Origin: Desulfobacterales bacterium
Lineage (GTDB): Bacteria > Desulfobacterota > Desulfobacteria > Desulfobacterales > JAAELO01
Assembly (NCBI GenBank): GCA_024226555.1
Contig: JAAELO010000011.1
Span: 1-64,000 of the forward strand
Length of the DNA stretch: 64,000 nucleotides
Reading direction: 5' to 3'
Shown: positions 1-64,000 of the stretch, piece by piece
Layout: every line of letters begins with the position of its first letter
How positions within the stretch are numbered: position 1 is the stretch's first letter
Notes under the pieces: generated by a model
Told to the model about the DNA's origin: nothing
The model's input: only the letters and a program-made list of their open reading frames with translations
The model's database searches: none
Made by a program: the position numbers and the translations under genes

Positions 1-17
1 ACCTCTTCTAAGTAACA
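1..17. repeat. Copy 1 of a 17-bp direct repeat
   Basis: ACCTCTTCTAAGTAACA occurs here and again at 23537-23553, each followed by a T-rich run and, within about 75 bp, by a copy of the dispersed palindromic repeat. The window edge truncates the left context, so the unit may be longer. Function unknown. Confidence 0.4.
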
Positions 18-73
18 CTTTTTATATATTATGTGTTATTAGGCAGTTAGGTTCCAGAATATCTATTCTGGAG

Positions 74-201
74 GAGTCGCTAATAACTGCTTTTTGACCG
101 AATTACTATGTTATTAGAAAAAGAAAACTGTTGTAAAATCGTCTCGTTATTTTTTCTAATGCCTTGTACTTCAATCAAAACTCTTATTATTAGAGGTTCC
201 T
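74..201 (-). repeat. Dispersed palindromic repeat, full core copy
   Basis: This about 128-bp copy begins GAGTCGCTAATAACTGC and ends TTATTAGAGGTTCC. The termini are inverted repeats and the inside carries the family motifs CTCGTTATTTTTTC and CTTGTACTTCAATC. It is a short form with no internal TTTATAAA cassettes. It lies downstream of trpA and is in the opposite orientation to the copy at 20398-20525. Confidence 0.75.
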
Positions 202-337
202 TTAATAACTACTAACATTAACTTTTATATAATAATAGTTTTATTCTTGCATCATTTATATTGTAACAGTGATAAATTATTTTGGAGATTACAGAATATA
301 AGACATTTGAATAATGTGATATTATAAAGTTGTGAAA

Positions 338-366
338 CAAAAAAGGTGCAAAATATGCACCTTTAA
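338..366 (-). terminator. Intrinsic terminator after trpA
   Basis: AAAGGTGCA and TGCACCTTT form a 9-bp stem with a 5-nt loop. On the minus strand it is followed by a T-rich run, about 55 nt beyond the trpA stop. The arms are symmetrical, so some activity in the other direction is possible. Confidence 0.75.
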
Positions 367-421
367 GATTGAGATCTTGTCACAAATAGAAATTAAGCCG
401 AAGAGGATTTCTATGAATCAA

Positions 422-1183
422 CTATCTTAGTCCTTCAATAAAGGGTTTAATCGCAGAAACACCTACACTTTCAACAAGCCGGATCGTTTCGGAGCCGATA
501 ACCGCAATATCTGCTTTTCCTTTTAAAAAATCTATATCCTTCTTATCCTTTACTCCAAATCCCACTGCAAGTGGAAGATCTGTAGCGTTTCTACATCTTT
601 CAAGATAGGTTGTTATATCATCAGAAAACTCAGTATCACTTCCTGTTACACCTTTTCTTGCAACACAGTATATGAAACCATTGGCAAATGAGGATATATA
701 TTTCATCCTGTCATCTGTTGTATTTGGAGAATATATATAGATTGGTGACAGATTCAAATTTTTCATGGAAGTTATGTATTCGTCCCCCTCTTCCGGTGGA
801 AGGTCCGGCACGATTGCTCCCTTTAGTCCACTTGCATCCATCTCCTTGGCAAAATCTGTAACTCCGTATTTATAAAGAATATTGTAGTAACTCATATACA
901 GAAATGGGATATCATATTTTTTTGCCATCTCCCTTCCAAATTCAATACTCTTTTTTACGGTTGTGCCAAGTTCAAGGGATTTCTGGTTTGCTTTAAGTAT
1001 AACAGGACCATCAGCAAGGGGTTCAGAAAATGGTATCTGAAGTTCCATTATATCAACTCCTGCTTCAACCATTGCCTCAACAATTTTAAATGAACTCTCA
1101 TAATCGGGATAACCGATTACGATATGTGTCATTAAAAGTATATCTTTCTCTTTTCGTTTTTCCTCAATATATTTTTTAAGCAC
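422..1183 (-). CDS. trpA: Tryptophan synthase alpha chain
   Basis: This is the alpha subunit of tryptophan synthase. It cleaves indole-3-glycerol phosphate to indole and glyceraldehyde 3-phosphate, and indole passes to TrpB. The (beta/alpha)8 signature MELQIPFSEPLADGP is visible, with the catalytic Glu and the Asp of LADGP kept; the usual ELGIPFSDP is slightly altered. I place the start at the GTG at 1183 (253 aa, normal for the family), which overlaps the trpB stop by 8 nt and has GGCAGG upstream. An in-frame start at 1240 would only add residues overlapping trpB. It is the last gene of the GntR-trpB-trpA operon and a terminator follows. Other trp genes are not in the window. Confidence 0.95.
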   Translation of the reverse strand: MLKKYIEEKRKEKDILLMTHIVIGYPDYESSFKIVEAMVEAGVDIMELQIPFSEPLADGPVILKANQKSLELGTTVKKSIEFGREMAKKYDIPFLYMSYYNILYKYGVTDFAKEMDASGLKGAIVPDLPPEEGDEYITSMKNLNLSPIYIYSPNTTDDRMKYISSFANGFIYCVARKGVTGSDTEFSDDITTYLERCRNATDLPLAVGFGVKDKKDIDFLKGKADIAVIGSETIRLVESVGVSAIKPFIEGLR

Positions 1184-2405
1184 CGTATTCACCTGCCTTT
1201 TCTTTAATAAAACTTCTCCATTCAGGATCTTCAAAAGCATCAGCTACTGTGAATATATCCTTATCACCACGACCGGACTGGTTGATAATGATTGAATCAC
1301 TCTTCTTCATTGATGGAGCCTCTTTGTATGCTGTAACAAAAGCATGGGCAGATTCGAGAGCGGGAATAACCCCTTCATTTCTCATTGTAAGATCCATCGC
1401 TTCAATTACTTCATCATCAATAGCTGCTTCAAATCTAACTCTTTTCTTCTCATGCAGATCAGAAAGAATAGGAGATACACCAACATAATCAAGGCCTGCT
1501 GATATAGAATGGGTCTCTTTCATTTGTCCTTCATCATCCTGTATGAAGTATGTCTTATATCCCTGTGCTACTCCAACAGATGCATCATCCGCACATAACC
1601 TTGATGCATGATATTCTGTATCTATACCTTTTCCACCAGCTTCCACACCAATAAGTTCAACCGGATCATCCATGAATCCACTAAATATACCCATTGCATT
1701 GGACCCACCACCAACACATGCATAAACAGATTTTGGAAGTTTTCCTTCTCTTTCCAATATCTGCTCCCTTGCCTCCATCCCAATTACTGACTGGAAGTAA
1801 GATACCATCTCCGGGAAAGGGTATGGACCGCACGCAGTTCCGAGGACATAATGGGTTGAATCCATGTTTGATACCCAATCACGGAAAGCTTCATTTATTG
1901 CATCCTTTAAGATTCTTGTGCCCTCTTTTACTGGAATAACTGTTGCTCCAAGTCTTTCCATCCAGAATACATTTGGTCTTTGTCTTTTAACATCAACCTC
2001 GCCCATATAGATTGTACAGTCAAAACCAAATTTTGCAGCCATTGTTGCTGTAGCAACACCATGCTGTCCAGCTCCTGTTTCAGCAATAACTCTCTTTTTA
2101 CCCATTCTCTTAACAAGAAGCCCTTGTCCCATAACATTGTTTGCTTTATGGGCACCTGTATGATTCAGATCCTCTCTTTTAATATAGATCTTTGCGCCAC
2201 CAAGTTTTTTTGTCATATTTTCAGCATAGGTAAGTGGCGTTGGCCTGCAAGAGTATGTAGACATTAAGTTCTTATACTCTTCAAAAAAAGCCGGATCATG
2301 TCTTGCTTTTAAATACTCATGTTCAAGTTCATCAAATGTAGAGATAAGAATTTCCGGTAGAAATGCTCCTCCAAAGTCTCCAAAATATCCTTTTTTCTTT
2401 TGCAT
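1176..2405 (-). CDS. trpB: Tryptophan synthase beta chain
   Basis: This is the PLP-dependent beta subunit, which condenses indole with serine to give tryptophan. Its 409 aa is typical of TrpB1, the form that partners TrpA. Visible are the PLP-lysine region NHTGAHKANN, the glycine-rich TGAGQHGVA and the phosphate-binding CVGGGSNAMG. The ATG at 2405 is preceded by GTAGGAGGG, a strong ribosome-binding site that overlaps the last codons and stop of the upstream GntR gene, so the two are probably co-translated. The 3' end overlaps trpA. Confidence 0.97.
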   Translation of the reverse strand: MQKKKGYFGDFGGAFLPEILISTFDELEHEYLKARHDPAFFEEYKNLMSTYSCRPTPLTYAENMTKKLGGAKIYIKREDLNHTGAHKANNVMGQGLLVKRMGKKRVIAETGAGQHGVATATMAAKFGFDCTIYMGEVDVKRQRPNVFWMERLGATVIPVKEGTRILKDAINEAFRDWVSNMDSTHYVLGTACGPYPFPEMVSYFQSVIGMEAREQILEREGKLPKSVYACVGGGSNAMGIFSGFMDDPVELIGVEAGGKGIDTEYHASRLCADDASVGVAQGYKTYFIQDDEGQMKETHSISAGLDYVGVSPILSDLHEKKRVRFEAAIDDEVIEAMDLTMRNEGVIPALESAHAFVTAYKEAPSMKKSDSIIINQSGRGDKDIFTVADAFEDPEWRSFIKEKAGEYGA

Positions 2406-2408
2406 TTG

Positions 2409-3119
2409 CTACCCTCCTACTGTTTGTGAAAAAACAAACTTATCAGTTCTGCAATACATCTCTGAGTAAACTCCGTTTTTTATCTGTGGAAAATTGATCC
2501 ATCTTTGGATCAATAAAATTTTTGAATCAGTTTTAAGACCAAGTTCCTTTGTCAACCCTTTAGGAACTGCTACCACTTTAAATGATTGTTTAAAATCAGT
2601 TGGTTCCATAAAGAAATTTTCCCGAACAATTTTGGCCAGGGATTTTCCTTTAATATCAATGTTTTTGATACCTTCAAAAACATCCTGATTCAGATAGAAA
2701 TTTTCTACTAAAACAGGTGATTTTCCAACACTTGTTAATCTTGAAAAAAAAAGTGCTGTTTTAAATGGATTATCTTTAGAATTTATTTTCTTTATTTTTA
2801 TGTCCTGAAGAATACAGGTTTCTGTAGAAATACCTTTTTCAGAAAAAGCTGAAGAAGTCCCTGCAAGAGAGAAAAGATCAATCTCTTTTTCCTCTTCAAT
2901 CACATAGGTTCCAGAGCCCCTCTTTCGCTCTACAAGTTTTTTGCGTACCAGAAGATCAATAGCCTGCCTAACCGTAGGTCTTCCGATGCTGTATAGCTGT
3001 GCAAGTGATAGCTCAGGTGGTATTTTTGACCCAACAGCATATTCTCCTGATTTAATCCTTGCGGTCAAAATGTCAGCAAGTTGATGGTATAATGGTAAAG
3101 GTGACTTCGAATTAAGCAT
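2409..3119 (-). CDS. GntR/HutC-family transcriptional regulator heading trpBA
   Basis: This 236-aa regulator has an N-terminal GntR winged helix (about residues 8-72: PLYHQLADIL, then the recognition region SIGRPTVRQAIDLL and wing KRGSGTYV) and a C-terminal UTRA-like effector domain (about 95-230). It lies immediately upstream of trpB, whose ribosome-binding site is inside this gene's last codons. Control of trpBA by this protein is therefore likely, which is not the usual attenuation or TrpR arrangement. The ligand is unknown. HutC-type regulators bind small acids, sugars or amino-acid derivatives, and indole or tryptophan sensing here is only inference. Confidence 0.88.
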   Translation of the reverse strand: MLNSKSPLPLYHQLADILTARIKSGEYAVGSKIPPELSLAQLYSIGRPTVRQAIDLLVRKKLVERKRGSGTYVIEEEKEIDLFSLAGTSSAFSEKGISTETCILQDIKIKKINSKDNPFKTALFFSRLTSVGKSPVLVENFYLNQDVFEGIKNIDIKGKSLAKIVRENFFMEPTDFKQSFKVVAVPKGLTKELGLKTDSKILLIQRWINFPQIKNGVYSEMYCRTDKFVFSQTVGG

Positions 3120-3148
3120 TTAATCTCCAAAAAAAATAGTACAAAATA

Positions 3149-3253
3149 GAAACCTCTAATAATTGCCTTTTTCTCACCCAGAGATTTTATAAAACTGAAA
3201 GCTTTTACAATCTGTATTTCAGTAAAAATTCTGATTATTATTAATAGATTCCT
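3149..3253 (-). repeat. Dispersed palindromic repeat, degenerate copy
   Basis: It opens with GAAACCTCTAATAATTGCC and closes with TTATTAATAGATTCC. Most of the core is missing, but the cassette GATTTTATAAAACTGAAAGC, also seen in the copies at 26978-27165 and 45893-46021, is present. It occupies the leader region of the GntR-trpBA operon. Confidence 0.6.
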
Positions 3254-3325
3254 GTTATAAACAAGATTAAGTTAAACTTAATATGTAAAGATGTCAAGAC
3301 AAATTATATTGATTGATTAATTTAA

Positions 3326-3545
3326 GAGAACCTCTAATAACTTGAATTTTGATTGAAACGTTTATAAAATCTTTACAAGGCTGATAAAAAAATAACGATC
3401 TGATTCGTTTATAAAAATGCTTTTATTTTATAAAGTTTACAGTTTTTTTTGGAACAACTCAGTGTAATGCAAAGTATTCACAACATAACAAGCTGATTAG
3501 CGAAACCCACTGTAGTTCGATTAAAAGACTGTTATTAGAGATTTT
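3326..3545 (+). repeat. Dispersed palindromic repeat, long copy
   Basis: It starts AGAGAACCTCTAATAA and ends GTTATTAGAGATTTTCTC, with two internal palindromic cassettes built on TTTATAAA. Its right terminus overlaps the end of the neighbouring minus-strand NADAR gene: the stop codon of that gene is the TAA inside CTCTAATAA of the repeat. Confidence 0.75.
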
Positions 3546-4098
3546 CTCTTATACAGGATCTTACTTTCATAAGAGCAAAACCCAAAAGATTAAGACCTTT
3601 CCATTTTTCAGGATTGGACGCATGCGGGTCATCTTCAGATAGACCAATTCCCCATATTTTATCCACTGGACTTGCTTCAACTAATACTCTATCTTTTGTG
3701 TTGATTAAGAATTTTCTAAGTTCATTATTTTGTGAGAATTTCGCATTGTTCCCTCGTACTACAATCTCAAAACGATTCTGTAACCATAAATCGTTATCAA
3801 AATTACGTATCTCACGGCCAAACCTTTTAGCTGCACCTGGATCCCGTGATGAAAGAATCTTGTTTAGCCTTTCTTCATCTTTAAAAAGCCTTGCTTTTTC
3901 TGCCATCATAAAGTGTTCAGCTGTTTTATAAACAATAGAATTAATTTCAAAAGAGTTACTCCACCACTGACTAAAGCACTCTTTTCCAACAGTTCCATCT
4001 TTCCTTTTCTGATGCCCCCAGAAAAACATGTATTTAGGGCGTTTTCCACTTCTTACAGATTTAAGAAGTAACTCTTTGTTATAAATATCATTTTTCAT
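3535..4098 (-). CDS. NADAR-domain protein (YbiA/RibX family)
   Basis: This 187-aa protein has a NADAR domain over about residues 22-182: FFWGHQ near the start, CFSQWWSNSFEI, YKTAEHFMMAEKA, then WGIGLSEDDP and LLGFALM near the end. Family members include the riboflavin-pathway N-glycosidase YbiA, and others that act on ADP-ribose derivatives or remove ADP-ribosyl groups from nucleic acid. Which activity applies cannot be told from sequence. The start has AAGGAAAA upstream. The stop codon is provided by a dispersed repeat, so the original C-terminus may have been altered. It appears to be a single-gene unit. Confidence 0.88.
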   Translation of the reverse strand: MKNDIYNKELLLKSVRSGKRPKYMFFWGHQKRKDGTVGKECFSQWWSNSFEINSIVYKTAEHFMMAEKARLFKDEERLNKILSSRDPGAAKRFGREIRNFDNDLWLQNRFEIVVRGNNAKFSQNNELRKFLINTKDRVLVEASPVDKIWGIGLSEDDPHASNPEKWKGLNLLGFALMKVRSCIRENL

Positions 4099-4127
4099 TT
4101 TCTATTTTCCTTTTTGGAACCATAAAA

Positions 4128-4162
4128 AAAGTGCTACTGAAAATAAATCAGTAACACTTTTT
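4128..4162 (-). terminator. Intrinsic terminator after the 4184-5383 gene
   Basis: GTGcTACTGA pairs with TCAGTAaCAC around a 7-nt loop, flanked by A and T runs on both sides. On the minus strand it follows the stop at 4184 by about 22 nt. Its symmetry would also allow termination from the plus strand. Confidence 0.7.
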
Positions 4163-4183
4163 AACAGATTTATGGAAAGGCTT

Positions 4184-5383
4184 TTAGATTACAGAAACTC
4201 TGCTTTTGTAATCATTATCATTAACAAAAATGTAGAACTGGCCTTCATCTGACTTAATCACTATTCTGTCTGCAGAAATTCGATCCTGAGCTATTGCGCT
4301 ATCAGGGGTTATATTTCGGAAATATTGTCTTTTATTGCCAGTTTTAACTTTTCCAGGTAGTATATCCACAACCTGTCCCACAATAGATTCCCCATGATCC
4401 TTAATAAATGCATTTTTCCCAATCAGAGATCTTTCAAACTTATCGCCGGTCAAATCTATATTTTTTTTTACTTCCTCAACAAATACTTCTGATTCTTCTC
4501 TTGGAACATATGGTTTTTCCCTCTCAATAACCACTGATGCTTTTTCAGAATAATCATGCATATTTGTATTTGTAGAAAGTTCTTTCTTTAAACCCTTTAT
4601 TACAGAATCTGAGAGTCTGAAAATCTCCATTAATTGCTCTTTTCTATTATCCGAACTTTCCTGCAATTTGAAGATCAGATCCATTAAAGAATTAATTTGA
4701 TTATTTAAAGCCATTTGACCGGGCATAACCCTATAACCAAGTTTATTAACAAGGGATGTTTTATCTGTGCAACTATAAAATTTAAGTGTTAATTCACTAT
4801 CTAAGATCTCACCTATTTCATTAATAACTTTTACTAAAGCTAAAATTTTATAACCATTTAACCCGGCTGCTATAACATTCAAGCTATGAATAAAGTTCTG
4901 AACAGCAATCTGAATAAGATTTGTATCTATTTCGACCTCTGTTCCCAAAGTTTTTGCCAAAAAAAATGAGTTTTGGGAAGAGACCTGTTCACGCACAACA
5001 TCAACCTCATTACAAAATACTGAGAGTGCTCTTTCAAAATTATTGGTTAAGTTCTTTGAAGATTGTAAAGCCTCAAAAAGAAAAATATCCAGCATATCAT
5101 CTGTTTCTACGAATATATCCCTATGTGACATTCTACGCTTTATTTTACAAGCAAGCTTGTATACATCAACTGCTTCATTGGGTAGTAGTGATTCTGAGTC
5201 CTTTCCCTCTTTTTCTATCTCACTCAATATCTTTGAAGGAAGATTCAAAATTCCCATATTCAAAGGAATTAAACATTTTGAAAGAAGTGCCGCAATTTTT
5301 GTTGTGTCATTTTTTTCAGGTGAGACAAAAAGTTTCTCCATGTCCACCGACACTGTTTTATATATTGAATTGATTTCAGTCAT
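4184..5383 (-). CDS. Unknown protein, longer member of a tandem paralogue pair
   Basis: This 399-aa soluble, mostly helical protein has no recognised family. Residues about 10-265 align throughout with the gene directly upstream (shared blocks SPEKNDTTKIAALLSKC, GLNGYKILALVKVINEIG, NKLGYRV and ALNNQ), so the pair arose by tandem duplication. This copy has an extra C-terminal region of about 110 residues that looks like a small beta-rich domain (ERSLIGKNAFIKDHGESIVG, then GQFYIFVNDND). The start has AAAGGAACG upstream. It is separated from its partner by 15 nt and followed by a terminator. No signal peptide or membrane segment is evident. Confidence 0.8.
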   Translation of the reverse strand: MTEINSIYKTVSVDMEKLFVSPEKNDTTKIAALLSKCLIPLNMGILNLPSKILSEIEKEGKDSESLLPNEAVDVYKLACKIKRRMSHRDIFVETDDMLDIFLFEALQSSKNLTNNFERALSVFCNEVDVVREQVSSQNSFFLAKTLGTEVEIDTNLIQIAVQNFIHSLNVIAAGLNGYKILALVKVINEIGEILDSELTLKFYSCTDKTSLVNKLGYRVMPGQMALNNQINSLMDLIFKLQESSDNRKEQLMEIFRLSDSVIKGLKKELSTNTNMHDYSEKASVVIEREKPYVPREESEVFVEEVKKNIDLTGDKFERSLIGKNAFIKDHGESIVGQVVDILPGKVKTGNKRQYFRNITPDSAIAQDRISADRIVIKSDEGQFYIFVNDNDYKSRVSVI

Positions 5384-5398
5384 ATCAAATCGTTCCTT

Positions 5399-6232
5399 TT
5401 AAATATTTACCAAACCTTTTGAAATTAATGCTGAAAGTGAGAAAAGTTTTACGAGAACCTCTTTTTCAATTTCAGAACTGTCTTTTAATTCAAGAACTAT
5501 ATCAAGAATTTCATTTAGCTGGTTATTAAGTGCAATATCACTTGGTTTAATTCGGTAACCAAGCTTATTTACAATTGATGTTCTGTTTGGTGCTTCATAG
5601 AACTTCTTAATAACAGAGTGATCAAGCAAAGCTCCTATTTCATTAATAACTTTTACAAGAGCAAGGATCTTATATCCATTTAGACCTGAAGCCAATACAT
5701 TAAGTCTTTGTATCATGTTCTGAGAAGCTGTTAAAATCATAGAAGAATCTATAGCTACTTCAGTTCCTAAAGTTTGAGCCATATAAAAAGATTTCTCAGA
5801 TGCTACCTGGCTTTGCACACTTTCTACTTCCTTGCAAAATTCCTGAACTATTTGTTTAAATTCATTAATGTAATAACCTGCCTGGGATACGGCGTCATAA
5901 GTAAAAATATCTGTACTGTCATCACTTCCCTTCTGATCATCACCAAACAATCTGTATTTCAGTTTTAAAACAATTTTATAAACCTCAATAGCTTCAACCG
6001 GAAGAATCATCTCAGCATCCTTACCAGCTTCCTCAACTTTAGCTAATATCTTTTCAGGAACATCTACAATTCCTATTGAAAAAGGGACTATACATTTTGA
6101 AATTAGAGCTGCAATCTTAGTGGTATCATTTTTTTCAGGCTTTACAAACAGATGCTCCATATCAATACTAACAGGGTTTAATATAACATCACTTACATCA
6201 CTTTCTTTATTTATTCCATTTTCTTCAGTCAT
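5399..6232 (-). CDS. Unknown protein, shorter member of a tandem paralogue pair
   Basis: This 277-aa protein is homologous along its whole length to the N-terminal two thirds of the next gene, but lacks that gene's C-terminal domain. The start is set at the ATG at 6232, with AAAGGAG 8 nt upstream; an in-frame start at 6265 lacks such a site. It is first of two genes in the operon. Strongly conserved between the copies are PEKNDTTKIAALISKC near the N-terminus and ASGLNGYKILALVKVINEIG in the middle, so this central helix probably carries the shared function. Function unknown. Confidence 0.8.
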   Translation of the reverse strand: MTEENGINKESDVSDVILNPVSIDMEHLFVKPEKNDTTKIAALISKCIVPFSIGIVDVPEKILAKVEEAGKDAEMILPVEAIEVYKIVLKLKYRLFGDDQKGSDDSTDIFTYDAVSQAGYYINEFKQIVQEFCKEVESVQSQVASEKSFYMAQTLGTEVAIDSSMILTASQNMIQRLNVLASGLNGYKILALVKVINEIGALLDHSVIKKFYEAPNRTSIVNKLGYRIKPSDIALNNQLNEILDIVLELKDSSEIEKEVLVKLFSLSALISKGLVNI

Positions 6233-6358
6233 TATATTTTCTCCTTTATTTAAGGTAATTTTCATTTAAATTAATATATAAAAAAAATATTATTTATAGC
6301 AAGGTCGTAAAATTTAAAAAACGACAACCCTTTCAGAATGCCATTCTGGAAATATATT

Positions 6359-6805
6359 TTATTTCTCCTGTAAAAAAATAATACTTTGCTTTGCTGCAGG
6401 TTTTTTCAAATCTGGGAATATATAACAATCACCAGAATTATGTTCTTCTTGAAGATATGACCAGAAAATATCTTCACTATCTGATATCCCAAATGCAAAA
6501 AACGGTAAGTCTTTATGAAAAGCAATCCAAACATTAATTTCTATATTCGATTCTGATTCGTAAAATATATCTCCCAATGGAAAGTCTGAGCATTCGGCAA
6601 CAAAGACAGATTCATTAAAACCATTTGTTTTTGATATCTTTTCTGCAATTTTATTTCGTTTATTATCATGTATATCTATAGCCCAGTTCTCATGACCCTG
6701 ATCAGCATTTGAGAATTCAGGCCTTACAGCTTTCACAATAATATATTTTGAAATTGTGTTACTTTTTAATTTGAAAAGACTATAAAAATTAGTTTTGGGT
6801 GCCAT
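6359..6805 (-). CDS. Hypothetical protein (148 aa)
   Basis: No family is recognised. The protein is small, acidic and aromatic-rich with no signal peptide or membrane segment. AAGGA precedes the ATG and the gene starts 8 nt after the stop of the larger upstream gene, so the two form a unit. A pair of small unknown genes like this can be an effector/immunity or toxin/antitoxin pair, but nothing in the sequence proves it. Confidence 0.65.
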   Translation of the reverse strand: MAPKTNFYSLFKLKSNTISKYIIVKAVRPEFSNADQGHENWAIDIHDNKRNKIAEKISKTNGFNESVFVAECSDFPLGDIFYESESNIEINVWIAFHKDLPFFAFGISDSEDIFWSYLQEEHNSGDCYIFPDLKKPAAKQSIIFLQEK

Positions 6806-6813
6806 TTTATTCC

Positions 6814-7407
6814 TTAAAAAAGATCCTCCATATCTTCATATAGATATTCAGGTTCATTTATGAAAGCATTCCCCGGATTATCCATTAACATTATATTGTA
6901 TACCTGCTTTAAATAAAGCCAGTCACCAGAATCCATACATGTAAGACGTCCATTATATTTAACTTTACCCCATTTTCCCTTCTCAAGTGTAAAGAGTTTT
7001 ATGGAATAGCAACTATGTCCTCGTTTTGGTAATCCTACAATATCAGGCTTATGTTCATAAAAAACATCAATACTGTTTTTCTTAACGACTAACTCCAGGC
7101 AATGAAACTTTATCAGATCAGTTATCTTAGCAGATTTTACATTGTTTTGCTCATTAAAATTGTTCCATTCATCAAAGCAGATGTCCTGAATATAGATATG
7201 TCCTGAGTTATTTGAAAAAAAATCAGGGGTTATCTGTTTACTTTCTGGAATTAAGTTCTTTTTAATAGAGTCAGCATTACTTGATAATTTTGACCAGGAA
7301 ACATGAATGTTCTGTACAATAATAAACATATTACGCATTTGATTAATTCCATTTCTTAAGGGAATTTTTAATAACTCTTTCACTGAAATACAAACGTTGT
7401 ATTTCAA
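6814..7407 (-). CDS. Hypothetical protein with 5' end displaced by a repeat
   Basis: This open frame codes for up to 197 aa and resembles no family I know. Its apparent TTG start and first codons (TTGAAATACAA) are the terminal sequence of a dispersed palindromic repeat fragment at 7397-7434, with no ribosome-binding site there. The native N-terminus was therefore probably lost or fused when the repeat arrived. Possible internal starts are the GTG at residue 9 or the methionines of MRNMF. The C-terminal part (ICFDEWNNF, GHSCYSIKLFTLEKGKWGKV, DWLYLKQVYNIML) looks intact. It is co-directional with the 148-aa gene 8 nt downstream. Confidence 0.55.
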   Translation of the reverse strand: MKYNVCISVKELLKIPLRNGINQMRNMFIIVQNIHVSWSKLSSNADSIKKNLIPESKQITPDFFSNNSGHIYIQDICFDEWNNFNEQNNVKSAKITDLIKFHCLELVVKKNSIDVFYEHKPDIVGLPKRGHSCYSIKLFTLEKGKWGKVKYNGRLTCMDSGDWLYLKQVYNIMLMDNPGNAFINEPEYLYEDMEDLF

Positions 7408-7434
7408 TCAAAATTCTATCAATTAGAGGTTCCC
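7397..7434 (-). repeat. Dispersed palindromic repeat, terminal fragment
   Basis: Only one end is present: TTGTATTTCAATCAAAATTC, then CAATTAGAGGTTCCC. The rest of the element is missing, and the 6814-7407 frame reads out of it. Confidence 0.65.
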
Positions 7435-7639
7435 TTGATTTAATTTGTATTTATATCCCTAAAAGGAATTCACCTATGATATATTTCACTTGTTTATTTA
7501 TTACAGAGGTTTAAATATAGAGTTGAAATTTGTAATTAGAAAAGATAGATTTTCTTAATTTACAGATATGATTTACTAAAATAACGAATTTCATTTTAGC
7601 AACGTTATGGTCTACTGGTGTGTTGTACAGGTTTAATGA

Positions 7640-7914
7640 TCATTTCAAAATTATCATACTTTTGTACAATGCTTTCGCTATTTTAACTATCACCCTTATA
7701 CAGTCTGTTGAACTATTATGCTCTGCTTCAACTCTTTTGAATGAGAAATGCATAAAAGGAAATACTGCAAACAATGAGAAATGTACCTCATATGTAGAAA
7801 AGTCTTTCATTTGCAATCTATCTTATTCCCGAAATTGGATATGATAAAGCAGCTGAAATAGCAAAAAAGCTTTTGAAAAGGATAAAACCATACAATCAGG
7901 TAGCATTAGGATAA
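7640..7914 (+). pseudogene. Decayed 3' end of an aspartate ammonia-lyase-like gene
   Basis: In one plus frame residues LIQSVELLCSA, LLNEKCIKGNTANNEKC and YVEKS match the C-terminal part of the AspA/class II fumarase family (compare LLEKCINGITAN in AspA). Near 7815 the match jumps to another frame, giving IGYDKAAEIAKKLLKR and ending at a TAA at 7912-7914, as the family does after the NP-IGYDKAA motif. The 5' three quarters of the gene is absent and a frameshift separates the two matching segments. AspA is a better match than FumC because of the EKCIxGxTAN block. No intact copy is in the window. Confidence 0.7.
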
Positions 7915-8025
7915 AGTTCTTACTGAGGATAGATTAAAGAAAACTTTCCATAGAGGGGAAACTTTAAATTGTCAGATATTATTCATTTTTTCTGAAGGAG
8001 AACTGTTTTGAATCTATAAATTAAA

Positions 8026-8058
8026 AAAGGCTGTCAGAAAAAGAATTCTAACAGGCTA
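8026..8058 (-). terminator. Intrinsic terminator after motB
   Basis: On the minus strand GCCTGTTAGAA pairs imperfectly with TTCTGACAGCC and is followed by TTTTTT. It lies about 35 nt beyond the motB stop. Confidence 0.7.
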
Positions 8059-8091
8059 AAACTAATATAATTAAAGTGGAATACCCCTTAC

Positions 8092-8883
8092 TTATTTTCT
8101 TTTTTTCTCCATTACTTTCATAATAGAATTTCTTTCATATATAATTTCAACTCTCCTGTTTTTGGACCTACCTGCTTTTGTATCATTGGTTGCAACTGGA
8201 TGGAACTCAGCCATACCTTGGGCTGATAGAAGTGTTGGGTTAAGTCTGTTTTGAATAAGGAACTTAACAACATTACTTGCTCTTGATGATGATAAATCCC
8301 AATTTGAATTGAACTTACCTCTAACTGGTATATTATCTGTATGTCCAACAATTTTAATAGGGTATCTAAATTGTTTTAATACTTTTGATAGTTTCTGCAT
8401 AATTTTGAGACCCTTAGGACCCATTTGAGTTTGACCTGGTTTGAACAGAACAAGATCGGAGACAGTAATAATTGCACCGTCATCAGTTTCTTTAACGTTT
8501 ACAAGTCCTTGCAAATTATTAAACATCACAAGCTCTTTTACATCTGAAACTATTTCATCGAGTTCCTTTTTAATCATCCCACCCATTTCATCAACTGCAG
8601 GTGTATCTGTTTTATCTTTAGGCTCATTGATCATTGTAAGCCCTTCACGAGTTCCTGTCATAGGGACTTCCTGAACACCTAAAGCACTTCTTAGAGATTG
8701 AATCAATTCTTTAAAAGTCTCTTCCTGTGTTGTACTCATAGCAAAAAGAAGCACGAAAAAGCACATTAAAAGTGTCACAAGGTCAGCAAAAGTTGCCATC
8801 CATGTACCAATTTTTTGAACGCACTCCTCTTCAGGTGGCGGCGGTGGTTCTAAAGCGGGTTTATCATCATCTTCATCTGCCAT
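8092..8883 (-). CDS. motB: Flagellar stator protein MotB
   Basis: This 263-aa inner-membrane stator subunit couples ion flow to flagellar rotation. A short cytoplasmic tail with a PPPPP stretch precedes one membrane segment (about residues 30-50, TFADLVTLLMCFFVLLFAM) containing the ion-binding Asp34. A plug/linker follows, then a C-terminal OmpA-like peptidoglycan-binding domain with GHTDNIPVR and the downstream SSSRAxxVVKFL pattern. It is 25 nt downstream of motA in the HD-GYP-motA-motB operon. No other flagellar genes are in the window. Confidence 0.95.
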   Translation of the reverse strand: MADEDDDKPALEPPPPPEEECVQKIGTWMATFADLVTLLMCFFVLLFAMSTTQEETFKELIQSLRSALGVQEVPMTGTREGLTMINEPKDKTDTPAVDEMGGMIKKELDEIVSDVKELVMFNNLQGLVNVKETDDGAIITVSDLVLFKPGQTQMGPKGLKIMQKLSKVLKQFRYPIKIVGHTDNIPVRGKFNSNWDLSSSRASNVVKFLIQNRLNPTLLSAQGMAEFHPVATNDTKAGRSKNRRVEIIYERNSIMKVMEKKRK

Positions 8884-8908
8884 AATTAATTCACTTATTT
8901 AAAGATTC

Positions 8909-9676
8909 TTATTTATCTGGCTGATCCTCAGGTCCTGCATCAGTCAGATAAACATTGAGTTTATCTTCCATTAGCCTTGGATGCTCACCTTCTCTGATAG
9001 ATATAACTCCTTCATAGAGAAGTGTCATGTTGAGAACCTCCTCTTCACTGCGCATTTTGAGTTTATCTCCCATGGGTATAAAGAAAAGGTTTGCGAGCAC
9101 TGCTCCGTAGAAAGTTGTAATCATCGCAACTGCCATTTTAGGTCCAATTGTCGAAGGATCATCCAATGCTGCAAGCATCTGTACAAGACCGATCAAAGTA
9201 CCGACCATACCAAATGCCGGTGCATATGAACCCATTGAATGAAAAACAGAATAACCAGTTTTATGATCTCTACTCACCAGATCCATTTTCTTTTGCATAA
9301 TTGCTGCAATATCAGAGGTTTTAACACCATCAACTGTCATTTGTAATGCACTTTGCAAGTATGGATCGTTAGCATTTTTGATATCTCCCTCAATGGACAG
9401 AAGACCTCCTTTTCGGGCTTTATTTGAAATTTCAACAAGGATGGCTATGAGATCATTTGGTCTTTCAATTTTGAACATAAAAACCTTCACAGCCGTCTTA
9501 AAAACACCTAAAACTTCAGTTAAAGGGTAGGCAATAAAAGTTGCAGCAACAGTACCTCCAATAACAATGATAATAGAAGGAAGATTGTAAAAAAGCAAAA
9601 GGCTACTACCTATTAGAATTCCACCAACTATAACGCTTATTCCTGAAACAATACCTATAATTGAGGCTATATCCAT
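8909..9676 (-). CDS. motA: Flagellar stator protein MotA
   Basis: This 255-aa membrane protein has four hydrophobic segments: two at the N-terminus (about 7-55) and two after residue 145. The family pattern FHSMGSYAPAFGMVGTLIGL and the TTFYGAVLANLFF segment are clear. The cytoplasmic loop between the segment pairs is where MotA/PomA contacts FliG. It forms the stator with MotB. It starts 4 nt after the HD-GYP-like gene and is co-transcribed with it. Confidence 0.95.
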   Translation of the reverse strand: MDIASIIGIVSGISVIVGGILIGSSLLLFYNLPSIIIVIGGTVAATFIAYPLTEVLGVFKTAVKVFMFKIERPNDLIAILVEISNKARKGGLLSIEGDIKNANDPYLQSALQMTVDGVKTSDIAAIMQKKMDLVSRDHKTGYSVFHSMGSYAPAFGMVGTLIGLVQMLAALDDPSTIGPKMAVAMITTFYGAVLANLFFIPMGDKLKMRSEEEVLNMTLLYEGVISIREGEHPRLMEDKLNVYLTDAGPEDQPDK

Positions 9677-9680
9677 CTTT

Positions 9681-11003
9681 CTATTCCTTTATATAAACTG
9701 TTTCATCAAGAGGTGTGAGCTTATGATAACTTGCAATTTTATCGATATCATTCTGTGACAATATTGAATCTACAGGAAGAAGCTTTGCACCAAGAGGAGT
9801 AAAAATCCCGGAAGCAAGTTTCATCCCTGGCTTTATTTCATAAATATTAATTTCATTTGATCGGTCTTTATCCTCAACAGGGTTAAGGTTAGCGAATTTG
9901 TGCAAATGGTTAACAATTTGTGAATCGTAACTTATCCCAATTTTCTCTTCAATTATGCCAAAAGCTTTTTTAACAGAGTAATTATTTCTATATACAAGAT
10001 TGTCATAAATATTTGCGACATTAACAATTCTTGAACCAATGGGTATTTTTTTTAGTCTTAACCCTTTTGGGTAACCTGTTCCATCAACTTTTTCATGAAA
10101 ATGACGAATGATTTTAGAAATCATATCGAAATCTGCAAATTCGCTTAGCATATTTGCACCTGAAACAGGGTGTTGTGCAAGAAGATCTTCTTCATGCTTA
10201 GAATAATCTTTCGGATTTTTCATAGAAAGTTCATCAGGAATAGAAAGTTTACCCAGTTCATGTAAAAGAGCTGCAATCTCTATTTGCTTAATCTTATCTT
10301 CACTCAAATCAAGAGATTTGGCTATAAATACAGATATCTCAGCCACTTTTTTAGAATGGCCTTTATGATATTGTCTTTTCGATTCAATAAGATTCGATAG
10401 TAAATTTACAAAATTTACAAAATTATTTTTATATAAAATATTAGATTGATCGAGTTCTTTTTCAAGAATATCTTTATCATTTACCATAAGAGATATTTGT
10501 TTAAGCGAATTATGGAGAAAATCATGATTTTTCAAATTTTCACTTTTTAGTGTGTTATACTCTTTTTTATATAATTTAGCATATTTAACAGTATTGTTTA
10601 ATTTTTTTTCGTATTTAATAATTGAATTCTTAAGATCTCTTATTTCCAAATTGTATCTTATTTTCTCTTTAAGTACTTCAAAATCAATCTTAAGTGGTAA
10701 TATCTCATCTATTCTGTTAGATATCTCAAAATCGCTAAAATTATCATCAAATACTAAAATGACCGAGCTAAAAAGATCTGGTTCATTCTCTATTTCTTTT
10801 AAAAAGATAGTTTTTTCCTCACAATCTCTTTTGATCAAAATAGCATCTGTTTTATTATCAATAACGTAGTTAATATGAGGGAAGTCGTCTTTACAAATTA
10901 CTTCATAGCCGAACTCTATAAAAAGATTTGAGAACTCTTCAAAGAATCCATCTGAATCAATACACATGATTTTTAAACTAGACAATTTCAACATTTTTAC
11001 CAC
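9681..11003 (-). CDS. Receiver-like / HD-GYP-type protein with altered HD motif, upstream of motAB
   Basis: This 440-aa protein has three parts. Residues about 9-120 form a receiver-like fold that lacks a clear canonical acid pocket. About 120-195 is a coiled coil. About 200-370 is an HD-GYP-type domain. HD-GYP enzymes hydrolyse cyclic-di-GMP. Here the signature HD is HE (LLHELGKLSIPDE, residues 247-258), while the downstream HEKVDGTGYPKGL stays close to the HHExxDGxGYP consensus, so activity may be altered or lost. A short C-terminal extension follows. The gene is 4 nt from motA, suggesting control of the stator or motility. The start is probably the GTG at 11003; an ATG three codons later is equally possible. 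Confidence 0.85.
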   Translation of the reverse strand: MVKMLKLSSLKIMCIDSDGFFEEFSNLFIEFGYEVICKDDFPHINYVIDNKTDAILIKRDCEEKTIFLKEIENEPDLFSSVILVFDDNFSDFEISNRIDEILPLKIDFEVLKEKIRYNLEIRDLKNSIIKYEKKLNNTVKYAKLYKKEYNTLKSENLKNHDFLHNSLKQISLMVNDKDILEKELDQSNILYKNNFVNFVNLLSNLIESKRQYHKGHSKKVAEISVFIAKSLDLSEDKIKQIEIAALLHELGKLSIPDELSMKNPKDYSKHEEDLLAQHPVSGANMLSEFADFDMISKIIRHFHEKVDGTGYPKGLRLKKIPIGSRIVNVANIYDNLVYRNNYSVKKAFGIIEEKIGISYDSQIVNHLHKFANLNPVEDKDRSNEINIYEIKPGMKLASGIFTPLGAKLLPVDSILSQNDIDKIASYHKLTPLDETVYIKE

Positions 11004-11104
11004 TAACCCTGACTGGTTGAAATGTTAATGATCTGGCCATTTTAACTTGAATGAATGAATGATAAGTAATTTACTATTATAAAAGGATATGAGAAATAAG
11101 CGTT

Positions 11105-11656
11105 TCAGTCAACATAATTTTTCATCCACCAGTTATCCCACTCAGTTTCCAGAATTTTCTCTGCAATTTTTTTTCCAATTTTTGTTTTTACTCTTCTTTT
11201 TACCACAGAAATCCATTTTTTTGATGTTTTACTTCCTACGTCATGAAGACTTTTAAGTTCCAGAAGAAAAGCTAATTGATCAGCATCCTTAGCAAGTTTC
11301 GCTTCTTTTGAGCTACCACTATTAAACTCTGCGATTAGTTCTTCAATATCTTTCCCAAAAGGAATATCTTTTGTCATGTCAGAAACGGCTTTAGCTTCAT
11401 TTTTTTCTATGTAATGTTTCTGAACATAGTTAATATCACCGGTTCTTGATTCAGGTAAATCATGTAAAAGACACATTTTTAACAGTTTACCAGAGTCTAT
11501 ATCCTTTTCTAAACTGGACATAACAAAACCTATAAATGAAACCATGTAAGAGTGTTCTGCAACAGATTCTTTTCCCGCTCCAAGAAAGGCAAGCCCTGAT
11601 CTCTGTAATTCCTTTAACATTTTCGCTTCAAACAGAAGATTAATAATCTCTTTCAT
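11105..11656 (-). CDS. HD-domain 5'-deoxynucleotidase-like protein (YfbR/HDDC2 type)
   Basis: This 183-aa metal-dependent phosphohydrolase of the HD superfamily has a single domain. Metal-binding motifs are visible in order: ESVAEHSYMV, LLHDLPESRTGDI (the HD pair) and KDADQLAFLLEL. The ExxAEHS pattern and length match the YfbR/HDDC2/YGK1 group, which dephosphorylates deoxynucleoside 5'-monophosphates. The exact substrate cannot be told. It is transcribed alone; the tandem hairpin region lies upstream of its start. Confidence 0.85.
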   Translation of the reverse strand: MKEIINLLFEAKMLKELQRSGLAFLGAGKESVAEHSYMVSFIGFVMSSLEKDIDSGKLLKMCLLHDLPESRTGDINYVQKHYIEKNEAKAVSDMTKDIPFGKDIEELIAEFNSGSSKEAKLAKDADQLAFLLELKSLHDVGSKTSKKWISVVKRRVKTKIGKKIAEKILETEWDNWWMKNYVD

Positions 11657-11713
11657 ATCTTAAGTAAAAAAGAAGATGTTTAAAAACTTTAGTTTTTTAC
11701 ATTTCTTTTTTAC

Positions 11714-11870
11714 GTACCTCCTTCTATAATTTTTATTCTCAATAACGTCTCAAATAAAAAATTGATGATTTTCCAATTTTTTATGGATGCTTCTACCAAA
11801 TAAAAAACCGATGGTCCCGGTTTTTTATGTGCCTCCTTCTAAAATGTTCATTTTTAGTAACGTCTTAAAT
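11714..11870. repeat. Tandem hairpin-containing repeat cluster
   Basis: Two direct copies of an about 42-bp unit lie at 11714-11755 and 11829-11870 (shared CCTCCTTCTA, then AACGTCTCAAAT or AACGTCTTAAAT). Between them are two hairpins of the same design: AAAAAATTG with CAATTTTTT near 11755-11783, and AAAAAACCG with CGGTTTTTT near 11801-11826, separated by GATGCTTCTACCAAAT. The stems differ by compensating changes. They would act as terminators in either direction between aat and the HD gene. Unrelated to the dispersed repeat family. Confidence 0.65.
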
Positions 11871-11937
11871 AAAACATTTAAGTTACTCTTCTAAAAACGC
11901 AAATGGATTATGATTTAGTCAATTCTGAAACTAACAT

Positions 11938-12621
11938 TTAAATTGTGGTTTTTCTATCAAAAAAAAACGGCTTTTGTGTGGATTGATTGATAATTTTTAA
12001 AAATTGAGCCCTTGAAATCTCTTCTGCTCCAAGGCTGGATAGATGGTCTGTTTTAACCTGACAATCTATAATATCAAATGAGTTTTCACTAAGAAAATTT
12101 ACAAACTTTGTAAAAGCAACTTTGGATGCGTTACTAACAGTGGAAAACATGGATTCACCAAAAAAAACTTTTCCCAGAGAAACACCATACAATCCTCCAA
12201 CAAGTTCTCCATTTAGCCAGGCCTCAACAGAATGAGCCAGCCCCTTCTCATGAAGTTTTATATATGCATGCTGCATCTCATCTAGAATCCATGTATCTTC
12301 ATCTTCTTTAATTCGAATTTCTGCACATGAGTTTATAACCTCTTCAAAAGAATTGTTCAGAGTTATTTTAAACTGATCCTTTTTTATTATTTTCCTAAGG
12401 CTTCTTGATATTTTTAATTTTGATGGGAATAGTACCAGACGGGGATCTGGAGCCCACCATAGAATAGGATCATCTTCAGAATACCATGGGAAGATCCCCA
12501 TTTCATATGCAAGCTTCAACCTTTCGGAACTTAAATCTCCTCCAACCGCCAGCAATCCATTATCATCTGCCAAATGGGCTGGAGGAAATATTATATCATC
12601 AGTAAGCTGGAAAACAGTCAT
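11938..12621 (-). CDS. aat: Leucyl/phenylalanyl-tRNA--protein transferase
   Basis: This 227-aa enzyme transfers Leu or Phe from aminoacyl-tRNA to proteins with N-terminal Arg or Lys, creating N-degrons read by ClpS and ClpAP. Family blocks near the N-terminus are FPPAHLADDNGLLAVGGDL, then MGIFPWYSEDDPILWWAPDPR; later ones are AWLNGELVGGLYGVSLG and GESMFS. It starts 17 nt after clpA and is the last gene of secA-clpS-clpA-aat. That puts the whole recognition and unfolding part of the pathway in one operon. Confidence 0.95.
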   Translation of the reverse strand: MTVFQLTDDIIFPPAHLADDNGLLAVGGDLSSERLKLAYEMGIFPWYSEDDPILWWAPDPRLVLFPSKLKISRSLRKIIKKDQFKITLNNSFEEVINSCAEIRIKEDEDTWILDEMQHAYIKLHEKGLAHSVEAWLNGELVGGLYGVSLGKVFFGESMFSTVSNASKVAFTKFVNFLSENSFDIIDCQVKTDHLSSLGAEEISRAQFLKIINQSTQKPFFFDRKTTI

Positions 12622-12638
12622 CTATCTCATTATCATCA

Positions 12639-14870
12639 CTATTTTTCTTTAACAGAAAACGTGAGTTCTCCTGATCTAAATCCAATATTAACCTTTCCAC
12701 CATTTGAAAGTTTTCCAAATAGAACCTGATCAACAAGTTTGTCCTTTATTTCGGATTGGATTAAACGACCAAGAGGTCTTGCACCATAATTTTTGTCATA
12801 ACCTTTTTCAGCAAGATATTTTCTTGCAGGTTTTGATAACGACAGCTTAATGCTTTTTTCCTTGAGCTGATCTCTAAACTCTCCAATGAACTTGTCTACA
12901 ACTTTTTCCATAATAGTTACATTTAGAGAATCAAAGCTTACCGTGGTATCTAATCTGTTTCTAAACTCAGGGCTAAAAAGTTTTTCAACAGCAGCCTTTC
13001 CTTTATCTCCTGTATCTTTTACAGAGTCACCAAAACCAATTGATGATTTAGTCATTTCCCTTGCACCAGCATTTGATGCCATAATAATTATAACGTTTCT
13101 AAAATCTGCTTTTTTACCATTATTATCAGTTAGAGTTGCATAATCCATTATTTGGAGAAGAATGTTATAAATATCCGGGTGAGCCTTCTCAATTTCATCC
13201 ATCAATAGTACACAATGTGGAGTTCTGCTTATTTGCTCCGTTAAAAGACCACCTTGCTCAAATCCAACATATCCTGGAGGAGAGCCTATTAACCTGGCAA
13301 CAGCATGTTTTTCCATATATTCACTCATATCAAAACGAACAAATTCAACTCCAAGATTATGAGCAAGTTGCTTTGCAACTTCAGTTTTTCCAACACCTGT
13401 TGGTCCTGTAAACAGGAAAGATCCAACTGGCTTTTCAGGAGTTCCCAATCCGGCTCTTGATCTTTTTATAGCAGTTACAACAGATGTTATGGCTTCATCC
13501 TGACCATAAATTACTTTCAACATCTTCTTTTCAAGCAATTCAAGTTTCAAACGGTCTGAAGAAGACACACTCTTTGCTGGAATTTTTGCCATTTCAGAAA
13601 TGACAAGTTCAACATCTTTTGGTAATATTGTTTTTTTATTTTTTGAGTAGATCTTAAGATAAGCTCCTGTTTCATCTATAACATCTATTGCTTTATCAGG
13701 AAGAAACCTGTCGTTAAGATATTGAGAAGACAATTTTGCTGCTGCTTCCAAAGAATCATCTGAATATTTTATCTTATGGTGCTCTTCGTATCTTGATCTC
13801 AAACCTTTAAGGATTTCAATAGTTTCATCTATTGACGATTCATTCACTTCTATCTTCTCAAATCGTCTTGAAAAAGCACGATCCTTAGTGAACTGGTTTT
13901 TATACTCATCAAATGTGGTTGACCCCATACATCTTAAATCACCACTTGAGATAGCTGGTTTTAATATGTTGGACGCATCCATGGAACCACCACTTGTTGC
14001 GCCGGCTCCAATAATAGTATGTATTTCATCAATAAAAAGTATTGCATCATCTATATCTGCAAGGGATGAAAGTACCTCTTTTAATCTTTTTTCAAAATCT
14101 CCCCGAAACTTAGTACCTGCAAGGAGAGCTCCTAAATCCAGAGAGTATATTTTTGTATTTCTGAGCAGATCAGGAACCTCACCTGATACTATCTGTTGAG
14201 CTAAACCTTCTGCAAGTGCTGTTTTTCCAACACCAGGCTCACCAACCAGAACAGGATTGTTTTTTCTTCTCCTGCACAGGACCTGAATAACTCTTTTGGT
14301 TTCTTTAGCCCTTCCAATCAAAGGATCAAGTTTTCCAATTTTAGCCCTATCAATAAGATCAACAGTATAGAGTTCAAGAGGATCATTTTTATTCTCTTTT
14401 TCACTCTCTTTACCCTTCTTGTTTTTTTGTTCTTTTTTTGAAGGTTCAAAATTATGGGATAAAAACTCTACAATATTAAGCCTTGATAAGCCTTCTGTCT
14501 GTAGAAAATACGTCGCATTACTCTCCTCTTCAAGGAAAATAGATGCCAGAATATCACCAATAGTAACCTCTTTTTTTTCAGCATTTTTTGCATGATTCAC
14601 AGCTCTTGTTATCATACGCTGGAAAGATATTGTTTGCTGAAGAACATATTCACTTGAATCTTCGAGTGTTTCAAGTTTTTCAGCAAAAAAAGATTCCAAT
14701 TGTAACTTTAAATTCTCAATGTCGCCGCCACAACCTTCAATTATCAATTTACCATCGGGATCGTGCAGAATTGCAAAAAGCACATGTTCTACACAAACAT
14801 ATTCATGTCGCCTTTTCTTTGCTTCACGGACTGCAAATCCGAGAGTTGCACTAAGCTCTTTACTAATCAT
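12639..14870 (-). CDS. clpA: ATP-dependent Clp protease ATP-binding subunit ClpA
   Basis: This 743-aa AAA+ unfoldase feeds substrates to ClpP and recognises N-degrons through ClpS. It has an N-terminal Clp repeat domain (about 1-145), a first AAA+ module with GEPGVGKT and a second with GPTGVGKT. The IGF tripeptide in KSSIGFGDS is the ClpP-docking loop typical of ClpA/ClpX. I set the start at the ATG at 14870 (MISKEL), preceded by GGAAGGGG and placed 2 nt after the clpS stop; an upstream in-frame start would overlap clpS. No clpP is in the window. Confidence 0.96.
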   Translation of the reverse strand: MISKELSATLGFAVREAKKRRHEYVCVEHVLFAILHDPDGKLIIEGCGGDIENLKLQLESFFAEKLETLEDSSEYVLQQTISFQRMITRAVNHAKNAEKKEVTIGDILASIFLEEESNATYFLQTEGLSRLNIVEFLSHNFEPSKKEQKNKKGKESEKENKNDPLELYTVDLIDRAKIGKLDPLIGRAKETKRVIQVLCRRRKNNPVLVGEPGVGKTALAEGLAQQIVSGEVPDLLRNTKIYSLDLGALLAGTKFRGDFEKRLKEVLSSLADIDDAILFIDEIHTIIGAGATSGGSMDASNILKPAISSGDLRCMGSTTFDEYKNQFTKDRAFSRRFEKIEVNESSIDETIEILKGLRSRYEEHHKIKYSDDSLEAAAKLSSQYLNDRFLPDKAIDVIDETGAYLKIYSKNKKTILPKDVELVISEMAKIPAKSVSSSDRLKLELLEKKMLKVIYGQDEAITSVVTAIKRSRAGLGTPEKPVGSFLFTGPTGVGKTEVAKQLAHNLGVEFVRFDMSEYMEKHAVARLIGSPPGYVGFEQGGLLTEQISRTPHCVLLMDEIEKAHPDIYNILLQIMDYATLTDNNGKKADFRNVIIIMASNAGAREMTKSSIGFGDSVKDTGDKGKAAVEKLFSPEFRNRLDTTVSFDSLNVTIMEKVVDKFIGEFRDQLKEKSIKLSLSKPARKYLAEKGYDKNYGARPLGRLIQSEIKDKLVDQVLFGKLSNGGKVNIGFRSGELTFSVKEK

Positions 14871-14872
14871 AA

Positions 14873-15187
14873 TTACACCCCTTCCATTGAACATTTAAGC
14901 GGGAATTCATTCTCTTTTGCTAATCTATGAACAGTTTCAACTTTTGTTTCAGCAACTTCAAAAGTATATATACCGCAAATTCCAACACCTTTTTCATGAA
15001 CATTCAACATTATACCTGTTGCTTCATCATGTGTCTTATGAAAAATATATATCAAAATCTCTATTACAAAATCCATTGTTGTATAGTCATCATTATGCAA
15101 CAATACTTTGTACATTGAAGGTTCTTTTAGCTTCTCTTTAAAATCCTGCTTTACTTTTTCAATCACACCTGTGTCGCTTGTACCCAT
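14873..15187 (-). CDS. clpS: ClpS, N-degron adaptor for ClpA
   Basis: This 104-aa adaptor binds N-terminal bulky residues and delivers the substrates to ClpA. Core motifs are YKVLLHNDDYTTMDFVIEIL (residues about 23-42) and the downstream HEKGVGICGIYTFEVAETK. AGGAG lies just upstream of the ATG. It is tightly packed between secA (15 nt) and clpA (2 nt). Confidence 0.95.
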   Translation of the reverse strand: MGTSDTGVIEKVKQDFKEKLKEPSMYKVLLHNDDYTTMDFVIEILIYIFHKTHDEATGIMLNVHEKGVGICGIYTFEVAETKVETVHRLAKENEFPLKCSMEGV

Positions 15188-15202
15188 TTTATAAACTCCT
15201 GA

Positions 15203-17719
15203 CTACCCGCAACATTTTTTATATTTTTTACCACTTCCGCAAGGACATGGTGAATTACGGCCAATTTTATCATTTTTTCTTTTAACAGGTTCTTTTGGTA
15301 AGCCACTTTCTCCATGGGACATTACCATCTCCTGTTCCTGTCTTGACATATCATGCATATATTCAGGATTTGCCAATTGAACTCTAAAAAGAACATTAAC
15401 AATCTCCTCTTTAATTCTTTCAATCATACCCTGAAACATATCCAAAGCCTCTTTTTTGTAAACAATAAGAGGGTTTTGCTGTGCGTATCCTCTAAGGCCA
15501 ATTCCTTCCTTAAGATGGTCCATACTTAAGAGATGATCCTTCCAGAGGGAATCAACCGTTTGGAGTAACAAATATTTTTCAAGATCTCTTAGGTTTTCAG
15601 CTCCTATATCTTTCTCTTTATTTTCATATGCTGCTACAGCTTTTTCATCGATGAATGAGCTTAATCCATTTTCAGCAATTTGATTCTGATCATTTTCAGA
15701 TTCAATTAGCTTCATATTGAACTGGTTTGCAATGGCTTCATTTAAACCTTTTAAATCCCATTCGGAAACAGGTTTTTTTGTATCCTCAAAATTACCACCA
15801 ATATAATTAGCCCCTTCAGAGATCATATCTATTATATCAGATTTTAGGCTTTCATTGTTAAGAGTTTTACGTCTTTGTTTGTAAATAATCTCTCTTTGTT
15901 GGTTCATAACATCGTCATAATCAATTAATTGCTTTCTTATATCAAAGTTATGACCTTCAACTTTTCTTTGAGCATTCTCAATAGCACGCGAAATTATATT
16001 ATGCTCAATAGGTTCACCCTCTTCCATTCCTAATCGTTCCATCACTTTGGTGATTCGCTCTCCACCAAAAATTCTCAGGAGGTCATCCTCAAGGGAAAGA
16101 AAAAACCGTGATGTTCCAGGATCACCCTGACGGCCTGATCGACCTCTAAGCTGGTTATCGATACGTCTACTCTCATGACGTTCTGTACCCATAATATGTA
16201 GTCCACCAAGTTCTATAACACCTTCTCCAAGGACAATATCGGTTCCTCGACCTGCCATATTGGTTGAAATTGTTATTGCACCTTTTTGCCCTGCATTTGC
16301 AACAATTTCAGCTTCACCCTTATGATTTTTTGCATTTAAAACTGTGTGTTTTACACCTTTCTTTGCAAGTTTTTTACTGAAACTTTCTGAAACATCAATA
16401 GAAACTGTACCAACCAGAACTGGTTGTCCCTTTTTATGAACTTCAATGATCTCTTTGAGAGCAGCGTCATACTTCTCTTTTCTTGTTTTATATATGGAGT
16501 CAGGAAAATCATTTCTGACCATAGGTTTATTTGTTGGAATTACAAGAACATCAAGTCCGTAAATTTTGTCAAATTCAGTTGCTTCTGTTTCAGCAGTACC
16601 AGTCATACCACTAAGTTTATTGTACATTCTGAAAAAGTTCTGAAATGTTATGGAGGCTAAAGTCTGGTTTTCATTTTCAATTTTTACATTTTCCTTAGCT
16701 TCCAATGCCTGATGTAAACCTTCACTATATCTTCTTCCAGGCATTAATCTACCAGTGAATTCATCAACAATAACAACAGAACCATTTTTTACAATATAGT
16801 CCACATCTTTTTTAAAAAGTGTATGAGCTTTAAGTGCCTGGTTTATATGATGCAGAATCTCTATGTTTTTTGGATCATACAGGTTCTCTACATTTAATTT
16901 TGTTTCTGCATTTAAGACACCTTCTTCTGTAAGAGTCGCTGATCTTGATTTTTCATCAACTTTATAATCAGTATCTATTTTTAATGATGGTATTACAGTA
17001 TTAACATGGACATATAACTGAGTTGATTTTTCTGCAGGCCCTGAGATTATTAATGGAGTTCTTGCTTCATCAATTAAGATACTATCGACCTCATCAACTA
17101 TAGCAAAATTTAGGTAACCCTGAACAATTGATTCCTTATCAAACTTCATATTATCTCTGAGATAATCAAACCCAAATTCATTATTTGTGCCATATGTTAT
17201 ATCAGAGCCATAAGCCTCACTTCTTTCTTCGTCATCAAGACCATGAATTATTACAGAAGTGGATAGTCCTAGAAATCCATATAATTTCCCCATCCATTCG
17301 GAGTCACGTTTTGCAAGATAATCATTGACTGTAATAACATGAACACCTTTTCCGGAAAGAGCGTTTAGGTAAGCAGCTAGGGTTGCAACAAGGGTTTTAC
17401 CTTCTCCTGTCTTCATTTCAGATATTTTACCCTGATGTAATGCTATACCGCCAACCATCTGGCTGTCAAAGTGACGCATCTCAAGAACTCTCCATGAAGC
17501 TTCCCGAACAGTAGCATAAGCTTCAGGAAGAATATCATCCAAAGTTCCGCCATCTTTAAGCCTTTTCTTGAAAATTGAAGTTTGACCCTGCAGCTCGGTA
17601 TCGCTTTTGGCCTTCATCTCTGGTTCAAAATCATTAATAATAGCAACAATCTTCTGAATTTTACTAATTTCACGTTCATTTCTGTTACCGAAGATCTTAG
17701 AAAGAAAATTAAAAAGCAT
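15203..17719 (-). CDS. secA: Preprotein translocase ATPase SecA
   Basis: This 838-aa motor ATPase drives export through SecYEG. Walker A is in MKTGEGKT, Walker B/DEAD-like is [14 protein letters not shown], and motif blocks include [10 protein letters not shown] and [11 protein letters not shown]. The C-terminus carries the zinc-binding SEC-C tail [17 protein letters not shown], which contacts SecB and lipids. GGGGAAA precedes the start. It is the first gene of the operon with clpS, clpA and aat. Confidence 0.98.
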
Positions 17720-17996
17720 TGTGTATTGTTTCCCCTAACTATTGATAGCCCATCGACTATATTAAAATTAAAATACAATATTGATTATACAGTTTTTCAT
17801 GAAAAGCCGTAATAAAAAAATTGTTAAATTAATATAATGAGTATAAAAAAGAAATCAACAAATGAATTATATATAAACCACATTAAGACATGAAATTATG
17901 AAGTTATTAACTATGAATATGAGGAAAGAAAAACTTAAGTTTTCATTATTATTAGATAAAAGAATGGTTTCTCAAAATCAACAATTTGTTAGTAGT

Positions 17997-18920
17997 TTAA
18001 TTTAATATATATCGGGCTGGGTTAACAGGTAATCCATTTAAGCGAATTTCATAATGTACATGCAGACCCTTAATTCTTCCTGAATTCCCCATCTCACCAA
18101 TTATGTCGCCTCTTTTGACAGTGTCACCTGGCTTAACAAGGACTTTTGAAAGATGTCCATATTTTGTAACAACTCCATGACCATGATCTATTGTAACAAG
18201 CTTACCTAAAAATTCCTTTAAATCTGCGTGTGTTACAATTCCATCTGCAGTTGCTATTACTGAGGTTCCCTTGATATTTGCGATATCAATCCCTTTGTGG
18301 AAATCTTTCTCTCCGCTAACTGGTGACATTCTATGCCCAAACCTTGAAGCTACCCAGCCTTTTGCTGGTCTGATGTTTGGTGTCGAAGCCATAAGGTTTC
18401 CCTGATCTTCAAGATAATTAACCACATTTTCAAACCCCACTTTTTTCTTTACTGCTTCTTCATTGATATCCTCAATCTGATTGTGCATTTCACGAAGCAG
18501 AGTATTGTGTTTTTTTGTAAGCGGAGCCATAGTATCAAGATCATCAGGCAGTGCACCACCAACACCAAATAATCCAGTTTGGGTGGAATCTTCCATGTTA
18601 GCCATAACTTTGATCTTCTTTTCAAAGTTATTTATATCATTTAATTTGGATTTGAGTTGTTCCATCTTTAGGTTAAAATTTTGAATCTGCTTGTCCTGAC
18701 TTCTTATCTCAGACAGTTGGTTTGTAACCTTCAATTCAAGTCTTTCAACATTAAGTGAAGTTTTTTTAAGTTGATAATAGTCATATCCAAGGTAAGATAT
18801 ACCTGAAAAAACAGTAAGGATTATTACTAAAATCAGATAAGTAGCAGGAGTTGATAAAGAAACACGCTTCATGGAAGCATTATTTCTATTCATAAGGTAT
18901 AATGTAACATTATTTTTCAT
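17997..18920 (-). CDS. Membrane-anchored M23 family metallopeptidase
   Basis: This 307-aa periplasmic peptidoglycan endopeptidase, or an activator of this class, has an N-terminal membrane anchor (about residues 26-48). A coiled coil follows (about 50-105, LxxQLSEI repeats) and then a C-terminal M23 domain (about 200-305). Zinc and catalytic residues are in place: HKGIDIA, HGHGVVTKYGHLS and HVHYEI. The anchor plus coiled coil plus M23 layout is that of cell-division or envelope-remodelling hydrolases. It is 277 nt upstream of secA on the same strand. The gap shows no clear terminator. Confidence 0.92.
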   Translation of the reverse strand: MKNNVTLYLMNRNNASMKRVSLSTPATYLILVIILTVFSGISYLGYDYYQLKKTSLNVERLELKVTNQLSEIRSQDKQIQNFNLKMEQLKSKLNDINNFEKKIKVMANMEDSTQTGLFGVGGALPDDLDTMAPLTKKHNTLLREMHNQIEDINEEAVKKKVGFENVVNYLEDQGNLMASTPNIRPAKGWVASRFGHRMSPVSGEKDFHKGIDIANIKGTSVIATADGIVTHADLKEFLGKLVTIDHGHGVVTKYGHLSKVLVKPGDTVKRGDIIGEMGNSGRIKGLHVHYEIRLNGLPVNPARYILN

Positions 18921-19369
18921 ATTCGTCTTAAACTCTTATTTTTCTTTAATCGTTTAACCATTTTACTTAATTCAAAACCTAAAATCAACTTTAATAAGCA
19001 CCACACCTCTATCATAATAGGGTCTCCCGTGTCAAGGAATCAATGCAAGCCCACTGTCTATAGCACTATTTGTGATAATACTCTGTTTTTGTAAATTGTT
19101 ATTATTACTTATGAAATTTTCATTAAAAAAACAATAAGGAATACCAGTTTTCGCAAAAAAATGTTTTTTTCAAAATTTGAAAGATTTGTTACCAATTATT
19201 TTTGTTTTATATAAAGTTTTTTTGATTATTTATATGCAACTGAATTTTAAAGACAAAATATAGATAAACGAAAAAAATACACAATATTTATCATGGGTGA
19301 AATAATAAGGGCTTGCTGATAATTTCAAACACATACATTAAATAAATGCTGCGTTGCAATATTATATAC
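18921..19369. other. AT-rich divergent intergenic region
   Basis: It lies between the M23 peptidase (minus) and the phasin-like genes (plus). A TTGACA on the minus strand at 19030-19035 could be a -35 box for the peptidase gene, but no convincing -10 sits at normal spacing. No open frame or strong repeat is seen. Confidence 0.4.
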
Positions 19370-19398
19370 TTGACAATTAATGTCATTAAATTTATTAT
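19370..19398 (+). promoter_or_regulatory. Promoter of the phasin-like genes
   Basis: TTGACA at 19370-19375 is separated by 17 bp from TATTAT at 19393-19398, a near-consensus housekeeping promoter. It lies about 42 nt upstream of the first phasin-like start, with GGAGG just before that start. Confidence 0.7.
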
Positions 19399-19440
19399 AA
19401 CTTTTATATACAGGTTTATAACTTAATTTTAGGAGGGACT

Positions 19441-19770
19441 ATGAAAACATTTGAGCCGCAAAAAATGATGGGTCAATTGGTTGAGTTTCAAAAAAATGCG
19501 TTTAACAACACCTATGATGCTATGTTAAAGATACAGGAACAATCAGAAAAAATTGTTACTGTTTTAACATCCGGACAGTTAAAAACACCAAAAGAAAGCC
19601 AGAAGTATGTTGATAACTGGACTATGGCATTAAAAAAACAACAGGCTGAATTTAAAACTAATGTGGATAGTGGTTTTGAAAAATTCAAATCTTTATGTGA
19701 AGGTGGTGTTGAAAAAACTGCAACAAAAACTCAAACACCTGCAAAAGCTAAAGCAAAAAGTGCAAAATAA
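19441..19770 (+). CDS. Phasin-like small helical protein 1
   Basis: This 109-aa protein has two predicted amphipathic helices (about 5-45 and 50-88) and a Lys/Ala-rich tail (PAKAKAKSAK) like those of phasins. Phasins coat polyhydroxyalkanoate granules; some small relatives are DNA-binding or stress proteins. It shares EFQKNAFNNTYDAM with EFNKTTFNNSYDAA of the next gene, so the two are paralogues. GGAGG precedes the ATG. No PHA synthase is in the window, so the granule role is inference. Confidence 0.75.
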   Translation: MKTFEPQKMMGQLVEFQKNAFNNTYDAMLKIQEQSEKIVTVLTSGQLKTPKESQKYVDNWTMALKKQQAEFKTNVDSGFEKFKSLCEGGVEKTATKTQTPAKAKAKSAK

Positions 19771-19796
19771 ACTATAATCTAAAAAGGAGGATAAAA

Positions 19797-20054
19797 ATGG
19801 AGAATCAGGAAATGATGAAACAAATAATCGAGTTTAACAAAACAACTTTTAATAACAGCTACGATGCAGCCATAATGATTAGTAATCAGGCTGAAAATAT
19901 AACAAATTCGTTCTTATCTGCTCATCCGGAAATAGTTCCTGAGCAAGGAAAAAAGATTTATGATGAATGGTCAGCTTCTGTTAAAAAAGGTCTTTCTGAT
20001 TTTCAGGAAAATGTAAATACTGGTTTTAATAAAATTGAAGATTATTTTGTATAA
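19797..20054 (+). CDS. Phasin-like small helical protein 2
   Basis: This 85-aa paralogue of the preceding gene lacks its Lys/Ala tail. It starts 26 nt downstream with AAAGGAGG before the ATG. Shared positions include the FNNxYDA block and the W..xxKKxxxxFxxNVxxGFxK pattern at the C-terminal helix. The same operon promoter serves both, and an intrinsic terminator follows. Confidence 0.75.
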   Translation: MENQEMMKQIIEFNKTTFNNSYDAAIMISNQAENITNSFLSAHPEIVPEQGKKIYDEWSASVKKGLSDFQENVNTGFNKIEDYFV

Positions 20055-20109
20055 CAAAATCTGGTGGTTCAAAGAATAAACCTGCTAATGGTTTTGAAGG
20101 AGGTTAAAT

Positions 20110-20142
20110 ATGAACTTGAAAACACCAGGAAATGTACTTTAA
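20110..20142 (+). CDS. Possible 10-residue ORF (MNLKTPGNVL)
   Basis: GAAGGAGG is positioned 7 nt before an ATG followed by ten codons and a TAA at the edge of the terminator stem. It may be a remnant of a third phasin-like gene or a true small peptide; there is no coding evidence beyond the ribosome-binding site. Confidence 0.25.
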   Translation: MNLKTPGNVL

Positions 20143-20178
20143 AAAAGCCCTTTGAAATTTAAAAGGGCTTTTTTTTTA
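20141..20178 (+). terminator. Intrinsic terminator of the phasin-like operon
   Basis: AAAAAAGCCCTTT pairs with AAAGGGCTTTTTT around a short loop and is followed by a run of T. It is strong on the plus strand. Confidence 0.9.
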
Positions 20179-20206
20179 CTAAACCATCCTTTATTCCAAT
20201 TCCAAA

Positions 20207-20353
20207 CATCTCTAATAATTAGATATTTTTAATGAAACATATTATAAAAGCTGTCAGTTTTATATATTTTTCATATCAAAAAATAACGAAATGTTTTTAC
20301 AACAATTTTTTTGATATGTTTTTCAAAAAAGAATCAGTTATTATTAGGCCCCT
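20207..20353 (+). repeat. Dispersed palindromic repeat, degenerate copy
   Basis: It begins ACATCTCTAATAATTAGA and contains AAAAAATAACGAAATG. It ends AATCAGTTATTATTAGGCCC. Both termini have drifted, and internal cassettes are partly rearranged. Confidence 0.6.
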
Positions 20354-20397
20354 ATATTTTTTCTTGGACCAACAGTAAAAGTAATGTATCTCTTATG

Positions 20398-20525
20398 GGA
20401 ACCTCTAATAATTAATATTTTGGATGAAATGCAAGGCATTTCCAAAAGTAACGAGCCGATTTTATTACAGTTTTTTTTGGCAATAACAAAGTATTACGCA
20501 AAAAGAGGAGTTATTAGAGATTCCC
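20398..20525 (+). repeat. Dispersed palindromic repeat, best core copy
   Basis: A clean 128-bp copy: GGAACCTCTAATAATTAAT at the left, AGTAACGAGCCGATTTTATT in the middle, and GAGTTATTAGAGATTCCC at the right. It has no TTTATAAA cassettes, so it probably represents the minimal element. It lies upstream of the metallo-beta-lactamase gene. Confidence 0.85.
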
Positions 20526-20584
20526 TAAAAGGTTACAACAAATCTTTGTAAATTAACAAAGAATCAATTACATAAGGTGAAAAT

Positions 20585-21424
20585 ATGAAAATAGGTAAAT
20601 ACGATTGTAGTTCTATTGAGATGGGAAAATTTGTTTTAGATGGTGGTGCTATGTTTGGAGTTGTACCCAAAGTGCTTTGGGAAAGAGAAATTCCAGCAGA
20701 TTATAAAAACAGAATTCCTATGAGTGCCAGGTGTCTTTTAATTCAAGGCGATAATAAAAAAATCCTTGTTGATACCGGGATGGGAAATAAATTTTCAGAT
20801 AAAGAGAAAAAAATCTATGGCTTGAAAGAGGTTTTTGATATTGAATCAAAATTATCAGAACTAAATCTAAGTTGCAAAGATATAACAGATGTAATTCTAA
20901 CTCATCTGCATTTTGATCATGCTGGTGGGGCTACAAAAATTGAAAATGGTAAAATTATTCCAACTTTTCAGAACGCTCAATACCATGTACAAAAAGAACA
21001 TTTTCATAGCGCACTTAACCCAACTAAAAGAGATAAAGCAAGTTTTATAAAAGATAATTTTGAACCCCTTATGAATCATGGTGTGTTGAAAACACTGGAT
21101 GGTTTTTGCGAGCTGTTTGAAGATATCGAATTTATAATAACAAAAGGGCACACAAATTTTCAGCAGCATCCTCTTATAAAAGGCGAAAATAATTCTCTGT
21201 TTTTTTGTGGCGATATTTTTCCAACAGCATCACACCTTCCTGTTAGCTGGCATATGGGTTACGATAATAATCCTTTGACAATTTTAGATGAAAAAGAAAA
21301 TCTCCTTAAAAGAGCCTTAAATGAGAAATGGATTATGTTTTTTGAACATGATCCAAAAATTCCTGCAGTAACGTTAAAAGAGGGAAAAAAAGGTATAGAA
21401 ATTGATCAGGTGATAGAAATATAA
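20585..21424 (+). CDS. Metallo-beta-lactamase fold hydrolase
   Basis: This 279-aa MBL-fold protein has the metal motif THLHFDHAGG (residues about 104-113). Further ligands are the His in KGHTNFQQHP, the Asp in FFCGDIFPTASH and a late His (EHDP). The layout, with a substrate region starting VPKVLWEREIPADYKNRIPM, resembles the N-acyl homoserine lactonase/AttM-like branch. The substrate cannot be assigned. It starts just after a dispersed repeat and is 21 nt upstream of the endonuclease III gene. Confidence 0.88.
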   Translation: MKIGKYDCSSIEMGKFVLDGGAMFGVVPKVLWEREIPADYKNRIPMSARCLLIQGDNKKILVDTGMGNKFSDKEKKIYGLKEVFDIESKLSELNLSCKDITDVILTHLHFDHAGGATKIENGKIIPTFQNAQYHVQKEHFHSALNPTKRDKASFIKDNFEPLMNHGVLKTLDGFCELFEDIEFIITKGHTNFQQHPLIKGENNSLFFCGDIFPTASHLPVSWHMGYDNNPLTILDEKENLLKRALNEKWIMFFEHDPKIPAVTLKEGKKGIEIDQVIEI

Positions 21425-21445
21425 TTTTTAGGTCAGGATTTTAGT

Positions 21446-22099
21446 ATGAAATTTAAAATTAATGATTTTGTAGAGATATTAAAAGAGGAGTATAAATCAT
21501 GGAATGCTCCGGTGATTACCATGATGTCAAATCAGGGAAGCACTCCCTTTGAGATACTGATATCAACTCTTCTTTCTTTAAGAACAAAAGATGAGGTAAC
21601 TTCAGTTGCCTCAAAAAGACTATTTAAAATTGCAAATACTCCAATCCAAATGATTGAAACGGGTGAAAAAAAAATTAGCGAGCTTATTTATCCTGTAGGT
21701 TTTTATCCGACTAAAGCCAAAAGGATAATTGAGATCAGCAAAATATTACTTAATGAATATGATGATATTGTTCCCGATGAGATAGATGAACTTCTTAAAT
21801 TTCCGGGAGTGGGCAGAAAAACAGCGAACCTTGTATTGATTGAAGGTTATGGAAAGAAAGCAATTTGTGTTGATACTCATGTTCACAGGATAAGTAACAG
21901 AATAGGGTATGTTAAAACTAAAAATCCAGATCAGACAGAGTTTGCTCTTCGAAAAAAACTACCAAAGAAGTACTGGATCATTTATAATGAAATTTTGGTT
22001 GCTTTTGGACAAACAATTTGTAAACCCATCTCTCCATTTTGCAGTAAGTGCAATGTTACTGAATTTTGCAAAAAAGCAGGTGTAACTACAACACGTTGA
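21446..22099 (+). CDS. nth: Endonuclease III
   Basis: This 217-aa base-excision repair DNA glycosylase/AP lyase removes oxidised pyrimidines. The helix-hairpin-helix LLKFPGVGRKTANLVL carries the catalytic Lys. The catalytic Asp is in VDTHVHRISNR. A C-terminal [4Fe-4S] cluster motif follows (C-x6-C-x2-C-x5-C in the last 20 residues). Length and order are those of bacterial Nth. It sits between the MBL protein and the CbiR-like gene. Confidence 0.95.
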   Translation: MKFKINDFVEILKEEYKSWNAPVITMMSNQGSTPFEILISTLLSLRTKDEVTSVASKRLFKIANTPIQMIETGEKKISELIYPVGFYPTKAKRIIEISKILLNEYDDIVPDEIDELLKFPGVGRKTANLVLIEGYGKKAICVDTHVHRISNRIGYVKTKNPDQTEFALRKKLPKKYWIIYNEILVAFGQTICKPISPFCSKCNVTEFCKKAGVTTTR

Positions 22100-22108
22100 T
22101 TATAAAAA

Positions 22109-22885
22109 GTGAGATCTCAATTGTATCAATTACTAAAAAATTCCTTTAAAAAAAAATATCCGTTTAAGGTTTGTTGTCCCTCATTTATTTATCCTGAGGA
22201 TTATAGTGAAAATATTGAAAAACTTGGTCCGTTTGTTGATGAGATTGAGCTTCTTTATTTTGAGGGAAATACCCCAGAATTTTTACCAAAGGAATCTGAA
22301 ATTAATTGTCTTAAGAATTTATCAGAAAAATATGATCTAACCTATAATGTTCATCTTCCAACCGATATTTCTGTGACATCTAATCAAAGTGATAAAGCAA
22401 TTCAAAATATACTTGAAATAATCTCAAGAACCAAATCTCTTAATCCCTCAACTTATACTATTCATCTTCCCTTTGATGAAGGCATCCCTGATGATCATTG
22501 GTATAAAAAGGCAAATAAAGCTTTAAAAAGTTTGTCAATGGAGGTTGGGAAAGATAAGATATCAGTTGAAACTCTGAATTATAATCCCGATATCTTATCA
22601 ACCTTTTTTATTAATGGTTACAAGATGTGTCTTGATATTGGACATATGATTTTTTTTGGTTATGATCCGGGCGATATATTTTCAAAATATGAGGAGCATA
22701 TTACGACCATCCATCTTCATGGAGTTAAAAAAACAGATGGTAAGTTAAAAGATCACAGTAGTTTAAATCATCTTAATGAAGAAGAATCTGAGATTATCAA
22801 AAACATTTTAAAGGCATTTAATGGTGTTGTATCATTTGAAGTATTTTCCTTTAAAAATTTACAAAGTTCGTTAAATTGGCTCTAA
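22109..22885 (+). CDS. cbiR: CbiR-like cobamide-remodelling phosphodiesterase (TIM barrel)
   Basis: This 258-aa protein belongs to the AP endonuclease 2/xylose-isomerase-like TIM-barrel superfamily. Blocks VDEIELLYFE, YDLTYNVHLPTDIS and YTIHLPFDEG fit the CbiR group, which opens the nucleotide loop of cobamides so that the lower ligand can be replaced. Later metal-ligand blocks are ISVETLNY, MCLDIGHMIFFG and TTIHLHGV. A role in cobamide salvage fits the B12-dependent methylmalonyl-CoA mutase encoded 30 kb away. The start is GTG. The stop codon TAA lies in the CTCTAATAA terminus of a dispersed repeat. The CbiR call is from memory of the family pattern; a generic sugar isomerase is the alternative. 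Confidence 0.7.
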   Translation: MRSQLYQLLKNSFKKKYPFKVCCPSFIYPEDYSENIEKLGPFVDEIELLYFEGNTPEFLPKESEINCLKNLSEKYDLTYNVHLPTDISVTSNQSDKAIQNILEIISRTKSLNPSTYTIHLPFDEGIPDDHWYKKANKALKSLSMEVGKDKISVETLNYNPDILSTFFINGYKMCLDIGHMIFFGYDPGDIFSKYEEHITTIHLHGVKKTDGKLKDHSSLNHLNEEESEIIKNILKAFNGVVSFEVFSFKNLQSSLNWL

Positions 22886-23062
22886 TAATTTGAATTTTGA
22901 TCGAAATACAGCGTTTATAAAAGCTTTCAGTTTTATAAAAAAACTGCATTAGAATAAATAACGAACCGATTCGTTTATAAAAAGCTTAATTTATAAACAT
23001 TACAACAGTTTTTTTTGTAATAACGCAGTACTTCGGTTAAAAGGCGGTTATTAGAGATTCCC
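22879..23062 (+). repeat. Dispersed palindromic repeat, long copy
   Basis: It begins GCTCTAATAATTTGAATTTT, overlapping the stop codon of the CbiR-like gene, and ends GCGGTTATTAGAGATTCCC. It carries both TTTATAAA cassettes: one after GATCGAAATACAG, the other after ATAACGAACCGATTC. Confidence 0.85.
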
Positions 23063-23113
23063 TATACTGATTAAGATTTAAATAATTGAACCTTATAATC
23101 ATAGGATTGAGAT

Positions 23114-23527
23114 ATGACTTACAAATTTTCCGGAATATTAACTTCTGATTTTTATATAGAAGAAGGTATAGATTTAAAAGATATATACTCCATAAGAAAA
23201 ATTGATAGCCCATTCAAAGGTTCTGGCATTTACTTACCCATGTATTCAGATAGAGATCCCAATGAAGAAGAAATTATTAAAATTGTAAATTCTGTTGGAT
23301 TAAGTAAATCTGATAACTGGCTTTTTATTAACTACATATGTTGGGCAGGTCGGATAGATTATGTATATGCTTATTTGAACAGTTGTGGAAAAATTACAGG
23401 ACCTGTTGAAGAGTCTGATCTGAATAAAACCAGTGACCTATTCGTAAATATAATGGAAGGTTTTGGAGTACCTAAGGAAAAAGCCCTTGATTTTAAGCCT
23501 TTCTATAGAGGGTTCTGGAATGAATAG
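23114..23527 (+). CDS. Hypothetical protein (137 aa)
   Basis: This small soluble protein matches no family I recognise. GATTGAGAT precedes the ATG, with no strong ribosome-binding site. Aromatic-rich blocks (SDNWLFINYICWAGRIDYV, KPFYRGFWNE) suggest a compact domain. It stands alone between repeats. Confidence 0.6.
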   Translation: MTYKFSGILTSDFYIEEGIDLKDIYSIRKIDSPFKGSGIYLPMYSDRDPNEEEIIKIVNSVGLSKSDNWLFINYICWAGRIDYVYAYLNSCGKITGPVEESDLNKTSDLFVNIMEGFGVPKEKALDFKPFYRGFWNE

Positions 23528-23536
23528 ACAACGAAA

Positions 23537-23553
23537 ACCTCTTCTAAGTAACA
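23537..23553. repeat. Copy 2 of the 17-bp direct repeat
   Basis: Identical over ACCTCTTCTAAGTAACA to positions 1-17 and again followed by a T run. A copy of the dispersed palindromic repeat begins about 14 bp later. Confidence 0.4.
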
Positions 23554-23566
23554 TTTTTTTTTAATA

Positions 23567-23691
23567 GGAACCTCTAATAACTACATTTTAAGCAAGCTAC
23601 ATCGTTATTACGAAAAAATGTAAACTATAAAAAAAAAGCCTTATAAAAAGCTTTTGGTTTAGTATTTTTACAATATAAAGCATGGTTTCCA
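23567..23691 (+). repeat. Dispersed palindromic repeat, degenerate copy
   Basis: The left end AGGAACCTCTAATAACTAC is well kept. The interior (CATCGTTATTACGAAAAAATG, then a cassette-like TTATAAAAAGCTTT) and the right end near GGTTTCC are rearranged. It lies just beyond the 3' end of the retron RT gene. Confidence 0.5.
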
Positions 23692-23760
23692 ATCGGCCGC
23701 CAGAGAGGTTTATTTATTTCGTTTTTGATATCCTAATTAAATAGAAAATCAGAATTTTTA

Positions 23761-25056
23761 CTACATATCATTAAAAGTTTTAAGTTCATTGAGATATTTC
23801 TCACCAAGTTTTGGTTCGCTCATATTTATATAAGCTGCAATTCCTTTCAATCTCTCAAGAGAATCACCCTCTTGCATGGGTTTACCATTTTTAAGATTAT
23901 GTATAGCAGCTCTTAATTTTCTTTTTATATCCCTTGATACCCTTGGCTTTTGATCATCATTTACCACAAGGCCTGTAACTCTTTGACACACATTTGGCCT
24001 TATCACTTTCGTTTTATCAGGATGAATTACAAATCCTTCATCTTTTACAATTCGTTTAGTAAATTCGATTACAGCTCCTGGATTAAAACCTTTTAATTTC
24101 TCTCTTGGTATGCTGAAAGTTATATCATCTGCATATCTTGAATATCTGCATCCAAATTTCTTTGCTAATCCATATAGTCTACTATCCATCTTCATACAAA
24201 GAGTATTTGTAAGTGCCGGGCTCGTTGGTGCTCCCTGGGGAAGACATCTTTGTCCAAGGGAAACAAAGTGCTTCTTTCCTTCAAATTCGACTATTTTTCT
24301 TGGAGCTTCAGTACATATTAAAGCAAGCAGAGTTGCAACCTGCTCTCTATAACCTGCTTTCCTGAAAATACCTTTTACTCTTGCATAACTTACAGATGGG
24401 AAAAAATCCTTGATATCCATTTTGATAAGGTAAAATGGGTTTCTATGAGTTATTGCATTTGTATAGATTGATCTTGAAGGTAAAAAACCATGTGCAGCAC
24501 CATGAACCAAGAGCTTTTCAGCAATATTTTCAAGTATCCATCTCTGGGTCTTTTTTAAAAGTGGCATTGGAGCCCATATATCTCTATCTCCACCTCTCTT
24601 TTTTGGTATTGTAAAACGGTAATAATGAAGACTTGTTGCAGCATCACGGTGATAGGACAGCCACCTTAATTTACCGATTGTAAGATCAAGAACTTTTGCA
24701 AGTTGCTCTGGTGAATCTATTACAGGAAGTTCATTTTCAGCTATTCTTTTTTCAGGATTTTCAATATCCCACTTATCAAAATCATCACCATCGTTCCAAT
24801 AGATACCTTCACCCAGATGAACGATATGGTTTGATTTATAAGCTTGCCAACTCTCTTTTCTAAGTTTTTTTCGCTCAGCTGCTTCATCTTTAAGACTTTG
24901 CTTGTAATTTTTCAGCTCCCTCTTCGACATCCCCATGGTTTCCTGCCTCTGTACAAGGTAACCACGTTTCTCAAGCTGTTTTTCAATATAAGCGTTAATA
25001 CCGCCAGATTTTTCAATCTCATTCCAAAGTTTTTCCGGACTTGTTCTTTTAGTCAT
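23761..25056 (-). CDS. Retron-type reverse transcriptase
   Basis: This 431-aa RNA-directed DNA polymerase has an N-terminal extension (residues 1-110) and a retron-type RT domain. The fingers motif FTIPKKRGGDRDIWAP is followed by the retron-diagnostic NAxxH (N200-H204). Motif A IKMDIKDFFPS holds catalytic D214, then comes LPQGAPTSPALTN, motif C YADD (308-311), HPDKTK and the retron-diagnostic VTG (360-362). A primed cDNA would be made on the msr-msd RNA encoded at about 36640-36921. It is the last gene of the four-gene operon, 4 nt after the SWIM/WGR gene. No group II maturase domain is present. Confidence 0.95.
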   Translation of the reverse strand: MTKRTSPEKLWNEIEKSGGINAYIEKQLEKRGYLVQRQETMGMSKRELKNYKQSLKDEAAERKKLRKESWQAYKSNHIVHLGEGIYWNDGDDFDKWDIENPEKRIAENELPVIDSPEQLAKVLDLTIGKLRWLSYHRDAATSLHYYRFTIPKKRGGDRDIWAPMPLLKKTQRWILENIAEKLLVHGAAHGFLPSRSIYTNAITHRNPFYLIKMDIKDFFPSVSYARVKGIFRKAGYREQVATLLALICTEAPRKIVEFEGKKHFVSLGQRCLPQGAPTSPALTNTLCMKMDSRLYGLAKKFGCRYSRYADDITFSIPREKLKGFNPGAVIEFTKRIVKDEGFVIHPDKTKVIRPNVCQRVTGLVVNDDQKPRVSRDIKRKLRAAIHNLKNGKPMQEGDSLERLKGIAAYINMSEPKLGEKYLNELKTFNDM

Positions 25057-25060
25057 TGTG

Positions 25061-26926
25061 TTATCCTGCTGTTGCGTCTAAGTAACCTTGATCATTAAGG
25101 TTTGATAATCGGTCAAAGTAAGCATCTCTTGCATCATTAACTGAGTTAAATTGAAAGTTCTGCAATCTCATTGAACCATAATTTAATCCCCATCTAACTT
25201 TTAATCGCTTATTATTCAAGGTTACCTGATAAATCATTTCACCTTTTTTACTTCGTTTGCTATATGTTTTTGTTTCAACTGTAATTTTTGCTCTTATCTT
25301 ACTATTACTTCTTTTTTGTTCACTATATTCATTAAACAGGAGGTGAAGAGCTATTAAGTGAGCACATGGTCCTTGCTTCAATCCCTGTTTTTTGTAATAT
25401 GTACAGGTACAACTTGCTTTTTTGACAAAACCATCTTCATCAAAAAGAATTACCGGGGTATAATCTCTTTTGTCTTCCTTAACAGTAACATTTCCGGTAA
25501 CTTCAACTCCTGTTCCTATAAACCGATCCTCTTTTTCAATCGCAATAGAACCTTTTATTGACATCAGATCATGGGCAAACCGTTCATTAATGTTTCTAAA
25601 TTCAAGTTTACGAAGATCAAGATTTTCATTAGTAACAGGTCTTAACCTATACAACTCTGATGCTGAGTCATACATAACTAGGCCTTGCTGACATGCAGTT
25701 TGCAGAGCCTTGAAAATTTCCATTTTTTTCAAACCGGTACTCTTTGTAAGTTCCTTTAAAGAGCCGGACCTTTTCTCGAGTAAAGTATCAGTTACAACAT
25801 CCAGATTTTTAAGATCAGCATTTTGTCTTGGCAGCAGAAGATCAAAATTAAGTGATTGCGCCCAGTTAAATGCTGCAAAGCCTGTAATTGCCAATGTAAG
25901 TGTCATGTTTTTTCCCCGGAAAATCCAAAATCCAGGAAATCCTCCACTACCGGTTACATTTACATCTATTTTATCTGTGAACGGCAGGAATTGTTTCATC
26001 ATCATCAGTCTTCGTCTTCCCCAGATACGCAAAACCTTTGATTCTTTGCCTTTATAAATCTCTTCTGAAGTTACTATAACTTTTTCCCAGGGTTCCAAAA
26101 CGATAAGTGGATATTGACCGGGCACAAGTTCAATTCTTAATCCTCTTCTCTTCCCTTTCTGATCTTTATTCATTCTAAGGAAACGAAGAATGTTATAAAA
26201 ATCAAGGGTTGCCATAGAAAAGCTATCACTTTTCAGAGTTGCTGATGATTGAACCTGTAGGAATCCACGCAACCATGAATCTGGAACTTTCACCTGTTTT
26301 TCGAGGGTTTTTGTTTCTTCAGAACCTTTGGTGGAAAGGGTTACATCCTTTCCAATTTTAAGAAAACTTTTCTTGAAGCTTCTCATCTTTTTGATCCCTT
26401 TTAAAAGGGATTCACTAAAATCAATATTTGTGGTTCCAAATGTTGGATTTCCTTTGATATTAAAAGCATCTTTGTTAACTGAAAGCTTTGCATATGACCC
26501 CTCGTCTTTACTGAAAACTTCAAATGAAACTTCATCGGGATATACAGAAATCAGAGGATCAAGAATGAAATATGCATTTGGATCATTTCTTTCAAGCCAG
26601 TTAAAATACTCCTGTTGAGCATTCCATGAAGAAAGGTTTGAAGCTTCTCTTTTCATCTGAAGATATGCAAGATATTTGCTCCTGTCCTTAGGTACATATC
26701 TGTAATCACTTTTAACAACTGTAGAGAGTGCTATCATGGCTTCTCTGAAATGAATAGGATCTTTAAGTTCACCCTCAAAAGAAACTGTATCTCTGTAGAT
26801 ATTTCCTAAAAAGGATATTTCAGATTTGTCATCACTTTCAAGTACTTTACTTTCGTTATCGTACCCAACTTTAATTTCAGTAAAGTCTTCTAAAGCGTCC
26901 TGATTGTTCTCATTTTCGTGGGTCAT
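25061..26926 (-). CDS. Winged-helix / SWIM zinc finger / WGR protein of the retron operon
   Basis: This is a 621-aa protein numbered from the ATG at 26926 (GGGAATAAA upstream); an ATG at 26959 would add 11 residues but lacks a ribosome-binding site. About 1-370 is a long N-terminal region of unknown fold. About 380-430 is a winged helix (LLEKRSGSLKELTKSTGL). The SWIM zinc motif is C506-x-C508 to C521-x-H523. The C-terminus, about 564-619, is a WGR domain (VRWGLNYGSMR, then DARDAYFDRLSNLNDQGY). WGR domains occur in PARP-type DNA-damage sensors and SWIM fingers bind nucleic acid or protein. It is coupled to the RT gene with 4 nt between, so it is probably the retron-associated effector or adaptor. 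Confidence 0.9.
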   Translation of the reverse strand: MTHENENNQDALEDFTEIKVGYDNESKVLESDDKSEISFLGNIYRDTVSFEGELKDPIHFREAMIALSTVVKSDYRYVPKDRSKYLAYLQMKREASNLSSWNAQQEYFNWLERNDPNAYFILDPLISVYPDEVSFEVFSKDEGSYAKLSVNKDAFNIKGNPTFGTTNIDFSESLLKGIKKMRSFKKSFLKIGKDVTLSTKGSEETKTLEKQVKVPDSWLRGFLQVQSSATLKSDSFSMATLDFYNILRFLRMNKDQKGKRRGLRIELVPGQYPLIVLEPWEKVIVTSEEIYKGKESKVLRIWGRRRLMMMKQFLPFTDKIDVNVTGSGGFPGFWIFRGKNMTLTLAITGFAAFNWAQSLNFDLLLPRQNADLKNLDVVTDTLLEKRSGSLKELTKSTGLKKMEIFKALQTACQQGLVMYDSASELYRLRPVTNENLDLRKLEFRNINERFAHDLMSIKGSIAIEKEDRFIGTGVEVTGNVTVKEDKRDYTPVILFDEDGFVKKASCTCTYYKKQGLKQGPCAHLIALHLLFNEYSEQKRSNSKIRAKITVETKTYSKRSKKGEMIYQVTLNNKRLKVRWGLNYGSMRLQNFQFNSVNDARDAYFDRLSNLNDQGYLDATAG

Positions 26927-26977
26927 AATTTTATTCCCAGATTTTCTAAGTTCATTCAAATATCAAAACATTTTTAT

Positions 26978-27165
26978 GGAATCTCTAATAACTGCTTTTT
27001 GACCGAACTACTTAAGTTGTTTTAAAAGAAAACAACGGAGTATCTTCAAAAAAAAGAACTGTTTATAAAATCAGCTCGTTATTTTTTTCTAATGCAGAGA
27101 TTTTATAAAACTAAAAGCTTTTATAATCTGTTTTTCAATCAAAATTCTAATTATTAGAGGTTCCT
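26978..27165 (-). repeat. Dispersed palindromic repeat inside the retron operon
   Basis: This long copy begins GGAATCTCTAATAACTGC and ends ATTATTAGAGGTTCC, with a GATTTTATAAAACTAAAAGC cassette. It fills the gap between the stop of the 2093-aa gene (27168, two bases away) and the start of the SWIM/WGR gene. It must be transcribed with the operon unless it terminates it. Confidence 0.85.
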
Positions 27166-27167
27166 AT

Positions 27168-30100
27168 TTATGCTGTTTTTAATCTTGCCCTTTTTGACCT
27201 TCTAAGTGCCCTGAAAACTGCTTTTTTAATGTCTTCATCCTTCTCCATATCTGCAAAGGAAGACAGTTTTCCTTCAGCTTTTTCATCTTTCATCTGTGCA
27301 AGACTCTCAATGGCCCCTAACCTGACTTCCTCATCAAGATTCTGATCTTCCATGATTGAAGTAAGGCTTTCAATATCATTATTTTTAACAAGAAGTGGTA
27401 GTACAACACCCTGATAATCGCTTTTTGAAGCTGAGTCATGAATTAATTTGTCAGGTGCTTTATTTCCTGTCAATCTCATAAAACTGGTTCTGTCAGAGAT
27501 AACAATTTGTGCATCTGCCTCAATTTCAGCAAGTTTTGATGCTGCAATTTTTCTGATTTCGTCATTACTATTAATTAAAACTGATTCCAGAACCTCTTTA
27601 ACTTTATCATCAGTTGAATTTAAAGAAGACACTGCGGCTTTTTGAACATCTAAAAAGTTAATATCAAAGGGATAAACAGCTGCTTCTAACAGGTAATCTG
27701 ATGCAACATCATATCTTCCTGCAACCCATGTAAGTTTAGCAAGGCATTTTGTTACAGAATTAAGCTTTTTGATTTTAACTTTTTTAACTGCATAATCTAA
27801 ATTTGTTTTTTTCCATTTTTCAAAAAAGAATTCTACAGCAGATCCGATTTTATCCGCATATTTGGGGTCTGTATTTTTGTCCCGTCCTAAAATATGGGCA
27901 GCAACTGCAACTGAATCTTCATTAGTATTACTCAGAGTTTCATAAGCAGCATTAAGAGGTGCTGGTTTTGCATGAAGAAGTATTGAGGACAATTTTGTTC
28001 TTGTCTTATCTAAGCATTTATGAAGAAGTGAAAGAACTTTTTCAGGATCACCATTCTCATTAATTCTCTTAATTGAGTCTTTCACATCGTACCATTTGTC
28101 AACACATTGTACTGCGGCATAATCAGGTTCAAGTGATTCATTTCCAAACTGTTTTCTTGCACTTTCAACCGCTTTTTCTATTACATATTCATCTTTATCC
28201 TGTTTTATAAGGTCAAGAAGAATATCTCTTGTATAATCATCATTATTAAATCCGAGCATCTCAATAGCAGTTTCACGATAGTAATAATCATTGTCAAGGG
28301 CTTTTTGTCTTATATGCTTCCAGCCATCTTCAGTGTTTAACCATCTCAAACCTTTAACTGCTTTTTCTGAAATACCATCATTTCCAGAGACATATTTTGA
28401 AAGGAGTACAAAAACTTCATCCTTTTTGTCTGTTTTACCAAGGTGACCAATTGCTTCTATAGCTTCCTCTGAAAGTGCATGTTCTGAGTCAACAGCAAGC
28501 TTAAGAAGAAGATCAACAGCTCTTGCATCTGCCATAAGACCGAGAGCCGTTACAGCTCTTCTTCTATAATCATACTCTTCAAGAAGGTCCACTGCAGCAA
28601 GAAGTATTGAAATACCCTCATTTTGACCTGCAAGAGCAAGCCCTTCAGCAGCAAGAAATCTTAGGTCAGTCTCTTTGGATTCGAGCATTTTGACAAGAGC
28701 ATCTTTTGGTCCATCTCTTTTGTCCAATCTAAAACTTATGGATTTGACTGTTTTTTCCTTAATATCATCATCAGGATAGTTAATAAGTCTTGCAAGAAGC
28801 CCATCCACCTCATTGGTTCTTGCCCACCTCATACCATCAAGAAGTTGGTTAATAAAGGATGTTTCGTTTAAGGAAATACATATTTCAGAAAGGTCTACAA
28901 GTATTTTGGTTTTTCGTGGAAACTGTTTCTCTTCCCAGCTTCTATCTGGATTTTCATCAGTATAATCTTCTATGTGCTGGTCAAAACCACTAATTACAAG
29001 GATTGCGTTAAATACGTATCTTTTGTTTTTCCGGCTCTTTATAAGATTTAAGAGTATATCAAGTTTTTTTTCATCACGAAGGTTTCCAATTGCATCAAGT
29101 AATATACTATCAAACATTCCATCCGGATCAGACATTATTTTTTCCAACATAACACGGGATGTCTCAGGATCTTTCAGTTCCAACATCTGCTTAACTATTT
29201 TCTTAATTTCACTATCATTTTTACTATCCTGAAGAAGAACTGTGAGATATTTAAAAGCATCTTTATCTTTTTTAGTTGCAAGCAGAAATGCAATTGAAAA
29301 ATAGATATCGCGAAACCTTGTACCAAAACCACTAATTAAGATATCTCTTGCAGAGTCTTCCTGATCATAAAGGTCAGATAGCCATGCGACAGAAGTTCTT
29401 TGAAGTTTTTTCGAAACTGATTCGAAAATTCTTTTTGATGTTTTAAGTTTACCATTTATATCTACAAGTATTTTAGATGCTTCAAGTTCCAACCCATCAT
29501 CCCTTGTAAGCATAGTTTGTTCTAAAATTTTTTCCTTCTCTTGTTTGGTTCCATCTTCTGTTAAAAGCTTTAATCCTTCAGCTCCAATATCCATAAAACC
29601 GGCGCCAAGTGCTTCAGCTCCTAAAATTGCTGTTTCCAGTCCCATCTCTTTAAGATGAGCAAATGCACGCATTCTTACTTCAGAGATCGGATCTCTTAGA
29701 GTTTGTAGAAAAACCGGTTTTGAAGCTTCAAAATAATAGTTATTATCGTCTCCCATAACTCTGAGTATGTTTAAAGCTTTTTGTCTAATCCTTATAACTG
29801 ATCTTTCAGGTGTTGTTCTGTCAGAACCATGATAACCACCTTGCTCCCGTACAAGACCCACAAATGAGCCAAAAGCAAGCTGTAAAAGTTCCTCTCTTGA
29901 AGTTTTAAGTTCCAGAGTTTTAAGTTCTTTTAATTTTCCGATCTCATCTTTAAATCTGTATTTAAATATCTCAAAACCTTTATCCCAGTTAATTTGTTTC
30001 TTATTTGAAAGCAGAAATAACAGTTTGATAAGTTTGAGTTTTGTAAATCTTTCTCCATTGGCTAAAACATTGGCAACAATTAATATATCCTCTTCCGGTA

Positions 30101-33100
30101 TTGTGAAAGAAGGTTTATCACCTTTGTCATTAAAAAGTTCATTTACAAAAGTTTTGAAATTTTCAGGATATGATTTTAAAGCTTTTGCTGTTTCAAAACG
30201 TATAGTTTCATCTTTTGCAGATAAACAAGATATACATTTCTCCGGTGATCCTTCATTACTTGTTAATTCAAGAAGCATTAATAAAAGGAGTGTTACTTTT
30301 TTTACATCTTTATCAGAACTTTCCAAAAGGGAATAAAGTTTATCCTCACAAGCATCTCCCAGAAGTAAATAAGCTGGTAGTAATGATCTGACAACTGATC
30401 CCTCTTTTGAGAAAAGAACAGGAGTAGAGCTCGTATCTCCTAAATATGCAAGTCCAAGAGACGCCTGAAAAAGCACATTCTCATCCTTATCTTTTAGGGC
30501 GTAAAGTAAAAGGTCTTTTGCATCATTTGCACAAAGCTCTGAGAGTGCTTTGATCGCAGTCTGTTTTATTCCGTTGTGTTTACTTTTCAAAAAAGGTTTT
30601 ATAAGATCAACAGATGTTTTATCTCCAAGTTCACCAAGTCCTGCAAGAGCAAGCTCTATTAGTTTTTTCCATTCAGATGAAGATATTGTAATGTCTCTTT
30701 CAGGTAGTTGAAAACTGTCTTTAATCTCATCACTTTCCGGCTCTTCAATAGAAAGAAGACCTTTTAATGGCTCAAGAACTTCAATATCTCCAAACACAGC
30801 TCTTGCTTTCGCAGCAAGAGCCCTTACATCATAATATTTGCTGTTTAGAGCTTCAATCAATGTATCTTTTTCATTAATAGTAACAAGAGCATCAATTACA
30901 CTTTTTCTTACTCTGTAATTTCGATCATTTATTCCCTGGGAGAGTATATTAATAATGGAATCGTCACTGATTTTGATTAGCTCTTCAACAGTTCTTAACC
31001 GAATATCAACTTTTTCTGAAGAGATAGCAGCTCCAAGTGTATCAATCTCTTTAGATTTTTTTCTTTTTAAGGAGTATTCAAATGCATCGGTTCTGAGTGA
31101 TTTATTACTATCATTGAAGAAATCAAACAGAATAGTTTCCGACCATTTCTCTTTTTCAGATGCTTTAACTTCATTGAAAACTTCCTGTCTTATATCGGTA
31201 TGAACACTTCTGTTTATAAAATTCAAAGTGTTTTCATTTCCACCTTTAACCTGAAGATTTAAAGATGCTTTAAAAGCTTCACTTCTAAGCTTTGGATCAC
31301 TATCATTAAGAGCCATTAATAATAGATCATAAGCCTCATCTGTAACATTTTCTGAATCTTTTCTTATCTCATCAGATAAAACCTGAAGTCCTCTTTTTCG
31401 TACATCTTCATAATTTGATGAAAAAGATTTCATAACAACACTGTATGCATTGTCATATAGACTTGAGAGTGCTGAAAAAGCAGCGTCTCTAACTTCCAAA
31501 GCCTCATCATTTAAGATATTTGAGAGATGTCTTATAGCTCTTAAATCATTTAGAACTGAAAATGCCTGACAAACAGAAACTCTTGTATTTACATCATCTT
31601 CACGACTAAGTTGCAGTAGTAGTCCAAATGCTCTTGTGTCGTTAAGGATTGCTAAAAGCCTTGCCCCTTCAAGACAAGTATCAACAACCCTGCAAGCCAT
31701 GGCAAAAAGAAGAGGCTCAAAGTCGTTTTGTGTCAATGTTACTTTTGTCTCTTTTACATCAGGAAGCTTTTCGGTTTCCTTTGCTCCATAAGTTTCAATC
31801 TCATAAACCTGCCTGTGAACATTTTTATCTTTACTTCTTAAAACTTTAGTTAGATTAGTTTTAGTCATTATGAGAAGATAAAATGCAATTTTTCTGACAT
31901 CTGCACTTTCGTCTTCGCAGTGTTTATGAATTGCTGCCTCAACTTCAATACTATCTAAAAGCTTTCTTTGGTAAAGCCTTATTAGTGATAGCTTTCGAAT
32001 ATCATCAAACTTACTTTGAAGTCCTTTAAGGGATGCATCAACAGATTCTTTACCATAAATATTTTCAAGACTGTATAAAGCCTGAACTCTTACGCCATGA
32101 ATTTTATTTTGAAGAGCATTAAAAAGCTTAACGATTAGCTGGTCACTTTTAGCAGCCAGTTTTTCAAGCATCTTAACAGCGGTAACACCAATGTCCGCCC
32201 TACCAGCTGAAAGTGCTTTTTCTATAGTGACTATATTGTCTTCACCGGTTAACTTGAGAAGTCCCTTAAACGTAGCCATTCTAAGGTTTTCATCATTATC
32301 CTTAAGAAATTCATACAAATAATCGGGAGCTTTTTTATGTTTTGATCCAGCAAGATAATTAACACTTTTCAGTTTAACATCAGGATCTCCCTCACTCTTA
32401 ATATGCTTATTAATTATTTTAAGAGCAGTATTATCATCATATGCAGATATCTTTTTAAGAGCTTTTAGGCGGTCTGCAGGTTTGTCCTGTTTAAGGTCAC
32501 GCTCTCCTTCTTTGTAGGCATCATAAAATGTAAGATGATGATCATTTAATCTTCCGGCTTCGTCAATTGGGAAAACTCTTATTGAGTTATTTGTGAAAGC
32601 ACTAACTATATGGTCATGTTTTTCTATTGTGACCATGGCAAGATCAACTACTTTTCCGACTCCATCTTTTTGTGTTGCTGGTTTTCCTGTTTTTGCCCAT
32701 GCCTTAATAGTTTTATCAAATGAACCTGTATAAAATCTCTCTTTACCCATTAAAATAGAAGTTATTCTGCCTTCATGGACATCTTTTCCCCTGTCTAATG
32801 GTTCAAGCCTGCCCCTTGCATGTGTAACTTTGACAGCCTGATCAGATCCTGCTGAATAGAAAGAAAGCTCCTCTTTTTCAAAAAGAAGTGCGTTAACAGA
32901 TCCATCATGTATTTTTTCACTTTCGCTAAGTTCAAAACTATCTTTATCTTCAGATTCATAAACAGCACAATATCCGGTTGTTGTTCCTATAACAAAAAAG
33001 TTTCCGGATGGATCTGACGTGATCGCTGTGCCCAGTCCTATTTCAGAATTCTCAGGAAAAGAAAGATCTTGAAAAATATCTCCTTTCTCTGAAAGTATCA

Positions 33101-33449
33101 AAATATTATTTTGTAATAGTACCCCCACCCTTTTATCAGAAAGGAGTGTCAAACCAACTGGCCTTGATATTAGGCTGGCCCCAAGTGCTTTTGTAGTCTT
33201 TCCATCACAAAGATAGATATGGTTATCAACACCTGCAACCCAGATATTTGATTTGGAATCAAGTAAAACTGCAAGGCCGGCACATGGTAATTCAAATGAA
33301 TTTAACCGTTTTTTTTCAACATTCAAATGATATAGATTTGATTCTGTAAATTCAGGATGTTCTGTTGTAAAATAAAGATCACTTCCTGATCCTGTAATTG
33401 CCTTAATATTACCGCGATATGTAAGATATTGTTCCGAACCCATTACCAT
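27168..33449 (-). CDS. Giant beta-propeller / HEAT-repeat protein of the retron operon
   Basis: This 2093-aa protein begins with a WD40-like propeller (residues about 1-300; repeats such as HEGRITSILMGKERFYTGSF and KAWAKTGKP). From about 315 to the C-terminus follow dozens of HEAT/PBS-lyase-like repeats (patterns such as DVRKIAFYLL, EVRDAAFSALSSLYD, DYRRRAVTALGLMADARAVD). No enzymatic motif was found. Such solenoids are scaffolds for protein or nucleic acid. It starts 15 nt after the BRCT/HEAT gene with TTGGAGT before ATG. A dispersed repeat begins 2 bp past the stop. Its fixed place in the operon argues for a structural part of the retron system. Confidence 0.9.
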   Translation of the reverse strand: MVMGSEQYLTYRGNIKAITGSGSDLYFTTEHPEFTESNLYHLNVEKKRLNSFELPCAGLAVLLDSKSNIWVAGVDNHIYLCDGKTTKALGASLISRPVGLTLLSDKRVGVLLQNNILILSEKGDIFQDLSFPENSEIGLGTAITSDPSGNFFVIGTTTGYCAVYESEDKDSFELSESEKIHDGSVNALLFEKEELSFYSAGSDQAVKVTHARGRLEPLDRGKDVHEGRITSILMGKERFYTGSFDKTIKAWAKTGKPATQKDGVGKVVDLAMVTIEKHDHIVSAFTNNSIRVFPIDEAGRLNDHHLTFYDAYKEGERDLKQDKPADRLKALKKISAYDDNTALKIINKHIKSEGDPDVKLKSVNYLAGSKHKKAPDYLYEFLKDNDENLRMATFKGLLKLTGEDNIVTIEKALSAGRADIGVTAVKMLEKLAAKSDQLIVKLFNALQNKIHGVRVQALYSLENIYGKESVDASLKGLQSKFDDIRKLSLIRLYQRKLLDSIEVEAAIHKHCEDESADVRKIAFYLLIMTKTNLTKVLRSKDKNVHRQVYEIETYGAKETEKLPDVKETKVTLTQNDFEPLLFAMACRVVDTCLEGARLLAILNDTRAFGLLLQLSREDDVNTRVSVCQAFSVLNDLRAIRHLSNILNDEALEVRDAAFSALSSLYDNAYSVVMKSFSSNYEDVRKRGLQVLSDEIRKDSENVTDEAYDLLLMALNDSDPKLRSEAFKASLNLQVKGGNENTLNFINRSVHTDIRQEVFNEVKASEKEKWSETILFDFFNDSNKSLRTDAFEYSLKRKKSKEIDTLGAAISSEKVDIRLRTVEELIKISDDSIINILSQGINDRNYRVRKSVIDALVTINEKDTLIEALNSKYYDVRALAAKARAVFGDIEVLEPLKGLLSIEEPESDEIKDSFQLPERDITISSSEWKKLIELALAGLGELGDKTSVDLIKPFLKSKHNGIKQTAIKALSELCANDAKDLLLYALKDKDENVLFQASLGLAYLGDTSSTPVLFSKEGSVVRSLLPAYLLLGDACEDKLYSLLESSDKDVKKVTLLLLMLLELTSNEGSPEKCISCLSAKDETIRFETAKALKSYPENFKTFVNELFNDKGDKPSFTIPEEDILIVANVLANGERFTKLKLIKLLFLLSNKKQINWDKGFEIFKYRFKDEIGKLKELKTLELKTSREELLQLAFGSFVGLVREQGGYHGSDRTTPERSVIRIRQKALNILRVMGDDNNYYFEASKPVFLQTLRDPISEVRMRAFAHLKEMGLETAILGAEALGAGFMDIGAEGLKLLTEDGTKQEKEKILEQTMLTRDDGLELEASKILVDINGKLKTSKRIFESVSKKLQRTSVAWLSDLYDQEDSARDILISGFGTRFRDIYFSIAFLLATKKDKDAFKYLTVLLQDSKNDSEIKKIVKQMLELKDPETSRVMLEKIMSDPDGMFDSILLDAIGNLRDEKKLDILLNLIKSRKNKRYVFNAILVISGFDQHIEDYTDENPDRSWEEKQFPRKTKILVDLSEICISLNETSFINQLLDGMRWARTNEVDGLLARLINYPDDDIKEKTVKSISFRLDKRDGPKDALVKMLESKETDLRFLAAEGLALAGQNEGISILLAAVDLLEEYDYRRRAVTALGLMADARAVDLLLKLAVDSEHALSEEAIEAIGHLGKTDKKDEVFVLLSKYVSGNDGISEKAVKGLRWLNTEDGWKHIRQKALDNDYYYRETAIEMLGFNNDDYTRDILLDLIKQDKDEYVIEKAVESARKQFGNESLEPDYAAVQCVDKWYDVKDSIKRINENGDPEKVLSLLHKCLDKTRTKLSSILLHAKPAPLNAAYETLSNTNEDSVAVAAHILGRDKNTDPKYADKIGSAVEFFFEKWKKTNLDYAVKKVKIKKLNSVTKCLAKLTWVAGRYDVASDYLLEAAVYPFDINFLDVQKAAVSSLNSTDDKVKEVLESVLINSNDEIRKIAASKLAEIEADAQIVISDRTSFMRLTGNKAPDKLIHDSASKSDYQGVVLPLLVKNNDIESLTSIMEDQNLDEEVRLGAIESLAQMKDEKAEGKLSSFADMEKDEDIKKAVFRALRRSKRARLKTA

Positions 33450-33464
33450 ACTCCAATTCCCTGA

Positions 33465-36400
33465 TTATATAAGGTCAGGGTGTGCTTGATGAATACGTGT
33501 TATTGCAACAAGGCAAGCTGCCTTTTCGCTTACTCCAAGTGACCTGGTAAATTTTGTTAAGAGCGGTGAAACCTCAATTGCAAAGTCTTTATCTTCCACT
33601 GCAAAATCTCTTATAACTTCTATCAATGACAGTTTAGCTTTTCTTGTTGGCAGAGGTTTAACATTCACTCCTTTTTTAGATTCCTTATCAAGCTTGGTAC
33701 CAGGCAGTTCAAAGAGAATCCTCCCAAGAAGGCTTCGCAGGCTTCCATCCTCAGAGGGTCTGTTTCCGGGTTTTTCCGGAAAAACAATCTTATCCTCTTC
33801 AAGACTGTTTTTGTAGCTTGATGATATATCTCTTCCTTTATAAAGGAACCATAAAGTTCTGATTGCAAATGATCTTAATTTTCTGTCACTACTCTCAGTA
33901 AGTCTAAAAAGTTCTTCCGCTATTTGAAACTCACTGTTCTCTGAAATAAGTTTTATACCTATATCGCGCGTGGTTGAATCAAATGATTCACAAAACCTGT
34001 AAGAAACGGAGGTTGGAAGAGATTTTGGGTCAAGTCTGAAAGTTCTGTTTTCAGGATGATCTTCAGCAAAAAGAGATTTTCCAACAAACCTTGCTACCTT
34101 TTTATCTTCAGCTTCACTAAGATCAACCAACTCTTTTGCCGGAGCCCATCTTGCAAATTCCCATTTTGCAAGATCAAGAGCAAACACTCTTACCTTATCC
34201 AGATCATGAAAGAAAAGAGGCATAATTCTTTCAAAACTTAAGAATTCCTCAGGAATTTCGGCTTCCATATCAACAGGTCTGTCTGTTTCTGCAAGACATA
34301 TATCACGGTGGTGGAGTTTAAAATATTTAATAGCAAAATTCTTTAGTTGTGATTCACCTTTTGTGGTTATTGATTCAAAGAGTTTTTCACAACCCTCAAT
34401 ATTATTACCAGCGGAAACCTCTTTTCCACTTATCATATTTATGAATGAAGTTTCAGAGATAATTTTCAGATCTGCTCCGTCACTTATAAAACTTTCAGCT
34501 TTTAGCTGTTTGCTTCCTTTTTTACCCTCTTCATAGAGAGGGGAACCTTCATCACCTATAACCAGATAACTTAAACTCTTGTTAACTGAAGAAGATATTT
34601 TTCCCCCAGCTTCCTTAACCTTATTTTGAGCATCTTTTCTAACAAGTGTCGCCATTTTTCCTGTGAAAAGGAAAGATTGTTTTTTCAAATCAACAGTTAC
34701 TTTGTCAGGAACTTTGACATCCTTTTCTTTCTCAGTCCCTCCTACAAAATCTGAAGGAGTAAAATTCTTAATCATTACATCTGAAGCAAATGTGAAATAT
34801 TCAGGCTCTTTTCTCTGAACAAGTTCCATTAACCATTCAAAACCAAGGTCTTTAGGTTTAAAAAGTCTTTCATCGGAAAGAAGGTTAAAGATTGTTTCTG
34901 CAAAATCATTCTCGTACATTACTCTGTTTGCCCAGCCCAGATCACTTGACTTTACTTCTTCTATAAAATTATTTTCATCGAACATTGGTTGATATGCAAG
35001 GGCCTTGAAGAAATCAAGTCCGATGGTTTCACATTTAAGTTTTCCGTTTTCGATCCATTCTGTAGCAGTATTTTTACTTGGACTCAAAAGTAGTCTTTTA
35101 AAAAAAGAAGGTTCAATCTTATTTATATCAAATTTCTCAATATTAATTTTTGCAAAGTTAAAATTATTATACCTGATATTTGATGAGACTTTATCGCTTG
35201 TTTCTATAATATCGATAAAGAAATCAATTCCAAGCTGATCAAGTTTGTAAAGCTCAACAATTGTACTTTCAGCAAATTTGAAAGTAATCTTTGTTTTTAA
35301 TCTCTCTTTGAGCCATTCCTTTGTTAACTCACTGGCACCAAAGTGTTTTCTTATCATCTCTGCTGCAAAGTCATGACCGTTTTCAGTTTCAAGAAGCTCT
35401 CCCCAGGCATCAAGACCAATGTCTTTGCGAGGGTCATACTCTTTTATAAGTAGACTTGCAAGTTCACGTACCTTCTTGTTAGAGTTATTCATCATCTTTA
35501 TGAGTTCCTTAACAGGAAGATCCCTTGCATATCTTTTTGCATAGGATACTGCAAATTCGCAGGCTTTATCTGATGATGAATGAAAAAGAGTTAAAACAGT
35601 ATCATGAAGATCCAGATCTTTAAAGGAAGCCTGTTCCAACTTTGGAACATTTTCAAAGATCCATAGCACAAATTCATGAACTTCAGCTTCCTGTACTTTT
35701 ATAAATTTTTTGATCCATAAAGGGTCTATTTCTCTGATTTCAGTTTTAAAATCTGCTTTTAAAGCTTCCATTGCAAATTGTCTAACTTTATCAGCTTTTG
35801 CCCGTTCAAGAAGGGAAAGAAGAGGCCTCATCGATCTTTTCCAGAGATCAGGAAACGCTCTGTTTTTAAGGAGATCAGCATTATATCTTTGTGGAGTAAA
35901 ACGTCTTCTTGAGTATTTACGGGTTTGATGGAAGAATATATGATTTGCAATCCAACTTGTATATCCAACATCTGTGTAACAAGCCAAAACATCTGTTGTA
36001 TAATCAGCATACATAACCGGAAATGTTTCCCCGGTTCTTCTTAAAAAACGCCACCCTCTTCTAACAAGGTATCCAAGTGTTTTTTTGCTTATTGAGTGTT
36101 GTTTTGAAAGGGCCATATCAAATCTTGCACACAAAGCACCATAAATTTCGGTATCGATAGACTCTTCTGCTTCTTTAAATATATTCTTTAAAGCTCTGAA
36201 AGGTCCATATGTAAGATTAACATCAGCAATTACTTCAAGGAGAGTATTCCTTGCAAAGACATCTTTATCCTGCCACAACTCCATAATAACTTCATGAAGC
36301 TTTAATCTGTCTGAAAGAGGAACTTCAGCACTTTCTGATTCTAAAAGCTTCATCTGTTCAATTCTGTATGTTGCCTGGTCTTCAAGTGGCTTTTTCAGAA

Positions 36401-36572
36401 AAGATCTGCTGTTAATTGTTTCTATGAAGCCCTCAAAAGTTGGAGCGCCTTCTCGTACAGGTGTTTCTGGATTATTCCACTGTGACGACAAATTAACAAT
36501 CATAGAGGAAAGCGCAGGATCTTTACAGGAATAGGCATGATAAATATCTTCAAGATTGATTTGGATGGACAA
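33465..36572 (-). CDS. HEAT-like / BRCT-domain protein, first gene of the retron operon
   Basis: This 1035-aa protein has helical repeat regions at about 90-600 and 730-1000. They include RRGWRFLRRTGETFP, a pattern I associate with MolR-like WGR/HEAT proteins. A single BRCT domain lies at about 624-710 (FLFTGKMATLVRKDAQNKV, GGKISSSVNKSLSYLVIGD), similar to the BRCT of NAD-dependent DNA ligase. BRCT domains bind phosphopeptides or DNA ends. The start is TTG at 36572 with TAGGTG upstream. It begins 63 nt after the terminator of the retron RNA unit. The WGR in a neighbour and BRCT here together suggest recognition of DNA ends or nicks, an inference. Confidence 0.88.
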   Translation of the reverse strand: MSIQINLEDIYHAYSCKDPALSSMIVNLSSQWNNPETPVREGAPTFEGFIETINSRSFLKKPLEDQATYRIEQMKLLESESAEVPLSDRLKLHEVIMELWQDKDVFARNTLLEVIADVNLTYGPFRALKNIFKEAEESIDTEIYGALCARFDMALSKQHSISKKTLGYLVRRGWRFLRRTGETFPVMYADYTTDVLACYTDVGYTSWIANHIFFHQTRKYSRRRFTPQRYNADLLKNRAFPDLWKRSMRPLLSLLERAKADKVRQFAMEALKADFKTEIREIDPLWIKKFIKVQEAEVHEFVLWIFENVPKLEQASFKDLDLHDTVLTLFHSSSDKACEFAVSYAKRYARDLPVKELIKMMNNSNKKVRELASLLIKEYDPRKDIGLDAWGELLETENGHDFAAEMIRKHFGASELTKEWLKERLKTKITFKFAESTIVELYKLDQLGIDFFIDIIETSDKVSSNIRYNNFNFAKINIEKFDINKIEPSFFKRLLLSPSKNTATEWIENGKLKCETIGLDFFKALAYQPMFDENNFIEEVKSSDLGWANRVMYENDFAETIFNLLSDERLFKPKDLGFEWLMELVQRKEPEYFTFASDVMIKNFTPSDFVGGTEKEKDVKVPDKVTVDLKKQSFLFTGKMATLVRKDAQNKVKEAGGKISSSVNKSLSYLVIGDEGSPLYEEGKKGSKQLKAESFISDGADLKIISETSFINMISGKEVSAGNNIEGCEKLFESITTKGESQLKNFAIKYFKLHHRDICLAETDRPVDMEAEIPEEFLSFERIMPLFFHDLDKVRVFALDLAKWEFARWAPAKELVDLSEAEDKKVARFVGKSLFAEDHPENRTFRLDPKSLPTSVSYRFCESFDSTTRDIGIKLISENSEFQIAEELFRLTESSDRKLRSFAIRTLWFLYKGRDISSSYKNSLEEDKIVFPEKPGNRPSEDGSLRSLLGRILFELPGTKLDKESKKGVNVKPLPTRKAKLSLIEVIRDFAVEDKDFAIEVSPLLTKFTRSLGVSEKAACLVAITRIHQAHPDLI

Positions 36573-36635
36573 TTTTCTACACCTATTTAATTGTGTTGGT
36601 AGCTTCTAAAAAAATATCAGAAGTTGTATATTGTT

Positions 36636-36670
36636 AAAAAAAAAGGCTGCATATGTTATATACAGCCTTT
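36636..36670 (-). terminator. Intrinsic terminator of the retron RNA
   Basis: On the minus strand AAAGGCTG...CAGCCTTT forms a stem (with an inner ATAT/ATAT extension) followed by nine T. It lies 6 nt beyond the predicted a2 segment and 63 nt before the first protein gene, so it separates the RNA unit from the operon. Confidence 0.9.
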
Positions 36671-36921
36671 AAAACAGGAAGATTAAAATCTACTACATGA
36701 CCTGGAACAATGGAAGGCTCACTGAATCGCAGTGCTATTAGTACCCCTGGTACAAGTGGAACCACGATCGGCGAGGTTGAACCAGACCCGCTAGTACCAG
36801 GGGTACTAATAGCACTATAGCGAGTCTGAAACAGTCTTCCTTGTGATGTATGTATGTCAATGAACCAAAAGCGGCGAAACGCCGCCCGTTAAAAAGCTAG
36901 ACATGTTCTTCCTAAAATCTA
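36640..36921 (-). ncRNA. Candidate retron msr-msd non-coding RNA
   Basis: A promoter, a structured RNA of about 285 nt and an intrinsic terminator lie on the same strand as the RT. Read 5' to 3': a1 AGGAAGA (36913-36907) pairs with a2 TCTTCCT (36682-36676), and ACATG/CATGT may extend this. Next comes CTAGC with the candidate branching G at 36897, then a GCGGCG/CGCCGC hairpin with a UUU loop (36885-36871), the msr hallmark. The msd hairpin has perfect 23-bp arms (36816-36794 and 36753-36731) around a 40-nt loop, on a broken lower stem (CTTCC/GGAAG, CAGT/ACTG, GCGA/TCGC). The segment is more GC-rich than its surroundings. Exact RNA and cDNA ends are not determinable by eye. Confidence 0.85.
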
Positions 36922-36927
36922 AAATTA

Positions 36928-36955
36928 AGTTTACATTAGCTAAAAACTTTGTCAA
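36928..36955 (-). promoter_or_regulatory. Promoter of the retron RNA
   Basis: On the minus strand a perfect TTGACA (36955-36950) is followed after 16 bp by TAAACT (36933-36928), placing the start near 36921, a few bases before the a1 arm. A GAGTGAA/TTCACTC hairpin lies just upstream at 36965-36982 and could be an operator or the end of another transcript. Confidence 0.75.
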
Positions 36956-37052
36956 GAACTATTGGAGTGAAACAGTTCACTCTCTTTACTCCTGTATTAT
37001 ATATTCAATAATATCAATCCATTACTATCTTATAAAACGTATTTATTTGTTT

Positions 37053-37075
37053 AAAAAAGTTAATTGAACTTTTTA
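37053..37075. repeat. AT-rich inverted repeat
   Basis: AAAAGTT and AACTTTT flank an AATTG centre, with A and T runs outside. It looks like a weak bidirectional terminator or a binding site in the gap between the retron RNA and the ABC-F gene. Confidence 0.4.
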
Positions 37076-37159
37076 GATATAATATTGGGGCTTTAATTCC
37101 AAAAATAAACTATGGTAGAATATGAAAAATAGATGGATCTTTTTTTAGGTTCCATTTTT

Positions 37160-37275
37160 ACTCAAAAAAAGAACTGTAAAGTTTATATAATTAAATTTTT
37201 TTATAAACAAATCGACTCGTTATTTTTTATCAAACCTTATATTTCATCCAAAATTCTGATTATTAGAGGTTCCCC
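37160..37275 (-). repeat. Dispersed palindromic repeat, left-truncated copy
   Basis: The left terminus is lost; from AAAAAAAGAACTGT onward the family sequence is present, including a TTTATAAA-type cassette, CGACTCGTTATTTTTTATC and the right end ATTATTAGAGGTTCCCC. Confidence 0.7.
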
Positions 37276-37460
37276 AGAGTTATTAAAGGTTTCACTGACA
37301 AATTTTCCAGGGTAATCACAGAAATGAGAAAAGATGGAACAATTAAGAAAATAGAAAAAAAATATTATTAGGCCAGCTCTCCTCTGATAACTATCTAAAT
37401 AAAAATTCTGCTCCCTATACCAACAATTATAAATCCTTTTAAACTGTTAAATTAGTTTCT

Positions 37461-37594
37461 GGGAACCTCTAATAATTAGAAACTGGGTCAAAACTTTTAT
37501 AAAATTTCTGATTTTATAAAATATATGTCCATTTTGTTTCTTTTTCTTCAAAGAATTGTAGTTCGATCAAATCGCAATTATTATAGAGTTGCCC
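37461..37594 (+). repeat. Dispersed palindromic repeat, variant core
   Basis: Left end GGGAACCTCTAATAATTAGA and right end GCAATTATTATAGAGTTGCCC. The middle is divergent (TTTTATAAAATTTCTGATTT) and lacks the AATAACGAG block. It lies about 80 bp upstream of the ABC-F start. Confidence 0.7.
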
Positions 37595-37676
37595 AAAAGA
37601 TATATTGAATAAAACTGACAATTTATGCTAAGTATCTGGATTCTGTGAATTTTTAGTAAAAGGGATTACAGGTTTA

Positions 37677-39524
37677 ATGATAAGTTTTGAAAATATTTCT
37701 AAAGGTTATGGCGGTCAGATACTGTTTGAAGACGCCGGTTTTAAGATTAACAACAGAGAACGTATTGGTCTGGTTGGAAGAAATGGTCATGGTAAAACAA
37801 CTCTTCTGAAAATGATAATAAATGAAGATGAGATAGATTCAGGCAATATACTAATCCCTAAAAACTATAGAATTGGTTATGTTAAACAGCATCTTAAATT
37901 CACAGAAGATACTGTTTTGAAGGAAGGAATTCTTGGTCTTAGGGAAGAAGAAAGCGATCATCACTGGAAAGTTGAAAAAATACTTGCAGGTCTTGGATTT
38001 TCAAAAACTGATATGGACAAAAACCCTCTTGATTTTTCAGGTGGTTTTCAGGTTCGTCTTAACCTTGCAAAAGTTCTTGCAAATGAACCGGATCTGCTTC
38101 TTTTAGATGAACCTACCAACTACCTTGATATTACATCGGTCAGATGGATTCAAAATTTTCTATTATCCTGGCAAAATGAACTGATTTTAATAACCCACGA
38201 TAGAAACTTCATGGATAAAGTTGTTACACATGTTGTAGGCATTCACAGGAAAACAATCCGAAAAATCCCCGGTGATACAGAAAAATTTTACAGCCAGATA
38301 GCCCTTGATGAAGAGATTTATGAGAAAACCCGTGTAAATGATGAGAAGAAGCGTAAAGAGATAGAACTCTTCGTAACACGGTTTAGAGCAAAAGCAAGAC
38401 TTGCAAATATGGTTCAGTCAAGAGTTAAAACGCTCTCAAAGATGGAGAAAAAAGATAAATTAGATGCTCTTTCAGATCTTGAATTTTCATTCAGATCCTC
38501 TCCTTTTAAGGGAAAACAGGTTCTTCAGGCTGAGAATATCAATTTTGGATATGTAAAAGATAAGCCTCTAATAAAAGATGTTGATCTGACTATTAATCCA
38601 AATGACAGGGTTTGTGTTATTGGTAAAAATGGAAAAGGAAAAACAACTCTTCTTAAGATTCTTGGTGGTATAATAGAACCAGACACAGGTTCGGTTATCT
38701 TAAATCCTGGAGTTGAGAGAGGTGTTTATGAGCAGACAAATGTAAAAACTTTAAATGATCAGAATACTGTGGTTGATGAACTTTGTTACACACATCCCGA
38801 TGTTGATAATCAACAGGCAAGAAATATATGTGGTGCAATGATGTTTGAAGGAGATTCCGCACTTAAAAAAGTTAAAGTTCTTTCAGGTGGAGAGAAAAGT
38901 CGGGTTATGCTTGGAAAACTGTTAGTTACTCCACTTAATTTAATCCTTCTTGATGAACCTACAAACCATCTGGATATGCAATCATGTGATTCTCTTCTGG
39001 CTGCTATAGATAATTTTGAAGGTTCTGTAGTTATGGTTACTCACAACGAGATGTATCTCCATGCAATTGCAAAAAGACTTATTGTATTTAAAGATGATAA
39101 AGTTTTTATGTTTAATGGCACCTACGCAGAATTTCTTGAAAAAGAGGGATGGGGAGATGACAAAAATGAATCAGTAAAAGCAATTAATTCTGATGAAAAA
39201 CTATCCAAAAAAGAGTACAAAAAATTAAGGTCTGAAATTATTCAGAGAAGATCTTCTGCTCTTAAGCCCTTAAATAATGGGATTGAAGATGCGGAGAACA
39301 AAATAGAAAACAACGAAGAAGAACTTGAGACATTAAATGAAAAATTATTGATCGCATCAGAGAAACAGGATGTTAAGGTAATTCAGGATTGTTCAAAGAA
39401 GATCCACGATTTGACTGAAGAGATTAATATACTTTTTGATAAGCTTGAAGAGTTGTCGGATAAACAATCTAAAGAAAGTGAAATATATAACAAAGAACTG
39501 GAAGATCTGGAAAAAAGATCTTAA
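37677..39524 (+). CDS. ABC-F family ATPase
   Basis: This 615-aa cytoplasmic protein has two ABC domains and no membrane segments. Domain 1 has GRNGHGKTTLL, the signature FSGGFQVRLNLAKVL and LLLLDEPTNYLD. Domain 2 has GKNGKGKTTLLKIL, LSGGEKSRVMLGKLL and LLDEPTNHLD. The linker between them (about 205-300) and a C-terminal coiled coil (about 515-615) are typical of Uup/YheS-like members. ABC-F proteins bind the ribosome and relieve stalls or give antibiotic resistance; the subtype is uncertain. It heads a plus-strand group with the two following genes. Confidence 0.93.
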   Translation: MISFENISKGYGGQILFEDAGFKINNRERIGLVGRNGHGKTTLLKMIINEDEIDSGNILIPKNYRIGYVKQHLKFTEDTVLKEGILGLREEESDHHWKVEKILAGLGFSKTDMDKNPLDFSGGFQVRLNLAKVLANEPDLLLLDEPTNYLDITSVRWIQNFLLSWQNELILITHDRNFMDKVVTHVVGIHRKTIRKIPGDTEKFYSQIALDEEIYEKTRVNDEKKRKEIELFVTRFRAKARLANMVQSRVKTLSKMEKKDKLDALSDLEFSFRSSPFKGKQVLQAENINFGYVKDKPLIKDVDLTINPNDRVCVIGKNGKGKTTLLKILGGIIEPDTGSVILNPGVERGVYEQTNVKTLNDQNTVVDELCYTHPDVDNQQARNICGAMMFEGDSALKKVKVLSGGEKSRVMLGKLLVTPLNLILLDEPTNHLDMQSCDSLLAAIDNFEGSVVMVTHNEMYLHAIAKRLIVFKDDKVFMFNGTYAEFLEKEGWGDDKNESVKAINSDEKLSKKEYKKLRSEIIQRRSSALKPLNNGIEDAENKIENNEEELETLNEKLLIASEKQDVKVIQDCSKKIHDLTEEINILFDKLEELSDKQSKESEIYNKELEDLEKRS

Positions 39525-39541
39525 ATATTAATTAAAGGAGT

Positions 39542-39793
39542 ATGGCTTTGGCATTATTCAAAAAAGATAAATATTATGACAGAGGTTTTGGAATCGTTCT
39601 TGTGATTATGGGAATATTAATGGCCATGCAAATACCTGCAAGAGCTCTTATATATCAGAAAAGTTTGAATTTTTCCGAAAATGGATTTACCTTTTTTAAG
39701 TTTTGTTTATATATGGTAGCTTTTTTACTTGTATTTGGTGGAGTAAAAAAACTGTTATCAACATTTAAAAAAAATGAAAATTCAGAAGATTAG
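39542..39793 (+). CDS. Small membrane protein (83 aa)
   Basis: Two hydrophobic segments (about 15-35 and 52-70) connect through a short polar loop, and both ends are charged (KKDKYYDRG; KKNENSED). No family is recognised. AAAGGAG precedes the frame. It starts 17 nt after the ABC-F gene and is followed by the PilB/GspE-like gene, so it may be part of that unit. Confidence 0.7.
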   Translation: MALALFKKDKYYDRGFGIVLVIMGILMAMQIPARALIYQKSLNFSENGFTFFKFCLYMVAFLLVFGGVKKLLSTFKKNENSED

Positions 39794-39851
39794 GCAACCT
39801 CTTTAGATTTAAAAGAAACTATATGGTTTTTCAAATTATTGGGAGTTACGA

Positions 39852-41936
39852 ATGGCTGAAAGCGCAACATTGGTCCAATTGTCTGATAATTACAAAGAGC
39901 TGTATGAAAATGACCTTTTTCTAATTGTAGAGATATTAAAAAATAGAAAAGTTTGTCTTAAAACATTAGAAAAATCTGTAAAGAACCTATTTTCAGCTGA
40001 TTATGTGGATGTTTTTTTTTTAAATGGTGATTATCCAGAGCTAATTTCACTGTTTTCAGAGAATCGACTATATATAACCCACCATTATTTCCAGAGTATT
40101 TTAAAAAATGAATCGATAAATAAAGATAGAACTTTAATTTTCCCTGTTTTGCTAAATGAAGAAATTCAAGGCGTTTTAGTCGTTGGAAAAAACAATATGG
40201 ATTCTGATGATGAAGAGATCGCAAAGGATTTTTCAACTATTCTTTCATCTCATATTAAGAAACTTTTTGGGAAAAAAGAGTCCAAATATCAGTATCTGAT
40301 TGAAAAAGACCTTTTAAGTAATACTATTTTAGATAAAATACTAAAAAAATCAAATAAATCGCAAACCTCGGTCGAAGAGAATCTGCTTAATAATTATAAT
40401 ATTAAAAGAGATACTCTTCTTAAATCATATTCTCTTTTTTATAATTTGCCTTATAAAGATTTAAATGGGCAGAAACCTGAAAAAAACCTGATAAAGGGAT
40501 TAAGAGTTTCCTATTTAAGAAGAAATTATTTTGTACCATTTGAAAAAGATGAAGAAAGCATTTCAGTTGCATTATATAACCCTTTGGATGATGAACTTAT
40601 AAATACGATCAAAACAATCTTTACTAACAAAAATATTAAATTCCACATCGCTTTTAAAGAAGATATCGAAAACCATATTGATTTTATCACTGAAAGAGAC
40701 AGTTCATCAATTGACTATCTTATCAAACAACTTGAAGTTACTTCTGTATCAGATGATTTAGAAAATGATATTAATGAAGAGAACAGTATTATTATAAAAC
40801 TGGTTAATAAGATTATAATAGAAGCACATCTTAAGAATGCTTCAGATATACATATTGAACCTGACAGAAGCAAAGGTGCAACAAGTGTTAGAATTAGAAT
40901 AGATGGAGTTTTGAAAGAGTTTCGAAAAATACCGAAACATTTGATCAGTGCTGTGATCTCAAGGATCAAAATAATGGCGGAGATAGATATCTCAGAGAGA
41001 AGAAGGCCTCAGGATGGTAGAATTAGTTTTAAAAACAATGGTTTAATTCTTGAACTCAGAATTGCAACAAGTGTTACAAATGGTGGTGTTGAAGATGTTG
41101 TAATTAGAATTCTTCCACCCGGTGGTGTAAGGCCTCTTGAAGAAATAGGATTTAGTGATGAAAACCTTACTGTTTTTAAAAAATTGATAAAAAAGCCACA
41201 TGGACTTATTCTTGTGTGTGGTCCAACTGGTTCAGGGAAAACATCAACTCTGCACTCAGCTCTTGCTAAAATTAATAAACCAGATGTTAAGATCTGGACA
41301 GCAGAAGACCCAATTGAGATATCTCAAAAAGGTTTAAGACAGGTTCAGGCTAACCATGATATTGGCCTCAACTTTGTAACCATACTAAAGAGTTTTTTAA
41401 GATCAGATCCGGATATTATAATGATTGGGGAGATGCGTGATGATGAGACAATAAGAACTTCAATTGAAGCTTCACTTACAGGACATCTTGTATTTTCAAC
41501 TCTTCACACTAATAGTGCTGCTGAAAGTATAGCAAGGCTACACGAAAGAGAGATAGACCCATTCAATTTTGCAGATTCACTGGTTTGTATTCTATCTCAA
41601 AGACTTGTCAGATCTCTTTGTCCTGATTGTAAAATACCCTACTCTCCAGATAAAACAACTCTTGAAGAACTTGATATAAAAAATAATAAAGTTATTGTTT
41701 TTTACAAGCCTAATGGGTGCAATAAATGTTCCCATACAGGCTTTCAGGACAGAATATCAATTCATGAACTTTTAGTAGCAGATGATGGAGTTAAATCTTT
41801 GATTAGAGAAAAAGCTACAGTTGATAAAATTCAGGAATATGCGGTTCAAAACAGGATGGTTACTTTAAAGGAAGATGCTGTGAAAAAAATTTTATCTGGT
41901 GTATTGGATGTTAAAGAAGTATTAAGAATTTGTTAA
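39852..41936 (+). CDS. GspE/PilB-type secretion or pilus ATPase with N-terminal GAF-like region
   Basis: This 694-aa hexameric ATPase drives type IV pilus assembly or type II secretion. Residues about 1-140 look like a GAF-type domain (ending LIFPVLLNEEIQGVLVVGK), unusual for PilB. About 150-280 is a MshEN/T2SSE-N domain. The ATPase core has Walker A GPTGSGKTS (near 457), the Asp box SDPDIIMIGEMRD, the His box LTGHLVFSTLHTN and a zinc motif (CPDC near 590, CNKC near 622). No pilin or inner-membrane platform genes are nearby. The GAF-like region could bind a nucleotide such as c-di-GMP, an inference. Confidence 0.9.
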   Translation: MAESATLVQLSDNYKELYENDLFLIVEILKNRKVCLKTLEKSVKNLFSADYVDVFFLNGDYPELISLFSENRLYITHHYFQSILKNESINKDRTLIFPVLLNEEIQGVLVVGKNNMDSDDEEIAKDFSTILSSHIKKLFGKKESKYQYLIEKDLLSNTILDKILKKSNKSQTSVEENLLNNYNIKRDTLLKSYSLFYNLPYKDLNGQKPEKNLIKGLRVSYLRRNYFVPFEKDEESISVALYNPLDDELINTIKTIFTNKNIKFHIAFKEDIENHIDFITERDSSSIDYLIKQLEVTSVSDDLENDINEENSIIIKLVNKIIIEAHLKNASDIHIEPDRSKGATSVRIRIDGVLKEFRKIPKHLISAVISRIKIMAEIDISERRRPQDGRISFKNNGLILELRIATSVTNGGVEDVVIRILPPGGVRPLEEIGFSDENLTVFKKLIKKPHGLILVCGPTGSGKTSTLHSALAKINKPDVKIWTAEDPIEISQKGLRQVQANHDIGLNFVTILKSFLRSDPDIIMIGEMRDDETIRTSIEASLTGHLVFSTLHTNSAAESIARLHEREIDPFNFADSLVCILSQRLVRSLCPDCKIPYSPDKTTLEELDIKNNKVIVFYKPNGCNKCSHTGFQDRISIHELLVADDGVKSLIREKATVDKIQEYAVQNRMVTLKEDAVKKILSGVLDVKEVLRIC

Positions 41937-41973
41937 ATGAAGAAATTAGACATTAAATAAGGATCATAAGATA

Positions 41974-42090
41974 AATGAGAAAACTGAATGGGTACTATGT
42001 TGAAGATAATAACAGAATTGGGTCACTAAATGAAGATGAGTTTGATGCATTGATAAATTCAGGACAAATCTCTTATGGGAACCTCTAATA
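41974..42090 (+). pseudogene. 38-residue ORF cut off by a dispersed repeat
   Basis: AAGGATC precedes an ATG, and the frame reads MRKLNGYYVEDNNRIGSLNE onward. It runs into the repeat at 42077, where CTCTAATAA gives the stop. The start looks like that of a genuine gene (a GYF-type YYVED-IG-L-DEF-LI-SGQIS pattern). It appears to be the 5' stub of a gene interrupted by the element; no continuation is seen on the other side. Confidence 0.55.
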
Positions 42091-42192
42091 ACTGATCTTT
42101 TTGCGAAACACATTGTTATAACAAAAATAAAAATGTAGTAAAATCGTTATGCCTTGTTTTCCATCAAAAATTCTAATTATTAGAGGTTCCCT
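42077..42192 (-). repeat. Dispersed palindromic repeat, short full copy
   Basis: GGGAACCTCTAATAACTGAT at the left and AATTATTAGAGGTTCCC at the right, with a compact 115-bp core. The flanks TTAT|GGGAACC and GGTTCCC|TTAT could be a 4-bp (or TA-based) target duplication. It interrupts the 41974 frame. Confidence 0.85.
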
Positions 42193-42286
42193 TATGATAC
42201 TCTTATATATAGTGTTTTTCTTTTATTAAATTCTTTTAGATAATCCATTAAATCATCATCAAAAAACCTCATATGGTAAACAACAG

Positions 42287-42988
42287 GAGTTCTTGTCCCT
42301 TGCGGAAAGTATATTAAAACTGGTTCGAAAATTTCTTGAAAGTGGTGTTATGACAGATGAAGGGTGGGAGGCAAGTCTTGTAGGTAGTCCTCAGGGTGGA
42401 GTTATAAGTCCGCTAATTGCAAATGTATATCTTGATATCTTCGATCAGTTTATCATAAGTCGGGGACATAGGGTTGTACGTTATGCAGATGATATCCTGA
42501 TTTTAACCGGATCATAAAGAGCAGCATAAAATGCTTTGAAACAGGCAACGCTATTCTTGGAAGGTAAGCTTAAGCTCACTGTTAATCGAAAGAAAACCCA
42601 TATTGTCCATAGTGATAATGGTGTAATTTTTATAGGAATAGAGCTCTATTCCTATAAAACCGAAATTCAGGAAAGGAAAATAAGGGAATTTAAAGATAAA
42701 GTGAGAAAGGCAACAAGACGCAACTCTCCTGTAAATCTGAAGAAAGTAATTAAAAATCTAAAACCAATATTGAGAGGATTTGGAAATTACTTCAAAATAG
42801 CACGGCACAAGTGGTTGTATAATAGCTTACATGGACAAGAAGAAGACTCAGAGCCAAACAATTCCGGCTGTGGAAAATCAGTAAAAGGCTTACACCCCAT
42901 ACTAAGGCAATTGAGTTATAAGGGGCCTTTCATGAAAATAAACTCCTGGAGAAATTCTAAATGTCCTTATGCAACAAGGGAAATTTGA
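42287..42988 (+). pseudogene. Dead group II intron reverse transcriptase/maturase
   Basis: This 5'-truncated LtrA-type gene begins within the fingers/palm (SILKLVRKFLESGVM). It contains GSPQGGVISPLIANVYLD and YADDILIL, then the thumb and maturase X region (KLKLTVNRKKTH, LKPILRGFGNYF). Two in-frame TAA codons near 42515 and 42527 interrupt otherwise continuous homology (LTGS-stop-RAA-stop-NALKQA), each one base from AAA or GAA. The 5' half, the intron RNA domains and a target site are not seen. It is bracketed by a repeat at 42077-42192 and a repeat terminus at 43009-43026. Confidence 0.88.
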
Positions 42989-43008
42989 AGAATAAAAAAG
43001 GTAAAAAA

Positions 43009-43026
43009 AGGCTATTAGAGATTCCC
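43009..43026 (+). repeat. Dispersed palindromic repeat, right terminus only
   Basis: GGCTATTAGAGATTCCC alone, directly after the end of the dead intron RT frame. It may be the partner end of an element into which the intron or other DNA was inserted. Confidence 0.6.
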
Positions 43027-43088
43027 GAATCTGAGTTAAAAGAGGGTCAAGATGAGTTAAAACCCTCTTTTATTACAAATCATAAAAA

Positions 43089-43490
43089 TTAATTCTGTAA
43101 ATTTTCGTATTCTTTATAGATAACCTTTTCTTCTTTCATTATTCTTGTTTTAAGCATTCCAACTAATCTACCGAAGCTTTTTGCAAATTCATGGTTTGAT
43201 TCTTCATTTTCATAATTGTCAAAGAATTCAAATACTGATTTAGTAACAGAGTCCATATCTTTTGCAAACATATTCAGTTTTGATTTTAACGAGGTATTTG
43301 TTTCAGCCTGTTTGTTAAGAAAGGGGTATAATTGAGAATCCTCTTTTTTAATATGGTTGATTAGGGCATCTTTAACTGTTTTTAGTTTTTCCCTTGCTTC
43401 GTCAGATGCGATATTAAGTGAAGCAACTTCATTAAGAATTCCAATTACAGTTTGGTGCTCATTAGTCAAATCATTTATCAATTTACTCAT
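43089..43490 (-). CDS. Hemerythrin-like (HHE) domain protein
   Basis: This 133-aa four-helix protein probably binds a di-iron centre for oxygen or nitric-oxide sensing or storage. Ligand-like positions are seen in NEHQTVIGIL, INHIKKEDSQLYPFL and RIMKEEKVIYKEYE. The last helix has Arg where many members have His, so the metal site may be atypical. The start at 43490 has AAAGGAG 9 nt upstream; a longer in-frame start at 43532 adds only Lys-rich residues. Single gene. Confidence 0.82.
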   Translation of the reverse strand: MSKLINDLTNEHQTVIGILNEVASLNIASDEAREKLKTVKDALINHIKKEDSQLYPFLNKQAETNTSLKSKLNMFAKDMDSVTKSVFEFFDNYENEESNHEFAKSFGRLVGMLKTRIMKEEKVIYKEYENLQN

Positions 43491-43671
43491 TTGCTTTCTC
43501 CTTTTTGTTTTTTTATTCTTTATACCCATCAAAAGAGGATAATGGTTTGACCTATATCAAATAACCTTTTTTTATTTTAACATCCAGAAGCAAGTTGATT
43601 ATTTCTTTATAAAAACATAATAGATTGTTAGACAGAATCTGGGATTATAGAAAACCAAAGGAGTTAAAATA

Positions 43672-43875
43672 ATGTTAAAAAGAGTTCTGAAAATAAAAGA
43701 AACAATTCTTAAATATGGAAATATTAGCCACAAAACAAATTTCCATAATTTAAATCCCTATTCTTATAATTGTAGACTACACTATAAAGAGGTGAAAAGC
43801 TATTTGTGTTTATCTGAAAATGATTTTAAATGTAAATTAGAAATATTATTTTCAGAAAGATTAGAAACCCTTTAA
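43672..43875 (+). CDS. Possible small protein (67 aa)
   Basis: AAAGGAG is well placed before the ATG, but the composition is unremarkable and no family is recognised. The frame ends just before a repeat fragment at 43881. It may be a real small gene or the remains of a longer one. Confidence 0.35.
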   Translation: MLKRVLKIKETILKYGNISHKTNFHNLNPYSYNCRLHYKEVKSYLCLSENDFKCKLEILFSERLETL

Positions 43876-43880
43876 AAAAG

Positions 43881-43978
43881 AATGTAAACTTTATAAAGTA
43901 AAACCTTTTATAAACGAATCAGCTCGTTATTTTTTTCTTATGTAGAGATTTTATAAAAGGGAATCTCTAATAGCTAAT
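43881..43978 (-). repeat. Dispersed palindromic repeat, scrambled fragments
   Basis: It contains TTTTATAAACGAATCAGCTC, GTTATTTTTTTCTTATG and GAGATTTTATAAAA, followed by a terminus GGGAATCTCTAATAGC in the opposite sense. It looks like two partial copies joined. Confidence 0.6.
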
Positions 43979-44099
43979 TGCATCTTTATCCTGTCAGCGA
44001 AATACTCAGGATGGTTTGGGGAATTGTGTATCCATATGAGGTAATAGATTTTGATGAATATGGGGAAAAATATAAAAACAATATGAAAATAATCATTCA

Positions 44100-44123
44100 T
44101 AAATGGGCTTATAGCCCATTTAT
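44100..44123 (-). terminator. Terminator-like hairpin after the outer-membrane protein gene
   Basis: AAATGGGCT and AGCCCATTT form a 9-bp stem with a TAT loop, about 8 nt beyond the stop of the barrel protein on the minus strand. The T tract is short. Confidence 0.55.
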
Positions 44124-44130
44124 AATCAAT

Positions 44131-45099
44131 CTAAAACCTATATGCAAATTTAACTAAAACACCAAAACCAGCATCTGGTTTTAAAGTATATGTTTCATTA
44201 CTATTACTGTTATAAACTTTCCATTTTCTTTCCATCAGGTAATTAACCTCACCAATTAAAAAGAGATTTGGCTGAATTGTAAAATTTGTTCTAATACCAA
44301 AATCCATCTCCTCTTTTATTACAAAACCATCATTTGCAATTGGGTTATCATCATCAAGTTGATATTCACCTCTGTTAGAAATAAAGAAGTAATCCATTGA
44401 AAACAATTTGCTGTAGACTATCGATAAATTGGCTTTTGCTACCATACCTTTACCATATTCAAGATAACCTGAAGCTCCAGTTTGCAATTTGCCAGTTGTA
44501 TTTTCATTCCAGATAACTTTGAAATAGGGTAGAATTCCATAACCATTTTCTCCGGATTTGCTTTCCAGAGGCATATATGATTCTTCTGAAGGAGTTTGAT
44601 TATAAAAAACACCACCACCTATCTTTACTTTCAGATTTTTGTTCAAATAATAAGTGTTATAAATCCCGGCTGCAAGAAGAGCTGTTGTTCCGCCCATATC
44701 ACTTTCATAAAACAAGCCGCAATTTAGTATGGTAAAGATAGTCAAATCTTTATTAAACTCTTTATTATATTCACTATTTAGATTTATTGAATCAAGTTCC
44801 TTAAAAGGGTCCTGCCCATTTGAAGCTGAAAGACCTGAACTATTTTTCCAGTTAAATTCAAATCTATTGAAAGAGATATCATATTCAATGTTTGAGATGT
44901 TCTGTTTCATTTTTCCCTGCATCAATAAGCCAAAACTGGACTCAGAAACGCCCCCGTCCCATTGACCAACTGCAATATCTGATGATTTCATAAAAGATGT
45001 GTACGCACCTATTTCAAAATCATAAAGTACTATCGGTTCTGCAAAAACCACAACAGGAAATAAAATTACCAAAACAAAAATTTTTCTAAATAAGCCCAT
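44131..45099 (-). CDS. Outer-membrane beta-barrel protein
   Basis: This 322-aa protein has a Sec signal peptide (about 1-20, FVLVILFPVVVFAEP with cleavage after AFA-like VFA). Alternating hydrophobic/aromatic strands follow, and it ends KFAYRF, the C-terminal aromatic typical of BAM substrates. It resembles uncharacterised proteins annotated as outer-membrane or DUF3187/OmpL-like; no specific family or ligand can be assigned. It is transcribed alone. Confidence 0.75.
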   Translation of the reverse strand: MGLFRKIFVLVILFPVVVFAEPIVLYDFEIGAYTSFMKSSDIAVGQWDGGVSESSFGLLMQGKMKQNISNIEYDISFNRFEFNWKNSSGLSASNGQDPFKELDSINLNSEYNKEFNKDLTIFTILNCGLFYESDMGGTTALLAAGIYNTYYLNKNLKVKIGGGVFYNQTPSEESYMPLESKSGENGYGILPYFKVIWNENTTGKLQTGASGYLEYGKGMVAKANLSIVYSKLFSMDYFFISNRGEYQLDDDNPIANDGFVIKEEMDFGIRTNFTIQPNLFLIGEVNYLMERKWKVYNSNSNETYTLKPDAGFGVLVKFAYRF

Positions 45100-45392
45100 C
45101 TTGTTAAATCCTTTTCAAAAACCTGTATTTGTTTATTTTTTGAGTAAAAAGGTTCTTTCTTAAAATAAGGCACAGTTTTTCATTAGTTTGATTAACCTCA
45201 AACAAAAAGACAGATTTATAATTACTGTGACTCGCAATAATCAATCAGGGTATTGAGAAAAAATCAAGAAGAAAAGTTTATAATGTGGTTATTGAGAGGA
45301 TGATTAAATGATTGAATTGTTTTTTTTACTTAATAATGGATTTTTCTTATGACTACTTATTAATTAGATTTGAAATCATTACCAGCTCTTTA
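45100..45392. other. AT-rich intergenic region upstream of the barrel protein
   Basis: Contains the promoter region expected for the minus-strand barrel gene and a tiny frame (MIELFFLLNN at 45308) without a ribosome-binding site. Nothing else is identifiable. Confidence 0.35.
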
Positions 45393-45450
45393 GGGAATCA
45401 CTAATAACTGCCTTTTGATTGAACTGCCCTTTTTTTATGAAGAGATGGTC
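45393..45450 (-). repeat. Dispersed palindromic repeat, left end only
   Basis: GGGAATCACTAATAACTGCC then TTTTGATTGAACTGCC; the rest is absent. Confidence 0.6.
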
Positions 45451-45481
45451 TTTGCGCAATCCCTGTCTGCCTGGTTATAAC

Positions 45482-45832
45482 TCATCGAATTTTAATAAAT
45501 ACCTTCTTTTTTCCTTCTTGCCCAGGCCAAATTATTAACTCATTGCTATGTGTATAGTAAAAACCAACCAAATTTTTTGAGTTGTAATTAACTTTACCCA
45601 AGTCCTCAATCGAACCAATAAAATATACAATTATTTCGTCTGGGGGCCCTTTGTACTGTCCCATGATCTCAATGACTAATTCCTTAGCCTCTTTTTCATC
45701 AATACCCGAAAGATCTTTGCAAAGCACATACATAGTATCCTTTGTTTCAAAGCCATGGATTACAACCCTACAGTCGTTCGCATATGATAATGATGCAGTA
45801 ATAAGCAGTATGAAAAAAGTGGTACGTACCAT
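45482..45832 (-). CDS. Small secreted protein (116 aa)
   Basis: The start is set at the ATG at 45832 (MVRTTFF), which gives a clean signal peptide (RTTFFILLITASLSYA, cleavage before NDC). A longer in-frame start at 45892 adds a polar stretch before it. The mature part of about 95 residues has a single Cys pair (DCRVV, VLCKD) and no recognised family. Single gene next to repeat fragments. Confidence 0.65.
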   Translation of the reverse strand: MVRTTFFILLITASLSYANDCRVVIHGFETKDTMYVLCKDLSGIDEKEAKELVIEIMGQYKGPPDEIIVYFIGSIEDLGKVNYNSKNLVGFYYTHSNELIIWPGQEGKKKVFIKIR

Positions 45833-45892
45833 TATTGTGCCTTTTAACGTTCGGTGTTTGCATAACTGGTCGGATGAATTAAGCAAAACCAA

Positions 45893-46021
45893 TTATAAAA
45901 TTAGTATTTGTTTATAAATTAAAGCTTTTTATAAACGAACCGGCTTGTTATTTTTTTCTAATGCAGAGATTTTATAATACTAAAAGTTTTTATAATCTGA
46001 ATTTTAATTATTAGATGTTCC
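45893..46021 (-). repeat. Dispersed palindromic repeat, right-hand part with cassettes
   Basis: Cassette TTTATAAATTAAAGC...TTTATAAACG, block CGGCTTGTTATTTTTTTC, second cassette GATTTTATAATACTAAAAG and the end AATTATTAGATGTTCCC. The left terminus is lost. Confidence 0.7.
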
Positions 46022-46088
46022 CTGGCTAATATTGTTGTAAAGGAAGACTAATAAAGAAATCTCAAGCAATAAAGCTTCTTATGCCTGA

Positions 46089-46460
46089 TCAGATAATCGA
46101 TTCGATTTTATTTGCAAGATCTGTTGGTGTATAAGGTTTAATGATATAGCCTGCAGCACCATTTTTCATAGTTTCTTTAAAAATTTCATTTGATGTATCT
46201 GATGTCACAGCAATGAATGGAATATGTTTAAGGCCTGAGTGATCTTTGAGAGCCTTGATTAATTCAAGACCATTTACTTTTGCTAAGTTTAATGAAGAAA
46301 GAATAAGATCAATTTTATGTTCCATAAGTGCATCTAGAGCATTTTTACCATCAATAGCCTCGATAATATTATCATACCCATGGCTTTTCAGTGATTTTTG
46401 CATTAATTTTCGCAGATATGCTGAGTTGTCTACGATTAGTATAGCTAAGGAAGAACTCAT
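46089..46460 (-). CDS. CheY-like single-domain receiver lacking the phospho-acceptor Asp
   Basis: This 123-aa receiver domain aligns along its full length with CheY-type chemotaxis receivers. The acid pair is D11-N12 (VDNSAYLRKLM) instead of DD. The phospho-acceptor position is S56 in LILSSLNL, where the family has D in LxLSDWNMP. The conserved Thr/Ser (AVTSD) and Lys (IKPY) remain. It should not be phosphorylated in the normal way and probably acts as a constitutive or ligand-controlled partner. Single gene. Confidence 0.88.
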   Translation of the reverse strand: MSSSLAILIVDNSAYLRKLMQKSLKSHGYDNIIEAIDGKNALDALMEHKIDLILSSLNLAKVNGLELIKALKDHSGLKHIPFIAVTSDTSNEIFKETMKNGAAGYIIKPYTPTDLANKIESII

Positions 46461-46710
46461 GTGTTGATCCTAAAATAATGTTATTTTGTTTAATTTAATA
46501 TTAAACACAAACCTATCATTATTAATTAATGATAGCAAGGCTTTACAAAACATAGGATCAAATCTTAAGCTTACCTTTGCAGAGGGCAAATAAAGATTTG
46601 CACCTGACTTTTTTTGTAATATAGATGAACGGTCCTTTTTCCCATATTTCCAAGCTATTTAGAATATCCCGTTAAATATTTCATAATTTTACCATTATCG
46701 ACTTTTATAA
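46461..46710. other. Intergenic region without recognised features
   Basis: AT-rich sequence between the receiver and the acyl-CoA dehydrogenase terminator. An imperfect inverted TATCATTATTAATTAATGATA near 46514-46535 is the only structure noticed and could be an operator upstream of the receiver. Confidence 0.35.
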
Positions 46711-46742
46711 ACCGGGACAGAAGAACTATCCCGGTTTTTTCA
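46711..46742. terminator. Bidirectional intrinsic terminator
   Basis: AACCGGGAC...TCCCGGTTTTTT forms a GC-rich stem with T on the plus side and TTTATAAAA on the minus side. It lies about 20 nt past the stop of the acyl-CoA dehydrogenase gene. Confidence 0.75.
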
Positions 46743-46760
46743 AGCAAATAGAATCACTTC

Positions 46761-48467
46761 TTAAGGATTCATTTCATATGTATCAATCAGTGAATATACA
46801 TGGTTTTGTAGAACTCTTTCAAATTTCTCATTATCTACAGCAGGTCTTTTGATCATTTTCAGGCATGCAGCCTGCTGTGCTTCAGTAGATAGAGGTTTTT
46901 CATTAAGTTCAAGCCCGAATTTTGAAAAGTCTCTAACCATAAAATCAAAGATTCGATCCAGTACATCATCATCAAGGCTTTCTATTGCAGCACTTTCGAT
47001 AATGAGCTGTCCATAAGCAACCAGAGTAAATATTTCACCAACACACAGAAGATAATCAAAATCGTTCATCATCTGATCTTTAAGTTCCATTCCTGAAACC
47101 ATAAGGAACTCTTCATATGCTTTGATCTGCTCTTTGAATATTTCGATATTTGGCAGATTTTTTGTAGCATATGTTTTACGGAAGTCATGGAATTGAATTT
47201 TTGCATAACCCCTTGTTTTTCCCTGATTGAAAAGGTATTCGTCATTTTCTGAACCGTTCATTTTTGGAATTTCAGGAAATTCGCCGGGATTAAACATATA
47301 ACTTGCAATCAGCTTGACAATAAGAGCCATGTTCACATGTCTTGTTCCTTCAAGCTTTGGAAATCCTCTTAAATCAGTCATTGCTTCACTGAAATAGTTA
47401 TCCTTTTCAAAACCCTTAGCAGCAATGATATCCCAAAGCATCTCATGAACAACTTCACCCTGAATAGAAACTTTCATCTTCATTATTGGATTGAAAAGAA
47501 GGTAACGTTTATCGTTTTCTGATGCACATCTCATGTAATCTGTTGCTCTAAGACCAAATAATTTCATAGCAGCAAGACGACAGTATGAATCAAGGAAAAG
47601 TCTTTTTACATGGGCGAATTCGGTTACATTCTTCCCGTAAAGATTTCTATGGGCAGCATGATTCAATGCTTCGTAAAATGAGTGAGTTACAATGCCTATA
47701 GCACCAGAACCGATATTGAACTTGCAGATATTTATTGTATTGAGCATATCATCCCATGCTTTGGGTCCACGGGATAGAATATCATCTTCTGTAATTGGGT
47801 AATCATGGAGTTCAAACTCAGCCACATAGTTCTGAGCCTGAATAACATTTTGAATACATTCGTATTTTTCATGTTTTGAGTCAACAACAAAAAAAACATA
47901 TTCATCTGTATCGGCCATTTTAGCAAAAACTGTGATTATACTGGCTTCATTACCATTACCGATATAATATTTGGTTCCCTTTGCAAGGTAAGTTCCATCT
48001 TTCTGAGGATGAAGTCTCATGGATGAAGAGTAGATATCTGCTCCATGGTCTTTTTCTGAAAGGCCGAATGCACATAGTGGGTTTTCTTTTAGTTTTTCAG
48101 CAGCTTTGTGTTTATAATCTTCATTATCACCTAAGAAAACAGGATCTAAACCCAATGTGGAGACATGATACATATACCAGTATGCTGAACCGTAAAAACC
48201 GGTGATTTCAGAGAATTCAAACATTCTGTAAGTGCTATAGTACTGATCTTTATCCCCATATCCCTTAGGTAGAAAAAGAGTTTCAAAAATTTTCTCTTTT
48301 TTAACAAATTCTGCAAAATCATATGTAAATTCATTTGCATGATAATCGGCTTTCATCTTTTTCATGCCTTTGCCTTCAAACCATTCAATGGTTTTCAACA
48401 TAATCTCTTTAGATCTTTCATCAGGATAATTTCTGTCCTGGTACTTCTTTGGATTAAAAAGTAACAT
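46761..48467 (-). CDS. Acyl-CoA dehydrogenase
   Basis: This 568-aa flavoenzyme oxidises acyl-CoA to enoyl-CoA and passes electrons to ETF. It is about 150 residues longer than the common 380-400-residue forms, mainly at the C-terminus. Family blocks include CAFGLSEKDHGADIYSSSMR (FAD/substrate region), YIGNGNEASIITVFAKM and RGFPKLEGTRHVNMALIV. The acyl chain length cannot be told. It is 86 nt downstream of the MarR gene, with a shared operator-like motif before both, so it is probably MarR-controlled. Confidence 0.88.
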   Translation of the reverse strand: MLLFNPKKYQDRNYPDERSKEIMLKTIEWFEGKGMKKMKADYHANEFTYDFAEFVKKEKIFETLFLPKGYGDKDQYYSTYRMFEFSEITGFYGSAYWYMYHVSTLGLDPVFLGDNEDYKHKAAEKLKENPLCAFGLSEKDHGADIYSSSMRLHPQKDGTYLAKGTKYYIGNGNEASIITVFAKMADTDEYVFFVVDSKHEKYECIQNVIQAQNYVAEFELHDYPITEDDILSRGPKAWDDMLNTINICKFNIGSGAIGIVTHSFYEALNHAAHRNLYGKNVTEFAHVKRLFLDSYCRLAAMKLFGLRATDYMRCASENDKRYLLFNPIMKMKVSIQGEVVHEMLWDIIAAKGFEKDNYFSEAMTDLRGFPKLEGTRHVNMALIVKLIASYMFNPGEFPEIPKMNGSENDEYLFNQGKTRGYAKIQFHDFRKTYATKNLPNIEIFKEQIKAYEEFLMVSGMELKDQMMNDFDYLLCVGEIFTLVAYGQLIIESAAIESLDDDVLDRIFDFMVRDFSKFGLELNEKPLSTEAQQAACLKMIKRPAVDNEKFERVLQNHVYSLIDTYEMNP

Positions 48468-48487
48468 TTATTCACCCTCCTTTATGT

Positions 48488-48501
48488 TAGTATGCGAACT
48501 A
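48488..48501. promoter_or_regulatory. Putative MarR operator upstream of the acyl-CoA dehydrogenase
   Basis: TAGTATGCGAACTA: arms TAGT/ACTA flank ATGCGA. The same centre ATrCGA with TTGT/ACAA arms occurs at 48988-49001, upstream of marR. It sits 20 nt before the dehydrogenase start. Confidence 0.5.
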
Positions 48502-48553
48502 TTAAGTCATAAAAATGCTTCAGCGATTTCTGATTAAAAGGTTTATCCCTTTT

Positions 48554-48976
48554 TTAAAACAGAGTTCGCAGCAAACGTTTAAAAATTATTTTCTCTTCCA
48601 TTGAAAAATTTTCCAGCAATGAATCATTACCATTTCTTCTTACTTTGATTAACTCTTCTTTAAGGTCATTGGCCTTATCCGACGGATAAAGATGGAAAAT
48701 TCTTTTATCATTTTCATCCTGTCGTTTCTCTATCCAACCTCCATCTTCAAGGCGGTCTAAAATACCAGACAATGTTGCCTTATCAAGGATCAACGCTTTT
48801 CCCAAATCTGCTGCTGTGGACCCTTCCTGATACCAGATTCCTTCAAGAATAAGATGTTGCATATTGGTAAGTCCATACGGGACTAATCTTTTTTTTAAAA
48901 GGCCATGAGCTTTTTGATGTGCTTTGGCCAGAAAGAAAAATGTACAATCCGGTACATTACTCGGTATATTTTCCAT
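48554..48976 (-). CDS. MarR-family transcriptional regulator
   Basis: This is a 140-aa protein from the ATG at 48976 (AAAGGAG 6 nt upstream); an in-frame start at 49009 lacks such a site. The winged helix spans about 25-105 (AADLGKALILDKATLSGILDRLE as helix-turn-helix, wing KRQDENDKRIFHL). MarR proteins are dimers relieved by small phenolic or acyl-CoA ligands. The next gene being an acyl-CoA dehydrogenase suggests an acyl-CoA ligand, inferred from context. It probably regulates itself through the site at 48988-49001. Confidence 0.88.
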   Translation of the reverse strand: MENIPSNVPDCTFFFLAKAHQKAHGLLKKRLVPYGLTNMQHLILEGIWYQEGSTAADLGKALILDKATLSGILDRLEDGGWIEKRQDENDKRIFHLYPSDKANDLKEELIKVRRNGNDSLLENFSMEEKIIFKRLLRTLF

Positions 48977-48987
48977 ATCAAACTCCT

Positions 48988-49001
48988 TTGTATACGAACA
49001 A
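48988..49001. promoter_or_regulatory. Putative MarR operator upstream of marR
   Basis: TTGTATACGAACAA: arms TTGT/ACAA around ATACGA, matching the site at 48488-48501. It lies 12 nt before the marR start. Confidence 0.5.
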
Positions 49002-49038
49002 ATATCCAAACTTTAAAAATATGTCAATATTATTTGTA

Positions 49039-49127
49039 GGGAAATCTCTAATAACTGGTCTTTTTGCGAAACACAGATATAATAAAAACAAAGTATTTCG
49101 CCAAAAGAGAGGTTATTAGAGATTCCC
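49039..49127. repeat. Dispersed palindromic repeat, symmetric mini-copy
   Basis: About 89 bp with GGGAAATCTCTAATAAC at the left and GTTATTAGAGATTCCC at the right, both of the same terminus type. The AATAACGAG and CTTGTATTTC blocks of the other half are missing. It could have arisen by an inverted duplication or deletion within the element. Confidence 0.7.
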
Positions 49128-49224
49128 TTATGTTATATTTTACATGACCTTTTTCCAGCATATAAAAAGCAATAAACCAGACAGTATGAAAACATAAATT
49201 ACAAAATCAGAAAAGGAGACTCTA

Positions 49225-49342
49225 ATGAAAAGACTTCCTTAAAGTATTAGAACAACATACGATAAAAGGACAGCCCATCTCTTACCAAGTAATAAGAAAC
49301 ACCATCCAACCCCTTATTTCATTACAGGGAACCCCACAATAG
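49225..49342 (+). other. Possible gene remnant
   Basis: AAAAGGAGACTCTAATG reads MKRLP then stops. In a shifted frame FLKVLEQHTIKGQPISYQ and onward is open for about 35 codons up to 49342. It looks like a frameshifted small gene; no family is recognised. Confidence 0.3.
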
Positions 49343-49363
49343 GCTTGTTAGTATTGTGCTATC

Positions 49364-50143
49364 CTACCAAATCCCTTTGGATTTTTGTTCTTTAATAATT
49401 TTTAACATTTCATTAGAGATAGTCTTTGGTTTTTTTTTTATAATTTCATTAACAATTTTTTTCAATTTTTTGTCTGCTTTTATCTTCATCATAATTAGAT
49501 ATTTAAGTACAGATTTATGGGTTTTGCAATTTCCTGCAAGTGAGTGCTTAGCATTGTAGCCTGCCAGAAAAGTTAATATATTTAATCTCTCTTCAGTATT
49601 TATAAGGTTACCTGTTAATTTATCTAAAAACTCTATATCGCCGGAAGCAAAAAAAGCTGCCCAATACATATCATTTAAAACAGGTGAATTGTTAACCATA
49701 GAAAATATTTCGGAAGGATTTGCATTAAGTGCTTTCATTAAAATTTTTTTAGTGTACTTGTTTTGTGAATTAATAATAACTTTCCACTTTTTATGTCTGG
49801 ATTTGTTTTTGTAAAAAATTTGATTCATAAAAACAATAGTATTAATAGTTGTATCTCTATTGAGTACTTTATCATTGTTTTTACCAATAAAATTTATGAA
49901 ATTCTTAACAAGTTCAGGACGAGGATTGAGGTAATAAAAAGTAGTGGCTTTAGTATACTTTTTAAAAGTTAGAGTTTTTTTGTGAACTTTATAGACTTTT
50001 TTTTTATGCTCTTTATTAACTTTTTTTATTTTTTGCTTTTTTTTACTTTTATTAATTATATGTTTTTCTTTTACCGCAGTATTACTAATACATCCAACCA
50101 AAACAGATATTATAATAATCAAAAAGATATTTCTTCTTTTCAT
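49364..50143 (-). CDS. Lys-rich lipoprotein
   Basis: This 259-aa protein has a lipoprotein signal peptide (FLIIIISVLVGC, lipobox LVGC, Cys18). It then has a very basic stretch (HIINKSKKKQKIKKVNKEHK) and a helical C-terminal domain. The family is not recognised. It is probably anchored in the envelope. Single gene between repeats. Confidence 0.72.
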   Translation of the reverse strand: MKRRNIFLIIIISVLVGCISNTAVKEKHIINKSKKKQKIKKVNKEHKKKVYKVHKKTLTFKKYTKATTFYYLNPRPELVKNFINFIGKNNDKVLNRDTTINTIVFMNQIFYKNKSRHKKWKVIINSQNKYTKKILMKALNANPSEIFSMVNNSPVLNDMYWAAFFASGDIEFLDKLTGNLINTEERLNILTFLAGYNAKHSLAGNCKTHKSVLKYLIMMKIKADKKLKKIVNEIIKKKPKTISNEMLKIIKEQKSKGIW

Positions 50144-50177
50144 CTATTCACCTTAAATATTTTTAAATTATAATAGT

Positions 50178-50306
50178 GGGAATCTCTAATAACTGCTCTT
50201 TTTGCAAAATACTTCGTTATTACCAAAAAAAACTGCTGTAAAATCGGTTCGTTATTTTTGGTCATGCCTTGTATTTCATCAAAAATTCTAATTATTAGAG
50301 GTTACC
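50178..50306 (-). repeat. Dispersed palindromic repeat, full core copy
   Basis: GGGAATCTCTAATAACTGCT at the left, GGTTCGTTATTTTTGGTC and GCCTTGTATTTCATC inside, and ATTATTAGAGGTTACC at the right. It has no cassettes. It lies just upstream of the lipoprotein gene. Confidence 0.85.
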
Positions 50307-50635
50307 TATTATTAATCAATAAATTCGTGTTCAAAGGAATCAATTCAAATTTCCTTTGATTCTATTATGCCGAATAAATCATCTAATGGGTATGGATTTT
50401 TCATAATTATTTTTATTTTTTTTAAAAAAAGATTTTCATATAAAATTCTATTACTAAATATTAAACTTATAATTGATGTAAAGAATAGATAAGAAAATTT
50501 TGATTTACAATTGATAAGACTGTAATTTCAAGAATGATTTAAATAAAAAAAGAGGTAATCAAAAGGTAATTTTGTAAATTTAATTAAAATTATAATTTTT
50601 TTTATATCATTTACATTGACTAAGTAAAAAACTTG

Positions 50636-50654
50636 TCCCTGACTTGATCAGGGA
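50636..50654 (-). terminator. Candidate terminator downstream of the epimerase
   Basis: TCCCTGA and TCAGGGA form a 7-bp stem; on the minus strand CAAG and then TTTTTT follow. It is about 145 nt beyond the epimerase stop, rather far, so only moderately supported. Confidence 0.4.
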
Positions 50655-50672
50655 TCTAAACAACAAGGTACT

Positions 50673-50750
50673 AACGTTCGTTCAGGCGTGAGTATGTTTT
50701 ATTAGTTTGTTTCTAAAATCATAAAACAAACTATTTGAACGTTTGATCGG
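50673..50750. promoter_or_regulatory. Possible regulator-binding motifs downstream of the epimerase
   Basis: AACGTTCGTT at 50673-50682 and TGAACGTTTGATC near 50738 share a GAACGTTT-like core, and GCGTTTACGAAC occurs upstream of tetR near 51946. They could be TetR sites, but the spacing and position relative to promoters are unusual. Confidence 0.25.
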
Positions 50751-50801
50751 TTGTTATAACATAGCATATGAAGGATTTTACTTAGCCACTCTAAACCAAA
50801 C

Positions 50802-51206
50802 TTAGTCCCTTTGACAAAGTTCGACTAAAACACCCGCCGTAGCCTTAGGATGTAAAAAAGCAATTTTAGCTCCACCAGCTCCAATTCTTGGGGTCTGATC
50901 AATAAGCTTTATTCCCTTTTCCTTTAACTCAGCAAGTGCTTCCTCAATATTCTCCACTCGAAAAGCTACATGCTGCATCCCCTGACCCTTTTTTTCAATA
51001 TACTTTGCAACAGGTCCATCCGGAGATGTTGATTCCAATAACTCAACTTCACTCTCCCCAACAGGGAAAAAGGCAGTTGTTACTTTTTGTTCCTCTACAG
51101 TTTCTGCCCCTTCAAATTCAAGTCCCAATACATCTTTCCAGAAACTTTTACCCTCTTCAATACTATTAACGGCAATACCTAAATGATCAATCTTAAGAAT
51201 CTTCAT
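50802..51206 (-). CDS. mce: Methylmalonyl-CoA epimerase
   Basis: This 134-aa VOC-fold enzyme interconverts (S)- and (R)-methylmalonyl-CoA, giving the mutase its substrate. Metal-ligand positions occur in DHLGIAV, the Glu of EVELLE, MQHVAFRV and the C-terminal GVLVELCQ. Length and pattern match bacterial epimerases. It is transcribed away from tetR-mutase; the two units share the intergenic region with the operator-like palindromes. Confidence 0.93.
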   Translation of the reverse strand: MKILKIDHLGIAVNSIEEGKSFWKDVLGLEFEGAETVEEQKVTTAFFPVGESEVELLESTSPDGPVAKYIEKKGQGMQHVAFRVENIEEALAELKEKGIKLIDQTPRIGAGGAKIAFLHPKATAGVLVELCQRD

Positions 51207-51288
51207 AACTAATTCTCCTAAGTTCTTCGGGTTTAATTAATTAAAATAGTTAAACCTCTATTTATTTAAAGTGCCTTGTACCTTTTAT

Positions 51289-51526
51289 GGGAAACCTCTA
51301 ATAACTGCCTATAAAACAAAAGTCTTTATTTTTGTTTATTTTGACCGAACTACAAGGTTTTAGTAACTCAACTTGTAATACTGTGAATGCTTCGCATTAC
51401 ACTGAGTCGTTCCAAAAAAAAGAACTGTTGTAATGTTTATAAATTAAAGTTTTTTATAAACGAACCAACTCGTTTTTTTTTCCTCATCCTTGTTTTTTAA
51501 TCAAAATTCTAATTATAAGAGGTTCC
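51289..51526 (-). repeat. Dispersed palindromic repeat, longest copy
   Basis: GGGAAACCTCTAATAACTGC at the left and ATTATAAGAGGTTCC at the right enclose about 238 bp. The interior holds an extra AT-rich insertion near 51309-51340, an ACTCAACTTGTAATACTGTG insertion and a TTTATAAA cassette. It lies in the epimerase promoter region. Confidence 0.8.
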
Positions 51527-51988
51527 TATATTGTATTAAAGATGACGATACAGAAAATACATTTAAAAAGTCAATTATAATTCAACGTAAATTTTGAGTA
51601 ATTTTTTGTAAAAACTGAATTTTTTTCTGAATTAAATTCAAAAATTTAGAAAAGTGTCGAAAAATATCAAAATAAGGTAACATTGTTACCTTAACGATAC
51701 CGTTAGGATAAGAGATTTGTATTAGGAATAATAATATCAATCTAATAAAAGGTCTGACCAATGTGTAACGCGTGTGTATAATGAAGAATAAATCAATAAA
51801 TATTTCATAAAATATGAAAATAAATGTAATTTATATGAGAAATAAATTGAAAAAACATATGAAATGTTCTCTTATGTTATAAACCAATTAAAATGGAATT
51901 GTTGTTAAAAACCATTGTTTTAGAGTGCTTTGGTCGAAAAATAAGGCGTTTACGAACATTTTATTAATTATAACCGAGTGATGTAACA
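51527..51988. other. Regulatory intergenic region upstream of tetR
   Basis: About 460 bp of AT-rich sequence separates the long repeat from tetR. Apart from the palindromes at 51674-51705 and a GCGTTTACGAAC near 51946, nothing is identifiable. The length suggests a sizeable leader or lost genes. Confidence 0.35.
51674..51705. promoter_or_regulatory. Two abutting palindromes, likely operators
   Basis: AAGGTAACA and TGTTACCTT form a perfect 9-bp inverted repeat with one central base (51674-51692). It is followed without gap by TAACG-ATAC-CGTTA (51692-51705). Both have dimeric-repressor dimensions. They lie between the divergent epimerase and tetR-mutase units, so TetR is the obvious candidate binder. 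Confidence 0.5.
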
Positions 51989-52591
51989 ATGTTTTCCAAA
52001 ATAAATGATGATGTATACAAGAGGTTAGAGTCTGCAGTACTTGAAATCTTTTCCCAGTCAGATTTCCACAAAGCCAGTGTCAGAGCTATTGCAAAACATG
52101 CTGGAATAAGTTTCAGCACAATCTATAAAAATTTCGACAGCAAGGAAGATCTTCTATTTGCATATATAGATATCTGGCTAGGAGACCTTACCGATAGAAT
52201 CATTGATCACCTTCAGGGGATCAAGGTTCTGAAAGAAAAGCTTAGAAAAGTGTTTTGGATTCAACTGGATTATTATGAGAAAAACCCCAAGTTTGCAAAA
52301 ATACTTTTCATGACACTTCCTATGCAAACCTGGATGAGCGACAAATCTTTTCAACAGAGAAAAATGGTTAGCCTTTTCCTTGATGTTATTAAAAAGGGAC
52401 AGGAAGAAGGTGTTTTAGATCCAAATGTCAGAGCGGGAGTCATGCTGGATTTTATGCTTGGCTTAGTTCAAAGATCGTTTGTTATGTGGATGTCAAGGGA
52501 GCAAAAAGACAGTCTTTCTGAAAGTGCAGATCAGTATTTTAAAATGGTGTGGCGTTCAATATCTAAACCAGATGTGCCATACGGTTTCTAA
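51989..52591 (+). CDS. TetR-family regulator of the methylmalonyl-CoA genes
   Basis: This 200-aa regulator has an N-terminal TetR helix-turn-helix (about 8-55: ASVRAIAKHAGISFSTIYKNF) and a C-terminal ligand domain without a recognisable subfamily. It is followed by a dispersed repeat and then the mutase gene, with the epimerase divergent. Sensing of propionyl- or methylmalonyl-CoA is a reasonable inference from context only. Upstream palindromes at 51674-51705 may be its sites. Confidence 0.85.
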   Translation: MFSKINDDVYKRLESAVLEIFSQSDFHKASVRAIAKHAGISFSTIYKNFDSKEDLLFAYIDIWLGDLTDRIIDHLQGIKVLKEKLRKVFWIQLDYYEKNPKFAKILFMTLPMQTWMSDKSFQQRKMVSLFLDVIKKGQEEGVLDPNVRAGVMLDFMLGLVQRSFVMWMSREQKDSLSESADQYFKMVWRSISKPDVPYGF

Positions 52592-52629
52592 TATAGTTTT
52601 ATGGAGCAGTAGAGATTTAAGTTTTATTA

Positions 52630-52820
52630 GGGTCTATAGTAATTAGAATTTTTATTGAAATACAAGGCGTGACGTTTATAAAAGCTTTAGTTTTATAAAA
52701 TCTACAAAAAATAACGAGATGGTTCGTTTATAAAAAGCTTTAATTTATAAACATTACAACAGTTATTTTTTTAGGAACAACGCAGTAGTTCGATCAAAAG
52801 GCAATTATTAGAGATTCTCT
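52630..52820 (+). repeat. Dispersed palindromic repeat, long copy
   Basis: Left end GGTCTATAGTAATTAGAAT is drifted. AAAAAATAACGAGATGGTTC and both TTTATAAA cassettes are present. The right end is GGCAATTATTAGAGATTCTC. It lies between tetR and the mutase gene, 40 nt before the mutase start. Confidence 0.8.
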
Positions 52821-52860
52821 AAAAAATTATTCGTCAAAAAAGAATTACGGGAGAACTTAA

Positions 52861-54984
52861 ATGACTGAAAAACCAGATGTTTCAAAATGGAAAGAGTTAG
52901 CCGAAAAAGAATTAAGAGGAAAACCTCTTGAAGATCTTACCTGGAAAACACCAGAAGGTATTGATGTAAAACCCTTATACACAGCAGAAGATATCAAAGA
53001 TATTCCATCAGCTGATACTCTACCTGGCTTTAATCCATATGTAAGAGGGCCAAAGGCAACAATGTATACAGGAAGACCCTGGACAATCAGACAATATGCC
53101 GGCTTCTCAACAGCTAAAGAATCAAACGCTTTTTACAGAAAAAACCTTGCTGCCGGACAGAAAGGGCTTTCAATAGCATTCGACCTTGCTACACACAGGG
53201 GTTATGACTCCGATCATGCAAGAGTGGTTGGTGATGTCGGTAAAGCTGGTGTTGCAGTTGATTCTGTTGAAGACATGAAAATACTTTTTGATCAGATACC
53301 ACTTGATGAGATGACAGTGTCCATGACAATGAATGGTGCTGTTCTTCCAATTCTTGCCGGATATATTGTTGCTGCCGAAGAGCAGGGTGTTTCTCAGGAT
53401 AAGCTTGGTGGAACAATTCAAAATGATATATTAAAGGAGTATCTCACAAGAAATACATATATATACCCACCTACACCGTCCATGAGGATAGTTTCCGACA
53501 TTATTGGTTATTGTTCAGAAAATATGCCTAAGTACAATACTGTTAGTATTAGTGGTTACCATATTATGGAAGCAGGAGCAGATTCTGTTCTTCAAACAGC
53601 TTTTACTTTAGCTGATGGTCTTGAGTATGTAAAAGCAGCATTGTCTGCAGGTCTTGATGTTGATAAATTTGCACCAAGACTTTCTTTCTTCTTTGGAATT
53701 GGAATGAATTTCTTCATGGATATTGCGATGCTAAGAGCTGCAAGGTTCCTCTGGGCTGAGATAATGAGCGAATTTAATCCAACAAATCCAAAGTCCAGTA
53801 TGTTAAGAACACATTGTCAGACTTCAGGTTGGAGCTTGACACAGCAAGACCCTTATAATAATATCATCAGAACGACTTTAGAATGTTTATCAGCAACTTT
53901 AGGCGGAACTCAGTCTTTGCACACAAATTCATTTGATGAAGCCGTTGGTCTGCCAACAGAATTTTCAGCAAGAATAGCAAGAAATACCCAGATAGTTGTT
54001 CAGGAAGAATCTCAGATTTGTAAGGTAGTGGACCCATTAGGTGGATCTTACTACATTGAATCATTAACCAATGGAATTATAGAAGAAGTAAGAAAGATCT
54101 TAAATGAGATTAAAGACTTAGGTGGAATGGCAAAAGCTATTGAGTCCGGTATGCCAAAAATGCGTATTGAAGAATCCGCAGCCAAAAGACAGGCCAGAAT
54201 TGATCAGGGTAAAGATGTTATTGTTGGTGTGAATAAGTATAAACTTGAAGATGAAGATATGCTTGATGTTCTTGAAGTTTCCGATGCTGTTCGTACTGAA
54301 CAGGTTGACAGACTCAAGAAGATACGAGCTGAGAGAGATGAGAAAAAAGTTACAGAAACACTTGAAGCACTTACAAAATGTGCTGAAGAAGGTGGAAATC
54401 TTCTTGAAGCCTGTATACCTGCAATGCGGGCAAGGGCAACGGTTGGTGAAGTTTCAGATGCAATGGAAAAAGTGTTCGGAAGATATGTTGCAACAACACA
54501 ATGCATATCCGGAGTTTATGCAGCAGAATTTAGTGATAGTGAAGTTATAACTTCCTTAAGAAAACGTACTGAAGAGTTCATGGAAAAAGAGGGAAGAAGG
54601 CCAAGAATACTTCTCACTAAGATGGGGCAGGATGGTCATGACAGAGGAGTGAAAGTTATAGCAACTGCATATGCTGATTTTGGTTTTGATGTTGATATAA
54701 GCCCAATGTTTCAAACTCCTGAGGAAGCAGCAGATATGGCTCTTGAAAACGATGTTCATGTTGTAGGAGTTTCAAGTCTAGCTGCAGGTCATAAAACATT
54801 AGTTCCCCAGCTTATTGAACTTTTAAAAGAGAAGGGAAGTGACGATATTAAGGTTGTAGCTGGTGGCGTTATTCCTCCATCTGACTATGATTTCCTTTTT
54901 GAGAAAGGTGTTACAGCAGTATTTGGACCTGGAACCGTTGTTACTGAATCAGCTAATAAAGTATTGAATGCTCTGGAAAATTAG
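52861..54984 (+). CDS. mcm: Methylmalonyl-CoA mutase, single-chain
   Basis: This 707-aa adenosylcobalamin-dependent enzyme interconverts (R)-methylmalonyl-CoA and succinyl-CoA. An N-terminal catalytic TIM barrel (about 25-560; [38 protein letters not shown]) is joined to a C-terminal B12-binding domain (about 570-705). That domain has the cobalt-ligand motif DGHDRG near 591, the [12 protein letters not shown] loop and VVAGGVIP. The length fits the ScpA-type catalytic polypeptide, so no small subunit is needed. GGGAGAAC precedes the start. It is followed 4 nt later by meaB. Confidence 0.97.
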
Positions 54985-54988
54985 ATAG

Positions 54989-55978
54989 ATGAATAAGCTT
55001 TCAACTAAAGATTATATAGATGGGGTTTTGGCCTGTGACAGAAGAGTTCTTGCAAAAACAATTACTCTTATAGAAAGCTCTTTGAAAGAGCATCAGGATC
55101 AGGCAAAAAAAATACTTGATGAACTGCTTCCCCACACAGGCGGATCGATTCGTTTAGGAATCACAGGAGTACCTGGTGTTGGTAAGAGTACTTTTGTTGA
55201 AAGCCTTGGAGTATATTTAGTTAACGAAAAAAAGAAAGTGGCTGTTTTAGCAGTTGATCCTTCGAGTACTAGAAGTGGTGGTAGTATTTTAGGCGACAAA
55301 ACAAGGATGGAAAAGCTATCAGTTTTGAAAAATGCCTTTATAAGGCCATCACCTTCAAGTGGTACTTTGGGAGGAGTTGCAAGAAAAACAAGAGAAACAA
55401 TGCTTGTTTGTGAGGCCGCTGGATTTGATGTGGTTCTTGTTGAAACTGTGGGTGTTGGACAATCTGAAGTTGAAGTTTCCGAAATGGTTGATTTCTTCAT
55501 GGTTCTGATGCTGGCAGGAGCTGGTGACGAACTTCAGGGGATAAAAAAAGGGATTCTTGAGATAGCTGACTCAATTATTATCAATAAATCTGATGGTGAT
55601 AATGTGGAAAATGCTAAGAAGGCAAGACAGGAATATGAAATGGCCCTGCACTTTTTACAAAGTCCTTCGAAGCTTTGGACTTCACCAGTTCAGACATGTA
55701 GTGCTTTAAACAATTCAGGAATTGAAGATGCATGGAACACTGTTATATCACACTCGGAAAAGATGAAAGAGGTTGGTGAGTTCTCTTCCAAAAGAACAAA
55801 ACAGTCTCTTTCCTGGATGTGGTCTATGGTAGAAGAGGGTTTAAAGAATCGCTTTAATAATAATGAAAGAGTGAAAAAGCAGTTGCCGGGTATTGCGGGA
55901 AAAGTTGAAAATGGTATGACAGCCCCAACCGTTGCAGCTGAAAAACTTTTATCCTTAATGGATAAAGGTTACATATAA
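54989..55978 (+). CDS. meaB: MeaB/ArgK-type GTPase, mutase chaperone
   Basis: This 329-aa G3E-type GTPase protects and reloads methylmalonyl-CoA mutase. P-loop GVPGVGKST is at about residues 59-67. It also has VDPSSTRSGGSILGDKTRM, the Walker B-like VETVGVGQSEVEV and the base-recognition NKSDG. The start is 4 nt after the mutase stop, which makes co-translation likely. Confidence 0.95.
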   Translation: MNKLSTKDYIDGVLACDRRVLAKTITLIESSLKEHQDQAKKILDELLPHTGGSIRLGITGVPGVGKSTFVESLGVYLVNEKKKVAVLAVDPSSTRSGGSILGDKTRMEKLSVLKNAFIRPSPSSGTLGGVARKTRETMLVCEAAGFDVVLVETVGVGQSEVEVSEMVDFFMVLMLAGAGDELQGIKKGILEIADSIIINKSDGDNVENAKKARQEYEMALHFLQSPSKLWTSPVQTCSALNNSGIEDAWNTVISHSEKMKEVGEFSSKRTKQSLSWMWSMVEEGLKNRFNNNERVKKQLPGIAGKVENGMTAPTVAAEKLLSLMDKGYI

Positions 55979-56020
55979 TACTATTTTAAAAAAGCCTTAA
56001 TAATAAAGGAGAAATATTAA

Positions 56021-57181
56021 ATGAAAATCCATGAATATCAGGGAAAAGAGCTTTTTAGAAAGCACAACATCCCTGTACCGGATGGTAGTGTTGCATTCAG
56101 TGTTGATGAAGCAAAAGGTATAGCTAAAAAATTAGGTGGCTTTCCTGTTGTTGTTAAGGCTCAAATACACGCAGGTGGTCGGGGTAAAGGTGGTGGAGTT
56201 AAACTTGCCAACTCCATGGAAGAGGTTAAAAAATATGCAGATGAGATTCTTGGCATGAATCTTATTACTCATCAAACAGGACCTGAAGGTCGTATAGTAA
56301 AAAAACTGCTTGTAGAACAGGGTATAGACATCAAAAAAGAGCTATACCTAAGTATCATTCCAGATAGAGAAACTGCAAAGATAGTAATTATAGCAAGTGA
56401 AGCTGGTGGAATGGATATTGAGGCTGTTGCAGACGAAACTCCTGAAAAAATAATCAAAGCATACATTAATCCAATGCTTGGAATTCAGGCATACCACAGC
56501 AGAGAGATCGCATTTGGCTTGAATTTACCCCCTGCTCTCATGAAGCAGTTCTTCGGGATGTTAAAAAATCTTTATAATCTTTTTGTTGATTATGACTGCT
56601 CTCTTGTTGAGATAAATCCTCTTGTAATTACAGGAGATGATAAGATAATTGCTGCTGATGCAAAAGTTGATATCGATGGCAACGGTCTTTTCAGACATAA
56701 AGACATCATCTCTTACAGAGATCTCGATGAAGAAGATCCCCTTGAAGTTGAAGCATCCAAATTTAATTTAAATTATATTAACCTGGATGGAAATATAGGA
56801 AATATAGTTAATGGTGCAGGGCTTGCGATGGCAACAATGGATATCATTAAGGCCGCTGGCGCAGAACCTGCTAATTTTATGGATGTTGGTGGCGGTGCAA
56901 CAGCTGAGATGGTTGAAAATGCATTTAGAATTATTATCCAGGATGAGAAAGTAAAAGGTATTCTAATTAATATTTTTGGTGGGATACTAAGGTGTGATGT
57001 TTTTGCAAAAGGTGTAGTTCAGGCAGCTGAGAAAACAGGTATTAATATTCCTGTTGTCGTAAGAATGGAAGGAACAAATGTTGATGAGGGAAGAAAAATT
57101 CTCTCCGAGTCAGGCTTGAATTTAGATACAGCAGTGGATCTTAAGGATGCTGCTGACAAAGTTGCAAAACTTGTTGCCTAA
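56021..57181 (+). CDS. sucC: Succinyl-CoA synthetase beta subunit
   Basis: This 386-aa subunit of the ligase converts succinyl-CoA, NDP and phosphate to succinate, CoA and NTP. The ATP-grasp fold starts [20 protein letters not shown] and [16 protein letters not shown]; the C-terminal half carries [13 protein letters not shown] and the GTNVDEG motif. AAGGAG precedes the start. It lies 42 nt after meaB. Confidence 0.97.
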
Positions 57182-57208
57182 AACTAATCGCAAAGCGAGG
57201 AAAATAAA

Positions 57209-58081
57209 TTGAGCATCTATATAAATAAAGACACAAAACTTCTTGTTCAGGGAATAACAGGAAAAGAGGGGATGTTCCATACACAGCAGTGTGTAACTTA
57301 TGGAACAAATGTGGTTGCGGGAGTCACACCTGGTAAAGAAGGCCAGGAGATGGATGGTATTCCCGTCTATAATACAGTTAAAAAAGCAGCCCAGGAAACT
57401 GGTGCTGATGCATCTATGATTTTTGTACCACCACCTTTTGCTGCAGACGCAATTATGGAAGCGGCTGATGCTGGTATAAAAATTATCACATGTATAACAG
57501 AAGGTGTTCCTATTTTGGATATGATGAAAGTTAAAAATTATATCGAAAATAAGGATGTTAGACTGATTGGACCAAACTGTCCGGGGATTATTACTCCTGG
57601 AGAGTGTAAAATAGGAATTATGCCTGGACCAATGCATAAGCCTGGTGGACCAATTGGTGTTGTTTCAAGATCAGGAACTCTTACATATGAAGTTGTTCAC
57701 CAACTTACAGAGCAGGGAATCGGCCAAACCACATGTATAGGTATTGGTGGTGACCCTGTTAATGGTACAAACTTTATTGATGTATTGAGTGAGTTTCAAA
57801 ATGATGCCGATACAACAGGTATTGTTATGGTTGGAGAGATCGGGGGGAATGCGGAAGAGGAAGCAGCTGCATTTATTAAAGAAAAGGTTACAAAACCTGT
57901 TGTTGGATTTATTGCAGGGCTTACAGCACCTCCAGGCAGAAGAATGGGTCATGCCGGAGCTATCGTAAGTGGAAGCAGTGGTTCAGGACAGGGTAAAATT
58001 GAAGCTATGAAATCAAATGGTATTCATGTATGTGAAAACCTTGGTGAGCTTGGTGTCCTTTGTGCCAAAGTATTTAATTAA
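57209..58081 (+). CDS. sucD: Succinyl-CoA synthetase alpha subunit
   Basis: This 290-aa subunit contains the phospho-histidine, in [18 protein letters not shown], and the CoA-binding N-terminus [14 protein letters not shown]. Also visible are [10 protein letters not shown] and [10 protein letters not shown]. The start is TTG at 57209 with GCGAGGAAA upstream. The stop is immediately followed by a dispersed repeat. Confidence 0.97.
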
Positions 58082-58082
58082 A

Positions 58083-58240
58083 GGGAATTACTAATTAGAA
58101 TTTTTGATGAAGTACAAGATATTACAAAAAATAACGAGTCGATTCGTTTATAAAAAGGCTTTTATTTTATAAACATTTATAACAGTTTTTTTTGATAATA
58201 ACGAAGTATTTCGCAAAAAGATCAATTATTAGAGATTCAC
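58083..58240 (+). repeat. Dispersed palindromic repeat, copy abutting sucD stop
   Basis: GGGAATTACTAATTAGAATT at the left, AAAAAATAACGAGTCGATTC with a TTTATAAA cassette in the middle, and CAATTATTAGAGATTCAC at the right. It begins 2 nt after the sucD stop and separates sucCD from frdCAB. Confidence 0.85.
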
Positions 58241-58297
58241 TTAAAACAATAATGATTATTTGCTCCAATATTATTGAGAAATTATTAAGGGGGTTAA

Positions 58298-58993
58298 ATG
58301 GAAAGCTTATTAAAGGATACTGTTAAAAATAGCAGAATCCCTGCAAGACTGGATTTTCTCCAGAGTGGAACAGGTCTTATCCTGGGGCTTTTTATGTGGG
58401 TCCACATGTTCCTGATTTGCAGTGTTATTTTTGGAAAAGAGATGTTCAATTTAGTAGCAGGAATGATGGAAGCAAAATTTCTTTCATCTTCTGGTCATGG
58501 CTGGCCGATTCTTGTTGTTTTTGCTGTAGCTGGTGTATCAGCTGTTTTTGTTGTTCACGCAGCCCTTGCCATAAGAAAATTTCCACACAACTGGAAACAG
58601 TATAAAATATTGAGACAACATGTGAAGATGATGAACCACAAAGATACAAATATGTGGTTTATTCAGTTCATAACTGGTTTTGCGATGTTTTTTCTAGGTT
58701 CAATGCATTTGATTATCATTATGACAAATCCTGAAATCAACAGTATTGCATCTGCAGGAAGAGTTAATGGAAATGTAATGTGGCCATTTTATGCTCTTCT
58801 TCTGATTTGTGTTGAACTCCATGGGACCATCGGTCTTTACAGACTATGTGTTAAATGGGGATGGTTTATTGGTAAAGATGCAAAGAAAAGTCGAAAAAGA
58901 CTTCAATTATTAAAGCAGGCTCTTTCTGTCTTCTTTATAGTTGTTGGATTTTGGGCACTTACCGCATTCTATATGATCGGGAGGCAAATTTAA
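58298..58993 (+). CDS. frdC: Fumarate reductase/succinate dehydrogenase cytochrome b subunit
   Basis: This 231-aa integral membrane subunit has five hydrophobic segments and holds haem b. It matches the Wolinella-type FrdC (LDFLQSGTGLILGLFMWVHM start, later GFAMFFLGSMHLIIIM and LLICVELHGTIGLYRL). The His residues in WVHM, SSGHGW, SMHL and ELHG are likely haem ligands. It exchanges electrons with the quinone pool. The direction, fumarate reduction or succinate oxidation, cannot be decided by sequence. AAGGGGG lies before the start. First gene of frdCAB. Confidence 0.93.
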   Translation: MESLLKDTVKNSRIPARLDFLQSGTGLILGLFMWVHMFLICSVIFGKEMFNLVAGMMEAKFLSSSGHGWPILVVFAVAGVSAVFVVHAALAIRKFPHNWKQYKILRQHVKMMNHKDTNMWFIQFITGFAMFFLGSMHLIIIMTNPEINSIASAGRVNGNVMWPFYALLLICVELHGTIGLYRLCVKWGWFIGKDAKKSRKRLQLLKQALSVFFIVVGFWALTAFYMIGRQI

Positions 58994-60964
58994 ATGAAAG
59001 TAATTTATACGGATTCACTGGTTATAGGTGGTGGACTTGCTGGATTACGAGTTGCTATCGCCTCCAAAAAAAGAGGTTTTGATACAATCGTTCTCTCTTT
59101 AATGCCAGCAAAAAGATCTCACTCGGCAGCTGCCCAGGGTGGGATGCAGGCAAGTCTTGGTGCAAGCGTAAAGGGTGACGGAGATGATGAAAACGTCCAC
59201 TTTGAAGATACTATAAAAGGTAGTGACTGGGGAGCTGATCAGGATGTGGCAAGAATGTTTGTTAATACTGCTCCAAAAGCGATCAGAGAACTTAGCAGTT
59301 GGGGAGTTCCATGGAGCAGGGTTAGAAAAGGTGACAGGCAGGTTGTTATAAATGCAGAGAAAGTTACCATTACAGAGAAAGATGAAGCACATGGACTAAT
59401 AACAGCACGTGACTTCGGTGGAACCAAAAAGTGGAGAACCTGTTATACTTCAGATGGTACTGGTCACACAATGCTGTACGCTGTTGATAATAAAGCAATA
59501 GAACTTGATATCCCTGTTCATGAAAGAAAAGAAGCTATTGCTCTGATTCATGATGATGGCGCATGTAAGGGAGCTATCGTTAGAGACCTTGTTACAGGTG
59601 AACTTATTGCTTATGTTTCAAAGACTACCACAGTTGCAACTGGTGGTTATGGAAGAATCTATTCAGTTTCAACAAATGCAATAATATGTGAAGGAATTGG
59701 TGCTGCAATAGCGCTTGAAACAGGAGTTGCTCCACTTGGAAATATGGAGGCAGTTCAGTTTCATCCAACAGCAATTGTTCCCGTTGGAATTCTTACAACT
59801 GAAGGTTGTCGTGGTGATGGTGGTTTACTTCTTGATAAAGACGGATACCGCTTCATGCCCGATTATGAGCCAGATAAAAAAGAGCTTGCTTCCCGTGACG
59901 TTGTGTCAAGAAGAATGACTGAACATATGAGAAAAGGTAAAGGAAGTCCATCAAGATATGGAGATCACCTGTGGCTTGATATAAGGCTTCTTGGAAAAGA
60001 ACATATTAATAAAAACCTTCGTGAAGTAAAAGAGATCTGTGAATATTTCTTAGGAATAGATCCTGTAAATGAGCTTATTCCTGTTAGACCAACACAGCAC
60101 TATTCAATGGGTGGTGTAAGAACCAAATCAAATGGTGAAAGTCCTGAACTTCGTGGTCTTTTCTCTGTTGGTGAAGCTGCTTGCTGGGATATGCATGGTT
60201 TCAACCGTTTAGGTGGAAACTCAGTTGCAGAAACAGTTGTTGCAGGTATGATTGTTGGTGAATATGTAGCTGATTACTGTGAAAATACTTCAGTAAATAT
60301 TGAAACATCTGTTCTTGAAAAATTCCTTAAAAAAGAGGAAGACAAAATAACAGAACTTCTTGAAAGAGAAACCGGAGAGAATGTTTTTGAGCTAAAAGAA
60401 GCTATGCAGGAAACCATGATGACGAACGTTGGTATCTTCAGAAATGGAGACGACCTTCAAACAGCTGTTGACACACTGAAAGATCTTCTTAAGAGAAGTA
60501 AAAACATCTGTCTGAAGAATAAAATACGTTCATCTAACCCTGAACTTGTTGAAGCTATCAGAGTTCCAAAGATGATCAAGCTTGCAATAACAGTTGCTTA
60601 TGGTGCTCTTCTTCGGACTGAGAGCCGTGGTGCTCATTCACGTGAAGATTTCCCTGAAAGAAATGACAAGGAATGGCTAAAGAGAACTCTTACTTACTGG
60701 AGAAATGAAAGTGATGATCTTCCGGAAGTAAAATATGAGGATCTTGATATCATGAAGATGGAGATGCCTCCTGCTTCACGTGGGTATGGTGTTGATAATA
60801 CAATTCATCACCCTGATACTGAAAAAAGAGTAGCTGAAGTTGAAGAAATTTTAAAAGCAAATCCTGATGCAGACAGACATGAGATACAAAATCTTCTTAT
60901 GCCAATTGAGATACCTGAGAAATTCAGAGGGCAAAATGAAAGAGTTGGAAGGGGGTTCAAGTAA
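58994..60964 (+). CDS. frdA: Fumarate reductase/succinate dehydrogenase flavoprotein subunit
   Basis: This 656-aa subunit carries covalent FAD and interconverts succinate and fumarate. The dinucleotide motif [13 protein letters not shown] is followed by [10 protein letters not shown] (H43 attaches FAD). Active-site regions [20 protein letters not shown] and [18 protein letters not shown] are present. Length and N-terminus match the Wolinella/deltaproteobacterial FrdA group that pairs with this FrdC. It ends overlapping frdB by one base (TAATG). Confidence 0.96.
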
Positions 60965-61698
60965 TGGAACAAGAGGGAAGAAAGTTAACTATACAAATAC
61001 TTAGATTTAATCCCCAGCTTGAAGGTGATACTCCGAGAATGGTTTCCTACGAAATCACAGAAGCTCCGGGTATGACAATCTTCATTGCTCTTAATGAAAT
61101 CAGAGAAAAACATGATAGTTCTGTTCAGTTTGATTTTATATGCAGAGCAGGAATCTGTGGCAGTTGTGCAATGATTATAAATGGTACACCAGATCTTGCA
61201 TGCAGAACTTTGACTTCAAAATTTAAAGATGGTCAAATCAAGTTACTACCACTTCCTGGATTTAAGCTTATTGGTGACCTTTCTGTAGATTCCGGAACAT
61301 TCATGCGACATATGAATGAACGAATCGAAGGTTGGATTCATGATATAAAAGCTGATGAAGTTGATTTCAACAAGCTTGAAGAGAGAATGGACCCGGATGT
61401 TGCTGAAGAGATCTATGAACTTGAACGTTGTGTTGAATGTGGTTGCTGCATATCAGCATGTGCAACCAAGCGAATGAAAGATGGTTTCTTGGGCGCAGTT
61501 GGATTTATGAAACTTGCACGTTATGCTCTTGATCCAAGAGATAAGAGAAGTGACAGCGATTTTTATGAAATCGTTGGTGATGATAATGGTGTATTTGGTT
61601 GTATGTCTCTTCTTGGATGTGAAGACTATTGTCCAAAGGATCTGCCACACCAAACACAGATAGCATATTTAAGAAGAAAGATGTTATCTGTTAAGTAA
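60964..61698 (+). CDS. frdB: Fumarate reductase/succinate dehydrogenase iron-sulfur subunit
   Basis: This 244-aa electron-transfer subunit has a [2Fe-2S] cluster site C60-C65-C68-C80 (CRAGICGSC), a [4Fe-4S] site starting CVECGCCISAC (C156 onward) and a [3Fe-4S] site in CMSLLGCEDYCPKDLP. It links FrdA to the cytochrome b subunit. The start codon overlaps the frdA stop by one base. Confidence 0.96.
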   Translation: MEQEGRKLTIQILRFNPQLEGDTPRMVSYEITEAPGMTIFIALNEIREKHDSSVQFDFICRAGICGSCAMIINGTPDLACRTLTSKFKDGQIKLLPLPGFKLIGDLSVDSGTFMRHMNERIEGWIHDIKADEVDFNKLEERMDPDVAEEIYELERCVECGCCISACATKRMKDGFLGAVGFMKLARYALDPRDKRSDSDFYEIVGDDNGVFGCMSLLGCEDYCPKDLPHQTQIAYLRRKMLSVK

Positions 61699-61796
61699 TA
61701 AATTAATAGAATCTGTGTAGGTTCTTTATATTCACAGTTTTTTTATAAACTGTAGATTTAAATTATAAATTTTTTAATAAAAGTGAGAATAGAAAA

Positions 61797-63080
61797 ATGG
61801 CAAATTATGACAGCGAATCCCTGGAATATCACGCAAATCCAGTAGCAGGAAAAATAGAAGTAGTTCCAACAAAACCATGTAAAACAGCTGACGATCTTTC
61901 AATGGCATATACTCCTGGTGTTGCTAAACCAGTTCTTGAAATTGCTGCTGATCCTAAAAATGCACTTAAGTATACAAGTAAGGGAAACCTTGTTGGTGTT
62001 ATTTCAAATGGTACAGCTATTCTTGGTCTTGGTAATAAGGGACCTTTAGCAAGTAAGCCGGTTATGGAAGGTAAAGGCGTTCTTTTCAAAAGATTTGCAG
62101 ATGTTGATGTATTCGATATTGAGCTTGATACAGAAGATCCTAAAAAAATCATCGAAGTAGTTAAAATGATGGAGCCAACATTTGGTGGAGTTAATCTTGA
62201 AGATATTAAAGCTCCTGAGTGTTTCGAAATTGAAGAAGCTCTTATTGAGATGTGTGACATTCCAATTTTCCACGATGATCAGCATGGTACTGCAATCATC
62301 TCAGCAGCAGGTCTTATTAATGCTCTTGAGATCACAGGTAAGAAAGTTGAAGATGTTGTTTGTGTTTTCAATGGTGCCGGAGCTGCTGGTATTGCATGTG
62401 CTAAGCTTTTTATTGAGATGGGTGTTCAGTACAAGAATCTTTATATGTGCGACTCAAAAGGCGTTTGCTACAAAGGTCGTGAAAAGGGTATGAACAAATA
62501 TAAGGATATCTTTGCTCTTGATACAGATAAGAGAACTCTTGCCGATGTTATGGATGGAGCAGACGTTTTTATCGGTGTTTCCCAGAAAGATGTTGTAACT
62601 CCTGATATGCTTCTTTCCATGAATAAAAGCCCAATCGTTTTTGCAATGGCAAATCCAGATCCTGAAATTACATATGAATTAGCCGTAGAAACAAGAGATG
62701 ATGTTATCATGGCAACTGGTAGATCAGATTATCCTAACCAGATTAACAACGTTTTAGGCTTCCCTTTCATCTTCAGAGGTGCTCTTGATGTTGGAGCAAA
62801 AAAAATTACTGAAGGAATGAAAATAGCTGCTGCAAAGGCACTTGCTGATCTTGCAAAAGAGCCTGTTCCAGAATCTGTTAAAGCGGCATATGGTGGAGAA
62901 GAGTTCTCTTTTGGTCCAAGATATGTTGTTCCAAAGCCTTTTGACCCAAGAGTAATTGAGTGGGAAGCTGTAGCAGTTGCAAAAGCAGCAATGGATGAAG
63001 GTATAGCTACAAATCCGATTAAAGACTGGGATGCATATAAAGCAGGTCTTAAGAAGAGAATGGCAAAATACTGGGAATAA
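61797..63080 (+). CDS. NAD(P)-dependent malic enzyme
   Basis: This 427-aa short-form malic enzyme decarboxylates malate to pyruvate, or runs in reverse. It has the N-terminal malic block (AYTPGVAKPVLEI, then GNKGPLASKPVMEGKGVLFK), metal/substrate residues in EDIKAPECFEIE and FHDDQHGTA, and the NAD-binding FNGAGAAGIACAKL. No phosphotransacetylase-like C-terminal domain is fused. It follows frdB by 98 nt and probably links the C4 acids to pyruvate in this pathway. No malate dehydrogenase is in the window. Confidence 0.95.
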   Translation: MANYDSESLEYHANPVAGKIEVVPTKPCKTADDLSMAYTPGVAKPVLEIAADPKNALKYTSKGNLVGVISNGTAILGLGNKGPLASKPVMEGKGVLFKRFADVDVFDIELDTEDPKKIIEVVKMMEPTFGGVNLEDIKAPECFEIEEALIEMCDIPIFHDDQHGTAIISAAGLINALEITGKKVEDVVCVFNGAGAAGIACAKLFIEMGVQYKNLYMCDSKGVCYKGREKGMNKYKDIFALDTDKRTLADVMDGADVFIGVSQKDVVTPDMLLSMNKSPIVFAMANPDPEITYELAVETRDDVIMATGRSDYPNQINNVLGFPFIFRGALDVGAKKITEGMKIAAAKALADLAKEPVPESVKAAYGGEEFSFGPRYVVPKPFDPRVIEWEAVAVAKAAMDEGIATNPIKDWDAYKAGLKKRMAKYWE

Positions 63081-63090
63081 GATTCAAACA

Positions 63091-63126
63091 AAACGGGATT
63101 TAATTTTTAAGTCCCGTTTTTTATTT
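63091..63126 (+). terminator. Intrinsic terminator after the malic enzyme
   Basis: ACGGGATTTAA pairs with TTAAGTCCCGT (one mismatch) and is followed by a T run. About 13 nt after the stop. Confidence 0.85.
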
Positions 63127-63453
63127 TTAGTATAGAAATAAAGCCTCCGGCGGAAAACTTTTTGAAAAAAGTTTTATCAAAAACTTATGGTTAAGTTAAT
63201 GAATAGAGACTTCTAAGTTAATGACCATAAAAGAGTAAAGATAGTATCACAAATAGATATTTTGGTTCAGTTCAAGGAAGATCAAAATTTTATCCGGAGG
63301 AATATAAATGACATATTTTGAGGATTAAAATTTTTATTTATAATATCATGAGAATAAAACAAAATTAAACCATTTTTGTTTTTCTAAAGATTTTATAAAG
63401 GTTCTGACGCAGAAATCAATCAAAAGAGCATTTGTGATGAAAGGAATATAAAT
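63127..63453. other. Intergenic region with a REP-like segment and a 6-codon ORF
   Basis: GCCTCCGGCGG near 63142 is followed by the palindrome AAAACTTTTT-GA-AAAAAGTTTT. GGAGG with ATG at 63308 gives MTYFED and a stop, a likely gene remnant. Near 63400-63430 GCAGAAATCAATCAAAAGAGC looks like a faint trace of the dispersed repeat. Confidence 0.35.
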
Positions 63454-64000
63454 ATGTCGGATTTTAACTATGAAGAGATGTTTCCACTCGGTGAAGACAA
63501 AACTGAGTATAAACTTCTTACAAAAGATTACGTTGAAGTAAAATCTTTTGATGGAAATGAGATCCTGAAAGTTTCTGAAGAGGGTATAAATTATATTGCT
63601 GAAAAAGCTTTCAAAGATGTTTCACACCTTTTCAGAAAGACTCATCTGGATTCTTTAAAGCGTATTATGGAAGATCCGGAAAGCAGCGAAAATGATAAAT
63701 ATATCGCTCTTGAGATGATTAAAAATGCGGTAATTTCGGCTGACATGGTATTCCCAATGTGCCAGGATACAGGAACCGCAATTGTATTAGGATACAAAGG
63801 ACAAAATGTCTGGACCGGATTTGATGATAAAAAAGCGATCTCTGAAGGTATCTATAATACATACACAAATAACTATTTAAGATACTCTCAAAATGCCGCT
63901 TTAACAATGTATGAAGAGAAAAATACCGGAAATAACCTTCCAGCCCAAATAGATCTTTACGCATCAGAAGGTGATGCTTTTAAATTTCTGTTTATTGCAA
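63454..64000 (+). CDS. fumA: Class I fumarate hydratase, N-terminal part (runs off the window)
   Basis: The first 182 codons of an iron-sulfur fumarase (FumA/FumB type) interconverting fumarate and malate. The ATG has AAAGGAA upstream. C103 in CQDTGTAIV is a predicted [4Fe-4S] ligand; the preceding [12 protein letters not shown] block matches the family. Cut by the window end. It completes the succinate-fumarate-malate steps with frdCAB and the malic enzyme. Confidence 0.93.

Follow-up and report, generated by a model that had tools for sequence, protein, structure and literature searches.

A probable msr-msd RNA gene heads a type XIII retron operon in a Desulfobacterales bacterium

Introduction

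Where does a retron encode its RNA when there is no room for it beside the reverse transcriptase (RT)? This question is raised by a 64,000-nucleotide stretch of DNA from a Desulfobacterales bacterium (contig JAAELO010000011.1), which we refer to as the window. The gap between the gene for a SWIM protein and the gene for a retron RT is only 4 nt, and therefore an msr-msd cannot fit at the usual site beside the RT. An earlier note on the window had proposed a self-contained retron msr-msd RNA gene. We conclude that the minus-strand gene at 36921-36642 is very likely the msr-msd RNA gene of a type XIII retron, and we propose for it a trans-acting RNA and an msDNA mechanism. Three independent lines favor this assignment: the operon encodes type XIII proteins, a conserved and covarying RNA precedes its first gene across phyla, and a covariance model of RNAs from the window's subfamily (subfamily A) matches RNAs that lie next to the RT in a second subfamily (subfamily B). 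Type XIII retrons are reportedly a class in the 2020 classification of Mestre and colleagues.

Results

The RNA gene heads an operon of four genes, HEATS-HEATL-SWIM-RT, in the same minus-strand orientation as the genes themselves, and G36897 in the RNA gene is 11.8 kb away from where the RT begins. HEATS (33465..36572) encodes a largely helical HEAT/ARM repeat protein of 1035 aa, in which domain searches placed an RFC1/LigA-type BRCT domain at residues ~629-690, nearest to those of RFC1 and LigA (DNA ligase A). HEATL (27168..33449) encodes a WD40 and HEAT repeat protein of 2093 aa. The SWIM protein (25061..26959; 632 aa) and the RT (23761..25056; 431 aa) follow. We compared these proteins with the type XIII models of PADLOC-DB (RT_XIII, SWIM_XIII, HEAT-ARM_XIII and WGR_XIII), and all four matched: HEATS and HEATL each matched HEAT-ARM_XIII with E=0, the SWIM protein matched SWIM_XIII at 7e-178, and the RT matched RT_XIII at 2.8e-161. 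The window thus holds the combination of a type XIII locus, namely an RT of the XIII clade, a SWIM protein and HEAT/ARM proteins.

The RT carries the motifs RYADD (YADD), TNAITH (NAxxH) and VTG. Its best matches were the PADLOC and PDB retron RTs; among the solved retron RTs, the best was the Ec86 RT (2.4e-39). Against the NCBIfam retron St85 RT model it scored 228.7 bits, just under the 235-bit cut-off. We also considered a diversity-generating retroelement; the closest models to this RT are retrons. Elsewhere in the window, a group II intron maturase remnant at 42536-42988 (GIIM domain, 3e-11) is distinct from the retron RT, and a 187-aa protein at 3535-4098 matches the PADLOC candidate-defence model PDC-M42C (9e-45).

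The predicted structure of the SWIM protein (pLDDT 78.9, pTM 0.70) is laid out as a clamp-like fold at residues 60-362, a winged-helix-like part, a SWIM zinc finger at 514-538 and a WGR-like C-terminus. In the predicted model, residues 60-362 aligned to a PCNA-like clamp over 211 residues (Z 15.7, rmsd 2.7 Å), and Foldseek also recovered the clamp fold (7.2e-8), with the two domains of such a clamp present in the model. The WGR-like end is a trait of subfamily A; WGR reached the Pfam threshold in four SWIM-family members only, and the window copy was assigned as WGR-like by eye. Taken together, these domains of the SWIM protein and HEATS suggest a complex that clamps DNA or binds its ends. Domain searches of the operon proteins found no nuclease or other toxic or catalytic domain.

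These protein features bear on what the system is for. The msr-msd assignment could be right and the system could still be a housekeeping or DNA-repair device, which is compatible with the RNA part of our explanation. The predicted PCNA-like fold, the BRCT domain near RFC1/LigA, the HEAT repeats, the WGR domain in four family members and the failure to find a toxic catalytic domain all speak for such a device. However, the locus is sporadically distributed, in 4/389 genomes of the class (E<=1e-120) and 4/291 genomes of the order, and gene orders differ between type XIII loci, which fits defence better. We therefore regard a repair or housekeeping role as unlikely. By analogy with other retrons, phage defence is the probable function of the operon.

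The proposed RNA gene begins behind promoter-like boxes, TTGACA (36955-36950) and TAAACT (36933-36928), which together span 36928..36955 on the minus strand with a 16-nt spacer and 10/12 matches; alone they are not significant, since the region contains 11 promoter-like sites against 6.1 expected. The boxes, the CTAGC at 36900-36896 (CUAGC in the RNA) with a candidate branching (priming) guanosine at 36897, and the msr hairpin GGGCGGCG-UUU-CGCCGC (36871..36887) were all present on the minus strand as the earlier note had described them. The guanosine is supported by aligned copies, and the hairpin by the fold and by covarying pairs in the alignments of both subfamilies. The same note had described an a1/a2 pairing of AGGAAGA with TCTTCCT. 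This pairing exists and is longer than the 7 bp claimed: a1 (36898..36913) comprises AGGAAGA at 36913-36907 and TCTA at 36901-36898 beside the branching G, a2 (36676..36692) comprises TAGA at 36692-36689 and TCTTCCT at 36682-36676, and both segments pair.

The msd region is dominated by a long hairpin. Inverted-repeat analysis identified the perfect 23-bp arms claimed previously, a 5' arm at 36816-36794 and a fully complementary 3' arm at 36753-36731, around a 40-nt loop; a separate inverted-repeat search gave 29-nt arms at 93%. The loop, or apical part of the msd (36754..36793), contains a core, GGTCTGGTTCAACCTCGC-GATCGTGGTTCC, that is kept in subfamily A. The region from 36731 to 36816, which the earlier reading took as the source of the DNA, does hold the arms; the template is likely larger, starting near 36693 and reaching 36840 or further. 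Based on fold and covariation, we place the putative msd template at 36693..36842, with an outer stem GGAAGACUG / CAGUGAGCCUUCC, the long arms and the loop, and we infer the DNA ends accordingly. An intrinsic terminator, a 13-bp stem followed by a T run, occupies 36642..36670. It lies 5 nt past a2, one nucleotide closer than the 6 nt reported before, and it gives the RNA gene its own end, as the description "self-contained" had implied.

The minus-strand RNA is unusually stable (z = -8.4; 0/200 shuffles equally stable), and the plus strand is as well (z = -8.9), so that the fold alone does not pick the strand. We assign the minus strand because of the operon direction, the terminator and the homologues. 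Rfam gave no match at gathering thresholds, and we attribute the sub-threshold matches to the microRNAs mir-126 and mir-624 to chance likeness to a long hairpin.

To place the RNA among its relatives, we collected type XIII loci with a SWIM-protein profile and kept 80 of 428. Single-sequence RT scans of the genome and viral contigs gave no matches, but the SWIM alignment did find loci. RT matches near 1e-100 (L003-L005, L009-L013) leave roughly the first 100 residues of the model uncovered; we set these aside as other retron-like RTs. SWIM proteins of subfamily A are 43-54% identical to that of the window, and those of subfamily B about 33%. The gene order HEATS-HEATL-SWIM-RT is conserved among relatives in subfamily A, and subfamily B has another HEAT protein.

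The window genome has a single locus of the RNA, and its homologue lies upstream of HEATS, the first operon gene, in seven other genomes. Carriers are Desulfobacterales HSG16, which belongs to the window's own order, gammaproteobacterium 45_16_T64, Zavarzinella, Limnoglobus (two copies), Thiothrix and Fimbriiglobus; in a Thiotrichaceae MAG the RNA upstream of HEATS is partial, cut by the contig end. In intact subfamily A loci, the RNA lies 11.5-12 kb from the RT in contig coordinates. Seven of the eight subfamily A copies have a terminator-like hairpin after a2, and therefore being "self-contained" is a property of subfamily A. In HSG16, the RNA and HEATS are on one contig and HEATL-SWIM-RT on another; these are possibly two co-regulated units. 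In the two HSG16 loci, L132 and L020, each unit stands behind a very similar CTTGACAAAAT...TTGTTAATTGAAT sequence. In eight subfamily A loci, mostly myxobacterial (L136-L138, L140-L144), we found no RNA of the family upstream of HEATS, and an inverted-repeat search for it in the myxobacterial loci gave nothing convincing. Either this placement is not universal in subfamily A, and the RNA of these eight loci may have moved, or their RNA is too diverged.

In homologous loci, the stems are kept with compensatory change across phyla. RNAalifold predicted 71 pairs for the eight subfamily A copies, 43/71 with changes on both sides, and 50 pairs for 33 subfamily B copies, 40/50 with changes on both sides. 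The a1/a2 columns are among those with compensatory changes in the eight subfamily A sequences, as befits an a1/a2-paired msr-msd RNA. Cognate msd arms are 92% Watson-Crick complementary, compared with 44% for arms taken from different loci. A profile built without the window found the window RNA at E=5.5e-40, and at 1.1e-32 when HSG16 was also left out. Seven of the eight subfamily A copies have a G at the candidate branching position, as do 33/33 aligned subfamily B copies, where it is the G of an invariant UUGC; the exception, L146, lacks both the AGC and a branching G at the expected place.

In most subfamily B loci, the related RNA lies directly upstream of the RT. The subfamily A covariance model recovered full-length subfamily B RNAs at these known places in 7/20 loci, with E-values, to be read as rough, of 7e-7 to 0.009. 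Because it did so, we judge from sequence comparison that the RNAs of subfamilies A and B are one RNA family, and that the window RNA belongs with those of other type XIII loci.

The location of the RNA, 70 nt ahead of the first gene, together with the intrinsic terminator at its end, could also suggest a structured leader or attenuator that regulates the operon with the terminator as a switch and is not reverse transcribed. We consider this very improbable. The subfamily B homologue is mostly directly upstream of the RT, so a fixed place before the first gene is not what is kept; pairing of a1 with a2 beside an unpaired junction G is how retrons are arranged; and attenuation has no need of a perfect 23-bp stem whose sequence is free.

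A few hundred bp away from the RNA gene, at 37254-37481, the window contains an element of ~228 bp bounded by 21-nt inverted repeats (TTCTGATTATTAGAGGTTCCC), the ends of which recur at dozens of places in the genome and are MITE- or IS-end-like. With a real multicopy inverted-repeat element so close, the long inverted repeat of the RNA gene could likewise be of mobile or palindromic origin, a MITE or REP inserted beside the operon. We give this idea almost no weight: neither the RNA nor its stem occurs elsewhere in the genome, and conserved homologues with compensatory changes occupy the corresponding site in other phyla.

We next compared stems between copies of the RNA. Tandem RNA copies occur in four loci: two each in Limnoglobus, G545 and a Prochloraceae MAG, and four in an Acidobacteria MAG. 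By coordinates, these are L135:2338-2930 (2 copies), L018:16008-16510 (2), L095:11724-12721 (4) and L078:11652-13175 (2). In tandem copies the frame is conserved and the stems are unrelated yet self-complementary; in L095, a1/a2 differ as well. In Limnoglobus, the two copies share a frame and loop of 96 + 31 + 45 = 172 nt with zero differences, whereas the 23-nt arms agree at 6/23 positions, which is chance level, and each pair is perfectly self-complementary. Thus, an unrelated inverted repeat has taken the place of both 23-nt msd arms. The intact loop between them speaks against a single crossover as the explanation, which it cannot be, and drift confined to the arms would demand a rate of change vastly above that of the frame. 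Gene conversion in patches, acting on the frame and loop, is possible. Stems of close species can be stable, for example identical in L043 and L045, and therefore replacement is not constant.

We also asked what the stems contain and where they come from. TACTA occurs in 19/55 distinct arms versus 1.8 expected, indicating that the stems show a word preference. GTAC occurs in 18/55 arms, compared with 4.1 in mononucleotide shuffles and 11.2 in dinucleotide shuffles (maximum 18); we rejected GTAC as a methylation bait since its excess is only marginal against the latter. The window stem had no match in the viral contigs searched that would mark it as a phage-derived spacer, and against phages it gave only a chance 16-nt match. 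Two other long stems had no significant match in the phage collections searched (best E about 1). Within their own genomes, neither the window stem (up to 3 mismatches) nor one Limnoglobus stem had a second copy.

Discussion

Our results suggest how the locus could work. Reasoning from known retrons, the RNA would act in trans on the RT: a1 and a2 would pair, the RT would prime from the 2'-OH of G36897, and it would copy the msd upwards from about 36693. The product would be an RNA-linked DNA of roughly 150 nt with a 23-bp DNA hairpin as its core, and by the same analogy the RT very probably does copy the RNA into a small DNA hairpin. More loosely, the RT-msDNA may join the clamp-like SWIM protein and the HEAT scaffolds and hold them inactive. 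The duplex stem could then serve as bait, such that a phage protein binding, cutting or methylating it would free a DNA-binding effector complex. The effector step is the less firm part because there is no catalytic domain to point to.

Under such a mechanism, stem replacement between copies would alter what is sensed. One could go further and imagine type XIII msr-msd arrays with exchangeable baits, in which the arms are swapped and the frame and loop held constant, so that one RT makes several msDNAs sensing different phage DNA-binding or DNA-modifying proteins through a sliding-clamp-like effector. We offer this as speculation with rather poor odds; if true, it would represent an actively diversified retron sensor.

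The RNA reading itself has practical consequences. For a retron type with no described RNA in the literature we searched, it supplies one that can be tested. It implies that a retron RNA can have a gene of its own, ~12 kb away from that of the enzyme, and work in trans, and annotation that looks only beside the RT misses such RNAs. Tandem copies that differ in the DNA-coding stem and little else make the role of the msDNA stem directly testable. PADLOC includes msr-msd models (PMC9252829). The papers that we searched contain no description of a type XIII retron ncRNA or of a retron with a sliding clamp; the type XIII RNA itself may already be known. Nor did we find in that literature a remote, separately terminated RNA, stem-swapped tandem copies or the clamp-like fold.

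Compared with type XIII retrons, the window is the same in that all four proteins match at E 3e-161 or better and the msr-msd is in the same orientation at the same locus. It differs in RNA placement: the subfamily A RNA heads the operon with its own terminator, whereas the subfamily B RNA is mostly beside the RT. The RNA of Ec86 has a1/a2, a branching G, a UUU-loop msr hairpin and a single long msd hairpin. The window shares this anatomy and a homologous RT with Ec86/Eco1, the type II-A reference retron, but its RNA is larger (about 250 nt) and not beside the RT, the N-terminus of its RT is longer, and its accessory proteins are others. With the PCNA and 9-1-1 clamps, the SWIM protein has the predicted fold of residues 60-362 in common; identity is only ~10%, and the SWIM protein is fused to winged-helix-like, SWIM and WGR-like parts. 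In other retrons, msDNA is a sensor (PMC13158370, PMC12548924). The RT-DNA of Eco8 senses phage SSB (PMC13158370), and in Asa1/Squ1 a phage adenine methyltransferase acting on GATC of the RT-DNA is the trigger (PMC12548924). An RT-made DNA exposed to phage proteins would, by analogy, be common to these systems and type XIII, although type XIII stems favor TACTA- and GGTAC-like words and not the GATC of Asa1/Squ1.
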